Source: an uncultured Spirochaetales bacterium
GTDB lineage: Bacteria > Spirochaetota > Spirochaetia > Sphaerochaetales > Sphaerochaetaceae
Assembly (NCBI GenBank): GCA_944393005.1
Contig: CALXYO010000001.1
Span: forward strand, 1 to 64,000
Length of the DNA: 64,000 nt
Reading direction: 5' to 3'
Each line of letters begins with the position of its first letter. Positions within the stretch are counted from its first letter, which is position 1. The position numbers and the translations under genes were made by a program. Shown here piece by piece: positions 1-64,000 of the stretch. The notes under the pieces were generated by a model that had not been told where the DNA came from, made no database searches, and saw only the letters and a list, made by a program, of their open reading frames with translations.

Positions 1-16
1 CATCTTTCTCTGCTAT

Positions 17-70
17 GGTTAGAATTATTTTTGATTTTCTCCTTTTACTTCGGTTAGATTATTTTTGATT
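17..70. repeat. Imperfect direct repeat upstream of the first gene
   Basis: Two 19-20 base copies (17-36 and 52-70) of the pattern GGTTAGA(A)TTATTTTTGATT lie 35 bases apart and differ by one inserted base. They sit just upstream of a candidate promoter at 83-111, so they could be a regulator-binding pair. No matching regulator is known to me. Confidence 0.5.
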
Positions 71-82
71 CGATGCGAATTG

Positions 83-111
83 TTGACTAAAAAAGTGCTT
101 TTTTTTACGAT
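83..111 (+). promoter_or_regulatory. Candidate sigma-70 promoter for the DUF4912-GH57 pair
   Basis: TTGACT (83-88) and TACGAT (106-111) are separated by 17 bases. Predicted transcription would start near 118, giving a very short leader. Recognised by eye only. Confidence 0.45.
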
Positions 112-138
112 AGGAGAAGGAATTTATAGGGGTTGCAA

Positions 139-861
139 ATGGTTCTGATCAAAATCGAATCTCTTTCACAAAAAGAGCTCGAGCATATCGCTGTCCAGGA
201 GGGTGTTCATGATGCCGCATCAATGTCGCGGGATGAACTGATCGAAACTCTCAGGGAAATCTATGAAGATGAAAGTGATGACAGTCAGATGGGAGGGGAA
301 GACAATATCCAGAGAAAGTTTGTCACCTGGCTTACTGACTACAGGGGGGAGGGCAGCGAGCTGACAAGCCTGCCCGGTGTCGTTGATCTGCCGGACCTTT
401 ATAATGAGACATCCATACATCTGCTTACCAAGAATGCAACCTGGCTTTACTGCTACTGGTCCATTGCCAATTTCGACAGGGAAAAATTCGATGCAGCATA
501 TTCCAGTTACAGATTCCTCATCAATGTGCGTCTTTTCAATGATGATGAGGTTCTGGATTCCTACGATATCGATATCAGCGACAGTGATGTCGAATGGAAT
601 ATAAACGTGAATACGTCTGCGCTTCATGCACAGGTTTCCCTTGTGCTTGTCGCAGATGAGAAGGAGAGGAAGACTCTCGTATCAAGCGAGACTGTCGATC
701 TCGTTTCGATTTACTGGCTCAATCACAGGAATGAGATTTCCGGCAATGAAGCACTGCTTCGCCGTGAGCTGTCACTGCTGACCAACCGCGACGGATATAT
801 CCTGCCGAGTGAAAGCGTTGAAAGCATTGTGCAATGTATTAGAGAGGAGGAAAATCTTTGA
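139..861 (+). CDS. DUF4912 domain protein with N-terminal Rho-N/SAP-like helices
   Basis: About 240 residues. The first ~45 residues (LSQKELEHIA... SRDELIETLRE) look like the small helical domain at the N-terminus of Rho or SAP proteins. The body carries the WLYCYWSI element typical of DUF4912. The biochemical role is unknown. The gene touches the GH57 gene downstream (TGATG overlap), and this pairing suggests a role linked to alpha-glucan metabolism. I chose ATG 139 because AGGGG at 128-132 is correctly spaced; an in-frame TTG at 133 is an alternative. Family assignment is from motif memory. Confidence 0.75.
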   Translation: MVLIKIESLSQKELEHIAVQEGVHDAASMSRDELIETLREIYEDESDDSQMGGEDNIQRKFVTWLTDYRGEGSELTSLPGVVDLPDLYNETSIHLLTKNATWLYCYWSIANFDREKFDAAYSSYRFLINVRLFNDDEVLDSYDIDISDSDVEWNINVNTSALHAQVSLVLVADEKERKTLVSSETVDLVSIYWLNHRNEISGNEALLRRELSLLTNRDGYILPSESVESIVQCIREEENL

Positions 862-2468
862 TGTCTAAGACTAGTGTCAATCTGATTCTTCATGCTCACT
901 CACCATATGTAAGACATCTTGAGTATCCGAAATTCCTCGAAGAGAACTGGCTTTTTGAAGATCTGTGCGAGAGCTATATCCCTCTGCTCAGAATGCTGGA
1001 GAATCTTGACAGCAGGGATGTCAGATTCCGTCTCAGCATATGTTTTTCTCCGACACTGTGTACAATGCTGCTTGACGAGCCTCTTCAGGAACGGTTTGTC
1101 GAGTATATGCAGGGCAGAATAGAACTTGGCGAGAAAGAAGTTGCCCGTACACGCAGACAGCAGCCGGAATGCCATGACATGGCGAAATTCTATCTCAAGT
1201 CATACAAGGAGAATCTTGCCTTTTATGAAAGTATGGGACGGAATATCCTTGACGGTTTCATAAAACTGCAGGAGAAGGGTGTCATCGAGATCATAGCAAC
1301 TGCTGCGACTCACTGTTATTTCCCTCTTTACAAGAATTACAAGGCCGCAGTCAGAACCCAGATAGAAATCGGTGTAAAGAGTCATATCCGCTTTTTCCAC
1401 AGTGCTCCGAAAGGCTTCTGGCTTCCGGAATGCGGTTATTATCCGGGCCTTGAAAAAGAACTTGCAAACTATGGAATAAAGTGGTGTCAGATTCCTGCCC
1501 ATTCCGTCATAACTGCAAAAAACAAGATACTGTCCGCAGGCTATCAGCCACTGCGTCTTTATGATTCCGAGGTTACCGGGTTCCCGCGTGACTGGAGCAT
1601 AACCAATCTCGTCTGGTCGGATTCAACAGGATATCCCTGTGATCCCGATTACAGGGAATTCTACAGGGACATCGGCTATGATCTTGATATGGACTACATC
1701 AGACCGTACGTGCATGAGCCTGATGTAAGAGTCTTCACCGGCTATAAATACATGGCCATTACCGGACGTGATGACAACAAGCTGCCTTATGATCTTTCCA
1801 AGGCTGCCGATAAAGTCAGGCTTCATGCCGACAATTTCCTGTATCATCTCAGGCGCAAGGCGATGTCGATATCAGCAGAGACTCAGTCATCTCCTGTTCT
1901 CAATCTCTGTTTTGATGCCGAGCTGTTCGGCCACCGCTGGTTTGAAGGCATTGCATTCCTCAGGCAGGTTCTTCAGAACGGAGTGAAGGAGAAGGATATA
2001 GAATTCACCACACCGGGTGAAATTCTTTCTCGTTCACGGGAGTATGAGAAGGCAGAGCTGAACGAATGTTCCTGGGGCCGCGGCGGTTATTCCGATTCCT
2101 GGCTTGACGGAGAAAACAGCTGGGTTTACCGCCATATCCACAAGGCTATCGAAAGAATGGAGGAACTTGCCGAACGCTTCCCGAACCAGAGATCACTCAA
2201 GGCCCGTTTTCTCAATCAGGCCGCACGTGAGGTGCTTCTTGCAATGGCTTCCGACTGGCCTTACATTCTGCATGACAGGACGAGTGTCATCTATGCTGAA
2301 AAGAGACTGAGAAACCATCTGGGGTCATTCAATGTCGTATACAGCAATATGTGCAAGAACTCAGTACATACTGAATGGCTTATAAAAGCTGAGAAGAGAA
2401 ATGCCATCTTCCCTGAAATGGATTACAATCTGTTCCTTGAGAAGAAGGATGACAACAAGACCCGCTGA
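861..2468 (+). CDS. Glycoside hydrolase family 57 protein (DUF1957-type, alpha-glucan branching-like)
   Basis: A 535-residue GH57 enzyme of the type that acts on cytoplasmic alpha-glucans, often as 1,4-alpha-glucan branching enzyme. The N-terminal LILHAHSPYVR holds the conserved HAHxP of the family. WLPECGY (about residue 190) carries the expected catalytic nucleophile Glu, and CFDAELFGHRWFEG (about 350-362) the acid/base Asp. Length fits the branching subgroup. ATG 861 follows GAGGAGG and overlaps the previous stop by one base, so the two genes are translationally coupled. Amylase versus branching activity cannot be decided from sequence. Confidence 0.85.
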   Translation: MSKTSVNLILHAHSPYVRHLEYPKFLEENWLFEDLCESYIPLLRMLENLDSRDVRFRLSICFSPTLCTMLLDEPLQERFVEYMQGRIELGEKEVARTRRQQPECHDMAKFYLKSYKENLAFYESMGRNILDGFIKLQEKGVIEIIATAATHCYFPLYKNYKAAVRTQIEIGVKSHIRFFHSAPKGFWLPECGYYPGLEKELANYGIKWCQIPAHSVITAKNKILSAGYQPLRLYDSEVTGFPRDWSITNLVWSDSTGYPCDPDYREFYRDIGYDLDMDYIRPYVHEPDVRVFTGYKYMAITGRDDNKLPYDLSKAADKVRLHADNFLYHLRRKAMSISAETQSSPVLNLCFDAELFGHRWFEGIAFLRQVLQNGVKEKDIEFTTPGEILSRSREYEKAELNECSWGRGGYSDSWLDGENSWVYRHIHKAIERMEELAERFPNQRSLKARFLNQAAREVLLAMASDWPYILHDRTSVIYAEKRLRNHLGSFNVVYSNMCKNSVHTEWLIKAEKRNAIFPEMDYNLFLEKKDDNKTR

Positions 2469-2481
2469 GCCGGGTCTTGTT
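2454..2481 (+). terminator. Hairpin terminator after the GH57 gene
   Basis: A perfect 11-bp stem (2454-2464 with 2471-2481) and 6-base loop that includes the stop codon of the GH57 gene. The following U-run is weak, so termination may be partial. Confidence 0.6.
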
Positions 2482-2485
2482 AATT

Positions 2486-3082
2486 TAAATCCCAAAAAAC
2501 AGACCTGTTTTTATATGTTCCGAACATTCCAATTTGAATTGCTCACCGATCATTCAAAAATGAACGTTTCAGATAAGATTTTTGTCAAAACACCTGGATA
2601 ATTTCGCAATTTCGTGAAAATTGCGCAGCGCAAAACTGCTTTTTGAACAGTTTCATAAGGAATTACATGAAAAGAGTAGGGGCTAAACAGGCTTTAAACA
2701 TTGGATTGCGAAGAAAAATTGTCAAAATAGTTGGACGAATCGTTGTCAAACTCGATGGATCTGACATCTGAATTCTGATTCAATTGCCATTTTCTCCCAC
2801 TTTTTAAGATTTTATCTCTTGGAATTACGCGAAATAGCGTAAAAATGAGATATTGCATACCCACAATATGGGTGTTTGCTGCCACTATTTGATTAATGCA
2901 TCAAAGATTTATTTTATCAAAGTATTCTTTAGTATTCTTTATATGAATATTTACAATATAATACTTTATATTATAATAATAAATTTTAATTTAAAATATT
3001 TTTTATTTAATATATATTAAGTATTTTATCAAGAGTTTTCATATTTAAATAGCAATTAAGTATGAAATTTTAAGCCTCTCTT
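2486..3082. other. AT-rich non-coding region
   Basis: About 600 bases without a convincing gene. It contains small dyads: CGCAATTT/AAATTGCG near 2607, TTACGC/GCGTAA near 2825 and ACCCA/TGGGT near 2860. A tandem 10-base repeat, AGTATTCTTT, lies at 2921-2940. From about 2880 to 3060 it is almost pure A+T. I see no tRNA or known RNA in it. The AT-rich part may act as an upstream element for the mraZ promoter. Confidence 0.6.
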
Positions 3083-3112
3083 TTGGAAAATGAAGTAATA
3101 TGGTGGTAAATA
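3083..3112 (+). promoter_or_regulatory. Candidate promoter of the division cluster
   Basis: TTGGAA (3083-3088), an 18-base spacer and TAAATA (3107-3112). The -10 element lies inside the first MraZ-type box, as expected for autorepression. Confidence 0.5.
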
Positions 3113-3139
3113 GTGGTAATAAATCCCGTAAAGTGGGAA
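3103..3139 (+). promoter_or_regulatory. MraZ box array
   Basis: GTGGTAA at 3103-3109 and 3113-3119 and GTGGGAA at 3133-3139 sit on one helical face with 10- and 20-base spacing. A degenerate GAGGTTG follows at 3143. MraZ proteins are known to bind tandem GTGG/TGGG-type repeats ahead of their own gene, so this is the probable autoregulatory operator. Confidence 0.7.
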
Positions 3140-3156
3140 GTTGAGGTTGTTGGGAA

Positions 3157-3621
3157 ATGTTGTTGACTGGTGAATACATCAATAAAGTTGACGAAAAGGG
3201 TCGCCTGATGATCCCAGCCCGGCTACGCTCAATGCTCACTGGAAACCAGGTTATTGCCACGAAAGGACTAGATGGTTCTTGCATCGCTTTGTTTCCCCCT
3301 GATTTTTTCGATAAGACCTTCTCTTTTGCTATTTCAGGCGATGACGGAATGCAGATTTTCTCTCCCGCTGCGAGAATGTTCACAAGGCGTTTTTTATCTT
3401 CTTCTCAACCATTGGACTTTGACTCCAGCGGAAGAGTAAATCTGCCACAGTCCCTTCGCGCCTATGCCGGATTGGAACCTAAAAGTGAGGCGACAATTCT
3501 CGGCATGGGCAACTATATTGAAATCTGGAGTCCTGAGAAATACAACGACCTTCTCAACGATGATGAGGTATCTATTTCCGAGCTTGGAGAAATGCTTGCA
3601 AAGGCGAAGAGAGGTATGTGA
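3157..3621 (+). CDS. mraZ: Transcriptional regulator MraZ
   Basis: A 154-residue DNA-binding regulator of the division and cell-wall cluster, known to form ring-shaped oligomers. The two AbrB-like halves each contain the signature DxxxR: DEKGR in the first 25 residues and DSSGR near 90. The N-terminus MLLTGEY matches the family start. It is the first gene of the cluster and overlaps rsmH by one base. Tandem GTGG boxes directly upstream point to autoregulation. Confidence 0.95.
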   Translation: MLLTGEYINKVDEKGRLMIPARLRSMLTGNQVIATKGLDGSCIALFPPDFFDKTFSFAISGDDGMQIFSPAARMFTRRFLSSSQPLDFDSSGRVNLPQSLRAYAGLEPKSEATILGMGNYIEIWSPEKYNDLLNDDEVSISELGEMLAKAKRGM

Positions 3622-4529
3622 TGGAAATTGTACATACCCCTGTAATGAAAAATGAAATACTCTCATATCTTGCGCCTGTAAGCGAAAATCCTGTGATGAT
3701 AGACTGTACCACCGGAGAGGGAGGACATTCTCAGGCCTTTCTGGATAAATACCCGGCTCTGACTGTTATAGGCTTTGACAGAGACAGATCAATTCAGGCA
3801 AAGGCAATTGAGCGTTTTCTTCCATACGGTTCAAGATTCATTCCCGTGAACGGGTGGTTTGACGAGGAACTTGCAAAAAGGGAGGACTGTTCTGCCGACA
3901 TGATACTTTTCGATCTCGGCATCAGCATATTTCATTACGTTGAATCCCAGCGGGGCTTTTCGTTCAGAGCCGACGAGAAACTCGATATGAGGCTTGATGA
4001 GAACCAGAAGCTCAGTGCTGAAACGGTTGTGAATGAATACAGTGAGGAAGAGCTTGCCGATATCATCTATCAGTATGCCGAGGAGCGTTACTCACGGCGC
4101 ATTGCAAGGAGAATAGCGGAAGAGAGGAGTAGGGAGAGAATCACAACTGCTTCCCGCCTGGCAGATATCATTTACTCTGCGGTCCCGCCTCAGTACAGGC
4201 ATGGACATATTCATCCTGCCACGAGAACCTTTCAGGCGCTGCGCATAGAAGTGAACAATGAGCTGGACAGAATCACACCGGCGTTGCAGGAAGCCGTGAG
4301 GGTACTCAAGCCGAAAGGGAGACTTGCTGTGATCACATTCCATTCACTGGAAGACAGACAGGTCAAATGGTTTTTCAAAAACAAGGCTGCACAAGATGGC
4401 AGCATAACTATTCTTACAAAACATCCTGTTGTCGCCACAGATGAAGAATGCAGGGACAACCCGCCAAGCAGAAGTGCGAAGCTGAGGATAGTTGAGAAAA
4501 AGGGAGATGCAGACTATGAAAACAACTAA
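3621..4529 (+). CDS. rsmH: 16S rRNA (cytosine1402-N4)-methyltransferase RsmH (MraW)
   Basis: About 302 residues. It methylates N4 of C1402 in the decoding site of 16S rRNA using S-adenosylmethionine. Family motifs are HTPVM at the start, DCTTGEGGHS for SAM binding, the segment FDLGIS, ATRTFQALRIEVN and FHSLEDR. ATG 3621 is preferred because AGAGG (3610-3614) is 6 bases upstream; a GTG at 3618 is possible. It is coupled to mraZ by TGATG. Confidence 0.95.
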   Translation: MEIVHTPVMKNEILSYLAPVSENPVMIDCTTGEGGHSQAFLDKYPALTVIGFDRDRSIQAKAIERFLPYGSRFIPVNGWFDEELAKREDCSADMILFDLGISIFHYVESQRGFSFRADEKLDMRLDENQKLSAETVVNEYSEEELADIIYQYAEERYSRRIARRIAEERSRERITTASRLADIIYSAVPPQYRHGHIHPATRTFQALRIEVNNELDRITPALQEAVRVLKPKGRLAVITFHSLEDRQVKWFFKNKAAQDGSITILTKHPVVATDEECRDNPPSRSAKLRIVEKKGDADYENN

Positions 4530-4827
4530 CAGATTCAATTTGACACTCATCAGCAAGATCGCAACGGTTGGACTGATCATATTTATGTTCTTCACCCTGA
4601 TGATTCCAATTTACCAGATCGGCGAGAATCATGCTTACAGAATGCGCATCGCACAGGCGAAAAGCAGCATAATGGAGCTTGAAGAAATAGAACGCACTCT
4701 TGAAAGCGAGATAAGCTATGCAAAAAGTCCTGAGGCTCTGATCGACAAAGTTGTCGAATACAACCTTGAGTACAGTGAGATAAATCCGGCTTCGACACTC
4801 AGAATCGCACGGAGCAGCTCGGTATGA
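4516..4827 (+). CDS. ftsL: FtsL-like cell division protein
   Basis: A small bitopic protein of about 103 residues: short cytoplasmic N-terminus, one membrane segment (TVGLIIFMFFTLMIPIY) and a periplasmic coiled coil with heptads (SSIMELEEIERTLESEI). Primary sequence of FtsL is poorly conserved, so the call rests on topology and position between rsmH and murF. ATG 4516 has AGGGAG at 4501-4506. It overlaps rsmH by 14 bases and murF by four (ATGA). In the divisome it would partner FtsQ/DivIB and FtsW/FtsI. Confidence 0.75.
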   Translation: MKTTNRFNLTLISKIATVGLIIFMFFTLMIPIYQIGENHAYRMRIAQAKSSIMELEEIERTLESEISYAKSPEALIDKVVEYNLEYSEINPASTLRIARSSSV

Positions 4828-6170
4828 AAATAAGGGCAGCTTATTTCGCATCACTTTCTTCTTCATCACTTGCAGGCAGGGACAGGAACATTGCCGCTGT
4901 CTGTTATGATTCCAGAGAAGTTGTGAAAGATGCAATGTATGCTGCCCTGATCGGAGAAAAAGCAGACGGTTATTCATTTATACCAGAAGCAATAAGAAAT
5001 GGTGCATCTGTAATTCTGATTGACAGGCGGCATGCTGACATCATCTCAAAATATACAGCCAGTGATGTAAGTTTCATAATCGCATCCGATGTCTCCCGTG
5101 CCATTGCCCGTTTTGCAAGTCTCCATGTTCTGAACAACAAGAAGTTCACAGGTATCTGTGTGACAGGAAGCTGCGGTAAGACAACGACGAAGGAGATGCT
5201 TTCAAGCATTCTCTCGGTCAGCCACAGTGTCAGCAAGACGCCCGGCAATCTCAACAGCACGCTGGGGCTTCCTCTTGCTCTGCTCACTCTTAATGCTTCA
5301 TCGGAATATGCTGTTTTTGAAATGGGTGTGGACCACGTCGGAGAAATGGATATTCTCACTTCTGTTTTCCCTCCTGAGATCGCATTGATCACCAACATTG
5401 GACTGAGTCATCTGGAGAAGTTCGGCAGCCGCAGGACCATCGCCAGGGAAAAGGGCGGGATATTCCTGCCGCAGACCGCAGGATTCGTACTTGATGATGA
5501 AGAATTCCTTCCGTATTTCAGGACTGTTTCCGACAGGATCACTGCAGTGTCCAGCCCGTTTACCGATATTGAATTCCTTGGTCTTGACGGTATCCGCCTG
5601 AGTCTGGGGAAAGAGCGTTTCGTGATGCCAACTGTCGGCCTGCACAATATAAAGGATGCATCTCTTGCCTGTGCTGCAGCGCGCAGCCTCGGAATTCCTG
5701 ACAGTGAAATAGCACGGGGCCTTTCTTCAATGAAGGCTCTTTTCGGCCGCAGCAGGGTTGTCAGGGAGGGCTCCCTCACAGTCATAGAGGACTGCTACAA
5801 TGCCAGTCTGGACAGTGTCAGCGATGCCATTGCAACACTCAGCAATGTCCACTGGAATAAGAACAAGCATATCGTTCTCGGCGATATGAAGGAACTTGGG
5901 ATTGCTTCGCGTTATGCCCACCGTACAGTCGGCAGGATGCTGTGCTGTGCGGACTGTCAGTATATCTACCTGTACGGCAGCGAGATGGAAGAAGCCTACA
6001 AGGTTCTTTACGACAACGGACAGAAGGAAAAAGCTGTCTACACACCGGATTTCGAGGTCCTTTCCTCCTCAATAAGGAAGGAAACGTCCCATGGGGATCT
6101 GTTCTTGCTAAAGGGCTCTCGCTCAATGGCTATGGAACGCCTCTTTGATACTTTTAAAGAGGTGGGATAG
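4824..6170 (+). CDS. murF: UDP-N-acetylmuramoyl-tripeptide--D-alanyl-D-alanine ligase
   Basis: A 448-residue Mur ligase that adds D-Ala-D-Ala to the UDP-MurNAc-tripeptide, the last cytoplasmic step of precursor synthesis. The ATP-binding TGSCGKTTTKE lies near residue 114-124, GNLNSTLGLP follows, and EMGVDHVGEM and ITNIGLSHLE are typical of the central domain. Length is normal. It starts within the end of ftsL and is followed after 3 bases by mraY. MurC, D and E are not in this window, so the ligase set is split across the genome. Confidence 0.93.
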   Translation: MKIRAAYFASLSSSSLAGRDRNIAAVCYDSREVVKDAMYAALIGEKADGYSFIPEAIRNGASVILIDRRHADIISKYTASDVSFIIASDVSRAIARFASLHVLNNKKFTGICVTGSCGKTTTKEMLSSILSVSHSVSKTPGNLNSTLGLPLALLTLNASSEYAVFEMGVDHVGEMDILTSVFPPEIALITNIGLSHLEKFGSRRTIAREKGGIFLPQTAGFVLDDEEFLPYFRTVSDRITAVSSPFTDIEFLGLDGIRLSLGKERFVMPTVGLHNIKDASLACAAARSLGIPDSEIARGLSSMKALFGRSRVVREGSLTVIEDCYNASLDSVSDAIATLSNVHWNKNKHIVLGDMKELGIASRYAHRTVGRMLCCADCQYIYLYGSEMEEAYKVLYDNGQKEKAVYTPDFEVLSSSIRKETSHGDLFLLKGSRSMAMERLFDTFKEVG

Positions 6171-6173
6171 CTG

Positions 6174-7055
6174 ATGGGCATAATTGTTTCTTTTGTCTTT
6201 TCATTACTCCTCACTCCTGCTGTCGTCAAGGCAGCAGGAAGTTTCAATTCTCCGGTAAAGGACGAATTGAAAGACAGGCACGGGTACAAGAAAGGAACCT
6301 GTTCACTCGGTTCCGTTCCGATGATCATAAGTTATGCGGCAGGTGCATTCATAAGCGGTGACAGGCAGAGTCTGGATTATCTTTTCCTGTCATTCCCTTT
6401 TTTCCTGATAGGCTTTGCAGATGACATGCTCAAATTCCGCAGGTGCAGTGCGGACGGTTTCAAAAGCATCACAAAACTTATCCTGCAGCTTGCGGCATCT
6501 GCCTTTGCAGCTTATATACTGCGGCAGAATTATCCCGGCATTGAGGGGGTTGTCTATTATCCTGTGGCGGTTCTTTTCATCACGGCAACGGTGAATGCTC
6601 TCAACATAACTGACGGTCTTGACGGTCTGGCAACCAAAGTCACCATGCCTCTTCTCATACTCAGTGCGGCATCATTTTCATCGCTCAGAAGTGCATCGAT
6701 GATTCTTTTTGCTGTTCTTGCCGCATACCTTGTCTACAACTCAAGCAGGGCATCGGTCTTCATGGGCGACGGAGGAAGTCATTTCATAGGCGCGTTCATC
6801 GCACTTACTGCTTTTTTCAGCCATCATCCGGCTGCCGTCGTTCTGTCTTCGGCAGTGATCTATCTTGAGCTTCTTTCATCATTCATCCAGATAATCGCGA
6901 TAAGAGTGTTTTCAAGAAAGGTTTTTCTTATCGCACCGTTCCATCATCATCTGGAGATGAAGGGGATAGGGGAGGAGAAAATAGTTGATACATTCTTCAG
7001 CATATCTGTTTTCACATCCCTGCTTTCTGCTATCTTATTTACGAGGGTGCTGTGA
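6174..7055 (+). CDS. mraY: Phospho-N-acetylmuramoyl-pentapeptide transferase (lipid I synthase)
   Basis: A polytopic membrane enzyme of 293 residues that transfers phospho-MurNAc-pentapeptide to undecaprenyl phosphate. Visible motifs are GFADDMLK (Mg/lipid-binding Asp pair), NALNITDGLDGLA, VFMGDGGS and APFHHHLEMKG. It is short for the family. The usual GTPTMGG near the N-terminus is replaced by GTCSLGS, while the C-terminal catalytic motifs are intact. A four-base overlap region with ftsW fits an operon. Confidence 0.92.
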   Translation: MGIIVSFVFSLLLTPAVVKAAGSFNSPVKDELKDRHGYKKGTCSLGSVPMIISYAAGAFISGDRQSLDYLFLSFPFFLIGFADDMLKFRRCSADGFKSITKLILQLAASAFAAYILRQNYPGIEGVVYYPVAVLFITATVNALNITDGLDGLATKVTMPLLILSAASFSSLRSASMILFAVLAAYLVYNSSRASVFMGDGGSHFIGAFIALTAFFSHHPAAVVLSSAVIYLELLSSFIQIIAIRVFSRKVFLIAPFHHHLEMKGIGEEKIVDTFFSISVFTSLLSAILFTRVL

Positions 7056-8230
7056 TGAGTGAAATGCATGAAAGAGACTATAACGATTACTACCGTATTG
7101 AAAATGAGAAAATAAGGAGTGAGGGCAGCTTTGCACCTTTCACATTTCTTTGCACTGTGATCATTCTGATCTGTGCAGGTCTTCTCATGCTGTACTCTGC
7201 CAGCTATCCAGAAGCCATCAGCAACGGACAGCCTCATTATTACTTTGTATTGCGCCAGGGAATCTTCGCACTGCTGGGTATCGCCTGTGCTGCTGCAATA
7301 TATTTCATACCGATGAAAGTGATCAGGCTTGCGGCGATACCTCTAGTCGTCATATCGGCAGTGTTCATGCTGCTTACAAGCTTTTCCCCTTATGGTGTTA
7401 CGGTTCTGGGAGCACGCCGGTGGCTGGATCTTCCTCTGCTGCCGCAGTTCCAGCCCAGCGAGCTTGTGAAACTCAGCGTCATAATCTTCCTTTCCTGGTG
7501 GTTCTCCAGCACAAGGACACGCAAATACATAGGCTGGTATTATGTCGTGCCTCTTGCAGTCATTCTCATTTTCACAGGCCTCATCCTCATGCAGAGAGCC
7601 TATACCACGGGAATTCATTTCCTCATACTCTGTCTTGCCATGTGTGTTGCGGGACGGCTGCGCCTGCGCTATATAATCATCGCACTTGCATTTCTCTGTG
7701 TGCCGGCAATCCTTTATATGCTCAGCGAAGGATACAGAGTCAGGAGAATAGCAAGCTTCATCTTTCCATCCCTTGACCCGCAGGGCCTCAACTGGCAGGT
7801 GAACATGTCGCTTTCGGCAATTGCGGAGGGCGGACTTTTCGGAAAAGGCATAGGAAACGGTGTGTACAAGATGGGACTGCTTCCTGAAGTGCAGAACGAT
7901 TTCATCCTTTCCTCAATAATCGAGGAAACAGGAATCATCGGTTTTACATTCATACTGCTTCTCTTCTTTTTCTTCGCACTTCTTGGCTACAGAGGGGCTG
8001 GAAGACTCAGCACCAGAGACGATTTCGCTTCACTGGTCACAATCGGCATAACAACGATGATCGTAACGCAGGTCGTCATAAACATCGCTGTCGTGACCGG
8101 ACTTCTTCCTCCGACGGGAATTCCTCTCCCTTTCTTCAGCCAGGGTGGAACAAATCTGTTCATCGTCATCGTTGAATGCGGACTGATGTACAAAATGATT
8201 TCAATTGTGAGGAAGCAGGGCGATGAGTGA
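7055..8230 (+). CDS. ftsW: Peptidoglycan glycosyltransferase FtsW (SEDS family)
   Basis: About 391 residues with roughly ten membrane segments. SEDS proteins polymerise lipid II into glycan strands at the septum together with a class B PBP. The RWLDLP stretch, the loop EVQNDFILSSIIEETG and the C-terminal TGIPLPFFSQGGTNL are the recognised landmarks. Placement between mraY and ftsQ favours FtsW over RodA. ATG 7055 shares a base with the mraY stop; a GTG at 7052 is possible. Confidence 0.93.
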   Translation: MSEMHERDYNDYYRIENEKIRSEGSFAPFTFLCTVIILICAGLLMLYSASYPEAISNGQPHYYFVLRQGIFALLGIACAAAIYFIPMKVIRLAAIPLVVISAVFMLLTSFSPYGVTVLGARRWLDLPLLPQFQPSELVKLSVIIFLSWWFSSTRTRKYIGWYYVVPLAVILIFTGLILMQRAYTTGIHFLILCLAMCVAGRLRLRYIIIALAFLCVPAILYMLSEGYRVRRIASFIFPSLDPQGLNWQVNMSLSAIAEGGLFGKGIGNGVYKMGLLPEVQNDFILSSIIEETGIIGFTFILLLFFFFALLGYRGAGRLSTRDDFASLVTIGITTMIVTQVVINIAVVTGLLPPTGIPLPFFSQGGTNLFIVIVECGLMYKMISIVRKQGDE

Positions 8231-8984
8231 GAAGAGGATGTACTTTCTTATCATCATTCTCATCATTGCCGCTACCGTGGTGATCACTGCATTTTATGCA
8301 GTACGGTACATTCCGCTTTTCGATATCGACATGATCACTGTTGACGGAATGACCGATATTCCTCAGTCTGTCAGCGTGCTTCTCGCCTCATGCTACGGAG
8401 TAAACCGTTTCACTCTGGATGAAGGAGCAATAAAAACACAGATAGAAAGCAACCCCAGAATAAGGGAATGTGTCATACGCTATTCTTCATTCAACAATAT
8501 GGAAGTGACCCTTGTCGAAAGTGATGAGGAGTGCATGCTTTTCGACGGTACTCATTATTATCTGATTTCAGATGATGACAAGCCGGTCCTGCTTGAGCAG
8601 AGCGACTGTGAAGCGCTTGCCGGACAGCTGTGCGTCGTTGAAGTCTCATCATCTTTCATAAATTACCTTGAAAGTTTCTCTGTTCCCTCATCATTCCGCC
8701 AGATACTTGAGCTGATAAGCGAGGTCAGGGCAGAGAACAGCTCCTTGATAACACATATAAAATACGATAATAATACAGGTGAAGGCTTCGGACAGATAGT
8801 CCTGAGTCTGGATTCTTTATACTCTGAACTTTATGTGAGAGAACAGGTATCAAAAAACAGAATAAGTGATAGTATAAGGGTAATCCAGGCAAGCACTGCT
8901 GAAGATCCTGCAGGCATGATCCGCTTCATGCCGCAGCATTGGGATCTCTACAGTGATGCCCTGGTCAAAAGGACGGTGGAGTAG
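8223..8984 (+). CDS. ftsQ: FtsQ/DivIB-like division protein
   Basis: A 253-residue bitopic protein: short cytoplasmic tail, one membrane helix (FLIIILIIAATVVITAFYA) and a periplasmic domain. The segment IDMITVDGMTDIP followed by FTLDEGAIKTQIESNPRI resembles a POTRA domain, as in FtsQ. Overall identity to the family is low by eye, so position (8-base overlap with ftsW, three bases before ftsA) carries much of the evidence. Confidence 0.82.
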   Translation: MSEKRMYFLIIILIIAATVVITAFYAVRYIPLFDIDMITVDGMTDIPQSVSVLLASCYGVNRFTLDEGAIKTQIESNPRIRECVIRYSSFNNMEVTLVESDEECMLFDGTHYYLISDDDKPVLLEQSDCEALAGQLCVVEVSSSFINYLESFSVPSSFRQILELISEVRAENSSLITHIKYDNNTGEGFGQIVLSLDSLYSELYVREQVSKNRISDSIRVIQASTAEDPAGMIRFMPQHWDLYSDALVKRTVE

Positions 8985-8987
8985 AGT

Positions 8988-10223
8988 ATGGCTAGTGATA
9001 GAATAATGATGGGACTGGATATCGGCTCAAGCTGGACAAGAGCAGTAATTGGGTCCGTTAACAAAGAGGGGGCACTGATGGTTGACGCTCTGTGCGAAAA
9101 GCAGACAGAAGGCGTGCGCAGCGGATCAATCGTCAACATCGAGCAGACCCTGAGAACTATCAACTCCGTAATCTCCGATGCCGAACTTCAGGCCGGCTGT
9201 GAGATACATTCTGCAATACTTGGAGTCGGAGGCGATCACATACAGGGCCTCCAGTCCACAGGAGTCGTTGGAATCAATTCAAAGGAACAGGAAATAAAGA
9301 GGGAGGATATCTACCGCTCACTTGATGTCGCACGTGCCCGCGAGCTTCCCCAGGACAGGGAGTTCCTCCATACCCTCGTGCAGGACTTCCAGGTTGATTC
9401 AAGGACCGGCATAAAAGATCCGATCGATATGCTCGGACACAGACTCGAGAGCCGTGTCCTGCTTGTCACGGGCTCCTCATCAATCTGCCAGAATCAGAGA
9501 AAATGCGTGCAGAAGGCGGGTCTTCAGGTTCAGCGCATGATGCTTCAGACTGTTGCCGACTGTGAGGTTGTCCTCTCTCTTGAGGAAAAAGAGATGGGCA
9601 CGATCCTCATAAACATCGGTTACGGCACAACGAACATGATCGCATATTCGCAGGGCAGCCCGATCTATACCGGCGGCGTTGCATTCGGCGGCGACAGCAT
9701 AACAAGCGATCTTGCTTACATACTCAACAAGCCCAAACAGGTTGCAGAACAGATAAAGTGCGAATCAGGCAGCTGCTATGTGCCTTCGGTTCCTTCTTCC
9801 GACATGATTCTCATTCCGCAGGTCGGGGGAATGCCGAGCATAAGAATGCCGCGCAAGTCTCTTTCTGAGATCATAGAGCCGCGTATGGCTGAAATATTCA
9901 CACTTCTTGCAATGGAACTTGAGAAGGTTGAGCACCAGGGTTCGTTCGGCGGAGGCGTCGTCCTTGTCGGCGGAGGTTCCCTTCTTTCCGGTGTAACGGA
10001 ACTTGCAAGTGAAATATTCAAACTTCCTGCCAGAATCGGCTTCCCCGAGGCATTGCCCGGACTGGACAGGAGCTACATAAATCCGAAGTACACGACTGTA
10101 CTCGGACTGCTCAAGAGCGAGGCGAAAAAGGTTTCCGCTTCCTCTTCTGCTGCATCAAGAAGTGACAGGGAAAAGCACTCAATAGGTGGAAAGATAAAAG
10201 GATTCTTTGGTAAGTTATTCTAG
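8988..10223 (+). CDS. ftsA: Cell division protein FtsA
   Basis: A 411-residue actin-like ATPase that tethers FtsZ to the membrane. The N-terminal phosphate-binding motif is GLDIGSSWTRAVIG, and a second is INIGYGTTNMIAYSQG. The adenosine motif region VVLVGGGSLLSGV is present. The C-terminus ends in a basic and hydrophobic helix (GGKIKGFFGKLF), the expected membrane-targeting amphipathic helix. It is followed after 11 bases by ftsZ. Confidence 0.95.
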   Translation: MASDRIMMGLDIGSSWTRAVIGSVNKEGALMVDALCEKQTEGVRSGSIVNIEQTLRTINSVISDAELQAGCEIHSAILGVGGDHIQGLQSTGVVGINSKEQEIKREDIYRSLDVARARELPQDREFLHTLVQDFQVDSRTGIKDPIDMLGHRLESRVLLVTGSSSICQNQRKCVQKAGLQVQRMMLQTVADCEVVLSLEEKEMGTILINIGYGTTNMIAYSQGSPIYTGGVAFGGDSITSDLAYILNKPKQVAEQIKCESGSCYVPSVPSSDMILIPQVGGMPSIRMPRKSLSEIIEPRMAEIFTLLAMELEKVEHQGSFGGGVVLVGGGSLLSGVTELASEIFKLPARIGFPEALPGLDRSYINPKYTTVLGLLKSEAKKVSASSSAASRSDREKHSIGGKIKGFFGKLF

Positions 10224-10234
10224 GAGAAATAGTT

Positions 10235-11539
10235 ATGGGATTCGGAATTTTTGATATTGAAGACACGACAACCGGGGAACAGGCAACTCCGACCATCATC
10301 AAGGTAGTAGGTGTCGGCGGTGCGGGCGGAAATGCTGTCAACAGGATGATCGCATCCGGTCTGAAAAAGGTTTCCTTCGTGGCGCTCAACACGGATGTAC
10401 AGGCTCTGCAGCGCTCGAATGCACAGACAAGAATCGCAATCGGAAAGGAACTGACCGGAGGTCTCGGTGCAGGCGGCCAGCCTGAAATCGGAGAGAAAGC
10501 CGCGCTTGAAAGCAAGGAAGAGATAAAGGCCGAGCTCGAGAATACCGATATGGTCTTCATCACTGCCGGCATGGGCGGCGGTACCGGAACAGGTGCTGCG
10601 GCTGTTGTCGCAGAGATCGCCAAGAGCTGCAATGCCCTTACTGTTGCGGTTGTGACCACGCCGTTTGCCTTTGAGGGAAAGAAGAAATTCGCTCTTGCCC
10701 AGCAAGGTATCGAGAGGCTGAGAAAGCAGGTTGACACCCTTATTCTCATTCCGAACCAGTATCTTCTCAGAGTTGTCGAGAACAATACTCCCATAAAGCA
10801 GGCATTTCTCATTGCAGATGATGTTCTGTATCAGGGTGTGCAGGGTATTTCAGAACTTATCACGGAACCGGGCGAGATCAACATCGACTTTGCCGACGTC
10901 AAGACTGTTATGAAAGGCAAGGGTGATGCCCTTATGGGAATCGGCTTCGGAGAAGGCGCCAACAGGGCGGTCGATGCGGCAAAGGAGGCCATAAGCAATC
11001 CTCTGCTCGAGAATGCCTCCATTGACGGTGCGAAGAGCGTTCTTGTCAATCTTGCCGGAAGCGACAACCTCACGCTGCAGGAATATCAGGATGTGGTTGA
11101 GCTCATCACCGCAAACTGTGCGGAAGATGCCCTCATCATTGCAGGTCAGGCTTTCAATCCTGAACTCGGCGACAGAATCAAGGTAACCGTCGTTGCAACG
11201 GGATTTGAATCTCACCACGATGTAACCGGAGGCGAGAGTGAAAGCGAGCCGGCACTCAAGCGTTTCGTCTCATCAGGCAGCAGCGAGAGTGTACGCGAGA
11301 AGGAAGTTGAAAATCAGCATATTGCCGGAGTCGGCAGCTATCAGCCTTCCTCATCACCTGCCGCACAGGTGCAGACTCCTGTGAAACCTGCACCGAATGA
11401 TGCAGAGGCGATCACTGTCAACCGCTGGCAGGATCTTCAGCAGCAGCTGGGAAAGAGAAGCCAGTCAAACGACTATTCAATTCCGGCCGTAATGCGCTAC
11501 CGCCAGAGCGAGGAAGATGAACACAACAACAGAAGGTAA
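10235..11539 (+). CDS. ftsZ: Cell division protein FtsZ
   Basis: A 434-residue tubulin-like GTPase that forms the division ring. The nucleotide region VGVGGAGGNAVNRM and the tubulin signature GGGTGTG (about 114-120) are intact. A disordered Ser/Pro/Gln-rich linker of about 80 residues follows the core and ends in YSIPAVMRYR, the conserved C-terminal peptide that binds FtsA. AGGAGA at 10222-10227 is well spaced. The last 23 bases overlap the start of the recombinase gene. Confidence 0.98.
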   Translation: MGFGIFDIEDTTTGEQATPTIIKVVGVGGAGGNAVNRMIASGLKKVSFVALNTDVQALQRSNAQTRIAIGKELTGGLGAGGQPEIGEKAALESKEEIKAELENTDMVFITAGMGGGTGTGAAAVVAEIAKSCNALTVAVVTTPFAFEGKKKFALAQQGIERLRKQVDTLILIPNQYLLRVVENNTPIKQAFLIADDVLYQGVQGISELITEPGEINIDFADVKTVMKGKGDALMGIGFGEGANRAVDAAKEAISNPLLENASIDGAKSVLVNLAGSDNLTLQEYQDVVELITANCAEDALIIAGQAFNPELGDRIKVTVVATGFESHHDVTGGESESEPALKRFVSSGSSESVREKEVENQHIAGVGSYQPSSSPAAQVQTPVKPAPNDAEAITVNRWQDLQQQLGKRSQSNDYSIPAVMRYRQSEEDEHNNRR

Positions 11540-12485
11540 CAGATCCTGCCACAGTCCGCTGTATAAAGACTACAGAGATTATCTGGAAAATGAAGTCCAG
11601 CTTGCCCCTGCCACACGCGAGGTGTATCTGAGGGAAGCTGGCTTCCTTCTTTCATACCTTGATGAAAGAGGAAAGGATGTCGCATTGATAAGCCTCAGTG
11701 AACTGGATGAATATTTCCGCTGCCGCGACAGGGGGCTTGATGCCCGTACGATATCCCGCATAGATTCATCCCTCCGCTCATTCTTCTCCTTTCTTGTGAA
11801 GGAAAACCTGAGGGATGACAATATCGCGCTGCTTCTGGAGAAGCCGAAAACAGATCAGTATCTTCCCCATGCACTTTCACTTGATGAAGTGAATTCGATT
11901 CTCGACAGCATGAAGGCTCTGGCATCTGATGACATGCTTTTCTTCCGCGATTATGTCTTTTTCGAGCTGATCTATTCCTGCGGCCTGAGAATAAGCGAAG
12001 CGGTGAATCTGAAAGTGTCATCATACAACAGGGATGAAAAGACTCTGATCGTTTTTGGAAAGAGAAGCAAGGAACGTATTGTCTTTGTCGGTGAGATAGC
12101 CGCAGGGGCACTTGATGAATATCTTTCATCAGTACGTCCTGTCCTTGCCGGTGCGAACAGGAAGAAAGCCCGCAGGACGCTCAGGGAGAGGGAAAGCACA
12201 GATGCGCTGTTCCTGGGAAGACGAGGAGAAAAACTTACCCGGCAGGCCATGCACAAACGCTATCATGCTCTTGTCGGGAAACTCGGAATTGATGCGACAG
12301 TTCATGCACTCCGCCACAGCTATGCGACTCATCTGCTCAGAGGAGGAGCGAACATAAGGCAGGTCCAGATGCTGCTCGGACATGCCGATATAAAGACAAC
12401 TCAGATCTACACGCATCTGAACACGGATGACCTGCTTGCAACCTTCGACAAATACTTTCCTCTCAGCAGCGAAAAGCAAAGTTAG
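11517..12485 (+). CDS. Tyrosine recombinase XerC/XerD-like (copy 1)
   Basis: A 322-residue site-specific recombinase, presumably for chromosome dimer resolution. The full catalytic set is visible: R158 (SCGLRISEA), H263 and R266 (HALRHSYATHL), H289 (LLGHADI) and nucleophile Y298 (QIYTHL). A SAM-like N-terminal domain precedes it. It starts inside the end of ftsZ, which links dimer resolution to division. A second recombinase lies 0.8 kb downstream. Which copy is XerC and which is XerD cannot be told without comparison. Confidence 0.9.
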   Translation: MNTTTEGNRSCHSPLYKDYRDYLENEVQLAPATREVYLREAGFLLSYLDERGKDVALISLSELDEYFRCRDRGLDARTISRIDSSLRSFFSFLVKENLRDDNIALLLEKPKTDQYLPHALSLDEVNSILDSMKALASDDMLFFRDYVFFELIYSCGLRISEAVNLKVSSYNRDEKTLIVFGKRSKERIVFVGEIAAGALDEYLSSVRPVLAGANRKKARRTLRERESTDALFLGRRGEKLTRQAMHKRYHALVGKLGIDATVHALRHSYATHLLRGGANIRQVQMLLGHADIKTTQIYTHLNTDDLLATFDKYFPLSSEKQS

Positions 12486-12517
12486 CCGGAAGCGGGACTT
12501 TTTGTGTATAGAAGAGT

Positions 12518-13297
12518 ATGAATGAAAAAACTCTTCTGGAAGTCTCAAACTATCCTCTAATGTATAAGAAAGCATGGGACAGCTACATAGGCTTTGTTGA
12601 AAAGAATGACCCGCTGTTTCCCTGCGCTCTGGATGAAAATGAGGTTGACGTGCTCTCATTTTTCGGTCTTCCCGTGAGAAGTGACACTGCTGTGATCTGT
12701 GCATCCAAAAAAGGGCTTGAATACCTGCAGGATGAGGCATATCACTTCGGCCTAGAACTGGCTCTGAATGAAATACCGGTGTCATTCGGAAGCGGATCCA
12801 GTGTTATCGAAAAAGCCTTCCGCACCGGTTTTCTTGACGGGGAAGGCCAGATGGAATATTACCTTGACTGCGGTCTAATGGATGTCTTCACCCATGTGAA
12901 GATAAAGAGAATGTGTTCTGTCATACTGGCAAGGGAAGGCTGCATCTATTCCCCGTTCCATCCGGACAAGAAGTGCGGCACCTGGAAGAAGGAGGATGTG
13001 CTGCTGAAAGAATATCTTGCAACGAGAAAGCAGAACATCATACTGCTCGGGCTGTCTGAAAGCCGGAAGGATATCGTGGAGAGCGCTCTGATGAGCGGTG
13101 CTGAAATATATGTGCACTCTTCATTCATTTCGTCATTTCATGCTAGGATATATGCCCGTGAGGGTGCCCGTATCATAACATCTGCACGCGATTACATTGC
13201 CGCAAGACAGATGCATGGTGATACTCTTTCATACCCGGACTGCAGGGGGTATTATCATTACAACGGGCGCAGCTACAGTCTGATCAGGGGGTTGTGA
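12518..13297 (+). CDS. Degenerate DprA/Smf-like protein
   Basis: A 259-residue protein with no clean family motif. Its order of elements follows DprA: a Rossmann-like segment (FFGLPVRSDTAVICASKKG), a stretch like the second strand-helix unit (NEIPVSFGSGSSVIEKAFRTG) and REGARIITSARDYI, close to the REGA..VTSAEDIL of DprA. The GSR and GLARGID motifs that define DprA are lost. From memory, smf/dprA stands at this point in Borrelia and near it in Treponema, so position supports a diverged ortholog. Single-stranded DNA binding is unlikely to be preserved. ATG 12518 has no well-spaced Shine-Dalgarno. Confidence 0.6.
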   Translation: MNEKTLLEVSNYPLMYKKAWDSYIGFVEKNDPLFPCALDENEVDVLSFFGLPVRSDTAVICASKKGLEYLQDEAYHFGLELALNEIPVSFGSGSSVIEKAFRTGFLDGEGQMEYYLDCGLMDVFTHVKIKRMCSVILAREGCIYSPFHPDKKCGTWKKEDVLLKEYLATRKQNIILLGLSESRKDIVESALMSGAEIYVHSSFISSFHARIYAREGARIITSARDYIAARQMHGDTLSYPDCRGYYHYNGRSYSLIRGL

Positions 13298-13307
13298 AAC
13301 AGGAACA

Positions 13308-14225
13308 ATGAGCAGGGAAAGGGATTATCTTGATTCGTTTCTTACATATATAGATGCCGAGAGAAAGCTTTCCGTCCATACGGAGAGTGCGTATTCCCGT
13401 GATCTGGAAGACTTCATCCTTTATCTTGAAGGCCATGAGATATCAATAGATGATTTCTCCATTCATGACGCAAGGGACTATGTGAGGAACCTGAAGACAG
13501 ACTGGGCTGAAAAGACCGTCAAAAGGAAGATATCCGCAATAAGGACATTCTTCAGCTATCTTCAGAAAAGAGAATATATAAAAAACAATGTTTTCGCATC
13601 AGTTTCCCTTTCTCAGGGCAGTTTCCATCTGCCTTCCGTGCTCAGTGCCGGAGAGGTGAATGAACTCCTGTCTTACAGGGGGAAGGGCTTTGACGGGATA
13701 AGGGACCATTTCCTCTTTCTCTTCCTTTACAATACCGGTGCACGTATCAGCGAGGCTCTTGGGATAGATGTGGCAATGGTTGAAAAAAGCGAGAGACGGG
13801 TGAGGATAAAAGGAAAGGGGGGAAAGACCCGCTTTCTCTTTCTGTCTCCTGTCACGATAAATGAGATGGAGGACTATCTGAGGGAAAGGGAACTTGTCCT
13901 GAACCAGAAGGGATGCGCGGATGAGAAGGCACTTTTCATCTCTTCAAGGGGAAACAGGTTGCCCTTCTCAAGCGTTCACGTTATTTTTACTAAGGTAAGG
14001 GAAGCGCTGGGGTGGCAGAAAGAGTTCACTCCGCATACGCTGCGGCATACATATGCGACACAGCTGCTTGACAACGGCGCCGACATAAGGGTGGTGCAGT
14101 CCCTGCTCGGGCATGAGAGCATTTCAACCACCCAGATATACACGCATGTCTCGAAGGCCGGTCTTCATAAGGTCTATGATGCCTGCCATCCGCATGCGAA
14201 AGGAGAAAAAGAGAATTATGACTAA
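13308..14225 (+). CDS. Tyrosine recombinase XerC/XerD-like (copy 2)
   Basis: A 305-residue tyrosine recombinase with intact catalytic residues: R146 (NTGARISEA), H243/R246 ([12 protein letters not shown]), H269 (LLGHESI) and Y278 (QIYTHV). Length and architecture match XerC/XerD. It overlaps hslV by eight bases. With copy 1 it could form the usual two-protein Xer system acting at dif. Confidence 0.9.
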
Positions 14226-14760
14226 TGATTTGAGAGGTACGACCATAGTCGCAGTCAGGAAGGGCGGAAAAGTTGCTATAGCCGGAGACGGACAGGTCAC
14301 GCAGGGCCAGAGTTCGATTCTCAAGGGAAATGCCAGAAAGGTGAGGAGAATCTACAACGATAAGATTGTCATCGGTTTTGCAGGTTCCACCGCTGATGCC
14401 ATCACGCTTTACGAACTGTTTGAGAAAAAGCTTGCCGAGGACAACGGGGATCTCACCCGTGCCGCGGTCGATCTTGCAAAACAGTGGAGGGTGGACAAGC
14501 AGCTGAGGAACCTTGAGGCGCTGCTGCTTGCGACAGACGGAAAGCGCATGTTCTACATCTCCGGAGTAGGTGATGTGATTGAGCCTGAAGATGACTGCAT
14601 GGCAATCGGCTCAGGCGGCAACTATGCCATAGCCGCGGCAAGGGCATATCTTGACAGCAATGCCGATCTGTCTGCCGAGGAGATTGCCAGACGCTCAATA
14701 AAGATCGCATCACAGATCTGCGTATTCACAAACGACCATATTACTTGCGAGGTTATCTGA
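14218..14760 (+). CDS. hslV: ATP-dependent protease subunit HslV (ClpQ)
   Basis: A 180-residue proteasome-type peptidase that forms the double hexameric core cut by HslU-driven feeding. After a short propeptide (MTNDLRG) the catalytic Thr starts [24 protein letters not shown] and IGSGGNYA are diagnostic. ATG 14218 is chosen over upstream in-frame codons because it gives the normal propeptide, follows AGGAGA and overlaps the recombinase stop (ATGACTAA). Confidence 0.95.
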
Positions 14761-14763
14761 CAA

Positions 14764-16122
14764 ATGGAAAAGAAACTTGACGAGATGTTCCCCTCAGAAA
14801 TCGTGGCATCTCTTGACAAATACATAATCGGACAGAAAGAAGCGAAGAAAATGATTGCCATCGCGCTTCGCAACAGAAGCAGGAGAAAGAAGCTTGCAGA
14901 CGGTATCAGGGAGGAAATAAATCCCAAGAACATAATGATGATCGGTCCCACCGGTGTGGGCAAGACCGAGATCGCCCGCCGTATCGCAAAGCTTGCCAAC
15001 GCTCCTTTCATCAAAGTTGAGGCGACAAAGTACACAGAGGTCGGCTATGTCGGCCGTGATGTGGAGTCAATGGTCAAGGATCTCATGGCCAGTGCCGTCA
15101 ACATGGTCACGGCGGAGATGGCTGCAGCCAAGGAGGAAGAAGTCAGCCGTGCAGTTGATGAGAGGCTCCTTGATCTTCTGCTTCCTTCCGTAAGGGATGA
15201 AAGCGTGAAGGAAGATTGCAGCACAACTGTTGTCGAATCATCATCAGACAGTGCCAGAGAGCAGTTCAGACAGATGCTTCACAACGGAGTGTTCGAAGAC
15301 AAGATGGTTACAATAAGCACACAGCCCGCATCCCGTGTGGAAATCGGGGTGATGGGCAGCGGAAACTCCATGGAGGACATTCAGGAGGCCATGAACAACC
15401 TCGGCTCGATGTTCCAGAAACCTAAGAAGAAAAAGGTTTCCGTGAAGAGGGCCCGTGAGCTCATAAGGGAAGAGGAGATGAGCAAGGCTGTCGACAACGA
15501 CAGGGTTGTGGAGGAAGCAAAGGAAAGAACGGAGGAGATGGGAATTATCTTCATCGATGAGATTGACAAGATCGCCTCAACCGGCAGCAACTCACGCGGC
15601 GATGTTTCCCGTGAAGGTGTCCAGCGGGATATCCTGCCGATTGTCGAAGGCACCAGGGTCAACACCCGCTGGGGCGTCATTGACACAACGAACATCCTCT
15701 TCATTGCAGCAGGTGCATTCTCATTCTCAAAACCATCCGATCTGATCCCTGAGCTTCAGGGTCGTTTCCCGATCCGTGTCGAGCTCAGCGATCTTTCCAG
15801 CGAGGACTTCTACAGAATCCTCACCGAGCCGGAAAATGCGCTCACAAAGCAGTACAAGGCTCTCATGGAGACAGAGGAAGTCACTCTCGATTTCACGGAT
15901 GACGGACTCAGACGTATCGCTGATTTCGCGCATCAGGTCAACTCCACAACCGATAATATCGGGGCCAGAAGACTTCACACAGTCATGGAGAAACTGCTTG
16001 AGGATGTCAGCTATGAGGCTGAGAAGTATAAGGGGCAGACTGTAAGCATTGACCAGTCTTATGTCGAGGACAAGCTCAAGGACATCGTCTCCAGGGAAGA
16101 TGTCACCCGTTATATTCTCTAG
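14764..16122 (+). CDS. hslU: ATPase subunit HslU (ClpY)
   Basis: A 452-residue AAA+ unfoldase that feeds substrates to HslV. Walker A GPTGVGKT is at 61-68, the pore motif GYVGRD follows, and Walker B IIFIDEIDKIA lies near 260. The sensor II region GARRLHTVMEKLLEDVSYEA and the C-terminal RYIL, which inserts into HslV, are present. It starts three bases after hslV. Confidence 0.97.
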   Translation: MEKKLDEMFPSEIVASLDKYIIGQKEAKKMIAIALRNRSRRKKLADGIREEINPKNIMMIGPTGVGKTEIARRIAKLANAPFIKVEATKYTEVGYVGRDVESMVKDLMASAVNMVTAEMAAAKEEEVSRAVDERLLDLLLPSVRDESVKEDCSTTVVESSSDSAREQFRQMLHNGVFEDKMVTISTQPASRVEIGVMGSGNSMEDIQEAMNNLGSMFQKPKKKKVSVKRARELIREEEMSKAVDNDRVVEEAKERTEEMGIIFIDEIDKIASTGSNSRGDVSREGVQRDILPIVEGTRVNTRWGVIDTTNILFIAAGAFSFSKPSDLIPELQGRFPIRVELSDLSSEDFYRILTEPENALTKQYKALMETEEVTLDFTDDGLRRIADFAHQVNSTTDNIGARRLHTVMEKLLEDVSYEAEKYKGQTVSIDQSYVEDKLKDIVSREDVTRYIL

Positions 16123-16130
16123 GAGTGCTT

Positions 16131-17240
16131 ATGCAGTACATCACGCTGGTAAGCGACAGCTATGAGAAGGCAGTTGAGGAGGCGAAAAGGAAATACGGCT
16201 CCTCGCTGCGAATAATCTCAAGAAAGGAATACACCTCCGGCGGCGGAATCTTCACGCGCAAGAGAAGAAAGTGCGAGATCACGTTCTATCTTGTTGAAGA
16301 AAAGCCTGCGAAGGAGGAGAAGAAAAAGAACGTCACGCGTCAGGACCTGGCAGAGTTCGAGCAGGAAGCCAGAACTCCGGACCCGGAGACTCTCACGAGT
16401 CAGGAAAGGCTGGACACGCTCAAGCCTGCCCGTGACCTTGAAAATGTGGACAGTACTCAGGACAGGGCAGCGGAGATCCTTGACAAGAATGAAATCGGCA
16501 TGTCGCTGAGGTCTCACATCCTTGACGGGTTTGAGGCCGGCGATGATCTGTCTCTGGCAATATGTGACAAGATCATCTCATCTGTAATGATCGATCATGA
16601 GAATCAGGCACATCCCAGAAAGTATCAGGTGTTTCTCGGTCCGACCGGGAGCGGAAAGACCACAACACTTGCAAAGATAGCATCCCTTTACAAGACGGTG
16701 GGCAAGAATGTGGGAATCATAACACTTGACAGTTACAGAATCGGTGCCTATGAACAGATAAAGGCCTTCGCAGATGCTTTCTCGATTCCAGTCATGCTTG
16801 TGAGAGGCGAGGATGAGATAATCCTTGCAAAGGACCAGTTCCGCTCCCTTGATCTCGTTCTGGTGGATACGATGGGGCTGAGTCCTGCCGATGCCGCACT
16901 GAATCTGAAACTCAGGGGCCTTCTGTCTCTGTTCGGAGAATCGGAGACAAGCTACCTTCTCACATGCCCTGCCACAACCAGGACAGAAGACATGCTGAGA
17001 ATTTACAGGCATTATGCCCAGTTCAAGAAGATAAGCTCACTGATAGTAACCAAGCTGGATGAGACCGGAAGCATCGGCCCGTTCCTCACATTTGCCTATG
17101 AAGTGAAACTTCCTGTCTCATTCTGCACAAACGGGCAGGGGGTTCCCGATGATCTGATGAAAGCCAGCACTCTTTCTCTGACTGAATACCTCACCGGTCT
17201 TGATATGGAGCTGAAACCGGTGAATGATCAGTTGAGCTGA
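16131..17240 (+). CDS. FlhF-like SRP-family GTPase
   Basis: About 369 residues. The N-terminus (YITLVSDSYEKAVEEAKRKYGS) and a charged linker match FlhF, followed by the NG GTPase core: GPTGSGKTTTLAKIAS, LDSYRIGAYEQIKAFA, VDTMGLSPAD in place of the usual DTAGRS, and TKLDETGSIG. In flagellated bacteria FlhF places the flagellum. No flagellar structural gene is in this window, so the role here is uncertain. ATG 16131 follows AGGAG at 16121-16125; a GTG at 16125 is less likely. Confidence 0.82.
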   Translation: MQYITLVSDSYEKAVEEAKRKYGSSLRIISRKEYTSGGGIFTRKRRKCEITFYLVEEKPAKEEKKKNVTRQDLAEFEQEARTPDPETLTSQERLDTLKPARDLENVDSTQDRAAEILDKNEIGMSLRSHILDGFEAGDDLSLAICDKIISSVMIDHENQAHPRKYQVFLGPTGSGKTTTLAKIASLYKTVGKNVGIITLDSYRIGAYEQIKAFADAFSIPVMLVRGEDEIILAKDQFRSLDLVLVDTMGLSPADAALNLKLRGLLSLFGESETSYLLTCPATTRTEDMLRIYRHYAQFKKISSLIVTKLDETGSIGPFLTFAYEVKLPVSFCTNGQGVPDDLMKASTLSLTEYLTGLDMELKPVNDQLS

Positions 17241-18883
17241 ATGACACTCTGATCGCTGGTTCTTATCTTGCCCTGGCGGACAAGACCTGCGATCACATTG
17301 CCGCAGGCCGGTGCCGCGATGTCGGCACCCCATACGCTGTTTCCCTTTGGAGCAGAGATCGCAAAATAGACGATATAGTCACCGGCGATGGCAAGAGTGG
17401 AGGCGAGGTTTGTACCGTCTTCATAGCTTCCGCTTTCAGGATTTATTATTTCGGCTGTACCGGTTTTAGCCCTGACATCCACATTCCCGACTGCGGCTTT
17501 TTTAGCGGTTCCTTCCTTCACGGCAGTCTCCATGTAGGAAAGAATCTCGTTTGCAGTGCGGCTTGTCATCACAGGCTTGCTATTGTATGCATCTCCCGTG
17601 TCTATGACATTGCCCTCGTGATCCGTTATCCTGTCGACAATCCTGAGACTGTTCATCACGCCGTTGTTGGCAATTGCCGTTGCCGCCTGTACTATCTGAA
17701 GTGCATTAACGCTTATTTCCTGCCCGAAAGCAATTGTCGCCTTGCTTCTGCTGCTCCAGTTCTCAGGACGTGAAAGATAGCCGGATGTTATGCCTCCGAG
17801 CTCAAGCTCAGGACGGGTGCCGAACCCAAGCAGCCTGAGGTAATTGTAGAAATCCTCATCTGAGAGCTGCAGGCACCATGATGCGATTGCTCCGTTGCAG
17901 GAGAGTGATATCATGTTGCGTGCATCAACTGCACCATGCGCGCTGTGGCAGTTGATGGTGAAAGTCGAGTCGCCGACAGTGAAAGTCTCGCTTCCGTCAC
18001 AGATGAACGGAGTTGAAGTATCGATTCCCTCATCCATGCATTTTGCGAGGGTGAACACCTTGAAGACGGAACCCGGCTCGTAATTATATGCAAGTGTCCT
18101 GTTCATCCTTTCATCCTCACTTGAGGAGCCGTAATAGTTGAGGTCGTACCATGGATAGGATGACATTGCCAGGATATCACCTGTGGAAGCATCGGCGACA
18201 AGGGCCATTATGTAATCAGGATTATGATCGTAGGCGATGTTCTGAACCTCGACATCCACAAGATACTGCACGTCAAGATCAAGCGTGAGATGAACATCGG
18301 CACCGTAAGACACATCCTCACCAAGGCCGGGATAGGGGGAAAGAACATCGTCATAGGCGTATTCTATACCCTCGCTGCCGACTCCCTCTGCATTCACGAA
18401 TCCGATGAGCTGGCAGGCATGAAAGAGGGATGAATAGCTTCTGGCGCTTCTGCTTTCAACGACGATCTCATTCTGCATTCCTGCATTGCGGATTGCCTCT
18501 TCGAGTTTGTCCGCCTCTTCCATCGTCATTCTGTTCTTTATAAGTGCATATGTGGTGTATTTCTGAGCCTGTGAGATTATTTCATCAACACTCATGTCTG
18601 TGTATGGACTTACGAGCACGGCTGCTTTCGTGAGGTCGTCAATGGCCGAAAGACGGAAATAAAGAGCCCACTGCCGTGTCTGGTTAGCAAGCACATTTCC
18701 GTTTCTGTCGATTATTTCGCCTCTTATGACGGAAGATGCGACGGCGGGATCGCTGTATTCCTTTCCTTTATCGTTTTCAAGGATCATAATATATGCTATC
18801 CTTGCGATGAAGATCAGGAAAAGAATCAGTACGATGCAAAGATACAGCATCGGTATTTTGTTTCTTCTAGAATCTTTAGCCAT
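17228..18883 (-). CDS. ftsI: Class B penicillin-binding protein (FtsI/PBP3-type)
   Basis: A 551-residue bitopic transpeptidase. One membrane helix lies at about 11-34. The N-terminal part holds RGEIIDRNGNVLA. The catalytic SxxK is S272-VF-K275, SxN is SCN at 328-330 and KTG is at 473-475, so it should be active and bind beta-lactams. It overlaps the end of flhF-like tail to tail by 13 bases. It is the septal partner expected for FtsW but lies outside the division cluster on the opposite strand. No C-terminal PASTA domain is present. FtsI rather than PBP2 is inferred from size and context. Confidence 0.9.
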   Translation of the reverse strand: MAKDSRRNKIPMLYLCIVLILFLIFIARIAYIMILENDKGKEYSDPAVASSVIRGEIIDRNGNVLANQTRQWALYFRLSAIDDLTKAAVLVSPYTDMSVDEIISQAQKYTTYALIKNRMTMEEADKLEEAIRNAGMQNEIVVESRSARSYSSLFHACQLIGFVNAEGVGSEGIEYAYDDVLSPYPGLGEDVSYGADVHLTLDLDVQYLVDVEVQNIAYDHNPDYIMALVADASTGDILAMSSYPWYDLNYYGSSSEDERMNRTLAYNYEPGSVFKVFTLAKCMDEGIDTSTPFICDGSETFTVGDSTFTINCHSAHGAVDARNMISLSCNGAIASWCLQLSDEDFYNYLRLLGFGTRPELELGGITSGYLSRPENWSSRSKATIAFGQEISVNALQIVQAATAIANNGVMNSLRIVDRITDHEGNVIDTGDAYNSKPVMTSRTANEILSYMETAVKEGTAKKAAVGNVDVRAKTGTAEIINPESGSYEDGTNLASTLAIAGDYIVYFAISAPKGNSVWGADIAAPACGNVIAGLVRQGKIRTSDQSVIQLN

Positions 18884-18920
18884 TGTATTGTATTATAGGC
18901 TGAGGTACAGGTTTAATCAA

Positions 18921-20063
18921 ATGGGACGAGAAAGCTATGATGATATGGTAAGCTCCTCAAATGAGAGACGAAAAAGGGGCACATCTTCTTCCAAAACAGG
19001 ACTGATTGCGGTTCTGGGTGTCCTTATATGTGCGATAGCCGTTCTGGTTTTTCTCATTCTCTCTCCTGTGGAGGAAGAGAATTCAGTGAGTCAGACACAG
19101 ACACCCGTCACGGTTGAAGTGAAACAGCCCGAGATCATCCAGCCCTCATCAGTATCATCTGCTGATGCTGTGCCTGCCGCTGAAGAGAATGAGCCTGCCA
19201 GTGCGGAGGAAGAAACGCCCGCTGCTGAGGCCCAGACTGTTACGGCTGAATCCATTCAGGCTTCATCTCCATCTTCATCAAACAGCAGACGCAATACTGC
19301 CGTTGATCTCATCTCTGCTCAGGATATGGCAAATTTCGATACTGCCGATCATGTGATCTATCTCACGCACACCGTAAAGGAAGGGGAAGACCTTCAGACG
19401 ATCGCAGAAGCTTACGGCAGAAACGTCAACACCCTCATTTCCGTCAACAGGATAATGAACATCGCCGCCATCCAGCCGGGCGTTCAGCTCAGGATCCCGA
19501 ACATGGACGGACAGCTCTACACTGTACAGCAGGGTGATATGCTCTCGACAATCGCATATAAATTCAATCCGGAACTCGGCTGGAGAAACCTTATGGATAT
19601 CAACAGCCTGACAAGCGAGAACATATATGTCGGTCAGGAACTTTTCATACCGAGCATGGCTGATGCCGGTACCGCAGCTGTTCTTCAGGACTCATCACTC
19701 ACATTCATTTCTCCTGTCAGCGGAAGCATAAGCGCATCCTATGGCGAGGTTTACAGCGGCAACATGCTTTCAGGCATTCTCATAACATGTTCTGAAGGTT
19801 CTCATGTCATGTGCGCTGCGGATGGTGCGGTTGTTGATCTCGGAACTGATGACAATTACGGTAAATTCGTGATCATCCAGCATGATCAGGGATATAAGAC
19901 CACATATGCATTCCTTGATTCTGTAAGTGTCACTATCGGCAATGAGGTGAAGCAGGGTGATGTGATAGGAACGGTTTCTTCTTCCACGACATTCTCGTCT
20001 CCGACCATTTACTTCCAGATAGACCAGAGTGGCATCGCACTTGATCCTTCACTGTTTATCTGA
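18921..20063 (+). CDS. LysM and LytM (M23) domain protein lacking zinc ligands
   Basis: About 380 residues: basic N-terminus, one membrane helix (IAVLGVLICAIAVLVFLIL), a Pro/Ala/Glu-rich linker, two LysM domains (about 148-195 and 198-245) that bind peptidoglycan, and a C-terminal M23 domain (about 264-378). The M23 zinc ligands are gone: HxGxD is replaced by MLSGIL, and HLHF by TIYF. This resembles EnvC/NlpD-type LytM factors that activate amidases rather than cut. It is divergent from ftsI with only 37 bases between the starts. The start codon is uncertain; ATG 18921 gives a normal N-terminus. Confidence 0.8.
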   Translation: MGRESYDDMVSSSNERRKRGTSSSKTGLIAVLGVLICAIAVLVFLILSPVEEENSVSQTQTPVTVEVKQPEIIQPSSVSSADAVPAAEENEPASAEEETPAAEAQTVTAESIQASSPSSSNSRRNTAVDLISAQDMANFDTADHVIYLTHTVKEGEDLQTIAEAYGRNVNTLISVNRIMNIAAIQPGVQLRIPNMDGQLYTVQQGDMLSTIAYKFNPELGWRNLMDINSLTSENIYVGQELFIPSMADAGTAAVLQDSSLTFISPVSGSISASYGEVYSGNMLSGILITCSEGSHVMCAADGAVVDLGTDDNYGKFVIIQHDQGYKTTYAFLDSVSVTIGNEVKQGDVIGTVSSSTTFSSPTIYFQIDQSGIALDPSLFI

Positions 20064-20070
20064 ATCCGAC

Positions 20071-20649
20071 TCAGATGTAATGTGTTTCTGATTCATTCCA
20101 GTATTTCATATATACGCCTGCAGATGGATCAAAATTTATCTGATACATCCTGAAAGTGACTTTGAAATTCTTGGGCTGCCAGATTTCTTCATAAGAGTAC
20201 ATGTAGTTCATACCGAGTTTCTTCATCACTTTTCCGCTGGCTGTGTTGTTAACATCGTGTGTCGCAGTCAGAAAAGGGAAGATGCCGTCTTTCCGTATCT
20301 GTGCTATAAGGGCCTTTCCCGCTTCCGTAATTATGCCCCGGTTCCAGTATTCCTTTTTCAGGCCGTAACCGAGATCATGGGAAGCTGAGCTGTCTGCATT
20401 GATGTAGCCGACGGGGGTATCATCATCTTTCAGACAGACAGCATATGCATAACCATAAGGCTGTGCATAGACAGATGAATAGCGGGTTTCATAAAAATCA
20501 CATGCGTCCTCCATGGTTTTCAGAGGAAACCATGGAAGGAATCTGTTTACATCCCCGTCCTGAAGTATTTCAAGAAGGGCAGGGATATCATCCTGGAACT
20601 TTCTGAGTCTGAGACGTTCTGTCTCTGTTTCCGGAGTATTCATATCCAT
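20071..20649 (-). CDS. GNAT family N-acetyltransferase
   Basis: A 192-residue acetyl-CoA-dependent transferase of the RimJ/RimL-like group. ETERLRLRKF at the start, LGYGLKKEYWNRGIITEAGKAL as the acetyl-CoA-binding motif, and the NNTASGKVMKKLGM segment are typical. The substrate is unknown. It is convergent with the LysM protein gene and separated from secA by a terminator. No strong ribosome-binding site precedes either of the first two Met codons. Confidence 0.85.
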   Translation of the reverse strand: MDMNTPETETERLRLRKFQDDIPALLEILQDGDVNRFLPWFPLKTMEDACDFYETRYSSVYAQPYGYAYAVCLKDDDTPVGYINADSSASHDLGYGLKKEYWNRGIITEAGKALIAQIRKDGIFPFLTATHDVNNTASGKVMKKLGMNYMYSYEEIWQPKNFKVTFRMYQINFDPSAGVYMKYWNESETHYI

Positions 20650-20693
20650 ACAATCAATACTAACTTAAAATCCTGGTTGCTGCATGATGCATG

Positions 20694-20730
20694 AAAAAGG
20701 AGCTCCGCTGGATTAACCATGAAGCTCCTT
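20694..20730 (-). terminator. Terminator after secA
   Basis: Stem AAGGAGCT (20697-20704) with AGCTCCTT (20723-20730) and an 18-base loop. On the minus strand it is followed by a short U-run. It lies 25 bases past the secA stop. Confidence 0.6.
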
Positions 20731-20754
20731 GTGTGTCAGACGTTTTTTCAGATC

Positions 20755-23532
20755 TTACACATTCCTGCCGCAGCAGTTCTTGTATTTCTTTCCGCTTCCG
20801 CATGGACAGGGGTCATTGCGTCCGATCTTCGGCGTGGTGCGCACGACGGTGGTTGTCTTCATTGCGGAGTCAGTCACATGAGGTTTTGCGGCATTCTGAC
20901 TTGCCTGTGCATTGATCTGGGGACGGGAAAGGGTGAGCTTTGAATTTTGCGGACTGCGGCTTGAAGTTCTAAGGACGAACTTTGCGGCGACGGCAGTTCG
21001 GCAGACATTCTCGCTTATCTCGTCAAGCATCTTGTCATAAGCATCACTTGCCTCGTTCTTGTACTCGATGAGAGGATTCTTCTGTGCATAGCTCTTGAGC
21101 TGGGAAGCATCCTTTATCTCATCAAGGACGTCGAGGTGGTCGATCCATCTCCTGTCAATGTTTCTGAGATAGAGGGAACGGATGAACAGGTTGAAGTTCT
21201 CCTTTCCGATGAGCTTTTCCTTTGCAGCGAGGATTGCGTTTATCCTGTCAACAACTGTGTCGACAGGCTTTGCCTTGTACTCATCATCAGTGAGATCAAA
21301 ACTTGTCGTGAAGGTTCTCTGAAGAGCTTCCCTGTACTTGAGAACACCTTCCTTCTGTGTCTCCTCATAAAGACTCTCTGTGAAGATCCTGCAGTTTTCC
21401 TTGATGCGGGAGAGCAGGTCATCGCTTGTTATGATCTCGTCTCTCTGTTCATAGATGTAGTTTCTCTGCTCATTGAGGACGTCATCATAATCAAGAAGTC
21501 TCTTCCTTATTTCGAAGTTTCTTTCCTCAACTCTTTCCTGTGCCTTCTCGATTGCATTGGTAAGCATCTTGTTCTCGATGGGGGCACCGTCTGTCATGCC
21601 GAGCTTTCCAACAATTGACTTGACAGTATCGGAAGCGAAAAGACGCATGAGAGTATCATCCATCGAGACGAAGAAGCGGGATGTACCCGGATCACCCTGA
21701 CGGCCGGAGCGGCCCCTCAGCTGGTTGTCGATACGCCTTGACTCATGGCGCTCAGAGCCGATGATGTAAAGACCTCCGAGGGACTTCACTTCCTCATAGG
21801 CTTCCTTCCACTGCGGCATGATGTCCTTCACAGCCTGACGGAGGACTTCCGGCTCAGCCTCGCTTCCGACTTTCTTCATCGCAAGATGCTCAGGGGAGCC
21901 TCCCAGCTTGATATCAGTACCGCGTCCTGCCATGTTCGTTGAAATTGTGACCGCACCCTTGCGTCCGGCTTCACCTATGATGAAAGCCTCCCTCGCATGG
22001 TTCTTCGCATTGAGGACCTCATGCTGGATACCTGCACGGCGGAACATCTTTGAAAGCAGTTCGGACTTCTCGATTGAGACAGTACCGACAAGCACAGGCT
22101 GGCCTGTGGCATGGATCTTTTTCACTTCCTCGACGATTGCGTTGAACTTCATCTCCTCGTTGTAATAGATGAGGTCCGGAAGATCGACTCTTCTCACAGG
22201 CTTGTTGGTCGGCACCACGACAACATCAAGATCATAGATCTGCTTGAACTCATTTGCCTCTGTATCTGCAGTGCCTGTCATGCCGGAAAGCTTGTCATAC
22301 ATCCTGAAGAAGTTCTGGAATGTGATGGTGGCGAAAGTCTTTGACTGACCCTGTATCTTCACGCCTTCCTTTGCCTCAATTGCCTGATGGAGACCGCCTG
22401 AATAACGTCTGCCGGAAAGGATTCGTCCTGTGAACTGGTCGACGATCTCGACAATGCCGTCATGAACGACATAATCCACATCCTTCTCGTAAAGGCGGTG
22501 GGCAATCACGGCCTCGGTGCAGTAATGGATCAGCTCGAAGTTTCCGTCATCATATATGCTGGTTGTGTCATTTCCGTTCTCATCTGTTGATGTGACAAGC
22601 AGTCCCTGTGACTTCAGTATCCTTTCAAGATTGTTTATTCCCTGTTTTGTGAATGTGATGTTCTTCGCTTTCTCGTCAATCCTGTAGTCACCTCTTTCGT
22701 CGAAGGACTCAACTGTCTTGCGGTCAAGCATTTCCATCTTTGTCAGCTCATAATACTCGCCGGTTTCAGGATTCTTCTCGCATTCCTTGAGGAAGTGCAC
22801 GATGCTGTTGGCAGCCTTCACCTGTTTTGAGTCATCATCAGCCTGACCGGAGATGATGAGCGGTGTTCTTGCCTCATCGATGAGGATGGAGTCAATCTCA
22901 TCGACAATACAGTAATTGTGCCTTGGCTGGACCTTGTCCTGCATCCTCCATTTCAGGTTGTCTCTCAGATAGTCGAAGCCGAACTCGTTGTTGGTTCCGT
23001 ATGTTATATCGCAGGCATAAGCCTTTTTCTTGGACTCATTGTCCTGATTGGCAAAGATGAAACCGGTGGTGAGACCCATGTATGCATACACAGGACCCAT
23101 CCATGAGGCATCACGTCCGGCGAGGTAGTCATTTACGGTTACGACATGAACGCCTTTGCCGGAGAGTGCATTGAGGTAGGCGGCAGGAACGCAGGTGAGG
23201 GTCTTTCCTTCACCTGTCTTCATTTCAAGGATGTCTCCCTGATGGAGGACGACTGCACCCATGATCTGGACATCGTAGTGCTTTTCGCCCAGAACCCTCC
23301 AGCTGGCTTCCCTTGCCATTGCGAAAGCTTTTGGCAGGATCGCATCAAGATCTGTCTTTCCTTCTCTGAGCTGAGCCTTCCATTCTCCGGTCTGCCTGAC
23401 CATGTCTTCCTGACTCAGTTTCTCAGCCCATCCTGCCTCTGCATTCACTGCAGCCACGATGGGGTTGAGCCTTTTCATATCTTTATCGTGTTTGGTTCCG
23501 CCGAAGAGGGCGGCAAAAAAATTCTTAGCCAT
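20755..23532 (-). CDS. secA: Preprotein translocase ATPase SecA
   Basis: About 925 residues. SecA drives export through SecYEG. Visible parts are MKTGEGKTL (Walker A), [20 protein letters not shown] (DEAD-like box and surroundings), [39 protein letters not shown] and the C-terminal zinc site [13 protein letters not shown], which binds SecB or phospholipids. The start [12 protein letters not shown] at 23532 matches the family. In-frame upstream codons would add an unlike tail. No clear Shine-Dalgarno precedes it. It is divergent from murG. Confidence 0.96.
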
Positions 23533-23645
23533 ATGAGGCATATAATACAAAAAACGGAAAGCAAAGGAAAGGCGCCGGCCTGCGTCAAAAGAACATGGTC
23601 TGTGTCTAATTGACACACTGCAAGATGGAGGAGTAAGTTTTCGGT

Positions 23646-24674
23646 ATGAAGATTGCATTTACCGGAGGCGGTACGCTGGGCCATGTGATCCCCGCTGTGA
23701 GCGTTTATGACGAGCTTGTCTCAAGGCACGGTTCCTTTGACTCGTTCTACATCGGCTCGAAAAAGAAAAGCGAGGCGGAATATGTTGAGAGTCACGGCCT
23801 GAGGTTCTATCCGGTCAGCACGGGAAAGCTGCGCCGCTATTTTTCTTTTGAGAACTTCACCGATATCTTCAGGGTATGTGCAGGTTTCTTCCAGGCACTT
23901 GGAATACTGAGGAGGGAAAGACCTGATGTCCTTTTCTCAAAAGGCGGCTTCGTCTCGGTTCCCGTATGTCTTGCCGCATCCATCCTCAGGATAAAGCTCG
24001 TGATACATGAGTCTGACTGCTCGATGGGACTTGCCAACCGCATAAACTCGCATTTTGCCGACAAGGTCTGCCTCGGTTTTGAATCATGTGCGTCTGAGGG
24101 AAAAAAAGTCATCTATACAGGTAACCCTGTGCGGCATGAGATTGTTTCATTAGCACATGAAGATATTCCCGTATCGCCTGATCTCATCCTCGTGCTGGGA
24201 GGCAGCATGGGGGCCGCAGAAATCAACAGACTTGTCTATGAGAATCTTGACGGGTTGTGTCCGAAATGGCATGTCGTCCATCAGGCCGGAAAGAGCGGGG
24301 ACTTTTCCATAAAGAGGGAGAATTATGATCAGAGGGAGTTCATAGGAAATGAGCTTCCGCTTCTCATGAAGAAGGCTAGGCTTGTCATAACCCGAAGCGG
24401 AGCCAACACTTTGAGCGAGCTGTGCATTCTGGCAAAGACAAGCCTGCTCATCCCGCTCAGGAGCAGTCAGAGCAGGGGGGATCAGATCGAAAACGCTGCA
24501 TGGCTGGAGGAAAGAGGTGCGGCTGCGGTACTGAAGGATGGAAAAGATTTTCTTGAAAAAGTTTCCGTTCTGATGGATGATGACACAGACATCGGAGAAA
24601 ACGCTTATAAACTGAGATGCGAGGATTCCTCGGGGAGGATCGCATCTGTAATTGAAGGAGTCATAAATGATTGA
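23646..24674 (+). CDS. murG: MurG: UDP-GlcNAc transferase making lipid II
   Basis: A 342-residue GT-B glycosyltransferase on the inner membrane face. It adds GlcNAc to lipid I. The first glycine loop [20 protein letters not shown], a second ([13 protein letters not shown]) and [21 protein letters not shown] are diagnostic. GGAGGAG at 23628-23634 precedes it by 11 bases. It leads a tight operon with cvpA, a clamp-loader-like gene, a two-component system and dinG, and is away from the main murein cluster. Confidence 0.93.
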
Positions 24675-25209
24675 ACTTGGAGGAGTAAGTCTCAGCATTA
24701 TCGATATCGTGATATTCGTCTTCACCATGGTCAGCGCCGTATTCTGCTGCATCAGGGGATTCGTCATGGAACTTTCAAAGTGGATCGGCATAGTGATCGG
24801 CCTTCTTGTCGCCATCATGTTCACATCCTTGCTTTCACCGAACATGGCGGGGATCCTGCCGGAAAGCTTCCCTTCATGGGCCGTATCTGTCATCAGCTTT
24901 GCTTCTCTTGCACTCGCCGGTTTCCTTGCCGTCGTCCTTGTAGGCAAGATGGCAAGGAAGATCGTGGAGACATTCAACCTCGGTGTGGTTGACAACATCC
25001 TCGGTTTCATCTGGGGCCTTGTGTTCTCGCTTCTTGTCTTTTCCGTCATCGTCTATCTGCTGACGATCCAGCCGGTTTTCGATCTGACGAACATGCTGAA
25101 TTCTTCAGTTATAATAACCAAGATAATCAACCCGCTGCTTCCAGGTACGATTTCAACACTTGAGAACATTGCTCAGGAAGGTATGAATGCCATTACTCAG
25201 ATCAGCTAG
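24667..25209 (+). CDS. CvpA family membrane protein
   Basis: A 180-residue integral membrane protein with four predicted hydrophobic segments. The pattern SIIDIVIFVFTMVSAVFCCIRGFVMEL and the downstream GVVDNILGFIWGLVFSLL (residues with Gly between helices) fit CvpA/colicin V production proteins, which are linked to envelope homeostasis in other bacteria. The molecular role is not established. It overlaps murG by eight bases. Confidence 0.8.
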   Translation: MIELGGVSLSIIDIVIFVFTMVSAVFCCIRGFVMELSKWIGIVIGLLVAIMFTSLLSPNMAGILPESFPSWAVSVISFASLALAGFLAVVLVGKMARKIVETFNLGVVDNILGFIWGLVFSLLVFSVIVYLLTIQPVFDLTNMLNSSVIITKIINPLLPGTISTLENIAQEGMNAITQIS

Positions 25210-26314
25210 GACGCAGAAGCAGATTGCCATGCGGCTGGAAGATGAGATGAAAGCCCTCCGTCTTCCCCAGTCAATCCTGTTTTCAGGCAGTCCCTATACA
25301 TCAAGAATGACGACGGCTCTCGAGCTTGCACTCTGCCTCAGCGGGGAAGAGGACAAATTCGACACGCTTGAAAGTGCGAACATAATCGCTCTGTCCTCAC
25401 GGGATAGCACACTGCGCATCAGGGCGCTGAGGAATCTTTACGAGAAGGACATGACCTCATCGGCATTCCTCAATCTGGTCCATGAGGTGAGGGTGATGTT
25501 GCTTTCCTGTCATGAGGCCCTTTACACGAACAGCGACAAGGAAGTCTTTGCCGCTGCCAGCGAGCTTTCTTCCATCCTGATGGAAGAGCCGGCACCGGAT
25601 GACAGCCAGGCATCGTCACAATTCCTTTCAGCATTTGACAAAGCATATGATCTCTTCATCTCGAAGAGAAGGAAATCATCGCTTTTCACTATAGACCAGA
25701 TCAGACTGATACAGTCCTATCTTCAGCAGAACAGCGAGCAGAACAAGGTCGTGATCCTCGAGAACATTGAGGATGTCAGCACAGGTGCCGTCAACTCAAT
25801 CCTCAAGCTTCTGGAGGAACCTCCAGAGGGTGCATACATCATCCTTGTATCGCAGAATGCAGGACGCATCATCGACACAATTCTCTCTCGTGTGCGTCAT
25901 TACGAGTTTCCCTCTCTTTCCGCTGAGTGCCAGCGCACGCTGATCAGGGACAGCTACAGAAGGGACGGCAGTGATCTTGAGGAATTCTTCCTCATCTCAT
26001 CCGGCTTGGATCTTGACCAGCTGAACATATTCGCAGAGGAATTCATCTACAGGCTGCTTGTCAGGAAAGACGGGCTGACAACTGAGGAGACGAACAGTCT
26101 GTGTACCTTCCTTGACAGTTTTTCCGCATGGCGTCTGTTTCTGGAAAAATGCGTCTGCCTTGCCGAGGACGGCTTTCGTCAGGGAAAGCTTGATACTCAC
26201 ATCTGCGACAGGGTGCTGGGCATCATCAGCAGGTGCTACAACAACTCTCAGGTATATGCTCAGAACAGACGTGTCATGCTTGAGAACATTCACAGGGGGA
26301 TCCTTGCTTTATGA
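25187..26314 (+). CDS. DNA polymerase III delta-prime/gamma-like clamp-loader subunit
   Basis: A 375-residue AAA+ protein of the DnaX/HolB group. NSILKLLEEPPEGAYIILVSQN and the SRVR arginine-finger motif are diagnostic. The P-loop is degenerate (GSPYTSRMT in place of GPxGxGKT), as in the non-hydrolysing delta-prime subunit, so HolB is more likely than DnaX. The central part contains an unusual acidic and Ser-rich stretch. ATG 25187 follows AGGAAGG and overlaps cvpA by 23 bases. Confidence 0.8.
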   Translation: MPLLRSARTQKQIAMRLEDEMKALRLPQSILFSGSPYTSRMTTALELALCLSGEEDKFDTLESANIIALSSRDSTLRIRALRNLYEKDMTSSAFLNLVHEVRVMLLSCHEALYTNSDKEVFAAASELSSILMEEPAPDDSQASSQFLSAFDKAYDLFISKRRKSSLFTIDQIRLIQSYLQQNSEQNKVVILENIEDVSTGAVNSILKLLEEPPEGAYIILVSQNAGRIIDTILSRVRHYEFPSLSAECQRTLIRDSYRRDGSDLEEFFLISSGLDLDQLNIFAEEFIYRLLVRKDGLTTEETNSLCTFLDSFSAWRLFLEKCVCLAEDGFRQGKLDTHICDRVLGIISRCYNNSQVYAQNRRVMLENIHRGILAL

Positions 26315-27480
26315 GCAACAGATTACTTAAGAAGGCCGTCAGCAAGATCGACAGCATGCCGGAAAAAGAGATAAAGAGACTCATCACGCTTCAGATGACG
26401 GAAACTGAAATGCTTGAAGCCCTTCTTGAGAAGGGAAAGGTCGGACACTGTGTGCTTGAAGGTGACATCATCTGCTATGCGAACACTCTTTTCTTCACGC
26501 TCCTTCCGACCAACAGACTGTACCTGGGGCGTGCTGAAGGACACCGTCTTGAGGAGCTTGTGACAGATGATGAGGTTATGTCATACCTGAAAACGGTCAG
26601 CGCCGAAAGCGAGGAGGAAGAGAAGGAATTCTATTTCCAGGCGGGCAGTGAAGTCAGGATCATCCTGCTTTCAAACAGACTTCTCACCACTGAGGACGGG
26701 GAGTATCTTGATCTTTCCGTACAGGACATAACTGAAGACAAGAGAAAGGAGACGAGGCTGAGAAGAAGCGAATCCCTCGCCGCAATGACCACGATGGCTG
26801 CGGGAATCGCCCATGAGATAAAGAATCCTCTGGCCGCGATGCAGATCCATCTCCAGCTGCTGAAGAAGGCATTCGAGAAGAAAGGCAGTCTCACCGGTGA
26901 GGATGCAAAGCGCTATACAAATGTGCTTGAGGAGGAGATCGATCATCTCAACGGCATTGCTGTTGACTTTCTTTTCGCAGTGCGTCCCATGAATGTAGAA
27001 CTGAAGAAACAGCGTCTTGAACCTGTCATCACCTCTCTTGAGGATTTCGTGCGTCCCGAGCTTGAGGAGCACGGCATAAAATTCATTGTCAGGGTGGAGC
27101 CTTTCCTTCCTCAGCTCATGCTTGATGCGAATTACATCCGTCAGGCTCTGCTAAATATGATCAAGAATGCGATGAACGCCATGGAGAAGGGCGGCCGTCT
27201 TGATCTCATCGCCAGAAGTGACGGTGACGATGTCAAGATAATCATCCGCGACACCGGATGCGGCATCGAGAGGGACAAGATGAGCAAGATCTTCGAACCG
27301 TACTTCACAACAAAGGCAAGCGGCACGGGGCTTGGTCTTACCGTCGTCTATAAAATAGTAAAGGAACATGGAGGCGACATAAGTGTTGAGAGCACGGTAG
27401 GGGAAGGAACAACTTTCACTGTGAGCCTGCCGGTGCCCAGTGATGAGAGAATCGCGCTTGAGGAGATGAGTGATGGCTAA
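26311..27480 (+). CDS. Sensor histidine kinase (NtrB-like, PAS-type input)
   Basis: A 389-residue cytosolic kinase without membrane segments. A PAS-like input domain (about 45-145, ending in SVQDITEDKRK) precedes the dimerisation domain with H-box AAGIAHEIKNPLAAM, where the phosphorylated His is about residue 168. The ATPase domain has NMIKNAMNAM, DTGCGIERDKM and KASGTGLGL. It overlaps the clamp-loader gene (ATGA) and the response regulator by eight bases. It is the obvious partner of the adjacent NtrC-like regulator. The signal is unknown. Confidence 0.92.
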   Translation: MSNRLLKKAVSKIDSMPEKEIKRLITLQMTETEMLEALLEKGKVGHCVLEGDIICYANTLFFTLLPTNRLYLGRAEGHRLEELVTDDEVMSYLKTVSAESEEEEKEFYFQAGSEVRIILLSNRLLTTEDGEYLDLSVQDITEDKRKETRLRRSESLAAMTTMAAGIAHEIKNPLAAMQIHLQLLKKAFEKKGSLTGEDAKRYTNVLEEEIDHLNGIAVDFLFAVRPMNVELKKQRLEPVITSLEDFVRPELEEHGIKFIVRVEPFLPQLMLDANYIRQALLNMIKNAMNAMEKGGRLDLIARSDGDDVKIIIRDTGCGIERDKMSKIFEPYFTTKASGTGLGLTVVYKIVKEHGGDISVESTVGEGTTFTVSLPVPSDERIALEEMSDG

Positions 27481-28840
27481 CATTCTTATTGTCGATGACG
27501 AGAGAAACATACGTTCCGGTCTTCAGATCGCATTTGAGGACGAAGGATACGACACCTTTGAGGCGGCAGACGGACAGGAAGCCTGGAAGATAATAAACAA
27601 GAACACCATCGATCTTGTGATCACCGATCTGAGGATGCCGGTGATGAGCGGCTACGAGCTTCTGAAGAAGATCAATGCCGCATACCCGACTCTGCCCGTC
27701 ATCGTGCTTACGGGACACGGCTCGATAGAGGATGCAGTCCAGGCGATGAGGGACGGTGCCGTCGATTTCTTCACGAAGCCTGTTGATCTTGATCATCTTA
27801 TACTTACGGTTTCAAAGGCACTGTCAAACAAGCTCATCAAGGAACAGAACGAGAAGCTCACAAAGGAAATCTCGGCACTTAAGAAGAAGCAGGATTTCCA
27901 TCAGATCATAGGAAAGAGCGCGCCTCTTATGAAGATGATGGAGACGATAGAGCAGGTCGCACCTACCAGGGCCTCCGTGCTTGTGACTGGCGAAAGCGGA
28001 ACCGGCAAGGAGCTTGTTGCAGATGCCATACACTCTCTGTCCAACAGGAGCGGCGGGCCTTTCATCAAGGTCCATTGTGCGGCTTTGTCCGAGAACCTGC
28101 TCGAATCAGAACTTTTCGGCCACGAGAAAGGAGCCTTCACCGGTGCAGTAAGCCAGAAGAAAGGCCGTTTTGAGCTGGCAGACGGAGGTACCATCTTCCT
28201 GGATGAGATCGGGGAGATAAATGCATCCACGCAGGTCAAGATACTCCGTGTCCTTCAGGAGAGGGCATTTGAAAGGGTTGGCGGCAGCGAGACGATCAAT
28301 GTGGATGTCAGGATCATCGCCGCAACCAACAGGAATCTTGAAGAGGAAGTGAAGGCCGGAAATTTCAGGGAGGATCTCTATTACCGCCTGAATGTCGTGC
28401 ATATCGAAGTACCGCCTCTCAGGGAGAGAAAGGAGGACATAGGACTGCTTATCGCATCCTTCCTCGATACTTTCAACAAGGAAGACGACAAGGACGTCAC
28501 AGGCTTCTCTCCCGCTGCCCGCAAGGCTCTCATGTCATACTCATGGCCCGGCAATATAAGGGAGCTGCGCAATACTGTTGAAAGCTGTGTCGTGCTTGCA
28601 CGCGGCAAGGTCATTGACGTAGATGATCTTCCTCCACAGATAACGGAGGAGAAGAGCGCTTCGACAGTGGACATAAAAATCGGTACAAGTCTCGATGAGG
28701 CCGAGAGGATTCTCATCATGTCCACCATAGACTACTGCAAGGGCAACAAAACCCGTGCTGCCGAGATACTCAAAATCGGAAGGAAGACACTTCACAGAAA
28801 GCTTGAGGAATACTCTTCCTCGCCGGAGAGTGCACAGTGA
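27473..28840 (+). CDS. Sigma-54-dependent response regulator (NtrC/AtoC family)
   Basis: About 455 residues in three domains. The receiver has its phosphoacceptor Asp near 52 (ITDLRMPVMSG). The AAA+ domain carries GESGTGKE (about 173-180) and an intact GAFTGA loop (about 220-225), the motif that contacts sigma-54. A Fis-type helix-turn-helix ends the protein (NKTRAAEILKIGRKTLHRKLEEY). It should activate -24/-12 promoters after phosphorylation by the kinase upstream. A strong candidate target lies at 31990-32005. The gene overlaps dinG by four bases. Confidence 0.95.
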   Translation: MANILIVDDERNIRSGLQIAFEDEGYDTFEAADGQEAWKIINKNTIDLVITDLRMPVMSGYELLKKINAAYPTLPVIVLTGHGSIEDAVQAMRDGAVDFFTKPVDLDHLILTVSKALSNKLIKEQNEKLTKEISALKKKQDFHQIIGKSAPLMKMMETIEQVAPTRASVLVTGESGTGKELVADAIHSLSNRSGGPFIKVHCAALSENLLESELFGHEKGAFTGAVSQKKGRFELADGGTIFLDEIGEINASTQVKILRVLQERAFERVGGSETINVDVRIIAATNRNLEEEVKAGNFREDLYYRLNVVHIEVPPLRERKEDIGLLIASFLDTFNKEDDKDVTGFSPAARKALMSYSWPGNIRELRNTVESCVVLARGKVIDVDDLPPQITEEKSASTVDIKIGTSLDEAERILIMSTIDYCKGNKTRAAEILKIGRKTLHRKLEEYSSSPESAQ

Positions 28841-30960
28841 TTTCCCTCTCCGACCTTGAGGACATATTCGCATCGGGCGGAAAGCTTTCCCGCCGCCTTC
28901 CATCCTACGAGAACCGTCCAGACCAGCTGTCAATGGCCGAGGATGTCGCACGTTGCTACAACGAGAACCGCAAGGGTGTCATAGAGGCGGGAACCGGAAT
29001 CGGAAAGTCATATGCCTATCTTGCAGTCGCGCTTCTCAACGCACAGGAGAACAGCGATGAGAAGACAGTCATCGCCACCAGCAATGTCGCTCTTCAGCAG
29101 CAGCTCATCAACAAGGACCTGCCGACACTTGAGAGTGCTCTTGATCTCGACATCCCATATGCGCTGCTGCTTGGCCGCAACAGATATGTCTGTGTCTCGA
29201 AAATGCTGAATGCCGTAAGCGGTTTCAGAAACCGTGAGGCAAAGCTGTTCGAGGAGGCTGAGACTGCGGAGGACAAAATCTATTCATGGTTCCGCAGCAC
29301 TGAAACAGGGATCATGGAGGAGCTGGAGAATAAACTGCTGAGAACCTCATTTGCCGCAAATATTAGAAGCGACAAGGACACATGTCTCAAGCAGCGCTGT
29401 CCCCATATAGGCAAGTGCTTTTATTATAATGCGATCCAGAAGGCGAAAAACAGCCGTCTGATCGTCACGAATCATGCCCTGCTTTTCATAGACAGCTATA
29501 TAAGGGCGGCAGGAGATGAAGGCTTTGATGAATCTGTCATCATCCCGCCTTACAACAGGCTCATCATTGACGAATGTCACAATATTGACAAAAGCGCCAC
29601 CGAGTTCTTTTCCCTCTCGCTGAGCGAGGAGCGGGTGAGGGAAAGCTACAGGAAGCTTTTCAGCATCACCTACAAGAACAAGAACAACATGCATCTTGCA
29701 GATATCATAACGACTTACAAGAAGGAGATAACCGCTGATGACGCAAGAGCCTTCAATGTCAATCTGACGCAGTTCACAAGTGAGGTGTGCATATATCTCA
29801 AAACCCTTGTATCAGCAAGGGACAGACAGCTTTTCGTGAGCGAGTGTCTCGTCACTGACACGCAGGAGAATTTCGATGCCGTGAGAAAGGGCGAGGCTGC
29901 ACAGCTTCTCATCACTCTCGATGAGATTCTCAAGGCTTTCCGCTTCTTTCTGCAGGGTCTTGACAAAAACTGCAGTGACGAAGATGAGATATATATAAAT
30001 CTCGCATCTGGAATCCTCGGAGAGTATGAGGAGTACCATGATGTTCTTCTTTCCTTCTACAACCACGGCACAGATGACAGTACGGTGTGCTATTACAAGT
30101 TCCGCCCCGATGAGGAGGGTGTGACGATGTGCGTCAGTCCGGTTTCGATCGCCGGCAGGATGAATGATTTCATATTCTCCAAACTCGATACCGTTGTCTG
30201 CACATCCGCAACGGTGAAGACGGGAAAGAATTTCAACTATTTCCTTAAACAGGTGGGACTTGGAAGCGGTAGTGAGCTTGTCACCGGCTTCTATCCATCT
30301 CCATTTGACTACGCAAGGAACGCAATGCTGCTTTTCCCTGTGAGGGGGAATTTCATGCGTTTTGATGCGCAGCAGAAAGACAGCTATGCGGAATATCTTG
30401 CACATATGATTGAGGACTGTGTCAACGCAAGCGGTGGAAGCGCGCTTGTTCTTTTCACGTCCAAGGACATGATGGAAAGGGTGTATGCTCTGGTGAAGGA
30501 TAATATAGAGATGCCGCTGCTGATACAGAAAACAGGCACAAGCACGAACCTCCTGAGAAAGAAATTCCTCACTGAGAAGAATTCGATCCTCTTCGGCCTC
30601 AGATCGTTCTGGGAGGGAATAGATGTGCCCGGCGATGCGCTCCGTCTGCTCATAATAACCCAGCTTCCCTTTCCCCATATACAGGACTGTATAATGAGGG
30701 CGCGCTCACAGCTCCTCATGAAAGAGGAGAAATCGCCGTTTCTTTATATCTCGGTTCCTGAGATGCTGATTACGCTCAAGCAGGGACTCGGACGTCTTAT
30801 AAGAAGCGAGAGCGACCGAGGTGTCGTCATAATCGCGGACGGAAGAACCTCAAGGTACATAGAAGCCATAAGAAACTGCCTTCCACCGTATTACATCCCC
30901 GATGAGGAAGCCCTTGATGTCTCATCGTTTGCCGGGAAAATAGAGAATTTCCTCTTCTGA
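28837..30960 (+). CDS. dinG: DinG-like ATP-dependent helicase (XPD family)
   Basis: A 707-residue superfamily 2 5'-3' helicase. Walker A is EAGTGIGKSYAYL, and the DEAH-type box reads IDECHNID. Four Cys (one in RYVCVSK, three in CLKQRCPHIGKC) fit the iron-sulphur cluster of DinG/XPD. Helicase motif VI is QGLGRLIRSESDRG. It starts at GTG 28837, overlapping the regulator stop (GTGA). Its job is probably unwinding of DNA repair intermediates or R-loops. No exonuclease domain is fused. Confidence 0.88.
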   Translation: MISLSDLEDIFASGGKLSRRLPSYENRPDQLSMAEDVARCYNENRKGVIEAGTGIGKSYAYLAVALLNAQENSDEKTVIATSNVALQQQLINKDLPTLESALDLDIPYALLLGRNRYVCVSKMLNAVSGFRNREAKLFEEAETAEDKIYSWFRSTETGIMEELENKLLRTSFAANIRSDKDTCLKQRCPHIGKCFYYNAIQKAKNSRLIVTNHALLFIDSYIRAAGDEGFDESVIIPPYNRLIIDECHNIDKSATEFFSLSLSEERVRESYRKLFSITYKNKNNMHLADIITTYKKEITADDARAFNVNLTQFTSEVCIYLKTLVSARDRQLFVSECLVTDTQENFDAVRKGEAAQLLITLDEILKAFRFFLQGLDKNCSDEDEIYINLASGILGEYEEYHDVLLSFYNHGTDDSTVCYYKFRPDEEGVTMCVSPVSIAGRMNDFIFSKLDTVVCTSATVKTGKNFNYFLKQVGLGSGSELVTGFYPSPFDYARNAMLLFPVRGNFMRFDAQQKDSYAEYLAHMIEDCVNASGGSALVLFTSKDMMERVYALVKDNIEMPLLIQKTGTSTNLLRKKFLTEKNSILFGLRSFWEGIDVPGDALRLLIITQLPFPHIQDCIMRARSQLLMKEEKSPFLYISVPEMLITLKQGLGRLIRSESDRGVVIIADGRTSRYIEAIRNCLPPYYIPDEEALDVSSFAGKIENFLF

Positions 30961-30989
30961 AAAAGAAAAACGCCCTGAAAACCAGGGCG
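30961..30989 (-). terminator. Terminator after groES
   Basis: Stem CGCCCTG (30971-30977) with CAGGGCG (30983-30989). On the minus strand a U-rich run (30961-30970) follows. It begins right after the dinG stop and may also slow plus-strand transcription. Confidence 0.75.
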
Positions 30990-31010
30990 CAGGGCATAAC
31001 GTCAGAATTT

Positions 31011-31274
31011 TTACTCGATGACTGCAAGGATGTCAGCTGCAGCGAGAATGAGGTATTCCACACCGTCAGCCTTCACAGAAGTGCCGGCATACTTGTCGTG
31101 AAGAATCTTCTGTCCGACCTTGACCTTGATGTCTTCACTGTCACCGATTGCCATGACTTCTGCAATCTGTGTCTTTTCCTGACTTGTCTGCGGAATGTAG
31201 ATACCGCTGGCTGTCTTCTCTTCAGCTTCACTTACCTTGACCAGAACTCTGTCGTTAAGCGGAATGATCTTCAT
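31011..31274 (-). CDS. groES: Co-chaperonin GroES
   Basis: An 87-residue lid protein of the GroEL chamber. It begins IIPLNDRVLVKV, has the mobile loop region EEKTASGIYIP and ends YLILAAADILAVIE. No groEL follows, since dinG is convergent, so the chaperonin genes are separated. I see no CIRCE element upstream. A promoter with TTGCCG and TATATT lies at 31330-31358 on the minus strand. Confidence 0.95.
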   Translation of the reverse strand: MKIIPLNDRVLVKVSEAEEKTASGIYIPQTSQEKTQIAEVMAIGDSEDIKVKVGQKILHDKYAGTSVKADGVEYLILAAADILAVIE

Positions 31275-31329
31275 ATTTTCTCTCCTATATTATTAGCATT
31301 ATGTGCGCCGGTTGTTCCCAGCCTTAGAT

Positions 31330-31358
31330 AATATAGCCAAGAGGAAATCAATCGGCAA
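31330..31358 (-). promoter_or_regulatory. Candidate promoter of groES
   Basis: Read on the minus strand: TTGCCG, 17 bases, TATATT. The same -35 hexamer occurs in the divergent promoter at 31412 and ahead of tRNA-Thr. Confidence 0.55.
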
Positions 31359-31367
31359 GGGGAGTAA

Positions 31368-31411
31368 AGTGTGAAAATTTGTAACAGTGTGAAAATTTTT
31401 ATTTTTTTCAC
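31368..31411. repeat. Direct repeat and dyad between divergent promoters
   Basis: AGTGTGAAAATTT occurs at 31368-31380 and 31386-31398, 18 bases apart. The second copy also forms a dyad, GTGAAAA (31389-31395) with TTTTCAC (31405-31411), ending at the -35 element of the rightward promoter. This looks like an operator shared by groES and the gene at 31468. Confidence 0.5.
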
Positions 31412-31440
31412 TTGCCGTTTCATTCTTTTCTTATTATCTA
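31412..31440 (+). promoter_or_regulatory. Candidate promoter of the gene at 31468
   Basis: TTGCCG (31412-31417), 17 bases, TATCTA (31435-31440). Confidence 0.55.
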
Positions 31441-31467
31441 GAAGGTGTAATCAGAGGAAAAGGGAAA

Positions 31468-31845
31468 ATGAACATAAGAGAGATCAACAGTCTTATCTAT
31501 CTGAAAAAAGGCCGGCAGGCTGCTGCCGCCAATGAGGTTGAGACCTGTGTATCTTCTTATGCCAAAGGATTCTATCTCCGCTGTACGGATGATGGTTTTT
31601 TCGATATCGAGTTCTCTTCTTTCTTCTATTACCAGTTCCGGGTCTTTCTGCTTTCGCGCGGGAATTTCGATCTTTCCCTCAACGAGGGGGATGAAGTCTC
31701 GAAGCTCATAAGAAAGACATATGATGAGATGAGGATCTGCCTTGATTATTCACCTTTCAACATTCAGGGGATGGATGAATGGAACCTTCTGAGGCAGGTT
31801 GAGATAGATTTCTCGGAAAAAAGGACTCCTTTTCTCACTGCCTGA
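31468..31845 (+). CDS. Hypothetical protein, 125 residues
   Basis: I do not recognise this protein. It is soluble, rich in aromatic residues (FDIEFSSFFYYQFRVF) and has no signal peptide or metal motif. A promoter and a good ribosome-binding site (GAGGAAAAGGG) support it as real. It is divergent from groES and lies just upstream of the sigma-54 promoter of the sigma-factor gene. A stress link is possible from the shared control region, but that is inference. Confidence 0.7.
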   Translation: MNIREINSLIYLKKGRQAAAANEVETCVSSYAKGFYLRCTDDGFFDIEFSSFFYYQFRVFLLSRGNFDLSLNEGDEVSKLIRKTYDEMRICLDYSPFNIQGMDEWNLLRQVEIDFSEKRTPFLTA

Positions 31846-31853
31846 TATCATAG

Positions 31854-31946
31854 TGTGTCATTTTAACCCGTAAATAGGGTCTCAGATTTTCATTGTGTCA
31901 TTTTGATACTAACTTCACACATTTTACATAATTGGTAAAATAAGTG
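31854..31946 (+). promoter_or_regulatory. Candidate enhancer sites upstream of the sigma-54 promoter
   Basis: TGTGTCATTTT occurs twice (31854-31864 and 31894-31904), 40 bases apart. A dyad follows: 31916-31927 matches the reverse complement of 31935-31946 at 10 of 12 positions around a 7-base spacer (core ATTTTAC/GTAAAAT). They lie about 70 to 160 bases before the predicted start, the usual place for enhancer-binding-protein sites. AT-rich dyads can arise by chance. Confidence 0.45.
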
Positions 31947-31989
31947 TAATTTTTTTAATTATAAGTAATTATGCTGATTATTCTTATCT

Positions 31990-32005
31990 TGGCATGCTCT
32001 TTGCT
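31990..32005 (+). promoter_or_regulatory. Sigma-54 (-24/-12) promoter
   Basis: TGGCATG, four bases, TTGCT. It matches the RpoN consensus TGGCACG-N4-TTGCW at all but one defined position, with GG (31991-31992) and GC (32003-32004) exactly 10 bases apart. Transcription would start near 32016, just before AGAAGGAG and the ATG at 32035. Confidence 0.8.
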
Positions 32006-32034
32006 TATCAATATGCAGAAGGAGACTTAAGAAA

Positions 32035-32910
32035 ATGTCAAAAAGAATGCTTAATGATACATCATCAGTTCAGGACGAAAAGGATGTCCTTTCAATATAT
32101 TTAAAAGAAATCAACAAGGTTCCTCTTCTTGATCATGATGAGGAGTACCAGCTGGCACTCAGAGCGCAGAAAGGCGATGAGAAAGCCCGTGAGAGACTTA
32201 TAAATGCAAACCTCCGCTTTGTCGTGGCTGTTGCAAAGAAGTTCCAGGGCCAGGGTCTTCCCCTTGAAGATCTCATCGATGAAGGCAACATCGGACTTCT
32301 GATCGCACTTGACAAGTTCGAACCCGACAAGGGATATCATTTCATCTCCTATGCAGTATGGTGGATCAGACAGTCCATCATGAAGGCAATCTGCGAGAAG
32401 AGCAGGGCTGTCCGCCTTCCTCTCAACAGGGCAAACGAGCTCTTCCAGATCCAGAAAGCCCAGAAGAACCTTATGCACTCATCCGGTTCCGCGGATGTCT
32501 CCATTGAGGAAATCGCACAGGAAGCCGGACTTGAGCCGGAACTCGTGAATGAGCTTCTCTCAATCTCCCGCGACACTGTTTCCTTTGACAGCCCGGTTAC
32601 AGCCGGAGGCGAGGCTACAACCAGCAAGCTCGGCGATTTCATCGAGGATGAGGGATTCGGTCCTGAGGAGCTTGCAATGCAGAAGTGCCTCAAGGAAGAC
32701 ATAAATACAGTGCTTTCAACTCTTTCCGACAAGGAGAGGGAAATCATAACCCTCCGCTTCGGTCTGAACAACAATGCTCCTATGAGCCTCAAGGAGATCG
32801 GTGAGATCTTCAACCTCACAAAGGAGAGGATCCGCCAGATCGAGAAGAGAGCCATTGAAAGACTCAAGCAGCCTTCCAGGGCAAGGATACTCGAAGCCTA
32901 TACAGCTTGA
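32035..32910 (+). CDS. Alternative RNA polymerase sigma factor (sigma-70 family, RpoS/RpoD-like)
   Basis: A 291-residue group 2 sigma factor: region 1.2 (DVLSIYLKEINKVPLL), region 2 (LRFVVAVAKKFQGQGLPLEDLIDEGNIGL, YAVWWIRQSI), region 3 and region 4.2 with RERIRQIE-type helix-turn-helix (KERIRQIEKRAIERLK). It lacks the long N-terminal region of the housekeeping factor encoded at 61.4 kb. A near-perfect sigma-54 promoter precedes it. This mirrors rpoS of Borrelia, which is under RpoN and Rrp2, although orthology is not shown. A strong terminator follows. Confidence 0.9.
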   Translation: MSKRMLNDTSSVQDEKDVLSIYLKEINKVPLLDHDEEYQLALRAQKGDEKARERLINANLRFVVAVAKKFQGQGLPLEDLIDEGNIGLLIALDKFEPDKGYHFISYAVWWIRQSIMKAICEKSRAVRLPLNRANELFQIQKAQKNLMHSSGSADVSIEEIAQEAGLEPELVNELLSISRDTVSFDSPVTAGGEATTSKLGDFIEDEGFGPEELAMQKCLKEDINTVLSTLSDKEREIITLRFGLNNNAPMSLKEIGEIFNLTKERIRQIEKRAIERLKQPSRARILEAYTA

Positions 32911-32945
32911 CGGCAAGCAGAATATATTCAACCTCCTAAAGATGT

Positions 32946-32980
32946 CCGCATGGGAATGTCATTTTTCCATGCGGTTTTTT
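32946..32980 (+). terminator. Terminator after the sigma-factor gene
   Basis: Stem CCGCATGG (32946-32953) with CCATGCGG (32967-32974), then six T. Confidence 0.9.
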
Positions 32981-33100
32981 GTTTCTTTTTTATGAAACAC
33001 GATTCCGCCTGGTGAAATCGGAAATGTTAATTGCTTCACGATAAACAAAATAATTCCCGCAATGCATGGAAATTAATTTTTCTTTTCTTGTAATTTCTTA

Positions 33101-33140
33101 ACTGCTAAACAATTGACTAAGCAGTAATATTTGATAGAAT
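33101..33140 (+). promoter_or_regulatory. Promoter of ppdK with a dyad around the -35
   Basis: TTGACT (33113-33118), 16 bases, TAGAAT (33135-33140). ACTGCT (33101-33106) and AGCAGT (33120-33125) form an inverted repeat that brackets the -35 element, a likely repressor or activator site. The leader to ATG 33249 would be about 100 bases. Confidence 0.5.
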
Positions 33141-33207
33141 TTAATAGTTACATATTATGCATCTGATGTATGGCTTTCTGGCATGACATCATTTTCCAAA
33201 TACTTTG

Positions 33208-33251
33208 AAGGAGGAGAAAGTACAGTTTTTCCTGTACTTACAAAGCTGATG
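33208..33251 (+). promoter_or_regulatory. Shine-Dalgarno and start of ppdK separated by a hairpin
   Basis: AAGGAGGAG (33208-33216) is followed by a perfect 8-bp hairpin, AAGTACAG (33218-33225) with CTGTACTT (33232-33239), and then ATG 33249. No start codon lies at the usual distance from the Shine-Dalgarno. Folding the hairpin brings it to about ten bases from the ATG. The same bases could also be a DNA operator. Confidence 0.5.
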
Positions 33252-35957
33252 AAAAAAGAGAAAAAGAAGTATGTCTATTTCTTCGGTGCCGGTGTCACTG
33301 AAGGCAGGGCAGACATGAAAAGCCTGCTTGGAGGCAAGGGCGCGAATCTTGCTGATATGACAAGCATCGGACTTCCGGTTCCGCCGGGATTCACCATCAC
33401 TACAGAGGCCTGTGCCTATTTCGATTCCCACAAGGGTGCTTATCCTGAAGGACTGCGTGATGAGGTTCTTGCCAACCTTGCAAAACTTGAGAAGCTCATG
33501 GGTGCAAAGCTCGGCGACAAGGAGAATCCTCTTCTTGTTTCAGTGCGTTCCGGTGCCGCCCAGTCAATGCCTGGCATGATGGATACGGTTCTCAACCTCG
33601 GCCTCAATCCCGATTCACTTCAGGCTCTCATAAAGAAGACCGGCAATGAGCGTTTCGCATGGGACAGCTACCGCCGCTTCATCCAGATGTTCGGCGATGT
33701 CGTAATGGGTGTGCCTCACTCTGAATTCGAAAGAGTTCTCCAGTCAGTCAAGGACGAGAACGGCAAGGTGTTCGACACCGAGCTCGATGTCGAGAATCTC
33801 AAGGAAGTGATCAAGAGATACAAGATCGTTTACAGGAAGTTCACGGATGAGGATTTCCCGACTGATCCCGAATACCAGCTTTTCAAGACGATTGACGCCG
33901 TCTTCAATTCATGGAACAACGAAAGGGCGATCAAGTACCGCCTCATGAATGATATCCGCGGGCTTCTCGGAACTGCAGTCAATGTGCAGACAATGGTGTT
34001 CGGCAACATGGGCGATACAAGCGGTACCGGTGTTGCTTTCACCCGTGATCCGGCAAGCGGCGAGAATAAGTTCTTCGGCGAGTATCTGATGAATGCCCAG
34101 GGTGAGGATGTCGTTGCCGGCATCAGGACTCCCCAGAAGATAGACACACTTGCGAAGGTCAACCCAGAAGTCTACGAACAGCTTTGCGGTATCCGCGACA
34201 TTCTTGAAAAGCATTACCATGACATGCAGGATATCGAATTCACGATTCAGGAAGGCAAGCTCTACATGCTGCAGACCAGAAGCGGCAAGAGAACCATCTT
34301 CTCCTGGATCAGAAGCCAGGTTGAGATGGTTGAGGAAGGTCTCATCGACAAGGAGACTGCAGTCAGCCGTGTTCCTGCTCAGGAATTCAACAAACTCTTC
34401 GCTCCTATCCTTGACAACAAGGTGATCAGGGATCTCAGCATCAAGGTTGCCACAACAGGTCTTGCAGCCAGCCCGGGCGGTGCCTGCGGCCAGATCTACT
34501 TCACTGCAAAGGCAGCGGAGGAGGCCAGCGCCGAAGGCAAGGATGTAATTCTCGTCAGGGAGGAGACAAGTCCTGAGGATATCGGAGGAATGGCTGTCAG
34601 CCGCGGTGTCATCACCTGCCGTGGCGGTATGACAAGCCATGCTGCCGTTGTTGCCCGCGGTATGGGATGTCCTTGTGTTTCCGGCTGCGGTGAAATCCAT
34701 GTGAATGAAGTCCAGAAGACTCTTGAAGTCAACGGTATCAAGCTCAAGGAAGGCGATTACATGGCAATCGACGGTTTCACTGGTGCGGTATATACACAGA
34801 AGATCGCTGTCAAACCCAGTGAGATCATGCAGGTTCTTGACGGAACCATGAGGGAAAGCGAAAGCAGACTGTTCCAGAACTACAAGAAGTTCATGGGTTA
34901 CGTCAACGAGATCAAGACCATGGGAGTGCGCACCAATGCCGATACTCCGAAAGACGCCCGTTATGCAACACTGCTCGGCGCAGAAGGCATCGGACTGTGC
35001 AGGACAGAGCACATGTTCTTCGGCGGCAACAGAATCCTTTCAATGAGGAAGATGATCCTCGCTGACACACTCGGTGCAAGGCAGCAGGCTCTCAGCGAGC
35101 TCCTGCCGATGCAGAGAAGCGATTTCTATGAAATCTTCAAGACCCTCAATGGGCTTCCGGTCACGATCAGACTTCTCGATCCGCCTCTCCACGAATTCCT
35201 GCCGAATGACAGCACAACCCGCCATGAGACCGCTCTCCAGCTCGGCATAAGCGTTGAGGAGCTTTCCCAGAAGATTGCAAAGCATCATGAATTCAACCCG
35301 ATGCTCGGTTTCAGAGGCTGTCGTCTCGCTGTTGTCTATCCTGAAATCCTCGAGATGCAGGTAAGGGCGATCATTGAAGCTGCAATCCAGGCGAAGAGGG
35401 AAGGCTATGACGTTCATCCTGAAATCATGATTCCTCTTGTAGGTATCTACAAGGAGTTCGTCTACTGCAAGGAAAGAGCTGTCAAGGTCATTGACGAGGT
35501 GTTTGACGAGCAGGGCCTCAAGGTCAATTACAAGATCGGTACGATGATTGAGGTTCCACGTGCTGCGATCACGGCTGACGAGATTGCAAAGGAAGCCGAG
35601 TTCTTCAGCTTCGGCACGAACGACCTCACACAGATGACCTGCGGTTTCTCACGTGATGATGCCGCAAGCTTCCTGACACACTACGTGAACGATCCTGACA
35701 AGCAGTTCTATGAATATGATCCGTTTGCCTCAATCGATGTCGGTGGTGTAGGCAAGCTTGTCAAGATGGCTGCTGACCTCGGCCGCTCCGTACGCCCGGA
35801 CATCAAACTTGGTATCTGCGGTGAGCACGGAGGAGATCCGAAGACCATCAAGTTCTGTCAGGAGGTTGGACTCAACTATGTTTCCTGTTCTCCGTTCAGG
35901 GTTCCTATTGCCCGTCTTGCTGCAGCACAGGCTGCAATAGAAGTCGGGAAGAAATAA
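33249..35957 (+). CDS. ppdK: Pyruvate, phosphate dikinase
   Basis: About 902 residues. It interconverts pyruvate + ATP + Pi and PEP + AMP + PPi. In glycolytic anaerobes it often works in the ATP-forming direction. The start MKKEKKKYVYFFGAG matches homologues. Further markers are GGKGANLADM, the phospho-histidine region CRGGMTSHAAVVARGMGCPCV, the C-terminal TIM-barrel segments GLCRTEHMFF and IGTMIEVPRAA, and the end motif LGICGEHGGDP. An in-frame ATG at 33183 would add 22 unlike residues and has no ribosome-binding site, so 33249 is preferred. Confidence 0.95.
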   Translation: MKKEKKKYVYFFGAGVTEGRADMKSLLGGKGANLADMTSIGLPVPPGFTITTEACAYFDSHKGAYPEGLRDEVLANLAKLEKLMGAKLGDKENPLLVSVRSGAAQSMPGMMDTVLNLGLNPDSLQALIKKTGNERFAWDSYRRFIQMFGDVVMGVPHSEFERVLQSVKDENGKVFDTELDVENLKEVIKRYKIVYRKFTDEDFPTDPEYQLFKTIDAVFNSWNNERAIKYRLMNDIRGLLGTAVNVQTMVFGNMGDTSGTGVAFTRDPASGENKFFGEYLMNAQGEDVVAGIRTPQKIDTLAKVNPEVYEQLCGIRDILEKHYHDMQDIEFTIQEGKLYMLQTRSGKRTIFSWIRSQVEMVEEGLIDKETAVSRVPAQEFNKLFAPILDNKVIRDLSIKVATTGLAASPGGACGQIYFTAKAAEEASAEGKDVILVREETSPEDIGGMAVSRGVITCRGGMTSHAAVVARGMGCPCVSGCGEIHVNEVQKTLEVNGIKLKEGDYMAIDGFTGAVYTQKIAVKPSEIMQVLDGTMRESESRLFQNYKKFMGYVNEIKTMGVRTNADTPKDARYATLLGAEGIGLCRTEHMFFGGNRILSMRKMILADTLGARQQALSELLPMQRSDFYEIFKTLNGLPVTIRLLDPPLHEFLPNDSTTRHETALQLGISVEELSQKIAKHHEFNPMLGFRGCRLAVVYPEILEMQVRAIIEAAIQAKREGYDVHPEIMIPLVGIYKEFVYCKERAVKVIDEVFDEQGLKVNYKIGTMIEVPRAAITADEIAKEAEFFSFGTNDLTQMTCGFSRDDAASFLTHYVNDPDKQFYEYDPFASIDVGGVGKLVKMAADLGRSVRPDIKLGICGEHGGDPKTIKFCQEVGLNYVSCSPFRVPIARLAAAQAAIEVGKK

Positions 35958-35980
35958 TTTCTCACAAATGCAATAGTCTG

Positions 35981-36008
35981 CAGAGGGCGGGTCATCCCGT
36001 CCTCTGCT
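35981..36008 (+). terminator. Terminator after ppdK
   Basis: A 12-bp stem with one G-U pair (35981-35992 with 35997-36008) and a 4-base loop. The U-run after it is short. Confidence 0.7.
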
Positions 36009-36030
36009 CTTGTATGTGTTAAATAAAACT

Positions 36031-36062
36031 TGACAATATTCAAATCCTGTTAAACTATAGTG
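36031..36062 (+). promoter_or_regulatory. Promoter directly abutting the XRE gene
   Basis: TTGACA (36031-36036) with -10 candidates AACTAT (36054-36059) or TATAGT (36057-36062). Transcription would begin at or within a few bases of ATG 36065, leaving no room for a Shine-Dalgarno. Confidence 0.5.
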
Positions 36063-36064
36063 CT

Positions 36065-36304
36065 ATGAAAAATCTTGTAAAAGCGTTGAGAATCAAGAGG
36101 CGCATGAGTCAGAGCGAACTGGCATACTGCTGCGGAGTTTCCCGCCAGACAATCTATTCAATTGAGAAGGAGATATTCTCTCCATCCCTTGAGCTTGCCT
36201 ACAAGCTGTCAAAGGTTCTCAATTTCAAAATGGAGGATATGTACGATTTCTCTGAATTCGACAGTGAGATCAGAACGCTTGATGATCTGTACAATGGCAA
36301 ATAA
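36065..36304 (+). CDS. Small XRE-family transcriptional regulator
   Basis: A 79-residue single-domain helix-turn-helix protein of the short Cro/C1 type: LRIKRRMSQSELAYCCGVSRQTIYSIEKEIFSPSLELAYKLSKVL. There is no sensor domain. Such small regulators occur in bacteria and phages, but I see no phage genes nearby. The mRNA may be leaderless because the promoter abuts the ATG. The target is unknown; the lipoprotein/outer-membrane pair downstream is a natural candidate. Confidence 0.88.
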   Translation: MKNLVKALRIKRRMSQSELAYCCGVSRQTIYSIEKEIFSPSLELAYKLSKVLNFKMEDMYDFSEFDSEIRTLDDLYNGK

Positions 36305-36358
36305 TGCTGGAAACTCACAGAATATTTGAAAAGAATGAGCTTTTTCATGAATTATATT

Positions 36359-36388
36359 TTGCATTTGTTCTTTAATACTGTATATAAT
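36359..36388 (+). promoter_or_regulatory. Promoter of the lipoprotein-OMP pair
   Basis: TTGCAT (36359-36364), 18 bases, consensus TATAAT (36383-36388). The leader to ATG 36473 is about 75 bases. Confidence 0.55.
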
Positions 36389-36472
36389 TGGAGTCGGTCT
36401 TATTGAATTTGTCTGACAGTGGATGTCCTCATTGCCAGATGCTGAATCAACATTTTTAAAGGGGAAAATGAT

Positions 36473-37381
36473 ATGAGAAGAAAACTCATTGGGGTACTGG
36501 TTCTCTCTGTTATGCTGTTGTTCTCTTTTACATCCTGTTCGCTTGACGGCATACTGGATGCAACACAGGGTAACAAATTCGGTCAGAATGGTAGCAGTGA
36601 GAGCATAAAATCGTTAGCAAATACAATAGCTAAAACACCAACAACAGAAGTTGACGGTGAATCTGTTATTACAGAAAATGAAGAAGAAGGAAAGAGTAAC
36701 TTAGATATTAGTAAAGTTTCCGGCTTTGAAAGTCTTGCAGATGCTGTGAACGATTTTATTAATCCTGATGCTGAAGAAGGATCTGGACTTGTTCTTGTTA
36801 TTGACTCAAATGTTGCAGACAGAATTGCAGAAGGTGGTCTTATTGCACCTCTTGAAGATAAAGCAGAGTTTAATAAAAACATAAACGATGCACTTTCAAG
36901 TAGTGGAAAGGAAGAAACTTTCGTAAATGAAATGAAAAAGGGTGTATCTCAAGATGTTGCCACAGCTGCACAGAATACAATGGCTTTGACAAACAGCCTT
37001 TTAAGTGAAGTAGTTTCAAATCTGGAAGATAGTGATGATGCGTTGTACAACGAACTTAAATCTACTTTGACAAATCTGCAGAAACAGCTCGAAAGCAAAT
37101 CAGATCCTGATAATGTTGGGTCAATTACCAGTGCAGATGTTCTTCAGGTTCAAATGGTTTCCAACTTAGTAACATCGGTCTCGTCAGTTATACCAGAAGA
37201 AGGAAAAGAAATTCAGCTTAATAATCCGGCAATCACAGATGCACTTAGTGAAATAAGACTCATTTCTAAAACTTCAAGTACACTCAGATCTGGCGGTATC
37301 AATGCTCTTAATCTTGGCAATCTTGCAGATCTTGTTCAGTCATTTGTAGATCAGGCAAGTGCAGAAGAGACTACAAACTGA
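36473..37381 (+). CDS. Putative lipoprotein, 302 residues
   Basis: Not assignable to a family. The N-terminus is a lipoprotein signal (MRRKLIGVLVLSVMLLFSF) with lipobox FTSC, so Cys near 22 would be lipidated. The mature part is acidic, Ser/Asn-rich and probably helical (SNLEDSDDALYNELKSTLTNLQKQLE). AAAGGGGA gives a good ribosome-binding site. The gene is clearly more AT-rich than its neighbours. It is followed after 11 bases by an outer-membrane protein gene, so the two products may work together at the outer membrane. Confidence 0.8.
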   Translation: MRRKLIGVLVLSVMLLFSFTSCSLDGILDATQGNKFGQNGSSESIKSLANTIAKTPTTEVDGESVITENEEEGKSNLDISKVSGFESLADAVNDFINPDAEEGSGLVLVIDSNVADRIAEGGLIAPLEDKAEFNKNINDALSSSGKEETFVNEMKKGVSQDVATAAQNTMALTNSLLSEVVSNLEDSDDALYNELKSTLTNLQKQLESKSDPDNVGSITSADVLQVQMVSNLVTSVSSVIPEEGKEIQLNNPAITDALSEIRLISKTSSTLRSGGINALNLGNLADLVQSFVDQASAEETTN

Positions 37382-37392
37382 GGAGGGGAGAC

Positions 37393-38646
37393 ATGAAAAA
37401 GTTTTTTATATTATTAATCGTAATTCTTGCAGTATGTTCTTCTCTGTTTGCTGCAAATAACATATTTTTGAACGATCCTGCCTATTCCACTGCACTTGCA
37501 TCTCCATTTATAAAAACAAGTGCAAGAGTTATGGCTATGGGCGGTGCCGGTATTGCTGTACAGAATAATGCAGACTCTCTTTACATCAATCCTGCATCTC
37601 TTGGTGCGAAAGGTTTAGTGTTCAATATTCCTAATGTTGCTGTAACCTTATACAACATCAAGAGCTATAATGATGAAGGAATCCTTGATACGATACTTGA
37701 TGATCCAACAGGAATCATGGATAATGCGGGTTCAATTGCAGGTGGTCTTCTTCAGTCTGATGTATTTAACCTTGGTAGAAACAAACTTGCAACAATTGAC
37801 GCTGGAATTGGCTTTAAAGCAGGACGGTTTGCCCTGGCTGTGGATACACAGGTTAATTTAAATGTCTATAATGATGACGGTAATCTTGATTCTCTCCAAA
37901 TTGTTCCTCAGGTAGATGTTGCCCTTACAACTGGTTTGGGACTACGTTTCTTCCGTGATAATGCAATCAATTTTGATGTTGGTTTTTCAGCTGGCTTGAA
38001 TCTGAGAGCCTTTACCAGAGCAGTGGACTATGACACTGTCATGGATATGTTTGAGAATGATAAAGATGTTGATGATATTCTTGGAACTTATACTACTGCT
38101 ATTGGCTGGGCAGTTCCTTTATCGCTCGGTGTTAATGTAAATTTCCCATTCGGCTTCACAATTTCTGCTGTTGCTTCAAATATAAATATCATCAATGGTG
38201 GTTATAATTATAAACAAACCAATTTTGATTTAATCAAAGATGACCCGATGGGTGAGATCTTCAGTGCGATCGGAGCTGATGAGTTCACGGCAAAGTCTGA
38301 CATGAACCTGGCTCTCGGTGTCGGCTGGGCTCCAGATCTCGGAGGCTGGGAATGGCTTGCAGATCCGACAGTTGCAATTGACTTTGTCGATCTTATCGGA
38401 CTGTTTGATGATTTCTCTCTCAATTCTTTCCTTGCAAGACTCAAGATGGGTGCTGAGATCAAACTCTTCAAGGTCCTCGAACTCCGCGGAGGTCTCAACG
38501 GAGGTTATGTATCACTCGGTCTCGGTGTTGACCTCTTCAAGGTCATTCACCTTGAAGCTTCCTATTACTGGAACGAATTCGGTGAGAATCTCGGTGACAA
38601 GGATGTCGATGCCTTTACAATCAGGGCGAACATCTTCTGGGAGTAA
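37393..38646 (+). CDS. Outer-membrane beta-barrel protein (UPF0164/FadL-like)
   Basis: A 417-residue protein with a signal peptide (FFILLIVILAVCSSLFA) and the N-terminal signature SARVMAMGGAGIAVQNNADSLYINPASL, shared by FadL/PorV-like and UPF0164 proteins of spirochaetes. It then shows alternating beta strands and a terminal aromatic strand (FTIRANIFWE), as expected for barrel insertion. It may import hydrophobic molecules, by analogy. Composition changes inside the gene: AT-rich up to about 38235, then close to the genome average. The gap to the lipoprotein gene holds GAGGAGGGGAG. Confidence 0.8.
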   Translation: MKKFFILLIVILAVCSSLFAANNIFLNDPAYSTALASPFIKTSARVMAMGGAGIAVQNNADSLYINPASLGAKGLVFNIPNVAVTLYNIKSYNDEGILDTILDDPTGIMDNAGSIAGGLLQSDVFNLGRNKLATIDAGIGFKAGRFALAVDTQVNLNVYNDDGNLDSLQIVPQVDVALTTGLGLRFFRDNAINFDVGFSAGLNLRAFTRAVDYDTVMDMFENDKDVDDILGTYTTAIGWAVPLSLGVNVNFPFGFTISAVASNINIINGGYNYKQTNFDLIKDDPMGEIFSAIGADEFTAKSDMNLALGVGWAPDLGGWEWLADPTVAIDFVDLIGLFDDFSLNSFLARLKMGAEIKLFKVLELRGGLNGGYVSLGLGVDLFKVIHLEASYYWNEFGENLGDKDVDAFTIRANIFWE

Positions 38647-38678
38647 AAGAGATACATTTTGTTCATCAATACATGGAG

Positions 38679-38707
38679 GAAGACCGCAGCAATGTGGTCT
38701 TCTTTTT
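38679..38707 (+). terminator. Terminator after the OMP gene
   Basis: Stem GAAGACC (38679-38685) with GGTCTTC (38696-38702), then five T. Confidence 0.85.
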
Positions 38708-38729
38708 CATTTAATGATATATTTTCCCC

Positions 38730-39551
38730 ATGTTCTCAATCAGTGTTTTGATAAAAGGCTTTGTTGTCGGTGCGACAATGATGGTCCCCGGGGTATCCGG
38801 AGGATCAATGGCGATGATTCTCGGAATATATGACCAGCTGATTTCATCAGTAAGCAGCTTCTTCAAAGATATGAAGAAGAATTTTATGTATCTTCTCCAG
38901 TTCGGCCTTGCTGGAATTATCGGAATAGTGCTGTGCGCACGGCCGATAATGGGAATCATAGACCGCTTTCCGGTAGTATCAATGTTTTTCTTCATCGGTC
39001 TTGTGTTCGGTTCCGTGCCGATGCTCTATAAAAAGGCAAAGATAGAAAAGCCCAGTCTGAAATACATGGTCTCATTCCTTGCAGGAGCGATAATAGTCGG
39101 AGCAATGGCATTTCTGCCGCAGATGAATAGTGCAGGCGTGGATGGAATGAGCCTGTCTGTGTTCTTTCTGCAGATACTCACGGGAATTGTTGTTGCCATA
39201 GGTTTCATCCTTCCCGGAATCAGTACCAGCTATCTTCTTCTGCTGCTTGGAACCTACGATTTCGTGATGGCATCCATTGCCTCTCTCGATATCCTCGCAC
39301 TTGTACCTTTCGTACTGGGTTTCATTCTCGGTGTGATTCTCCTGACAAGGATTCTGGAAATCTGCATGCAGCGCTATCCAAGCATAACATATACACTTAT
39401 ACTCGGGTTCCTCATCGGTTCCGTTTATACGGTCTATCCTGGAACACCTCAGGGAATGGAAATTCTGTATTCGGTAATTTCCTTTGCACTCGGCTTTGTT
39501 CTTATATATTTTGTTTCAGTAAAGGAGGCAGAACTGGATGAGAAGAATTGA
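38730..39551 (+). CDS. DUF368 membrane protein (PopT-type polyprenyl-phosphate transporter)
   Basis: A 273-residue polytopic protein. VPGVSGGSMAMILGIYDQLI near the N-terminus and the internal repeat LPGISTSYLLLLLGTYDFV are the duplicated DUF368 signature. DUF368 proteins have been shown in other bacteria to return undecaprenyl phosphate across the membrane, which would serve murein synthesis. No Shine-Dalgarno is evident before ATG 38730. It overlaps the next gene by 14 bases. Confidence 0.85.
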   Translation: MFSISVLIKGFVVGATMMVPGVSGGSMAMILGIYDQLISSVSSFFKDMKKNFMYLLQFGLAGIIGIVLCARPIMGIIDRFPVVSMFFFIGLVFGSVPMLYKKAKIEKPSLKYMVSFLAGAIIVGAMAFLPQMNSAGVDGMSLSVFFLQILTGIVVAIGFILPGISTSYLLLLLGTYDFVMASIASLDILALVPFVLGFILGVILLTRILEICMQRYPSITYTLILGFLIGSVYTVYPGTPQGMEILYSVISFALGFVLIYFVSVKEAELDEKN

Positions 39552-40032
39552 CAGGGACTGCACCTCGAATCCTGAAATCGTCAGAAGATGTCTGAAGCAG
39601 GCTCAGCTCCTCAATATAGCAGTGAATACTGATACTGTTCCGTATATCATTCCGCTGTGTTTCGGAGAAGAGGAGAAAGACGGCAGATACGTTTTCTATT
39701 TCCATAAAGCCAAGGAAGGGACGCTCAACAGTCTCATAAAAAAAGAATGTCTCTGCAGCTTTTCAATCACCGGACGGTGTTCTCTTTTCATGGATGAGGA
39801 GAAGAGAACATGCAATATGAACTATGCATCTTTCATCGGTAAGGGAAGAGTCTCTCTTGTTGAAAATGAGGATGAGAGAAACAAGGCAGTCAGGCTGATC
39901 ATGGAACATTACGACAGGGGGACCTTCAATCTTGACATGAGGGCAATGAGTGCGATTCTCATCTACAGAATCGATACGGATGAATATACAGTCAAGGCGA
40001 CAAAGGGATGGAGGGATGAAGAATGCTTATAA
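39538..40032 (+). CDS. Pyridoxamine 5'-phosphate oxidase-like flavin-binding protein
   Basis: A 164-residue split-barrel protein of the NimA/PNPOx-like group: RCLKQAQLLNIAVNTDTVPYIIPLCFGEEE and YFHKAKEGTLNSLIKKE are typical for FMN-binding small proteins. The substrate is unknown; some relatives reduce nitroimidazoles or bind haem. It overlaps the DUF368 gene at its start and tldD by ten bases at its end. Confidence 0.8.
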   Translation: MRRIDRDCTSNPEIVRRCLKQAQLLNIAVNTDTVPYIIPLCFGEEEKDGRYVFYFHKAKEGTLNSLIKKECLCSFSITGRCSLFMDEEKRTCNMNYASFIGKGRVSLVENEDERNKAVRLIMEHYDRGTFNLDMRAMSAILIYRIDTDEYTVKATKGWRDEECL

Positions 40033-41411
40033 GCCCTGATCTTATAAAAAAAGCACTGGATACCGCGCTTTCAACCGGTGCAGACTTTGCCGAGGTTTTC
40101 GTTGAGGAGAGTTTCAACAACGGTGTTTCGCTTGTTGATTCCAGAGTTGACAGCGTATCATCAGCCGTTATCTCCGGTCTTGGCATCAGAGTGTATTCAG
40201 GCCTGCGCAGTGCAAGCGCCTCAACCAGTGATCTGAGTGATGATGCCGTTATCGCAGCGGCAAGGAATGTCGCAGCCATAATCGGGGATGGAAAGAGAAG
40301 TGCTGAGCCTTTCGTACTGACAGAGAGAGTCAATACGAACATACACAGAATTGAAATTGTTCCTTCTTCCGTTTCCTCTCACGATAAAGCCCAGCTTGTC
40401 AGGAAGATGTGTCTGAGTGCAAAGTCATATTCTCCTCTAATCTCACAGGTCACTGGAACCTTTCTCGATGTTGACAGGAGAATCCTTGTTGCAAACTCCG
40501 GAGGACTTCTGACAGAAGACAGGCAGATACGCTGCCGCATGGCTTGTTCTGCAGTTGCATCGAAAGGCGGTGAAAGCCAGACCGGCTTCTGCGGTCCGGG
40601 ACGACGCATGGGTATGGAGATGCTGGAAAAAATCATAACTCCTGAAGAGATCGGCAGGGAAGCTGCCAGACAGGCTGTTGTGAATATCGAAGCTGATTAC
40701 ATTGAAAGCGGTGTATATCCCGTCGCGATCGAGAACGGATTCGGCGGTGTGATCTTCCATGAATCCTGCGGACATTCGCTTGAGGCAACACGTGTGGCTT
40801 ACGGCCTGAGTGAATTTGCAGGAAAGAAGGGCCAGCAGATTGCAAATGAGAAGGTGACTGCTGTTGATGACGGGACCATTGCCAATGCATGGGGATCCAT
40901 CAACATAGATGATGAAGGAACTCCATCTCAGAAGAATATACTTATTGAAAACGGCATATTGAAACGCTACATGGTGGACCGCTTCAACGGACGCAGGATG
41001 GGAGAGCCTTCAAGCGGTTCTGCAAGACGGCAGAACTATCAGTACACGCCGACAAGCCGCATGACGAATACATACATTGCCGCCGGCAATGACGAAGATG
41101 AAGACATCATTGCATCAATGGATGACGGTCTTTACTGTGCGAAGATGGGAGGAGGAAGCGTGAATCCTACAACAGGCGAATTCAATTTTGCCGTCACAGA
41201 GGCATATCGTGTGAAAGACGGAAAGATCGGCAGAGCCGTCAGGGGGGCGTCCCTGATAGGCAAAGGCAGCAGGATCCTCATGGATATAGACATGGTCGGA
41301 AAGCACATGCTTACAGGACAGGGAATGTGCGGTTCTTCTTCGGGATCCGTTCCGACTGATGTCGGACAGCCTCTTATAAGAGTAAAATCGATTACAGTGG
41401 GAGGAAGATGA
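40023..41411 (+). CDS. tldD: Metalloprotease TldD
   Basis: A 462-residue peptidase subunit with the zinc motif HESCGH (about 246-251). With TldE it forms a heterodimer that degrades unfolded or modified short peptides, known from microcin B17 and CcdA processing in E. coli. VANSGGLLTEDRQIRCRM and GGGSVNPTTGEFNF are family blocks. It is coupled to tldE by a four-base overlap. No peptide-antibiotic genes are visible nearby, so the role is likely housekeeping. Confidence 0.93.
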   Translation: MLISPDLIKKALDTALSTGADFAEVFVEESFNNGVSLVDSRVDSVSSAVISGLGIRVYSGLRSASASTSDLSDDAVIAAARNVAAIIGDGKRSAEPFVLTERVNTNIHRIEIVPSSVSSHDKAQLVRKMCLSAKSYSPLISQVTGTFLDVDRRILVANSGGLLTEDRQIRCRMACSAVASKGGESQTGFCGPGRRMGMEMLEKIITPEEIGREAARQAVVNIEADYIESGVYPVAIENGFGGVIFHESCGHSLEATRVAYGLSEFAGKKGQQIANEKVTAVDDGTIANAWGSINIDDEGTPSQKNILIENGILKRYMVDRFNGRRMGEPSSGSARRQNYQYTPTSRMTNTYIAAGNDEDEDIIASMDDGLYCAKMGGGSVNPTTGEFNFAVTEAYRVKDGKIGRAVRGASLIGKGSRILMDIDMVGKHMLTGQGMCGSSSGSVPTDVGQPLIRVKSITVGGR

Positions 41412-42751
41412 AAATGATCAGCATTGATATTCTTAAAAAAACTGTGGCAGAAGCCTGTGGCGCACTGACAGTTACGGACTGGGAATTCATTGCATCTTCA
41501 GGGACTTCCATCTCAGCTTCCATGATCAATGATGAGCTTGTGGAATTCTCATCCTCTCAGGATACTGGCATCACACTGCGTCTGATCCATGACGGAAAGG
41601 AGGGAAGCGTGACAAGCGACAGGGTCGATGAGGAAATCATTCCCATGCTTGTCAGAAAGGCTTATGAGAATTCTCTGATAAAGGAAACTGATGAGTCGTA
41701 CAGTCCTGAAATCTTCCATACAGATGAGAAATACCCTGAAAAGAATTCTCCTTCTTCATTTTCCTGCACCGCTGAAGAAATGAAGAAGGTCCTCTCTGCC
41801 ACTCAGAAAGCGCTTTTTGAAAGTGATGAAAGAGTTGCACAGGGAACCAGCAGTGATATCGCATCAAGCTGCGGTGAGAGCTTTCTCGAAAACAGCAGTG
41901 GACTTTCACTTTCAAACAGCTATTCATCCAGCTATATTGCAAGCCAGGTTGTTGTGAAAGACGGAGATGATGTCAAGACTGCATTCAGTGCGAAAGAGGG
42001 TGATGTCAGTTCTCTTGACATGAAAGATACGGTCTCAAAAGCCCTCTGCCGTCTTCATTCCGGCAGTGTTGAAAGCGGTGTGTACAAAATAATATTCTCA
42101 CCAGAATGCTTCAACATGTTCCTCTCTGCTTATTCCTCTGCCTTTTCCGGCAAGAACGCACTGCTTGGTCTCTCGCCTTATAAGGACAAGGTGGGAGAGC
42201 TGATCGCATCATCTCTTGTGACCGTCATTGATGATCCTCTTTATCCCGGCTATGCGATGCAGAAGACCTATGACGGTGATGCACGTCCGACATACAGGAA
42301 GGATGTCGTGAGAAACGGGAGACTTGAAACTCTTCTCTACAACAGACAGTGGGCCTTGAAGGCCGGCTGTGAGAGTACGGGAAACGGTGCCGCCACAAGT
42401 GCCGGCAGCGTGATCTCTCCTTATTCCTTCTATGTTGAAAAGGGGAATGCAACATTCGATGAGCTTGTGAGGGAATGCGGATGCGGCATCTATATAACCG
42501 CAATGAAAGGTTTTCATGCCGGAGCGGATCCAGTGAGCGGTGACTTCTCGATAGAATCGTCCGGTTTCATGATAGGGGACGGTAAAACAGGATGTCCTGT
42601 TGAAGGTTTCACCGTGGCCGGAAACTTCTTCCAGCTCCTTAAGGATATAAAGGGGATTGCTGATGATCTTGAGTTTGATGTGACGGTTTCCACCTTCAGA
42701 ACAGGCAGTCCTTCCATCCTTGTTGACAGCCTTTCAATTGCCGGAAAATAA
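41408..42751 (+). CDS. TldE/PmbA protein, partner of TldD
   Basis: A 447-residue paralogue of TldD that lacks the HExxxH zinc motif and serves as the structural partner. NSSGLSLSNSYSSSYI, NRQWALKAGCESTGNG and SGDFSIESSGFMIGDG fit the PmbA family. It starts inside the end of tldD and is followed by the tRNA-Thr promoter. Confidence 0.92.
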   Translation: MKMISIDILKKTVAEACGALTVTDWEFIASSGTSISASMINDELVEFSSSQDTGITLRLIHDGKEGSVTSDRVDEEIIPMLVRKAYENSLIKETDESYSPEIFHTDEKYPEKNSPSSFSCTAEEMKKVLSATQKALFESDERVAQGTSSDIASSCGESFLENSSGLSLSNSYSSSYIASQVVVKDGDDVKTAFSAKEGDVSSLDMKDTVSKALCRLHSGSVESGVYKIIFSPECFNMFLSAYSSAFSGKNALLGLSPYKDKVGELIASSLVTVIDDPLYPGYAMQKTYDGDARPTYRKDVVRNGRLETLLYNRQWALKAGCESTGNGAATSAGSVISPYSFYVEKGNATFDELVRECGCGIYITAMKGFHAGADPVSGDFSIESSGFMIGDGKTGCPVEGFTVAGNFFQLLKDIKGIADDLEFDVTVSTFRTGSPSILVDSLSIAGK

Positions 42752-42755
42752 TAAG

Positions 42756-42784
42756 TTGCCGAAAGTCTGACTTTCTGCTATAAC
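42756..42784 (+). promoter_or_regulatory. Promoter of tRNA-Thr
   Basis: TTGCCG (42756-42761), 17 bases, TATAAC (42779-42784). It begins five bases after the tldE stop. Confidence 0.65.
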
Positions 42785-42797
42785 TACTAAAGTTCGT

Positions 42798-42869
42798 GCC
42801 GGAATAGCTCAGGGGTAGAGCGGCTCACTCGTAATGAGCAGGTCAAGGGTTCAATTCCCTTTCCCGGCT
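42798..42869 (+). tRNA. tRNA-Thr (anticodon CGT)
   Basis: A 72-base cloverleaf. The acceptor arm GCCGGAA pairs with TCCCGGC with one A-C mismatch. The anticodon stem is GCTCA/TGAGC, with loop CTCGTAA and CGT at 42830-42832, decoding ACG. The T-arm is AAGGG/CCCTT around TTCAATT. The CCA end is not encoded. Confidence 0.92.
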
Positions 42870-42878
42870 TGATCTTGA

Positions 42879-42914
42879 AAGCTGGTTCTCTTGATATGGG
42901 GAATCAGCTTTTTT
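42879..42914 (+). terminator. Terminator after tRNA-Thr
   Basis: AAGCTG (42879-42884) pairs with CAGCTT (42905-42910), with further inner pairing, then TTTT. Confidence 0.75.
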
Positions 42915-42968
42915 CATACAGGAATATTCCGCAGCATGAGAAAAGTTCTGCAACAGGGATATTGTGAG

Positions 42969-42998
42969 TTGAATTTTCCGCCAGGGCACATGTAGAAT
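42969..42998 (+). promoter_or_regulatory. Candidate promoter of the G-tract lipoprotein
   Basis: TTGAAT (42969-42974), 18 bases, TAGAAT (42993-42998). The -10 overlaps one of two palindromic GAATATTC motifs (42922-42929 and 42995-43002). Confidence 0.45.
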
Positions 42999-43045
42999 AT
43001 TCCATAGAAAACTGTTCTCCCCAGCATTTGTAGTGAAGCGGTGAT

Positions 43046-43055
43046 GGGGGGGGGG
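43046..43055 (+). repeat. Poly-G tract (10 G)
   Basis: A homopolymer of ten G ends ten bases before ATG 43066 of a lipoprotein gene. It lies in the predicted leader and overlaps the position of the ribosome-binding site. It is the longest G-run I noticed in the window. Confidence 0.95.
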
Positions 43056-43065
43056 AGTATAGGAA

Positions 43066-43821
43066 ATGTCAGAATTATCGTTCGCAGGAAAAATCACTGC
43101 TGTTCTGGTTTGTGTCTTATTTTTGTTTGTATCCTGCGATATTTCTTTTGAAGATGAAATCGTTGATGAGGTTAATGTTTCTGTCAGCAGGGCGCTGGTT
43201 CCTGACTATGATGATATTGACTACAGCACTGTCACAATGACAAAAAACTCATCAGGAGCCCGGATAGTTTCATCTCAGTATACTGATGAGACATTTTTGT
43301 TTTCCACAGGTTCCTTCCTTGAAGGCATTTGGACAGTAAGAGCTGATGCCTATACGGAAAAGGAAAATGGAAGCTGTATCAGGGTTGCAACAGGAACCAG
43401 CTCCATCCGCATGGAGGCGGGAAAAGAATATGATGTTCATGTCGTAATCGACACATTTGTCATTCCTGATCTTACATTCACCCTTGTTCTTCCCGAAGGT
43501 TTTGATGATTCTCTGCAGAAGTTGTACGCAGTATGGACACTCAGCAATACAGAAGGTGGTGATGTATTCAAGATTGACTGGGAAAATGCATTTGTGCTGG
43601 ACAGGACAGGGAGTAATGATTTCAAGCTTTTAATTGACGCTGACAATCTGACAGGAAATCATGACAGGCTTGATATCGGAGAGTGGACGCTGAATATCAC
43701 CGTTGCGGATACGAATGATACATCTGCCCAGAAAATGGTCGGCAGCGGAAGCAGTGAGTTCTCTGTCAGACCTGCTGATGATCCGGTTGAAAAGGTTGTG
43801 GAAATTTCTTTAAGTGAATAG
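43066..43821 (+). CDS. Putative lipoprotein, 251 residues
   Basis: Family not recognised. A lipoprotein signal (KITAVLVCVLFLFVSC, Cys about residue 24) is followed by an acidic segment and a beta-rich domain with repeated Thr/Asp strands (YDVHVVIDTFVIPDLTFTLVLPEGF), perhaps an immunoglobulin-like or adhesin-type fold. A G10 tract just upstream suggests switchable expression. The only AGGAA motif abuts the ATG, so the G-tract may itself serve as the ribosome-binding element. Confidence 0.78.
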   Translation: MSELSFAGKITAVLVCVLFLFVSCDISFEDEIVDEVNVSVSRALVPDYDDIDYSTVTMTKNSSGARIVSSQYTDETFLFSTGSFLEGIWTVRADAYTEKENGSCIRVATGTSSIRMEAGKEYDVHVVIDTFVIPDLTFTLVLPEGFDDSLQKLYAVWTLSNTEGGDVFKIDWENAFVLDRTGSNDFKLLIDADNLTGNHDRLDIGEWTLNITVADTNDTSAQKMVGSGSSEFSVRPADDPVEKVVEISLSE

Positions 43822-43906
43822 CATCTGCTGATATGCGGATCCTCTGTTCTGCTTGACAATCTTCTCAAAAGCTGGTTTATGTCTGAACCATAATAATTGC
43901 AGATTA

Positions 43907-43940
43907 AAAATCGCGAAAAGCCTTTTCTTTTTGCGATTTT
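43907..43940 (+). terminator. Hairpin after the lipoprotein gene
   Basis: A 14-bp stem (43907-43920 with 43927-43940) with one G-U pair and a 6-base loop, ending in four T. Confidence 0.7.
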
Positions 43941-43991
43941 GGTGTATTTTAAAAATAGGAATTACAAATTTATATATGGAGGGCATGAATT

Positions 43992-44228
43992 ATGGGAGAA
44001 GTATATAACGGAAAAGTCCAGCCGATTGACATGCTTATACCGATAGTCACTGAAAGAAAACCAGGCCCTTCCGTTCAGATCGGGTCTCCGATCGGAAGTG
44101 ACGTAGCAGGTTACTATCAGTCGATATTGGCTGACGACTTCTATAATTATCTTTATTTCAACCAGTTCGCCGGATTTGACTTTGATGAGGAGTATGATCT
44201 TGACGAAGACGGCATGGAATTGTATTAA
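43992..44228 (+). CDS. Small acidic hypothetical protein, 78 residues
   Basis: Not recognised. Soluble, with a Pro/Gly-rich centre (ERKPGPSVQIGSPIGSD) and a strongly acidic C-terminus (DFDEEYDLDEDGMEL). GGAGGG at 43978-43983 gives a good ribosome-binding site. It lies eight bases before tsaD, so it is probably cotranscribed with it. Confidence 0.7.
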   Translation: MGEVYNGKVQPIDMLIPIVTERKPGPSVQIGSPIGSDVAGYYQSILADDFYNYLYFNQFAGFDFDEEYDLDEDGMELY

Positions 44229-44236
44229 CAGTTGAC

Positions 44237-45250
44237 ATGATTATTTTAGGAATAGAGACGAGCTGTGATGAATGTTCAGCAGCTGTTGTTAAGGATGGAA
44301 GGGAAATACTTTCGAATGTCATTGCAACTCAGATAGAGCTGCATAAGCCGTATCAGGGAGTGGTGCCGGAACTGGCATCACGCCTTCATACCGAGTGGAT
44401 AAGCCAGGTTGTCAAGGCCGCAATAGCACAGGCGGGACTTGAGAACAGCGATCTTGATGCCGTTGCCGTGTCGAACCGGCCGGGTTTGCTCGGCTCATTG
44501 CTGGTCGGCGTGAATTTCGCAAAATCTTTTGCGTATGCCCTTGATATCCCGGTGATAGGCATCGACCATATCAGGGCTCACCTTTATGCTTCGCAGATAG
44601 AAACTCCTCTTGATTATCCGTATCTCGGCGTTCTGGTCTCTGGCGGACATACCGTCATCTGCCGTGTTGACGGATATGATGATATCGATGTGCTGGGAAC
44701 GACAATAGATGATGCCATTGGCGAGGCTTTTGACAAGGTCGCAAAATTCTATAACCTCGGTTATCCGGGCGGTGTCGTCATCGACAGACTCAGCAAAAGC
44801 GGTGACAGCATGGCTTTCCTGTTCCCGGGACCGACGCTGAACCGCCAGGAGCATCCTTATGACATGTCATACAGCGGTCTCAAGACAGGGGTCATAAATC
44901 AGCTTGACAAATTCCGCAACGGGGAGGCTCCCGCAACACCTGAGAATATTGCCGCCTCTTTCCAGAGAGCCGCTGTCGGAATTCTCATGAAGAGGGTGAA
45001 GGCGGCCTTGAAGGATACCGGGCTGAAAAGAGTTTCAGCCGGAGGCGGTGTTGCTGCGAACAGTCTGCTCAGAAGTGAGCTGAAAGACCTGGAAAAGGGC
45101 GGCTACACCGTCACTTTCCCGTCTCTCAAGCTCTGTACTGACAACGGTGCGATGGTCGCAGGTCTTGCATACCGCTATCTCTGCGACGGTTTCCGTGACG
45201 ATGTCCATCTGACAGCAAGTGCCCGTGTTGCGGCCTTCAAGAAAGGCTAG
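44237..45250 (+). CDS. tsaD: tRNA threonylcarbamoyladenosine synthase subunit TsaD
   Basis: A 337-residue ASKHA-fold enzyme that transfers the threonylcarbamoyl group to A37 of ANN-decoding tRNAs, with TsaB, TsaC and TsaE. It begins ILGIETSCDECSAAVV. The metal-binding HxxxH is in IDHIRAHLYAS, and GGGVAANSLLR and SLKLCTDNGAMVAGLAY are family blocks. Length is normal. The start has no Shine-Dalgarno, so it probably relies on coupling to the small gene upstream. Confidence 0.95.
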   Translation: MIILGIETSCDECSAAVVKDGREILSNVIATQIELHKPYQGVVPELASRLHTEWISQVVKAAIAQAGLENSDLDAVAVSNRPGLLGSLLVGVNFAKSFAYALDIPVIGIDHIRAHLYASQIETPLDYPYLGVLVSGGHTVICRVDGYDDIDVLGTTIDDAIGEAFDKVAKFYNLGYPGGVVIDRLSKSGDSMAFLFPGPTLNRQEHPYDMSYSGLKTGVINQLDKFRNGEAPATPENIAASFQRAAVGILMKRVKAALKDTGLKRVSAGGGVAANSLLRSELKDLEKGGYTVTFPSLKLCTDNGAMVAGLAYRYLCDGFRDDVHLTASARVAAFKKG

Positions 45251-45495
45251 CGGCCTGAAGCATCCAGCTGTATCAGCTTGATGTCTCCTCTGGGGGAGTG
45301 CATCGTGATGCAGCGCACATAATGGGGAAAGATCTGTTTCTGGGCATTTCTGTCCAGCAGGTCTTTTTCCACATTCTCAAGATCATCCGCCCTGAGTTTC
45401 GTCCTTCCTGTGCAGCATATGCTGTTGATTATTGCTGCGAAATTCTTCCTGTTTTTGATGAAAGCCTCATCCTCGCTAATCATTTTTCTGTACAT
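45247..45495 (-). CDS. Small hypothetical protein, about 82 residues
   Basis: Not recognised. A basic protein (MYRKMISEDEAFIKNRKNFAAII) with two adjacent Cys. GGAGG is eight bases before ATG 45495, which supports this start over one 15 bases upstream. It is convergent with tsaD and overlaps its stop by four bases. Confidence 0.6.
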   Translation of the reverse strand: MYRKMISEDEAFIKNRKNFAAIINSICCTGRTKLRADDLENVEKDLLDRNAQKQIFPHYVRCITMHSPRGDIKLIQLDASGR

Positions 45496-45576
45496 TTTCC
45501 AATCCTCCAACTTATATACACGGAAAACACCGGATCCGGCTCAAAAATTTTTTTGAAATATTTTTTGTAAATCTTA

Positions 45577-45605
45577 TTGACAGTCCTCTTTCTTTTCTGT
45601 AAGGT
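45577..45605 (+). promoter_or_regulatory. Promoter of the tRNA-Gln/tRNA-Glu unit
   Basis: TTGACA (45577-45582), 17 bases, TAAGGT (45600-45605). Confidence 0.7.
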
Positions 45606-45626
45606 ACACGAGGATTGAAAACAGAT

Positions 45627-45697
45627 TGGGATGTAGTGTAATGGTAACACTGCAGATTCTGGTTCTGCCTTTGGGGGTTCGAATCCCTCCATCCCAG
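45627..45697 (+). tRNA. tRNA-Gln (anticodon CTG)
   Basis: A 71-base cloverleaf. Acceptor TGGGATG pairs with CATCCCA. The anticodon stem GCAGA/TCTGC encloses TTCTGGT with anticodon CTG, decoding CAG. The T-loop is TCGAATC. CCA is not encoded. Confidence 0.93.
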
Positions 45698-45714
45698 ATT
45701 TTTGATAAATGAGC

Positions 45715-45786
45715 GGTTCCTTCGTCTAACGGTTAGGACGGGAGATTCTCAGTCTCTAAATAGGGGTTCGATTCCCCTAGGAACTA
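45715..45786 (+). tRNA. tRNA-Glu (anticodon CTC)
   Basis: A 72-base cloverleaf, 17 bases after tRNA-Gln. Acceptor GGTTCCT pairs with AGGAACT (G-U at the first pair). The anticodon loop TTCTCAG gives CTC, decoding GAG. CCA is not encoded. Confidence 0.93.
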
Positions 45787-45794
45787 ACAATGAC

Positions 45795-45829
45795 GGCAAT
45801 CTGGAACTGAAACAGATTGCCATTTTTTT
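45795..45829 (+). terminator. Terminator between tRNA-Glu and the ABC-F gene
   Basis: Stem GGCAATCTG (45795-45803) with CAGATTGCC (45813-45821), then an A and seven T. It ends six bases before the ABC-F ribosome-binding site, leaving no room for a promoter. Confidence 0.88.
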
Positions 45830-45845
45830 CGTTTGGAGTATTTTT

Positions 45846-47483
45846 ATGATTACAGCCAGCAACATTTCGCTTTCTTATGGAACACAGGTCCTTTTCAAGG
45901 ATGTCAACATCAAATTCACTCCCGGTAACTGCTATGGTATCATCGGAGCCAACGGAGCCGGAAAGTCAACATTCCTGAAAATCCTCTCCGGGGAAATTGA
46001 AGCAGACAGCGGTGAGGTCATAATTACTCCGGGCGAGAGAATGACGGCTCTCAGACAGGATCACTTCGCATTCAACAAATACGGTGTTCTCGAGACTGTC
46101 ATCATGGGGTATGACAAGCTGTATTCGGTCATGAAGGAAAGGGATGAGATCTATGCTAAGGAAGATTTCTCAGAGGAGGACGGACTGAGGGCAGCAGAGC
46201 TCGAGAATGAATTTGCCGAAATGGGCGGCTGGGAAGCTGAAAGCGAAGCGGCCCAGATGCTCGACGGACTGGGAATTCCCACCGAGCTTCATGACAAGAA
46301 GATGGAGGACATTGAAGACAATCTGAAGGTACGTGTCCTTCTTGCCCAGGCTCTTTTCGGCAATCCCGATATCCTGCTTCTTGATGAGCCTACGAACCAC
46401 CTTGATCTTGAATCTGTCCATTGGCTTGAGGACTTCCTTGCCGATTTCAACAACACAGTCATTGTTGTCAGCCATGACAGACACTTCCTCAATACAGTCT
46501 GCACTCATATCTGTGATATCGACTACGGACGCATCCAGCTTTATGTCGGAAACTATGATTTCTGGTATATGTCCAGCCAGCTTGCGGCAAAGCAGCTGAA
46601 GGATGAGAAGAAGAGAAGGGAGGAGAAGATCGCCGAACTCAAGGAATTCATCCAGCGTTTCAGCTCAAACGTTGCCAAGGCAAAGCAGGCAACCAGCAGG
46701 AAAAAGCTTATCGACAAGCTCACTCTTGATGATATCAAGCCGTCCAGCAGAAGATTCCCCTATGTCGCATTCAAGCCGGAAAGGGAAATCGGCAAGAACT
46801 GTCTTGAGATCAAGGATCTTTGCAAGACGATTGACGGTCAGGTCATATTCGACCACCTCAATCTGACGATAAACCCGAACGACAAGGTTGCATTCGTCGG
46901 CCCCAATCATTACGCAAAGACAGTGCTTTTCCAGATTCTTGCAGGCGAGATGGAACCAGATTCCGGTTCCTACACATGGGGGGTCACGACATCTCTCAGC
47001 TATTTCCCGAAGGATAATACGAAGATGTTCGACAGTGATATCTCGATCGCGGACTATCTCCAGCAGTTCAGCAAAGAGGATGATGATACTTTCGTCCGTT
47101 CGTTCCTCGGAAGGATGCTCTTCACAGGGGATGAGGCTCTCAAGAGCTGCCGTGTCCTTTCAGGAGGCGAGAAGGTAAGGGTTGTGCTTGCAAAGATGAT
47201 GCTTGAAGGTGCGAACTGCATGATCTTCGATGAACCGACAAGCCATCTTGATCTTGAAGCGATCCAGGCGCTCAACGACGGACTCATCAATTTCAAGGGA
47301 ACACTGCTTTTCAACAGCCATGACCATCAGTTTGTCGATTCAGTAGCAAACAGAATCATCGAGTTCACTCCGGCAGGCCTCATCGACAGGTACACCAACT
47401 TCGAGAACTACATCAACGATGAGTCAGTCAAGGCGATCCGTGACAAGGCTTACGAAGGCAAACATACCGTGGTGCTGCTGTAA
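45846..47483 (+). CDS. ABC-F family ATPase (YbiT-like)
   Basis: About 545 residues: two ABC domains joined by a charged linker, without membrane segments. ABC-F proteins act at the ribosomal E site. The first site is intact (GANGAGKST, LLLDEPTNHLDLE). The second Walker A is degenerate (GPNHYAKT), although its LSGGE signature and DEPTSHLDLE are kept. ITASNISLSYGTQVLF at the start and the spacing resemble E. coli YbiT. ATG 45846 follows GGAG. Upstream in-frame codons run through tRNA-Glu and are false. Confidence 0.9.
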   Translation: MITASNISLSYGTQVLFKDVNIKFTPGNCYGIIGANGAGKSTFLKILSGEIEADSGEVIITPGERMTALRQDHFAFNKYGVLETVIMGYDKLYSVMKERDEIYAKEDFSEEDGLRAAELENEFAEMGGWEAESEAAQMLDGLGIPTELHDKKMEDIEDNLKVRVLLAQALFGNPDILLLDEPTNHLDLESVHWLEDFLADFNNTVIVVSHDRHFLNTVCTHICDIDYGRIQLYVGNYDFWYMSSQLAAKQLKDEKKRREEKIAELKEFIQRFSSNVAKAKQATSRKKLIDKLTLDDIKPSSRRFPYVAFKPEREIGKNCLEIKDLCKTIDGQVIFDHLNLTINPNDKVAFVGPNHYAKTVLFQILAGEMEPDSGSYTWGVTTSLSYFPKDNTKMFDSDISIADYLQQFSKEDDDTFVRSFLGRMLFTGDEALKSCRVLSGGEKVRVVLAKMMLEGANCMIFDEPTSHLDLEAIQALNDGLINFKGTLLFNSHDHQFVDSVANRIIEFTPAGLIDRYTNFENYINDESVKAIRDKAYEGKHTVVLL

Positions 47484-48247
47484 TGCTGGTCTGTATCGAT
47501 ATCGGGAATACGAATATAGTGCTTGCAGTCCATGACGGAAAATCATGGATACATACATGGCGTGTCTATTCAGACGAGAAGAAGACGGGAGATGAGTATT
47601 ATGTCATCTTCCGTTCTCTGTTTGAGAGTGAGAAGCTTGATGTCTCAAGAATAGACAATGTCATAATCTCTTCCGTTGTTCCGAATCTGACGCTTTCCAT
47701 ACAGAAGAATGTGAAAAGACTTTTCAACAAGGAAGCTCTTCTTGTCACGCATGATGTGAGTACTGGTCTCGTCCGCTCTTCGATTCCGGGTGAGCTGGGC
47801 AGCGATCTTCTGTGCAATCTTGCCTATGCACACTATCTGAAACCGGATGACACGGTCATGACTGTCGATTTCGGTACCGCGCTGACTTTCTCTACTGTCA
47901 GCAGAGACGGACAAGTGCTTGGTGTTGCAATAGTTCCCGGTCTTCTTACGAGCGTTCATGCGCTTTTCGGTGCGACGGCACAGCTGCCGCAGGTCGATCT
48001 GAGAATTCCTTCATCTGCTCTGGGCCGCAGCAGCGAGGATTCGATAAGGGCCGGAATAATGTACGGCTATGCCGGCCTTGTAAACAGCATAATCGAGAAA
48101 ACGGAAGAAGAGACAGGAGAAAAGCTTTTCATCATTGCGACAGGCGGTCTCAGCAAGACCATTTCACCTCTTATTCCAAGAATAGACATGCTTGACAAGC
48201 TTCATACCCTTAACGGGCTGCGTCTCATCGCATCACTGAATTTCTGA
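47483..48247 (+). CDS. coaX: Type III pantothenate kinase
   Basis: A 254-residue ASKHA kinase for the first step of coenzyme A synthesis. CIDIGNTNIVLAV (phosphate loop), ELGSDLLCNLAYAHYL and TVDFGTALTFSTV are the family motifs. It overlaps the ABC-F stop by one base. CoaD, a later enzyme of the pathway, is encoded at 58.4 kb. Confidence 0.94.
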   Translation: MLVCIDIGNTNIVLAVHDGKSWIHTWRVYSDEKKTGDEYYVIFRSLFESEKLDVSRIDNVIISSVVPNLTLSIQKNVKRLFNKEALLVTHDVSTGLVRSSIPGELGSDLLCNLAYAHYLKPDDTVMTVDFGTALTFSTVSRDGQVLGVAIVPGLLTSVHALFGATAQLPQVDLRIPSSALGRSSEDSIRAGIMYGYAGLVNSIIEKTEEETGEKLFIIATGGLSKTISPLIPRIDMLDKLHTLNGLRLIASLNF

Positions 48248-49402
48248 AGCGAACAGACCATCTTCATAGATAAGTTCCTCTCTTCCGTCTTCCAGAAGCG
48301 CTGTAACACAGAGCTCACGGCTTCCCACCGGGATTTCAAGACGGGCGAAGCTTGTGTTGAGCCCGTATGAATCAAGTTCATTCTCATCCTTCAGGGTGAT
48401 ATGTTCAGGAGAGACGCCTCCGAATACGATCTCGCTTGTTCTCATGCGGTCAAGAAGCGGGATGCCGAAACTGAGAGGGAAGTCAGCACACCTTGTGAGA
48501 TTCTCACATAATATGAGCTCACTCAGGGCAGAGGATTTGTCGTCAATGTTGAGAAAACGCTTTACGTATTTCGCATCCTCGCTTTCAAAACGTGTGATTC
48601 TGCCGTCACTGATCCTCACATCAACGCTCTGGAACGACTTATCGAAGAAACGGAAGGGAAGCGTCGACTTGAACCAGCCGTCCCCCTTTCTGTAATCAAG
48701 AGGGAATATGATATCTTCGCAGGGAAGGGATGGGTAGAAGAATCTGCCGCTATCAAGTCTCACTGCGCTTGTGCCGATTGCCGCTCCTGATGAAGGATAG
48801 AGATTGAGCTCAAGCGACGGACTTTCAAGATGAAGTGATTTTATCTTCATCTTCTCCAGAGTCATGCAGCGCATGGCAAGCGATCTTTCAAGGGTTCTGG
48901 TTGAATCGAAATCCTCATCCTCATCGTCAAAGCCAAGATACGATGCGAGATCGATATAAAGCTGGTCAACAGTCGCGCCGCTTCCGTATACATACTCAGC
49001 CCAGGATGCAGTCGGCACATATGCGACAGCCCATGGTATTGATATCCTCCGGTCAAGGAAAATAGGATCCGCAAGCAGGCGGTGCTTCTGAAGGCTTACC
49101 GCATCATTCTCCTCATCTTCCCTGAATTCGCTTGGGATAAATGAGGCCAGATGAAGCATGACATTGCCACGTGCTTCCCTTGCCGGGTAGGATGGCTCGA
49201 TCTCATCAGCCGACTGGACTTTGCCGTTCTCAATAGAAATGAGGGAAACAGCAACGCCTGTCAATTCGGCTGCCTCGTGGGCGACTTTATGGGAAAACTC
49301 CATGCTTTCCTCATCTGCGTTTACCGTAAGCTTTTCTCCCTCCTCAAGACGGAGCATTCTGTGTACGATGTAGTGTGCATACCTGTCAGCAAGATAATTC
49401 AT
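48233..49402 (-). CDS. M29 aminopeptidase-like protein, active site eroded
   Basis: A 389-residue protein with the overall block order of M29 (AmpS/AmpT) metallo-aminopeptidases: YVPTASWAEYVYG, a FYPSLPCEDIIFPLDY block in place of PNLPTEEVFT, and a C-terminal GSRELCVTALLEDGREELIYEDGLF. The conserved HVD near the C-terminus reads ARLEI, and the upstream His block also appears changed, so several metal ligands are missing. It may be a non-catalytic relative. GAGAGG precedes the start. It overlaps coaX tail to tail. Confidence 0.7.
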   Translation of the reverse strand: MNYLADRYAHYIVHRMLRLEEGEKLTVNADEESMEFSHKVAHEAAELTGVAVSLISIENGKVQSADEIEPSYPAREARGNVMLHLASFIPSEFREDEENDAVSLQKHRLLADPIFLDRRISIPWAVAYVPTASWAEYVYGSGATVDQLYIDLASYLGFDDEDEDFDSTRTLERSLAMRCMTLEKMKIKSLHLESPSLELNLYPSSGAAIGTSAVRLDSGRFFYPSLPCEDIIFPLDYRKGDGWFKSTLPFRFFDKSFQSVDVRISDGRITRFESEDAKYVKRFLNIDDKSSALSELILCENLTRCADFPLSFGIPLLDRMRTSEIVFGGVSPEHITLKDENELDSYGLNTSFARLEIPVGSRELCVTALLEDGREELIYEDGLFASEIQ

Positions 49403-49430
49403 CTGAAAAGGCCTCTCAAAGCGGAATATA

Positions 49431-49458
49431 AAATAAAAACTCCCTGAGTCAGGGAGTT
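49431..49458 (-). terminator. Terminator after tRNA-Gly
   Basis: AACTCCCTGA (49438-49447) and TCAGGGAGTT (49449-49458) form a near-perfect palindrome. On the minus strand a U-rich run follows. Confidence 0.8.
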
Positions 49459-49471
49459 CATTTCAGTTTTA

Positions 49472-49543
49472 AGCGTCCGACGAGAATCGAACTCGCATCT
49501 TCAGCTTGGAAGGCTGGGGTAATAGCCATTATACGACAGACGC
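49472..49543 (-). tRNA. tRNA-Gly (anticodon TCC)
   Basis: A 72-base cloverleaf on the minus strand. Acceptor GCGTCTG pairs with CGGACGC (one U-G). The anticodon loop CTTCCAA gives TCC, decoding GGA. CCA is not encoded. Confidence 0.9.
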
Positions 49544-49556
49544 ATTAACGAGAGAA

Positions 49557-49585
49557 AACATAGCAAAGTGCGGACTTTTAGTCAA
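49557..49585 (-). promoter_or_regulatory. Promoter of tRNA-Gly
   Basis: On the minus strand: TTGACT, 17 bases, TATGTT. Confidence 0.65.
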
Positions 49586-49636
49586 CACATTTTTTGAAAT
49601 ATTTTGTATTCTCCTTTCTTGTAAGGAATTAACTAC

Positions 49637-49666
49637 TTGACAGATACATATGCTTGGTGGTTAAAT
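49637..49666 (+). promoter_or_regulatory. Promoter of the PUR-domain gene
   Basis: TTGACA (49637-49642), 18 bases, TTAAAT (49661-49666). A ribosome-binding site GGGAGG follows at 49685-49690. Confidence 0.6.
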
Positions 49667-49696
49667 CAAGAAAAATTCAATTTCGGGAGGGTCTCT

Positions 49697-49957
49697 ATGG
49701 GACAGCGTGGTGAATTATTCTCTTCAAGACTTGTCAGGAATGACAGAACCTATTTCTTCAATGTAAAAGAAAATATGTACGGTGATCTCTATCTCAACAT
49801 AGTGGAGAGCAAACCGACTGAAGGCGGAAGGTTCCTCAGACAGTCCGTGCTTGTCTATCAGGAAGATGTGGGCGAGTTCGTCAAGGAAATGCAGAAAAGC
49901 CTTGATTACCTGAAGATGCATGCCAGAAAGTCTTCAAAAGAAGAGGCGGAGGAGTAA
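49697..49957 (+). CDS. PUR-domain nucleic-acid-binding protein (DUF3276, BpuR-like)
   Basis: An 86-residue protein. GELFSSRLVRNDRTYFFNVKENMYGDLYLNIVESKP matches the single PUR domain of bacterial DUF3276 proteins. In Borrelia, BpuR binds DNA and RNA and regulates gene expression. Other members should bind single-stranded nucleic acid through the same beta-sheet. ATG 49697 follows GGGAGG with 6-base spacing; upstream in-frame codons lie in the promoter. A ZIP transporter gene follows after 3 bases. Confidence 0.85.
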   Translation: MGQRGELFSSRLVRNDRTYFFNVKENMYGDLYLNIVESKPTEGGRFLRQSVLVYQEDVGEFVKEMQKSLDYLKMHARKSSKEEAEE

Positions 49958-49960
49958 TCC

Positions 49961-50728
49961 TTGTACCTTTTCGCCTTTCTTGTGTCGCTTGGTGCCGGTC
50001 TTTCAACCTGCATAGGCGGCATAATCCCTTTTTTCACGAAAAAGACCAATGTGAAATTCCTCACATTCGCCCTCGGCCTTTCAGCCGGTGTGATGGTCTA
50101 TATTTCATTCATGGAAATGCTTGCGCATTCAATGTCCTCGCTTGAAAATGTATACAGCAGCAGGACGGCAGGACTTCTCTCCCTTCTTTTTTTCTTCACC
50201 GGCATCGCTGTGATCGCCCTGATCGACAAGCTGGTTCCCGAAGATGAGAATCCCCATGAGTTCGGTCATGAGGCGAAAGGACTGGGAAAAATGGGAATAA
50301 TGTCGGCTCTTGCCATAGCAATCCATAACTTTCCAGAAGGGCTGGCATCTTTCATGAGCGCGCTTTCAGATCCTGTAAGCGGAATTTCAATTGCCGTTGC
50401 GGTCGCTCTTCACAACATTCCGGAGGGAATCACGGTATCCACTCCGATATATCATGAAAGCGGAAGCCGTATGAAAGCTTTCATGTACACACTCATATCG
50501 GGACTTGCGGAACCGCTTGGCGCTCTTTTCGGTTTTCTCTTCCTTCGCTCCGTATTCAGCGATACGACATTCGCCCTTGTCTATGCTCTTGTCGCAGGAA
50601 TCATGATCTACCTTGCATTTGACGAGCTGTTGCCGGCAGCCGAGAACTACGGACATCATCATCTGGTGATCTATTCAGTCATTGCCGGCATGTTCCTCAT
50701 GGGAATCACCCTGGCACTTCTTTCATAA
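49961..50728 (+). CDS. ZIP family metal transporter (ZupT-like)
   Basis: A 255-residue membrane protein with about eight helices. HNFPEG in helix IV and HNIPEG in helix V are the ZIP metal-binding motifs. It probably imports Zn(II) or another divalent metal. It starts at TTG 49961, eight bases after GGAGGAG. It is convergent with rnhB, overlapping it by six bases. Confidence 0.92.
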   Translation: MYLFAFLVSLGAGLSTCIGGIIPFFTKKTNVKFLTFALGLSAGVMVYISFMEMLAHSMSSLENVYSSRTAGLLSLLFFFTGIAVIALIDKLVPEDENPHEFGHEAKGLGKMGIMSALAIAIHNFPEGLASFMSALSDPVSGISIAVAVALHNIPEGITVSTPIYHESGSRMKAFMYTLISGLAEPLGALFGFLFLRSVFSDTTFALVYALVAGIMIYLAFDELLPAAENYGHHHLVIYSVIAGMFLMGITLALLS

Positions 50729-51355
50729 TTCCAGAGCGGAATCTTCTTCTTTGGGGAGAAACGTTTTTCTGTGAATGGGGCAGGGACCGTATTTCGCAAG
50801 CGCCTCGTAATGGCTTTTTGTTCCGTATCCTTTGTTTGCTGCAAAACCGTAGTAAGGGTACATCTCATCCATCTTCTTCATGTAATGGTCCCTTTCCGTC
50901 TTTGCAAGAATGCTTGCAGCCATGATCTGCGGTATTTTCCCGTCACCTTTCACTACAGCCTCCACATAAGTGCCGTCACTGATGTCGGGTTTCCTGTTCC
51001 CGTCGACATAGTATGCCGAGATTTCATGCTCTTTCCTTATTTCCTCATAGCACTGCTTCATTCCATGCAGCGTTGCACGGAGGATGTTGATCTTGTCAAT
51101 CGTCTTCTCGTCTATGAAGACCACAGAGTATGCAACGGCCTTTTCTTTGATGACAATCGCGGCTTCCTCTCTTTTTTTCTCGCTCATTTTCTTGCTGTCA
51201 TTGAGGATGGAGGTGTCGAAATCAGACGGGAGTATCACCGCGGCGACGGTCACTGGACCCGCAAGCGGACCCCGTCCTGCCTCATCGCAGCCGCAGATCC
51301 ATCCGTTTTTCAGGTCGCTGGCGTCAAAGTCGAAAAGAGAAAGTTGTTCTTCCAT
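50723..51355 (-). CDS. rnhB: Ribonuclease HII
   Basis: About 210 residues. It removes ribonucleotides from DNA and RNA-DNA hybrids. Catalytic motifs are CGCDEAGRGPLAGPV (Asp-Glu pair), the Asp in AYYVDGN and the Asp in AKTERDHYM. ATG 51355 is preferred because a promoter (TTGACT-N17-TAACAT) lies between 51369 and 51397 on the minus strand. The TTG that would lengthen the protein is that promoter's -35. Confidence 0.93.
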   Translation of the reverse strand: MEEQLSLFDFDASDLKNGWICGCDEAGRGPLAGPVTVAAVILPSDFDTSILNDSKKMSEKKREEAAIVIKEKAVAYSVVFIDEKTIDKINILRATLHGMKQCYEEIRKEHEISAYYVDGNRKPDISDGTYVEAVVKGDGKIPQIMAASILAKTERDHYMKKMDEMYPYYGFAANKGYGTKSHYEALAKYGPCPIHRKTFLPKEEDSALEL

Positions 51356-51368
51356 AATACGTTTAAAA

Positions 51369-51397
51369 ATGTTATTGTGGTGTTGTTTATCAGTCAA
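51369..51397 (-). promoter_or_regulatory. Promoter of rnhB
   Basis: On the minus strand: TTGACT, 17 bases, TAACAT. It lies in the 62-base gap between the divergent rnhB and smc genes. Confidence 0.6.
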
Positions 51398-51417
51398 GGT
51401 GAGAAGGAGAATTCCAT

Positions 51418-54258
51418 TTGTTTTTAAAGTCTCTTGATATCAACGGGTTCAAAAGCTTTGCAGACAAGACCCATATAGATTTTGCCGACGGTATAACAAG
51501 CCTGCTGGGGCCGAACGGCTGCGGCAAGTCGAATATTGTAGACTCAATCAAGTGGGTACTGGGCGAACAGTCCACAAAGACGCTCAGGGCCGGAAGAATG
51601 GAAGACGTAATCTTCAACGGAACCGATACCAGAAAGCCGCTGCAGTTTGCCGAGGTCGCCCTTACGATCGACAACAGCGAGCACAAACTGCAGACTGAGC
51701 TCACAGAAATCGAAATCAAGAGAAGGGTGTTCCGCTCGGGAGAAAGTGAATATTACCTGAACAGGCAGAGGTGCCTTCTGAAGAACATCAGGGAACTTTT
51801 CTTCGATACCGGTATCGGAAAATCCGCATACTCAATACTTGAACAGGGAAAAATCGACCAGATCCTTTCTTCAAAGCCGGAAGACAGACGCTACATCTTT
51901 GAAGAGGCTGCCGGCATCTCCCGTTTCAAGGCTGAATGCAATGAGGCCCAGAAGAAGATCGACAGGACGAATGAGAACATCCTCCAGGTGGAGAACTTGC
52001 TTGCAGGCGAGAAGAGGCGCTATACAACCCTCAAGGGGCAGGCGGACAAGGCCATAAGCTACAACAATCTAATAAAACAGCAGCTTGACCTTGATATCAC
52101 GCTGCATGCCATCCAGCTGCAGACCTTCACGAAACTGAAGACTTTCCGCGCTGAGCAGAAGGCCAGCAATGAAAAACAGCTTGAAGCCCTCATGGCCTCC
52201 CTTGACAGTTTCAAGAACAACATTGAGGAAGAACAGATCCTCCTGAGAGAAAAGAACACACGTTCCTACGAAATCCAGACGAACATAAACAAGGCGGAAG
52301 AAGCCATCAGAAGCCGCAATGAGAGAGTCAGGATGCTTGAGGAGCAGTACCGTGAGTATCTCAAGAACAAGAATGAGACCGAGCTTTCCCTTGAATCCTT
52401 GAGAAACATAATCAACCGTGACAAGGCCGAGCTTGACACAAACCAGGCCAACATGAGCGAGAAGGAGGAAATCCTTGAGGAGTCCGTCCAGCAGATCAAC
52501 CGCGCAAATGCGATGATAGCGGATGATCTTGACAAGATCTCATCTCTTGAGAAGATTGTCAGGCAGGAAGAGGAGAACATACTTGCCCTTGAGAATGAGA
52601 CCGCTTCTCTTTCCGATGAACTGAAAAGTGTAATCGAGAATCTTGCCGTTGAGCTTGACCAGAAAATGGGAGAGGAATACTCATACCAGAAGAGGAAAAG
52701 CAGTGAGGATTCCTTCAATGAAAGGCTTGATGCCCTGTGCCGCCGCATCAGGGAAAAGATCTCATTCTATGCATCACTTCCGGACGGCAGCGATGTCAGG
52801 GAAAAGCTTGAAGCCGATTTCAACTCCATTCTGGAATCCCTTGAAACTCTGAAATCATATTTTGATTCATACAAGGCAGCAGTTCCCCCTTTCATCGATT
52901 CTCTCCTCGCACCGGAAGGCCTGCTGACAAAGAAGAGAAGCATTGAGGAGAATGAGGAGAAATGCCGCAGCGGAATCGAGAAAAGCCGTCAGCGCATTGC
53001 CCAGGCACGTCAGGATATCTCATCCCTCACAGGTGAAGTCGAAAGCCTAAGGGAGACCGTGAAGTCCATGGAGATCAAGGCAAGCTCCATAAGGGCAGGC
53101 CTTGAATCCTTCAAAACCATTGTTCAGAATCTCAAGAGGACAATTGAGGAGAATACGGTGAATCTTGAGGACAGCGAGGACAAGCTGCGTTTCTTCTCCC
53201 AGCGTATCGAGACTATCGGTGACAGTCTGAAGGCGACTGATGAGGAGAAAAAGGATCTTGCCTCGCAGATCGCAGATCTGAAGGAAGACCTTCTGGTTGT
53301 CAAGGATGAGATCACTGCTCTCAATTCCACGCTTGTCAGCCGTGAGGCGGAGAAGGACAGGACGATAGAGACAATACAGACCCTCAAGACGGAAATTGAC
53401 AAGGCCGAGCTCTGGCAGAGCCAGATTGATGATCAGATCAAGATGCTTTTCACCGGCTTCTTCAATACATACAACAGAAGTCTCAATGAGTATCAGGACA
53501 GGTTGGAAGCAACTGATCTTCCAGAGGAAGTCCTCATCAAGAACGAACTTGATGAAGTGCGCAAGCAGATAGCCGCGCTCGGACCGAACATCAACCATAT
53601 GGCCATCGATGATTTCAAGGAAGTCGAGGAACAGTATAATTTCTACACAAAGCAGCTTGATGACCTGAACAAGGCGAAGGCGGATCTTGAAAAAGTCCTT
53701 GACGAAATCCAGCAGAAGAGCGAGGAGATGTTCCTTACGACCTACAAGCAGATAAGCGACAACTTCCAGGCCATGTTCAAGCGTCTTTTCAACGGAGGAA
53801 GGGCAGAGATCACTCTTGCGGATGAGGAGAACATCCTTTCAAGCGGTATTGACATCTTCGCCCAGCCTCCTGGAAAGAAACTGATCAGCCTGACTCTCCT
53901 GTCCGGCGGTGAGCGGAGCATGACCGCTGTCGCGCTTCTCTTTGCGACTTACCTCGTCAAGCCGAGCCCGTTCTGTATCCTTGATGAGATCGATGCCGCA
54001 CTGGATGACAAGAACATCGGGTATTTCCTTTCCGTGCTTCAGGACTTCAGCCAGACAAGCCAGTTCATCATCATCACACACAACACCCATACCGTTATGG
54101 GTTCGACATCGCTGCTCGGTGTCACCCAGATGGAGGCAGGTGTGTCGACAACAGTCACATACAAGCTTGCCAATATTGAAGGCCAGCCGGTCATCCTTGA
54201 TGAGGACAATGAACGCGTTGATTTCGACAAGGACGGAAAAAGAAAGGAAAAATCTTGA
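51418..54258 (+). CDS. smc: SMC chromosome-segregation ATPase, short and without a clear hinge
   Basis: A 946-residue SMC protein. Walker A GPNGCGKS is at 31-38, LEQGKIDQILSSKPEDRR lies near 140, and the C-terminal head has LLSGGERSMTAVALLFA and ILDEIDAALDD. Two long coiled coils fill the middle. Bacterial SMC is usually about 1,150-1,200 residues with a folded hinge of about 150. Here residues 445-508 contain only a short Pro-bearing linker and no hinge motif. It starts at TTG 51418 with AAGGAG eight bases before. No scpA or scpB is in the window. Confidence 0.92.
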   Translation: MFLKSLDINGFKSFADKTHIDFADGITSLLGPNGCGKSNIVDSIKWVLGEQSTKTLRAGRMEDVIFNGTDTRKPLQFAEVALTIDNSEHKLQTELTEIEIKRRVFRSGESEYYLNRQRCLLKNIRELFFDTGIGKSAYSILEQGKIDQILSSKPEDRRYIFEEAAGISRFKAECNEAQKKIDRTNENILQVENLLAGEKRRYTTLKGQADKAISYNNLIKQQLDLDITLHAIQLQTFTKLKTFRAEQKASNEKQLEALMASLDSFKNNIEEEQILLREKNTRSYEIQTNINKAEEAIRSRNERVRMLEEQYREYLKNKNETELSLESLRNIINRDKAELDTNQANMSEKEEILEESVQQINRANAMIADDLDKISSLEKIVRQEEENILALENETASLSDELKSVIENLAVELDQKMGEEYSYQKRKSSEDSFNERLDALCRRIREKISFYASLPDGSDVREKLEADFNSILESLETLKSYFDSYKAAVPPFIDSLLAPEGLLTKKRSIEENEEKCRSGIEKSRQRIAQARQDISSLTGEVESLRETVKSMEIKASSIRAGLESFKTIVQNLKRTIEENTVNLEDSEDKLRFFSQRIETIGDSLKATDEEKKDLASQIADLKEDLLVVKDEITALNSTLVSREAEKDRTIETIQTLKTEIDKAELWQSQIDDQIKMLFTGFFNTYNRSLNEYQDRLEATDLPEEVLIKNELDEVRKQIAALGPNINHMAIDDFKEVEEQYNFYTKQLDDLNKAKADLEKVLDEIQQKSEEMFLTTYKQISDNFQAMFKRLFNGGRAEITLADEENILSSGIDIFAQPPGKKLISLTLLSGGERSMTAVALLFATYLVKPSPFCILDEIDAALDDKNIGYFLSVLQDFSQTSQFIIITHNTHTVMGSTSLLGVTQMEAGVSTTVTYKLANIEGQPVILDEDNERVDFDKDGKRKEKS

Positions 54259-54284
54259 CGAGTGGGAAGAAAAATGTGTATAAA
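54255..54284 (+). promoter_or_regulatory. Promoter of ffh
   Basis: TTGACG (54255-54260), 18 bases, TATAAA (54279-54284). It starts over the smc stop codon. Confidence 0.6.
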
Positions 54285-54297
54285 TACCCTCGTTGCA

Positions 54298-54313
54298 CTC
54301 TGCCCTGGCAGAG
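54298..54313 (+). other. Small hairpin in the ffh leader
   Basis: CTCTGC and GCAGAG enclose a CCTG tetraloop shortly after the predicted transcript start. Function unknown; it could stabilise the mRNA. Confidence 0.45.
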
Positions 54314-54328
54314 AAAGAATATAAGTAT

Positions 54329-55660
54329 ATGTTTGATAGCTTAAGTACGAAATTCACCTCGGTAATGAAAACATTATCGGGAAAGAGCAAGATTACAGAG
54401 AAGAACATCCGCGATGCGATGGAGGAGATCAAGATCTCCCTGCTTGATGCGGATGTCAATCTGCGTGTAGTCAGACGCTTCATAAATTCCACCCTTGAAG
54501 AGGCACTTGGCGAAAAGGTTCTCCTTTCCGTTGATCCGGGCCAGCAGTTCACGAAGATTGTCTATGACAAGATGGTCGCGCTCCTCGGAGGCGAGGATCA
54601 GGGACTTCATCTGAAGGGCAAGGATACAACATCAGTCATTCTGATGATGGGTCTACAGGGTTCAGGTAAGACCACTACAGCCGCGAAGCTTGCCAATATG
54701 CTCAAGAACAAAGAAGGCAGGAAGGTCATGCTTGTCGCCGCTGACCTCGTCCGTCCGGCTGCAGTCACCCAGCTGCAGGTCCTCGGTGAAAAGGTGGGTG
54801 TGAGAGTATTCTCAATCCCCGGAGAGAAGGATCCTGTCAGGGTTGCACGCGAGGCACTTTCAACGGCAAGGCATGAGCTTTATGACACAGTCATTGTCGA
54901 TACCAGCGGAAGAATGCATCTTGATGAAGTTCTGATGAATGAGATCCAGAACGTCGCAAGGGCCGTTAATCCGGACGAGACTCTCTTTGTCGCAGATGCC
55001 ATGACCGGTCAGAATGCTGTCTCCATCGCACAGGAGTTCGAGTCAAAGGTTGGAATTTCCGGCGTCGTGCTCTCAAAGTTCGATTCCGACACCAGAGGCG
55101 GTGCGGCACTCTCTCTCAAGAGTGTTGTCGGCAAGCCTCTGAAGTTCATCGGTACCGGCGAGAAGATGGAAGATCTGGAGGTGTTCCATCCGGACCGTAT
55201 CGCACAGCGCATTCTCGGAATGGGCGATGTCGTATCTCTTGTCGAGAAAGCTCAGGAGCTGTACGATGAGAAAGAGGCCGAGAAACTTGCAAGGAAGATG
55301 CAGAAAAACACCTTCGACCTGCAGGATTATCTTGACCAGCTGGAACAGATGAATAAAATGGGTTCAGTCGATAAGCTGATCGAAATGATTCCCGGAGCCA
55401 AGGGAAACATCAGTGAGGATGATATCGACATGAAGCAGTTCGAAATCCAGAAAGCCATAATCAAGTCGATGACCCGGTTCGAGAGAGAGAACTACAGGAT
55501 CATCGGACCGAGCAGAAGGAAGAGGATTGCAAAGGGGTCCGGAACATCGGTTGCCGATGTGAACAGACTTCTGAAGACTTTCGAAAAGCAGAAGCTGATG
55601 CTCAGGAAAGTCATGAACAACAAGAAATTAATGGCTCAGATGATGAAGAATTTCTCATAA
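54329..55660 (+). CDS. ffh: Signal recognition particle protein Ffh
   Basis: About 443 residues. It binds signal sequences and 4.5S RNA and targets proteins to the membrane through FtsY. The N-domain begins MFDSLSTKF. The G-domain has GLQGSGKTTTAAKLA, VDTSGRMHLD and SKFDSDTRGG. The Met-rich M domain closes the protein (KQKLMLRKVMNNKKLMAQMMKNF). ATG 54329 gives the normal family start. It is followed by rpsP. Confidence 0.96.
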   Translation: MFDSLSTKFTSVMKTLSGKSKITEKNIRDAMEEIKISLLDADVNLRVVRRFINSTLEEALGEKVLLSVDPGQQFTKIVYDKMVALLGGEDQGLHLKGKDTTSVILMMGLQGSGKTTTAAKLANMLKNKEGRKVMLVAADLVRPAAVTQLQVLGEKVGVRVFSIPGEKDPVRVAREALSTARHELYDTVIVDTSGRMHLDEVLMNEIQNVARAVNPDETLFVADAMTGQNAVSIAQEFESKVGISGVVLSKFDSDTRGGAALSLKSVVGKPLKFIGTGEKMEDLEVFHPDRIAQRILGMGDVVSLVEKAQELYDEKEAEKLARKMQKNTFDLQDYLDQLEQMNKMGSVDKLIEMIPGAKGNISEDDIDMKQFEIQKAIIKSMTRFERENYRIIGPSRRKRIAKGSGTSVADVNRLLKTFEKQKLMLRKVMNNKKLMAQMMKNFS

Positions 55661-55696
55661 TTCTGGGCTTATCATGTAGAATAAGGAGTAGAAACC

Positions 55697-55960
55697 GTGG
55701 TTAGTATCAGACTAAAGCGCTTCGGGGCAAAGAAGAGACCCTACTATCGTATTGTTGTAATGGACAACAGAGCTGCCAGAACCAGCGAGACAATTGATGA
55801 GGTTGGAACCTATCATCCGGTTGAAGCTGAGGACAGACAGGTCACACTTGACAAGGAAAAGGTAGAGTCTTGGATTGCTAAGGGCGCACAGCCTTCTGCA
55901 ACTGTTAAGAAAATTCTTAATAAGCAGGGTGTTTCTCTTTCACGCAAGAGCCAGAACTGA
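55697..55960 (+). CDS. rpsP: 30S ribosomal protein S16
   Basis: An 87-residue ribosomal protein, [30 protein letters not shown]. It starts at GTG 55697, eight bases after AAGGAG. It leads the common ribosome cluster rpsP-khpA-rimM-trmD-rplS. Confidence 0.97.
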
Positions 55961-55980
55961 AAACTGTTTCGGAGTTGCGT

Positions 55981-56214
55981 ATGGAGAAAGAATTAGTTGA
56001 ATTCTTGGTCAAGAGTCTTGTCGACAATCCTGACGAAGTAAGCGTCAATATGGTTGAAGGCGAGAAATCAACAATTCTTGAGCTTCGTGTTGCAAGTGAT
56101 GACGTTGGCAAGGTTATCGGCAAGCAGGGCCGTATTGCTAAGGCTATAAGAACCATTCTTTCAGCCTGTGCTACAAAAGACGGGAAGCGTGCCGTTCTGG
56201 AGATTCTTGACTGA
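55981..56214 (+). CDS. khpA: KH-domain RNA-binding protein KhpA
   Basis: A 77-residue single KH domain with the GxxG loop in [12 protein letters not shown]. It binds RNA and in other bacteria pairs with KhpB to affect cell wall and division. ATG 55981 has GGAG seven bases before; a TTG at 55975 is possible. It overlaps rimM by one base. Confidence 0.93.
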
Positions 56215-56726
56215 TGGACAAAAAGCTACTTGTTACTGCCGCTATAGGAAAGACACACGGCTTTGGAGGCTTTCTCAGAATTCACCCGATGAGCGGGGAG
56301 ACAGGCCATCTTGAAAAGCTGAAGGAATGTGTCGTTGAAAAGCGTGACGGGAAACAGGTAGCTGTTTCTGTCTTAGAGACCAGGAAACATGCTGACTGCT
56401 TTCTCATGAAGTTCGCATCATACGACACAAAGGAAAAAGCTGCCGTTCTCTCCGGCGGCCGCATGCTGATTGAAAGAAGTCAGGCTCCGAAACTGAAGAA
56501 GGGTGAGTATTATATCGCTGACCTTTATTCCCTTTCCGTTCTTTGTGACGGAGATATCATAGGAACGGTTGAAGCCGTATGCGACGGCGCGCAGGCAGAT
56601 TATCTTATGATAAGGAAGAATGACGGCAGAACGATTCTCATACCGAATATGCAGCCGTTTGTCTCAAAGCCTGATTTCGAGAACAATTCGATCACAATCC
56701 TGATGAAGGAACTCCTGGAATCCTGA
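56214..56726 (+). CDS. rimM: Ribosome maturation factor RimM
   Basis: A 170-residue protein that helps assemble the 30S head and binds S19. The N-terminal domain begins AAIGKTHGFGGFLRIHP, and a PRC-barrel domain follows with GEYYIADLYSLSV and LIPNMQPFV. It sits between khpA and trmD as in many bacteria. Confidence 0.95.
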   Translation: MDKKLLVTAAIGKTHGFGGFLRIHPMSGETGHLEKLKECVVEKRDGKQVAVSVLETRKHADCFLMKFASYDTKEKAAVLSGGRMLIERSQAPKLKKGEYYIADLYSLSVLCDGDIIGTVEAVCDGAQADYLMIRKNDGRTILIPNMQPFVSKPDFENNSITILMKELLES

Positions 56727-56727
56727 A

Positions 56728-57456
56728 ATGCATATAGATATTCTCACTCTGTTTCCCCAGATGGTTGAAAGCTTCTTCACATCCTCCATCATGGCACGTG
56801 CCGTGGAGAGAGGACTGGTAAGCTACAGGATAATAAATTTCAGGGATTTCGCAACAGACAGCCACAGGACATGCGATGACATTCCATACGGAGGGGGAGC
56901 CGGAATGGTATTGAAATGCGAGCCGCTCTTTGCTGCCCTTGACAGTATCGGCGCAAAGGACAAGAGGGTGATCTTTCCAAGTCCCTCCGGCAGGCTTTTC
57001 AATCAGGCATATGCTGAAGATCTCAGCAAGGAAGAGAATCTCGTATTCATCTGCGGTCATTATGAGGGACTTGACCAGCGCGTCATAGATACCTATGTCG
57101 ATGATGAGATATCGATAGGGGACTATGTGCTCTCCAGCGGTGAGACCAGCACTGTTGTCATCATTGACGCGCTTTACAGGCTTATTGACGGCGTCATCAG
57201 CAGCGAAAGTCTGGAAGATGAGAGTTTTTCTTCACAATTACTGGAATATCCTCAATATACCAGGCCTGAAAGGTATTGCACAAAATCCGTACCTGGTGTA
57301 TTGTTGTCTGGTCATCACGAAAGGATTGCTACCTGGCGTGTTTTCCGTAAGCTCGAAAAAACGATGCTGAGCAGACCGGAAGTGCTTAGCAGGGCCTCTC
57401 TCGACCTTGCATGCAGAAAAAGACTGATAGAACTTATAAATGAAATCAAGGGGTAA
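56728..57456 (+). CDS. trmD: tRNA (guanine37-N1)-methyltransferase TrmD
   Basis: A 242-residue SPOUT methyltransferase that prevents frameshifting. [43 protein letters not shown] and DYVLSSGE form the trefoil-knot SAM site. It follows rimM after one base. Confidence 0.97.
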
Positions 57457-57463
57457 TGTCGCT

Positions 57464-57820
57464 ATGGACATCATCAAGACTATCGAGGCAAGACAGATCA
57501 AGAAGGATGCAGAAAACTTCTCTGTCGGTGATACAGTTAAGGTTTACTTCAGAATCGTTGAAGGTACCACAGAAAGAATTCAGGTTTTCGAAGGTATCGT
57601 AATTGCAAAGAACAATGTAGGCATCCGCCGCACATTTGTTGTCAGAAAAATCAGCTACGGTGTAGGCGTTGAGAGAATCTTCCCGCTCCACTCACCGAGA
57701 ATTGACAGGATCGAAGTTGTCAGAAAGGGCAAAGTCAGAAGAGCAAAGCTCTACTATCTCCGCTCCAAAGTCGGTAAGGCAGCAAAGGTCAAGGAGCTTA
57801 TCAGAAAGAAGGCTGACTGA
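57464..57820 (+). CDS. rplS: 50S ribosomal protein L19
   Basis: About 118 residues: [31 protein letters not shown] and the basic C-terminus are typical of L19, which sits at the subunit interface. ATG 57464 follows AAGGGG with ten bases. Upstream in-frame codons lie within trmD. A strong terminator closes the operon. Confidence 0.96.
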
Positions 57821-57845
57821 ACTGCAGCCATCAGTTTTTCACAGG

Positions 57846-57876
57846 CCGGACAGTTTTTCTGTCCGGTTTATTTTTG
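57846..57876 (+). terminator. Terminator after rplS
   Basis: CCGGACAG (57846-57853) and CTGTCCGG (57859-57866) with a TTTTT loop, followed by a T-rich run. Confidence 0.92.
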
Positions 57877-57919
57877 CTTTGACTTGTAATATTCATTTCA
57901 ATTGTTCATTATTAAGCAT

Positions 57920-58399
57920 ATGAAGAAAAATTCCCGCTATCAGAATACAAATAAAGATAAACAGTCATATCCCAAAAAGGCCAAAGGAAGGGGCAGAAGG
58001 AAAAAGGATGACAGCAAACTTGTGAATTTCACGACTCTCAATCAGGTTGCCGGCGGTCCCAAACCCTATTCATTCCATTCGCGCATTCCCGTGCCTGAAG
58101 CCAAGCTTGTCAGGGAGCCTTTCGAAAAGTGTGCATACTGTGGGCAGATGATAGAATCCATAGCTTCCAGTTTTGTCACTCCGGATGGTGGACATGCCCA
58201 TTTTGACTGTGTGCTTGAGAAAATAAAGGAAGCCAATCCAGTTCTTGAGAACCAGACGATTTCCTATATCGGCAAAGGTGAGTTCGCACTCTGTCAGAAG
58301 GATGAGGAGGGCAAATGGACAATAGTCAGGCGCATTCCGTATGAGTCAGGCGAGAACTATGCGAAGATGAAGAGTTTCGTTGAGGAGAACAAGGTATGA
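57920..58399 (+). CDS. Hypothetical protein with a Cys-pair zinc-ribbon-like motif
   Basis: About 159 residues. A very basic N-terminal tail (KKAKGRGRRKK) precedes a domain with CAYCGQMIESIASS and GGHAHFDCVLEKI, two Cys-His clusters that could bind one zinc ion. The end forms a small beta domain (SYIGKGEFALCQKDEEGKW). The basic tail suggests binding of nucleic acid. The start has no good Shine-Dalgarno; ATG 57920 is the likeliest. It overlaps coaD by four bases. Confidence 0.78.
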   Translation: MKKNSRYQNTNKDKQSYPKKAKGRGRRKKDDSKLVNFTTLNQVAGGPKPYSFHSRIPVPEAKLVREPFEKCAYCGQMIESIASSFVTPDGGHAHFDCVLEKIKEANPVLENQTISYIGKGEFALCQKDEEGKWTIVRRIPYESGENYAKMKSFVEENKV

Positions 58400-58887
58400 C
58401 TGATCCCCATGTGGCAATGTTTCCCGGCAGTTTTGATCCACCGACTCTGGGCCACATAAATATTATAGAAAGGAGCCTCAGGCTGTATGACAAGCTTTAT
58501 GTCGTCGTTGCGGACAACATAGCAAAGAAATGCCTGTTCACAGCAGATGAACGTGTTGATGTCCTGAAGGATATCTTCCATGACAGCAGAAATATCGAGA
58601 TCGTGGCTTATAACGGACTCATGGTGAACTTCGCAAAGGAGAACAATGTGGGTGTCATGATCCGTGGTGTCAGGGCAGTGGGAGACTTCGGCTATGAATT
58701 CGAACTTGCTATGACAAACAAACAGATGATGAATGACCTTGAGGTCCTTTTTATGCCTACGGACCCGAATTATTTCATGCTGCGCTCCTCCCAGATAAAG
58801 GAAATGGCGGCTTTCGGAGCTGATGTTTCATCTCTGGTTCCCCGTCAGGTTGTAGAACTCCTGAGGAAAAAGACGGATCTCAAGTAA
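58396..58887 (+). CDS. coaD: Phosphopantetheine adenylyltransferase
   Basis: A 163-residue nucleotidyltransferase for the fourth step of coenzyme A synthesis. FPGSFDPPTLGHINII holds the TxGH motif, and the GVRAVGDFGYEFELAMTN and MLRSSQIKEMAAFG blocks are diagnostic. The ATGA overlap couples it to the zinc-ribbon-like gene. Confidence 0.96.
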   Translation: MTDPHVAMFPGSFDPPTLGHINIIERSLRLYDKLYVVVADNIAKKCLFTADERVDVLKDIFHDSRNIEIVAYNGLMVNFAKENNVGVMIRGVRAVGDFGYEFELAMTNKQMMNDLEVLFMPTDPNYFMLRSSQIKEMAAFGADVSSLVPRQVVELLRKKTDLK

Positions 58888-58945
58888 TTAATTTTTTGCA
58901 CCATAAAATGTTGTTAAAATGGTGAAAAAATATTTACAAAACTTG

Positions 58946-58974
58946 TTGACACTTTATCGGTTTATTTGTTAAAG
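58946..58974 (+). promoter_or_regulatory. Promoter of tRNA-Tyr
   Basis: TTGACA (58946-58951), 17 bases, TTAAAG (58969-58974). Confidence 0.6.
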
Positions 58975-58988
58975 TGCTCGTGTTTGAC

Positions 58989-59070
58989 GGAGAGGTTCCC
59001 GAGCGGTCAAAGGGGGCAGACTGTAAATCTGTTGGCTCAGCCTTCGAAGGTCCGAATCCTTCTCTCTCCA
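58989..59070 (+). tRNA. tRNA-Tyr (anticodon GTA)
   Basis: An 82-base class II tRNA. Acceptor GGAGAGG pairs with TCTCTCC. The loop CTGTAAA gives GTA, decoding UAY. It has a long variable arm. CCA is not encoded. Confidence 0.94.
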
Positions 59071-59082
59071 TCACGATGAAAG

Positions 59083-59105
59083 CCTCTCAGGAACTGAGAG
59101 GTTTT
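59083..59105 (+). terminator. Terminator after tRNA-Tyr
   Basis: CCTCTCAG (59083-59090) with CTGAGAGG (59094-59101), then TTTT. Confidence 0.9.
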
Positions 59106-59126
59106 CTTGTCTGTAAGGGGTGTGCC

Positions 59127-59564
59127 TTGGCTTGGTATGATAAAGGAATCTGTTTCACATGTCTCAGGTGTTCGCACTGCTGCAGTGGAGAACCGGGGTA
59201 TGTGTTTATTTCCGGCAGTGATGCCGACCGGATATCATCATACCTTTCAATGAAGAGGGATGAGTTTCTTTCCAGTCACACACGTCTTGTCGATATGGGA
59301 ACATATTACCAGGTATCACTGAAGGAAAGGGAGAACTACGACTGTGAGTTCCTTACGGATAAAGGCTGCTCGATTTATGAGGTGAGGCCGCTTCAGTGCA
59401 GGACATATCCATTCTGGCCTCATGTGTTTGATGACAAAGCCCTTTTTGAAGAAGAGAAAAAGGCCTGCCCCGGGCTGGGGATAGGTGAACTGAGAAGCGC
59501 CGCAGAGATAAGGGAAGGAATCCACTCGACGCTCACGGAAAAATTACTGACTATAGTAAAATAA
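59127..59564 (+). CDS. YkgJ-type cysteine-cluster protein
   Basis: About 145 residues. CLRCSHCCSGEPGYVFIS, then CEFLTDKGCSIYEVRPLQCRTYPFWPHV, form the Cys cluster of YkgJ/Fe-S-oxidoreductase-like proteins, which probably bind iron-sulphur or zinc. The function is unknown. An open frame continues upstream through tRNA-Tyr and its terminator, but that part is a translated tRNA. TTG 59127 with AAGGGG six bases before is the better start. It has no promoter of its own that I can see. Confidence 0.82.
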   Translation: MAWYDKGICFTCLRCSHCCSGEPGYVFISGSDADRISSYLSMKRDEFLSSHTRLVDMGTYYQVSLKERENYDCEFLTDKGCSIYEVRPLQCRTYPFWPHVFDDKALFEEEKKACPGLGIGELRSAAEIREGIHSTLTEKLLTIVK

Positions 59565-59574
59565 TTTCATTGCC

Positions 59575-59603
59575 TTGACGGCGATAAGCAGATATTTTAG
59601 ATA
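59575..59603 (+). promoter_or_regulatory. Promoter of the dnaG-rpoD operon
   Basis: TTGACG (59575-59580), 17 bases, TAGATA (59598-59603). Confidence 0.6.
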
Positions 59604-59620
59604 ACAGGGGTCATTGAGAA

Positions 59621-61429
59621 TTGAGCTTTTCTGACAGAACCATAGAAGAAATCAAAGCGAAACTGAGCATTGTGGATGTTGTCTCCTCATATACTCAGGT
59701 TTTCAACAGAAGCAACGGGTTCTGGATCAAATGCCCTTTCCATGGAAACGGAAATGAACGCACCCCAAGCTGCAAGCTCAATCTGGAGAGAAACAGCTTC
59801 TACTGCTTTGCTTGTCAGGAACATGGCAGCATGTTCGATTTCGTCATGAAAATGGAACATATGACTTTCCCGGAGGCGGTGAGGGAACTTGCCTCAAGGG
59901 CAGGTGTGAGCATAGAAGACGAAACACCTCAGGAAAGGGTGAGGAAGGAAGAGAAGACGTCCCTTTATGAGCTCAACGAACAGATGGCGAAAGTTTTTCA
60001 TCAGATGCTGCTTGTCTCGCCTGAAGCAGAGGCCGCCCGTGATTATCTAGCAAAGCGCAAGATAACCCAGGAGACGATAGAACGCTTCCGCCTCGGCTAT
60101 GCGCCTAAGGACAGCAGATGGCTCCATGACTACATGGTGAAAGCCGGTTACAGTGATTCTTTCCTTCAGGATTCCGGCTTTTTCTCGAAGAACAAGTATC
60201 CTTATCCTCTTTTCTGCAACCGCCTCATGTTCCCTGTATCATCATGGCAGGGGAAGGTTGTTGCATTCGGTGCCAGGGATCTTTCTTTCAGGGATGATGC
60301 TCCGAAGTACATCAACACGCCCGACACTGCGATTTATTCCAAGAAGCACAATCTTTATGCTTTCTACGAATGCCTTGAGACAATAAAGAAGGAACATACG
60401 GCCATAGTCTGTGAGGGAAACTTCGATGCCATCTCGCTCAATCAGGCGGGACTCACATATGCGGTCGCACCGTTCGGCACAGCTTTCACAAGCGAGCAGG
60501 CTGGACTTCTCAGCCGTTATGTCAGCCGTGTCCAGCTGCTGTTCGATACAGACAATGCCGGCATGGAAGCAACAAGCAAGGCAATAACGATGCTTCAGGA
60601 AAAGGACATTCCCTGCGAGGTGCTTTCCCTCGACAGATTCAAGGATGCATCGGAATATCTTGAGAAGGCAGGAGGAGAGGCCCTCAGAAACTCATTGAAT
60701 CAGTCAATTGACGGATTCAGATATCTTGTAAACAGAGCTCTAAGTTTGTATAATACTAGAACGCCAAAAGGGAAGTCTGAATTTGTCGGATATCTGGCTC
60801 CTTTTCTTAATGCCACAAAGAGTAATGTGGAAAAGGATGCATATGTCAGACAGATTGCGGAAATAATTGGTACAGGAGAGGTGCAGATCAGATCGGATCT
60901 GACTTCCTTCCGGCAGCCGTCAGGCCGCGTCAGGGAGGATGCGGATCAGCCGAAGCATTATGCATTTCTTAAACCCGGCAATATTTCCCCTGATTTGTAC
61001 CTCATGCTGATGTTTGCAAATCACAGGGAACTGTTTGCTTCCTATACCAGGGCTTTCCGTTTCGGGGACCTTAAAGACAGGGAAGCCCAGATCATCTATT
61101 TGGCTCTGGAAAACGTTAGAAGGGATGGGATCGGTAAGACTGACGAACTCTTTCTTTCCCTTATCGCGGACGATCAGGTCAGGCATGATGTGGCCACCAG
61201 TTTTGAATTACCGGAATTCAAGGTGGAAAACCCTGAGGGGGTGATAAACGAGATCCTGGATCGTATGGCGCTGAGGAAACTGGAAGAAGACAGACGTCTT
61301 ATACTGCTGCAGATCAGGCAGGGTGAAGCGGAAGGCCTTGATGAAGATGACCTCAAGGAACTCCTGAATGAGAAAGTCAGTATTGACTGCGACATCAGGG
61401 ATCTTAAGGAAAAGCTTCAGAAGGCATGA
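59621..61429 (+). CDS. dnaG: DNA primase DnaG
   Basis: A 602-residue primase that makes RNA primers for replication. The N-terminal CHC2 zinc site (C38, H41, C62, C65) is intact. The catalytic core has FCNRLMFPV and the Toprim motif [12 protein letters not shown]-terminal helicase-binding domain follows. It starts at TTG 59621 with CAGGGG upstream. It is coupled to rpoD by four bases; this is the macromolecular synthesis operon without rpsU. Confidence 0.95.
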
Positions 61430-63915
61430 TGAAAGGGAAAAGAGAGTTGATGACATTAGAAGAAAAGACTCATTACATTAAGGAACTGTCCAGGATCGGC
61501 TTTGTCAAAGGTTATGTGCTGAAGGAGGATGTTCTTTCTGTTCTTAACCTCAGGGAAGAAGATATCAACAAGTCGACAGACTTTGATGACATCATCAATG
61601 AGCTGAGCGAGAGTGATATCGCATACCATGAAAGTGCCAGCGAAGCTGCCAAGGACGGTGATATCGATGTCGATTCAATGACTGAAGAGGAACTCGAGGA
61701 GGACAGTCTTGATGACTATCCGATGGATGATGAGGATCTTGCTTCTGATGATGTCGAGGCCGATTATGATATCCCGGTTGAAGATGAATCCTCCGACAGC
61801 GAGGACGAGGAAAACGAAGACGAGGATTATGATGAGGACGATGAGGACAGGGAAGATGATATCGACGCCGATGCTCCGTCTCTCAGTTCGCTGGCAAGCA
61901 GCGAAGATGACCACATCGGTTCTTCGGTACAGTATGTCGACATCACTCAGATAAGCGATTCAAGTGATCATGACGTGAAGTCCCATACAATTCTCGGCAA
62001 TGACAAGCTGGAGGCATCAGGTGACGATCCGATTCGCCTTTACCTCAAGGAAATCGGCAAGGAGAACCTGCTTGATGCAGCTCAGGAAGTCACTCTTTCA
62101 AAACAGATGGAAGCCGGTGACGAGGTCATACGTTCCGTAATCAGGGAAAGCGGTCTCCTCATTTCGATTTTCACCAAGATCAGCAACCAGCTTGCGACAA
62201 GGGTTGATGAGGAAGATGATTCGATCTCTCCTGAGGAGCTCAAAGTTCTTCTCTCCAGACAGAAGCACTACACCAGCTGCTACAGGGATGCACTGAAGGA
62301 CTGCACTAAACAGCTGAAGGAATACAACGAGAATATCCAGAGAGCCATCCTCACTGGCGAAGATATCATCAATGATGAGAAATTCAGACAGAAGAGAGAT
62401 GAGCTCATGAAGCTCTATCTCGGCGGTTTTGAGGTCAGGGCAGATGAAATCGAGTTCTTCAGTCCTTCAAACAAGGCAGACTTCGTCAAGGCTCTCGGAC
62501 TTGAGGCAAAGGATGCTGATGATGAGACCCTCAGACAGTATGTTAGAATAGTCACTCCGTATGGAAACAGGATTGTTGTCTCACGGAATCATATTGTTGA
62601 CAAGAACGATCAGTCGGTTTTCGCACAGTTCGATGCCGAGACGGAAAATCTTTCTTCAGAAGAAGAGGGCAGCGGTGAAACTCAGCAGGGCGAAGGTACA
62701 TTAGATGCATTGAGGAAAGATGCCGACTATTCACAGATCCTTGAGGCAAGCAGTGCTGCCGGCAGTGAGAAGCTTCCTATCTGGTATTATCCGATACTCA
62801 TTGAGCAGGATGAGATCGATGAGATGACGAACCGTTTCGTTGAAGCGGCAGATTTCATAAATGAATGCAACCAGAAAGAGGCATATCTCATCAACAGACT
62901 TAAGATTTCCCATGATCCCAATGAGACTGCCCGTGAGCTCCGACAGCTCGGACGTGATCTTGCAACACGCTCGAAGACCAAGTCCATTGAGGAGCGTCTC
63001 GCTCTTTCCGCAGATGAGATCAAGGAAGACATAAAGTCCCTCCAGGTGACAGAGAAGAAACTCAAGCAGATCTGCTATGAATTCGAGTCTTTCGATGACA
63101 AACCCGATCCGTCAGATCCTGATAAGGTTCTCAAGAGCGGAACTGAGAAGATCCTTGAGTCCGTGAAGAAGATCAAGAAGGGACAGAAGATGATGAAGGA
63201 TGCCAAGGACAGGCTGATCAAGGCAAACCTCCGTCTCGTCGTTTCGATTGCAAAGAAATATACAAACCGCGGACTTCAGTTCTTTGATCTCGTTCAGGAA
63301 GGAAACATCGGACTTATCAAGGCCGTTGAGAAGTTTGAATACAGGAAGGGTTTCAAGTTCTCAACTTATGCCACATGGTGGATCAGACAGGCCATAACAC
63401 GTTCTATTTCCGATCAGGCAAGGACCATCCGTGTTCCTGTCCATATGATTGAGCAGATCAACAAGGTCGTAAGGGAATCCCGCTCGCTTCTCCAGCAGTT
63501 CGGACGGGAGCCGACCGACGAGGAAATCGCCGAGAAGCTCGGATGGGATGAGAAGAAGGTCAAGGCAGTCAAGTCTGTTTCAAGAGAACCGATTTCGCTT
63601 GAGACTCCGGTGGGAGAGGAAGAGGACAGCCTCCTTTCCGATTTCATTGAGGACAAGGATGTCGAGAATCCCGCCACACAGACTGCATATGTGCTTCTGA
63701 AGGAGCAGATATCAGAGGTTCTCACGACACTTCCGCCGCGTGAACAGGAAGTCCTGAGAATGCGTTTCGGTCTTGATGACGGTTATCCATTGACACTTGA
63801 AGAGGTTGGCTTGTATTTTGATGTTACCCGTGAGAGAATCAGACAGATAGAAGCCAAGGCGCTTAGAAGACTCAGACATCCGAAGAGAAGCAGAAAACTC
63901 AAGGATTATGTATAA
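61426..63915 (+). CDS. rpoD: Housekeeping sigma factor RpoD (sigma-70)
   Basis: An 829-residue primary sigma factor, longer than E. coli sigma-70 (613). An N-terminal region 1.1-like part is followed by a very acidic stretch of about 75 residues (Asp/Glu-rich, about 72-146), region 1.2 ([16 protein letters not shown]) and a large non-conserved insert of about 330 residues. Regions 2-4 are standard: [41 protein letters not shown] and [21 protein letters not shown] 61426 or ATG 61429 are both possible. Confidence 0.97.
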
Positions 63916-63935
63916 ATTACAGGAGATTGACAATA

Positions 63936-64000
63936 ATGGCTGAAAACGAATTACAGCACGTACACACTCTTTTATTACAGCTTCAGGACGTTCTCAGGGA
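63936..64000 (+). CDS. Truncated gene after rpoD
   Basis: Only the first 21 codons are in the window (MAENELQHVHTLLLQLQDVL). AGGAG is ten bases before the ATG. The start looks helical. In Treponema a coiled-coil zinc-ribbon protein follows rpoD, from memory, and this could be its counterpart. Confidence 0.6.
   Translation, partial: MAENELQHVHTLLLQLQDVLR

Follow-up and report, generated by a model that had tools for sequence, protein, structure and literature searches.

A G10 tract preceding an accessory lipoprotein gene of a gut spirochaete, and the poly-G tracts of the lineage

The question raised by this locus is whether a run of ten guanines (G10), lying directly upstream of the gene for a predicted lipoprotein, allows that gene to be switched by slippage, as a first-pass annotation had proposed. 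The window, that is, the whole stretch of 64,000 nucleotides that was analyzed, belongs to a genome of 2.26 Mb in 20 contigs (G000). Judged from sequence matches of its congeners, this is a gut spirochaete congeneric with Candidatus Aphodenecus, a taxon assigned to the Spirochaetales by NCBI and named in a chicken gut microbiome paper (PMC8035907).

The annotation had the tract ending ten bases before the start codon, and this placement was confirmed: AGTATAGGAA separates it from the ATG at 43066-43068 on the forward strand (Table 1). The locus thus carries a homopolymer of at least 8-9 G near a gene start, although the assembly was built from short reads, in which homopolymer lengths may be miscounted. 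The tract is the only run of at least seven G in the window, where the longest other G run is 6. Runs of at least ten G appeared in 1, 2, 0, and 1 of 200 simulated windows under Markov models of order 1, 2, 3, and 4, respectively, each trained with the tract excluded; of 100 dinucleotide shuffles, a more lenient test, 8 had at least as many 8-G matches as observed. A G10 is therefore unlikely to arise by chance (0-1% per 64 kb), a figure to be read against the approximately 35 windows of this size in the genome.

Table 1. Features of the G10 locus (positions within the window)
Feature	Position	Strand	Basis
tRNA-Thr (CGT), left neighbor of the slot	42798..42869	+	
937-bp segment comprising leader, tract, and gene	42915..43851	+	comparison with sister species G012
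TTGAAT-18-TAGAAT, sole promoter-like site upstream	42969..42998	+	promoter scan
TCTCCCC, potential pairing partner of G tract and GGAG within leader RNA	43016..43022	+	RNA fold prediction
Upstream ATG, its G being the first G of the tract	43044..43046	+	inspection
G10 homopolymer	43046..43055	+	motif scan, run count, simulations
GGAG, Shine-Dalgarno core on the 3' edge of the tract	43054..43057	+	sequence inspection
251-aa predicted lipoprotein, lipobox LFVSC	43066..43821	+	ORF, inspection, family and ortholog searches

The N-terminus of the encoded protein (MSELSFAGKITAVLVCVLFLFVSC, followed by DIS) has, by inspection, a typical bacterial lipoprotein signal, with a signal peptide and a lipobox Cys near the N-terminus; we infer a surface location from this lipobox only. 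The protein matched no Pfam or NCBIfam family, and its single-sequence structure model, being of low confidence (mean pLDDT 51), was set aside. An ortholog search among 61 relatives returned weak partial N-terminal similarity at most, and none was found in the genome collection. The segment that carries the gene is bordered by the tRNA-Thr terminator on one side and by a 78-aa ORF on the other, and in the sister species G012 its place is taken by 47 bp, with flanks 93-95% identical and the neighboring PmbA gene 91% identical between the two genomes. In the congener G009, the slot after PmbA is filled by an unrelated lipoprotein gene whose own poly-G tract lies in a promoter spacer; in most other congeners, it contains no lipoprotein gene. 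Because the segment is absent from G012, the G009 gene is unrelated, and no ortholog was found, the window gene is, on comparative grounds, an accessory insertion. The 78-aa ORF itself (MGEVYNGKVQPIDMLIP..., 43992-44228) is acidic, lies upstream of tsaD, and is kept genus-wide, with no family match.

How could a change in tract length act on this gene? The first-pass annotation had seen no other good ribosome-binding site, overlooking the GGAG that the last two Gs of the tract form with the following AG, a good core at 8-nt spacing. Since this GGAG stays 8 nt from the ATG at any G count, the geometry excludes slippage that alters Shine-Dalgarno spacing, and the simple ribosome-site-spacing idea fails. 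A frame switch through the upstream ATG was likewise rejected: at G10, this codon and the gene differ in frame; at G9 or G12 they share it, but a TAG just before the gene's own ATG prevents fusion, such that no register gives an uninterrupted in-frame product. An RNA hairpin serving as a clean length-dependent switch was discarded because the predicted opening energy of the leader, calculated for 6-14 G, ranged from 4.7 to 7.4 kcal/mol with no trend; nor was the leader fold more stable than its shuffles (z -0.26). The promoter-like site upstream would, if used, place G10 in the 5' UTR; it does not stand out from shuffles (4 sites in the region vs 3.0 expected). The promoter scan around the tract found no -35/-10 pair bracketing G10, and a location within a promoter spacer was thus rejected for this locus.

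The wider lineage offers a much clearer picture. All tracts of at least nine G were listed in 16 congeners, and 98 of them were read in context, the genome-wide work consisting of pattern searches and selected stretches. A recurrent layout emerged, namely TTGACA, 6-10 nt, G9-G13, TANNNT, and then approximately 30-49 nt before a lipoprotein gene begins; a -35 and a -10 element accordingly flank many other tracts of the genus. TA directly follows 56% of the 98 tracts, compared to 5% of G4/G5 runs from the same loci, and the combination of TTGAC 13-22 nt before with TA after was found at 24 of the 98 but at none of 547 such runs. The -35/-10 spacer in these 24 has a mode of 16 nt and measures 16 or 17 nt in 13 of them. 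When 139 family genomes were searched, TTGACN{6,11}GGGGGGGTA (TTGACN{6,11}G7TA) had 79 matches, chiefly from three genera, vs 3 with a reversed control. For 38 of the 98 tracts, the adjoining 200 nt on the G-strand side contain a lipoprotein-like start; for 7, those on the mirror side do. Tracts of at least nine G in this genus and family are thus strongly associated with lipoprotein genes, mostly in promoter spacers, which suggests that the genes behind them are switched by DNA slippage.

The TTGACA-G9-TANNNT layout was also seen in many other, mostly host-associated bacteria among the matches listed, a set that has no control and includes chance matches. Among these, it is found several times within one and the same genome in uncultured Clostridia, Bacilli, Prevotella, and Rickettsiales (e.g., L256, L298, L270, and L291), where unrecognized poly-G phase variation is possible.

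Distances from tract to lipoprotein-like start form a main cluster at 31-49 nt and a small second one at 0-10 nt. The window tract falls into the latter, together with a tract at C1:128539, and hence belongs to a smaller start-codon class apart from the main promoter-spacer class. Poly-G at the start codon is in only modest excess before MKK/MKR-type starts (9 tracts vs 2 in the control). The C1:128539 tract, the best available stand-in for the window tract in a length comparison, takes the ribosome-site position before a lipoprotein gene that itself follows a gene for an outer-membrane-like protein. It is G11 in the window genome (L343) and G8 in the sister species G012 (L344); its orthologs in most other congeners have a GGAGG-type site instead. 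A length difference was also found at C6:100915, with G10 in the window genome and G9 in the G011 ortholog.

Contig ends lie 79-90 nt away from four of the seven tracts of at least nine G in the window genome, and each of the four adjoins an end of a repeated element whose termini are 24-bp inverted repeats (GTCTACCTTCAGGGGGTCAGYTCA). In the family, 26 ends of this element were collected from 8 genomes (the G000 contig ends L016-L019 and loci L368-L387) and typed as A or B by the sequence inside the repeat. After 3-4 nt, 12 of 14 type-A ends are followed by a G6-G11 run, as are both ends with a divergent interior after 4-5 nt; on the tract side, therefore, 14 of 16 ends land 3-5 nt before the G6-G11 of lipoprotein-type promoters. 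None of the 10 type-B ends has a G run; in several of their flanks, TTGAC is present on the strand that would lead into the tract. Matching 3-bp flanks (GAC, CTA, and GGG), for contig ends paired by inference, suggest 3-bp target duplications. The terminal sequence presumably resembles IS3-family ends. No transposase was found in the element, inside which the contigs end, and neither contigs C19 and C20 nor the initial 3 kb of C16 and C17 contain its ends. G012 has two of the interrupted sites in intact form (L147 and L151). Another genus of the family has a mini element of approximately 87 bp, with both inverted ends and no gene, placed directly before a G9 (L377:1430-1530). The element looks as if it has a target preference for poly-G promoters. 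It is about as probable as its opposite that gut spirochaetes of this family combine a multi-locus poly-G lipoprotein repertoire with a dedicated element homing to the tracts, one end of which would come to lie 3-5 nt before the G tract, between it and the -35, and would split the switchable promoter; the window tract would then be a start-codon-class tract that is unoccupied.

Poly-G systems of both layouts have been described. Treponema pallidum tp0126, encoding an OmpW homolog, has its tract in the -35/-10 spacer, for which 17 nt is the optimum, and transcription of this gene and of Neisseria meningitidis porA, which encodes an outer-membrane protein, is varied by slippage in the promoter spacer (PMC7864442). 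The main class of the lineage resembles both, tp0126 being likewise a spirochaete gene. The window tract, in contrast, lies outside any recognizable promoter spacer and serves a lipoprotein gene; porA, moreover, comes from an unrelated phylum. Closer in position is tp0381, whose poly-G also adjoins the annotated start codon, although it precedes a different gene and starts at -7, compared to -20 in the window. Up to ten lengths are known for tp0381, whereas the tract of tp0986, also at -7, scarcely varies (PMC7864442); a position near the start codon is therefore not decisive by itself.

We consider it an evenly balanced proposition that the window G10 is a slippage-prone tract of the lineage's lipoprotein poly-G phase-variation repertoire, acting on translation initiation. 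At most loci of this repertoire, a change in tract length would alter promoter spacing. At the window locus, where the lipoprotein gene is accessory, G10 would replace or extend its Shine-Dalgarno region, and a length change would affect how translation initiates, with the upstream UCUCCCC pairing with the tract and GGAG and the overlapping upstream ATG perhaps providing a second route. Should length matter at this locus, a translational route is the probable one, as no -35/-10 pair brackets the tract. On this reading, the tract would vary in length and the variation would change expression, at the level of translation. Phase variation of the tract is plausible, with the chances about equal either way, and the mechanism is more tentative. 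The idea of G-tract switching of lipoprotein genes thus holds up in part: the preference of the lineage's tracts for such genes and the G11/G8 difference at C1:128539 speak for it, whereas the fixed GGAG-ATG distance and the trendless opening energies speak against the ribosome-site mechanism. Very probably, the lineage uses this process mostly in promoters and not in ribosome sites.

A possible, though less probable, alternative is that an ordinary G-rich ribosome-binding site has drifted to ten Gs; it may slip, yet expression would hardly change because GGAG and its spacing are kept. Preservation of GGAG-N8-ATG at every tract length fits this account, as do the absence of a length trend in opening energy and the way in which poly-G at C1:128539 occupies the place of the congeners' GGAGG-type sites, but the rarity of G10 given the composition and the concentration of tracts of at least nine G before lipoprotein genes speak against it. 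A transcriptional role, with G10 in the spacer of an unrecognized promoter or near a transcription start, is improbable. The main class of the lineage and the T. pallidum tpr genes are of such a kind, and TATAGG does follow the tract (43058-43063); however, no -35-like hexamer lies 15-19 nt upstream of it, a -10 at this site would start transcription from the ATG or beyond it, and no promoter-scan match had the tract in its spacer. Least probable of all is a functionless chance homopolymer or an assembly artefact: the short-read assembly and the number of windows per genome leave some room for either, but all seven tracts of at least nine G in this genome occur in gene leaders or insertion-element junctions, in recurrent contexts.

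By itself, the window tract is a modest example of slippage-prone poly-G. If the wider reading is true, commensal gut spirochaetes, beyond the pathogens of the genus Treponema, would diversify their lipoproteins by poly-G slippage at many loci simultaneously, and an insertion element would exploit the poly-G tracts as landing sites.
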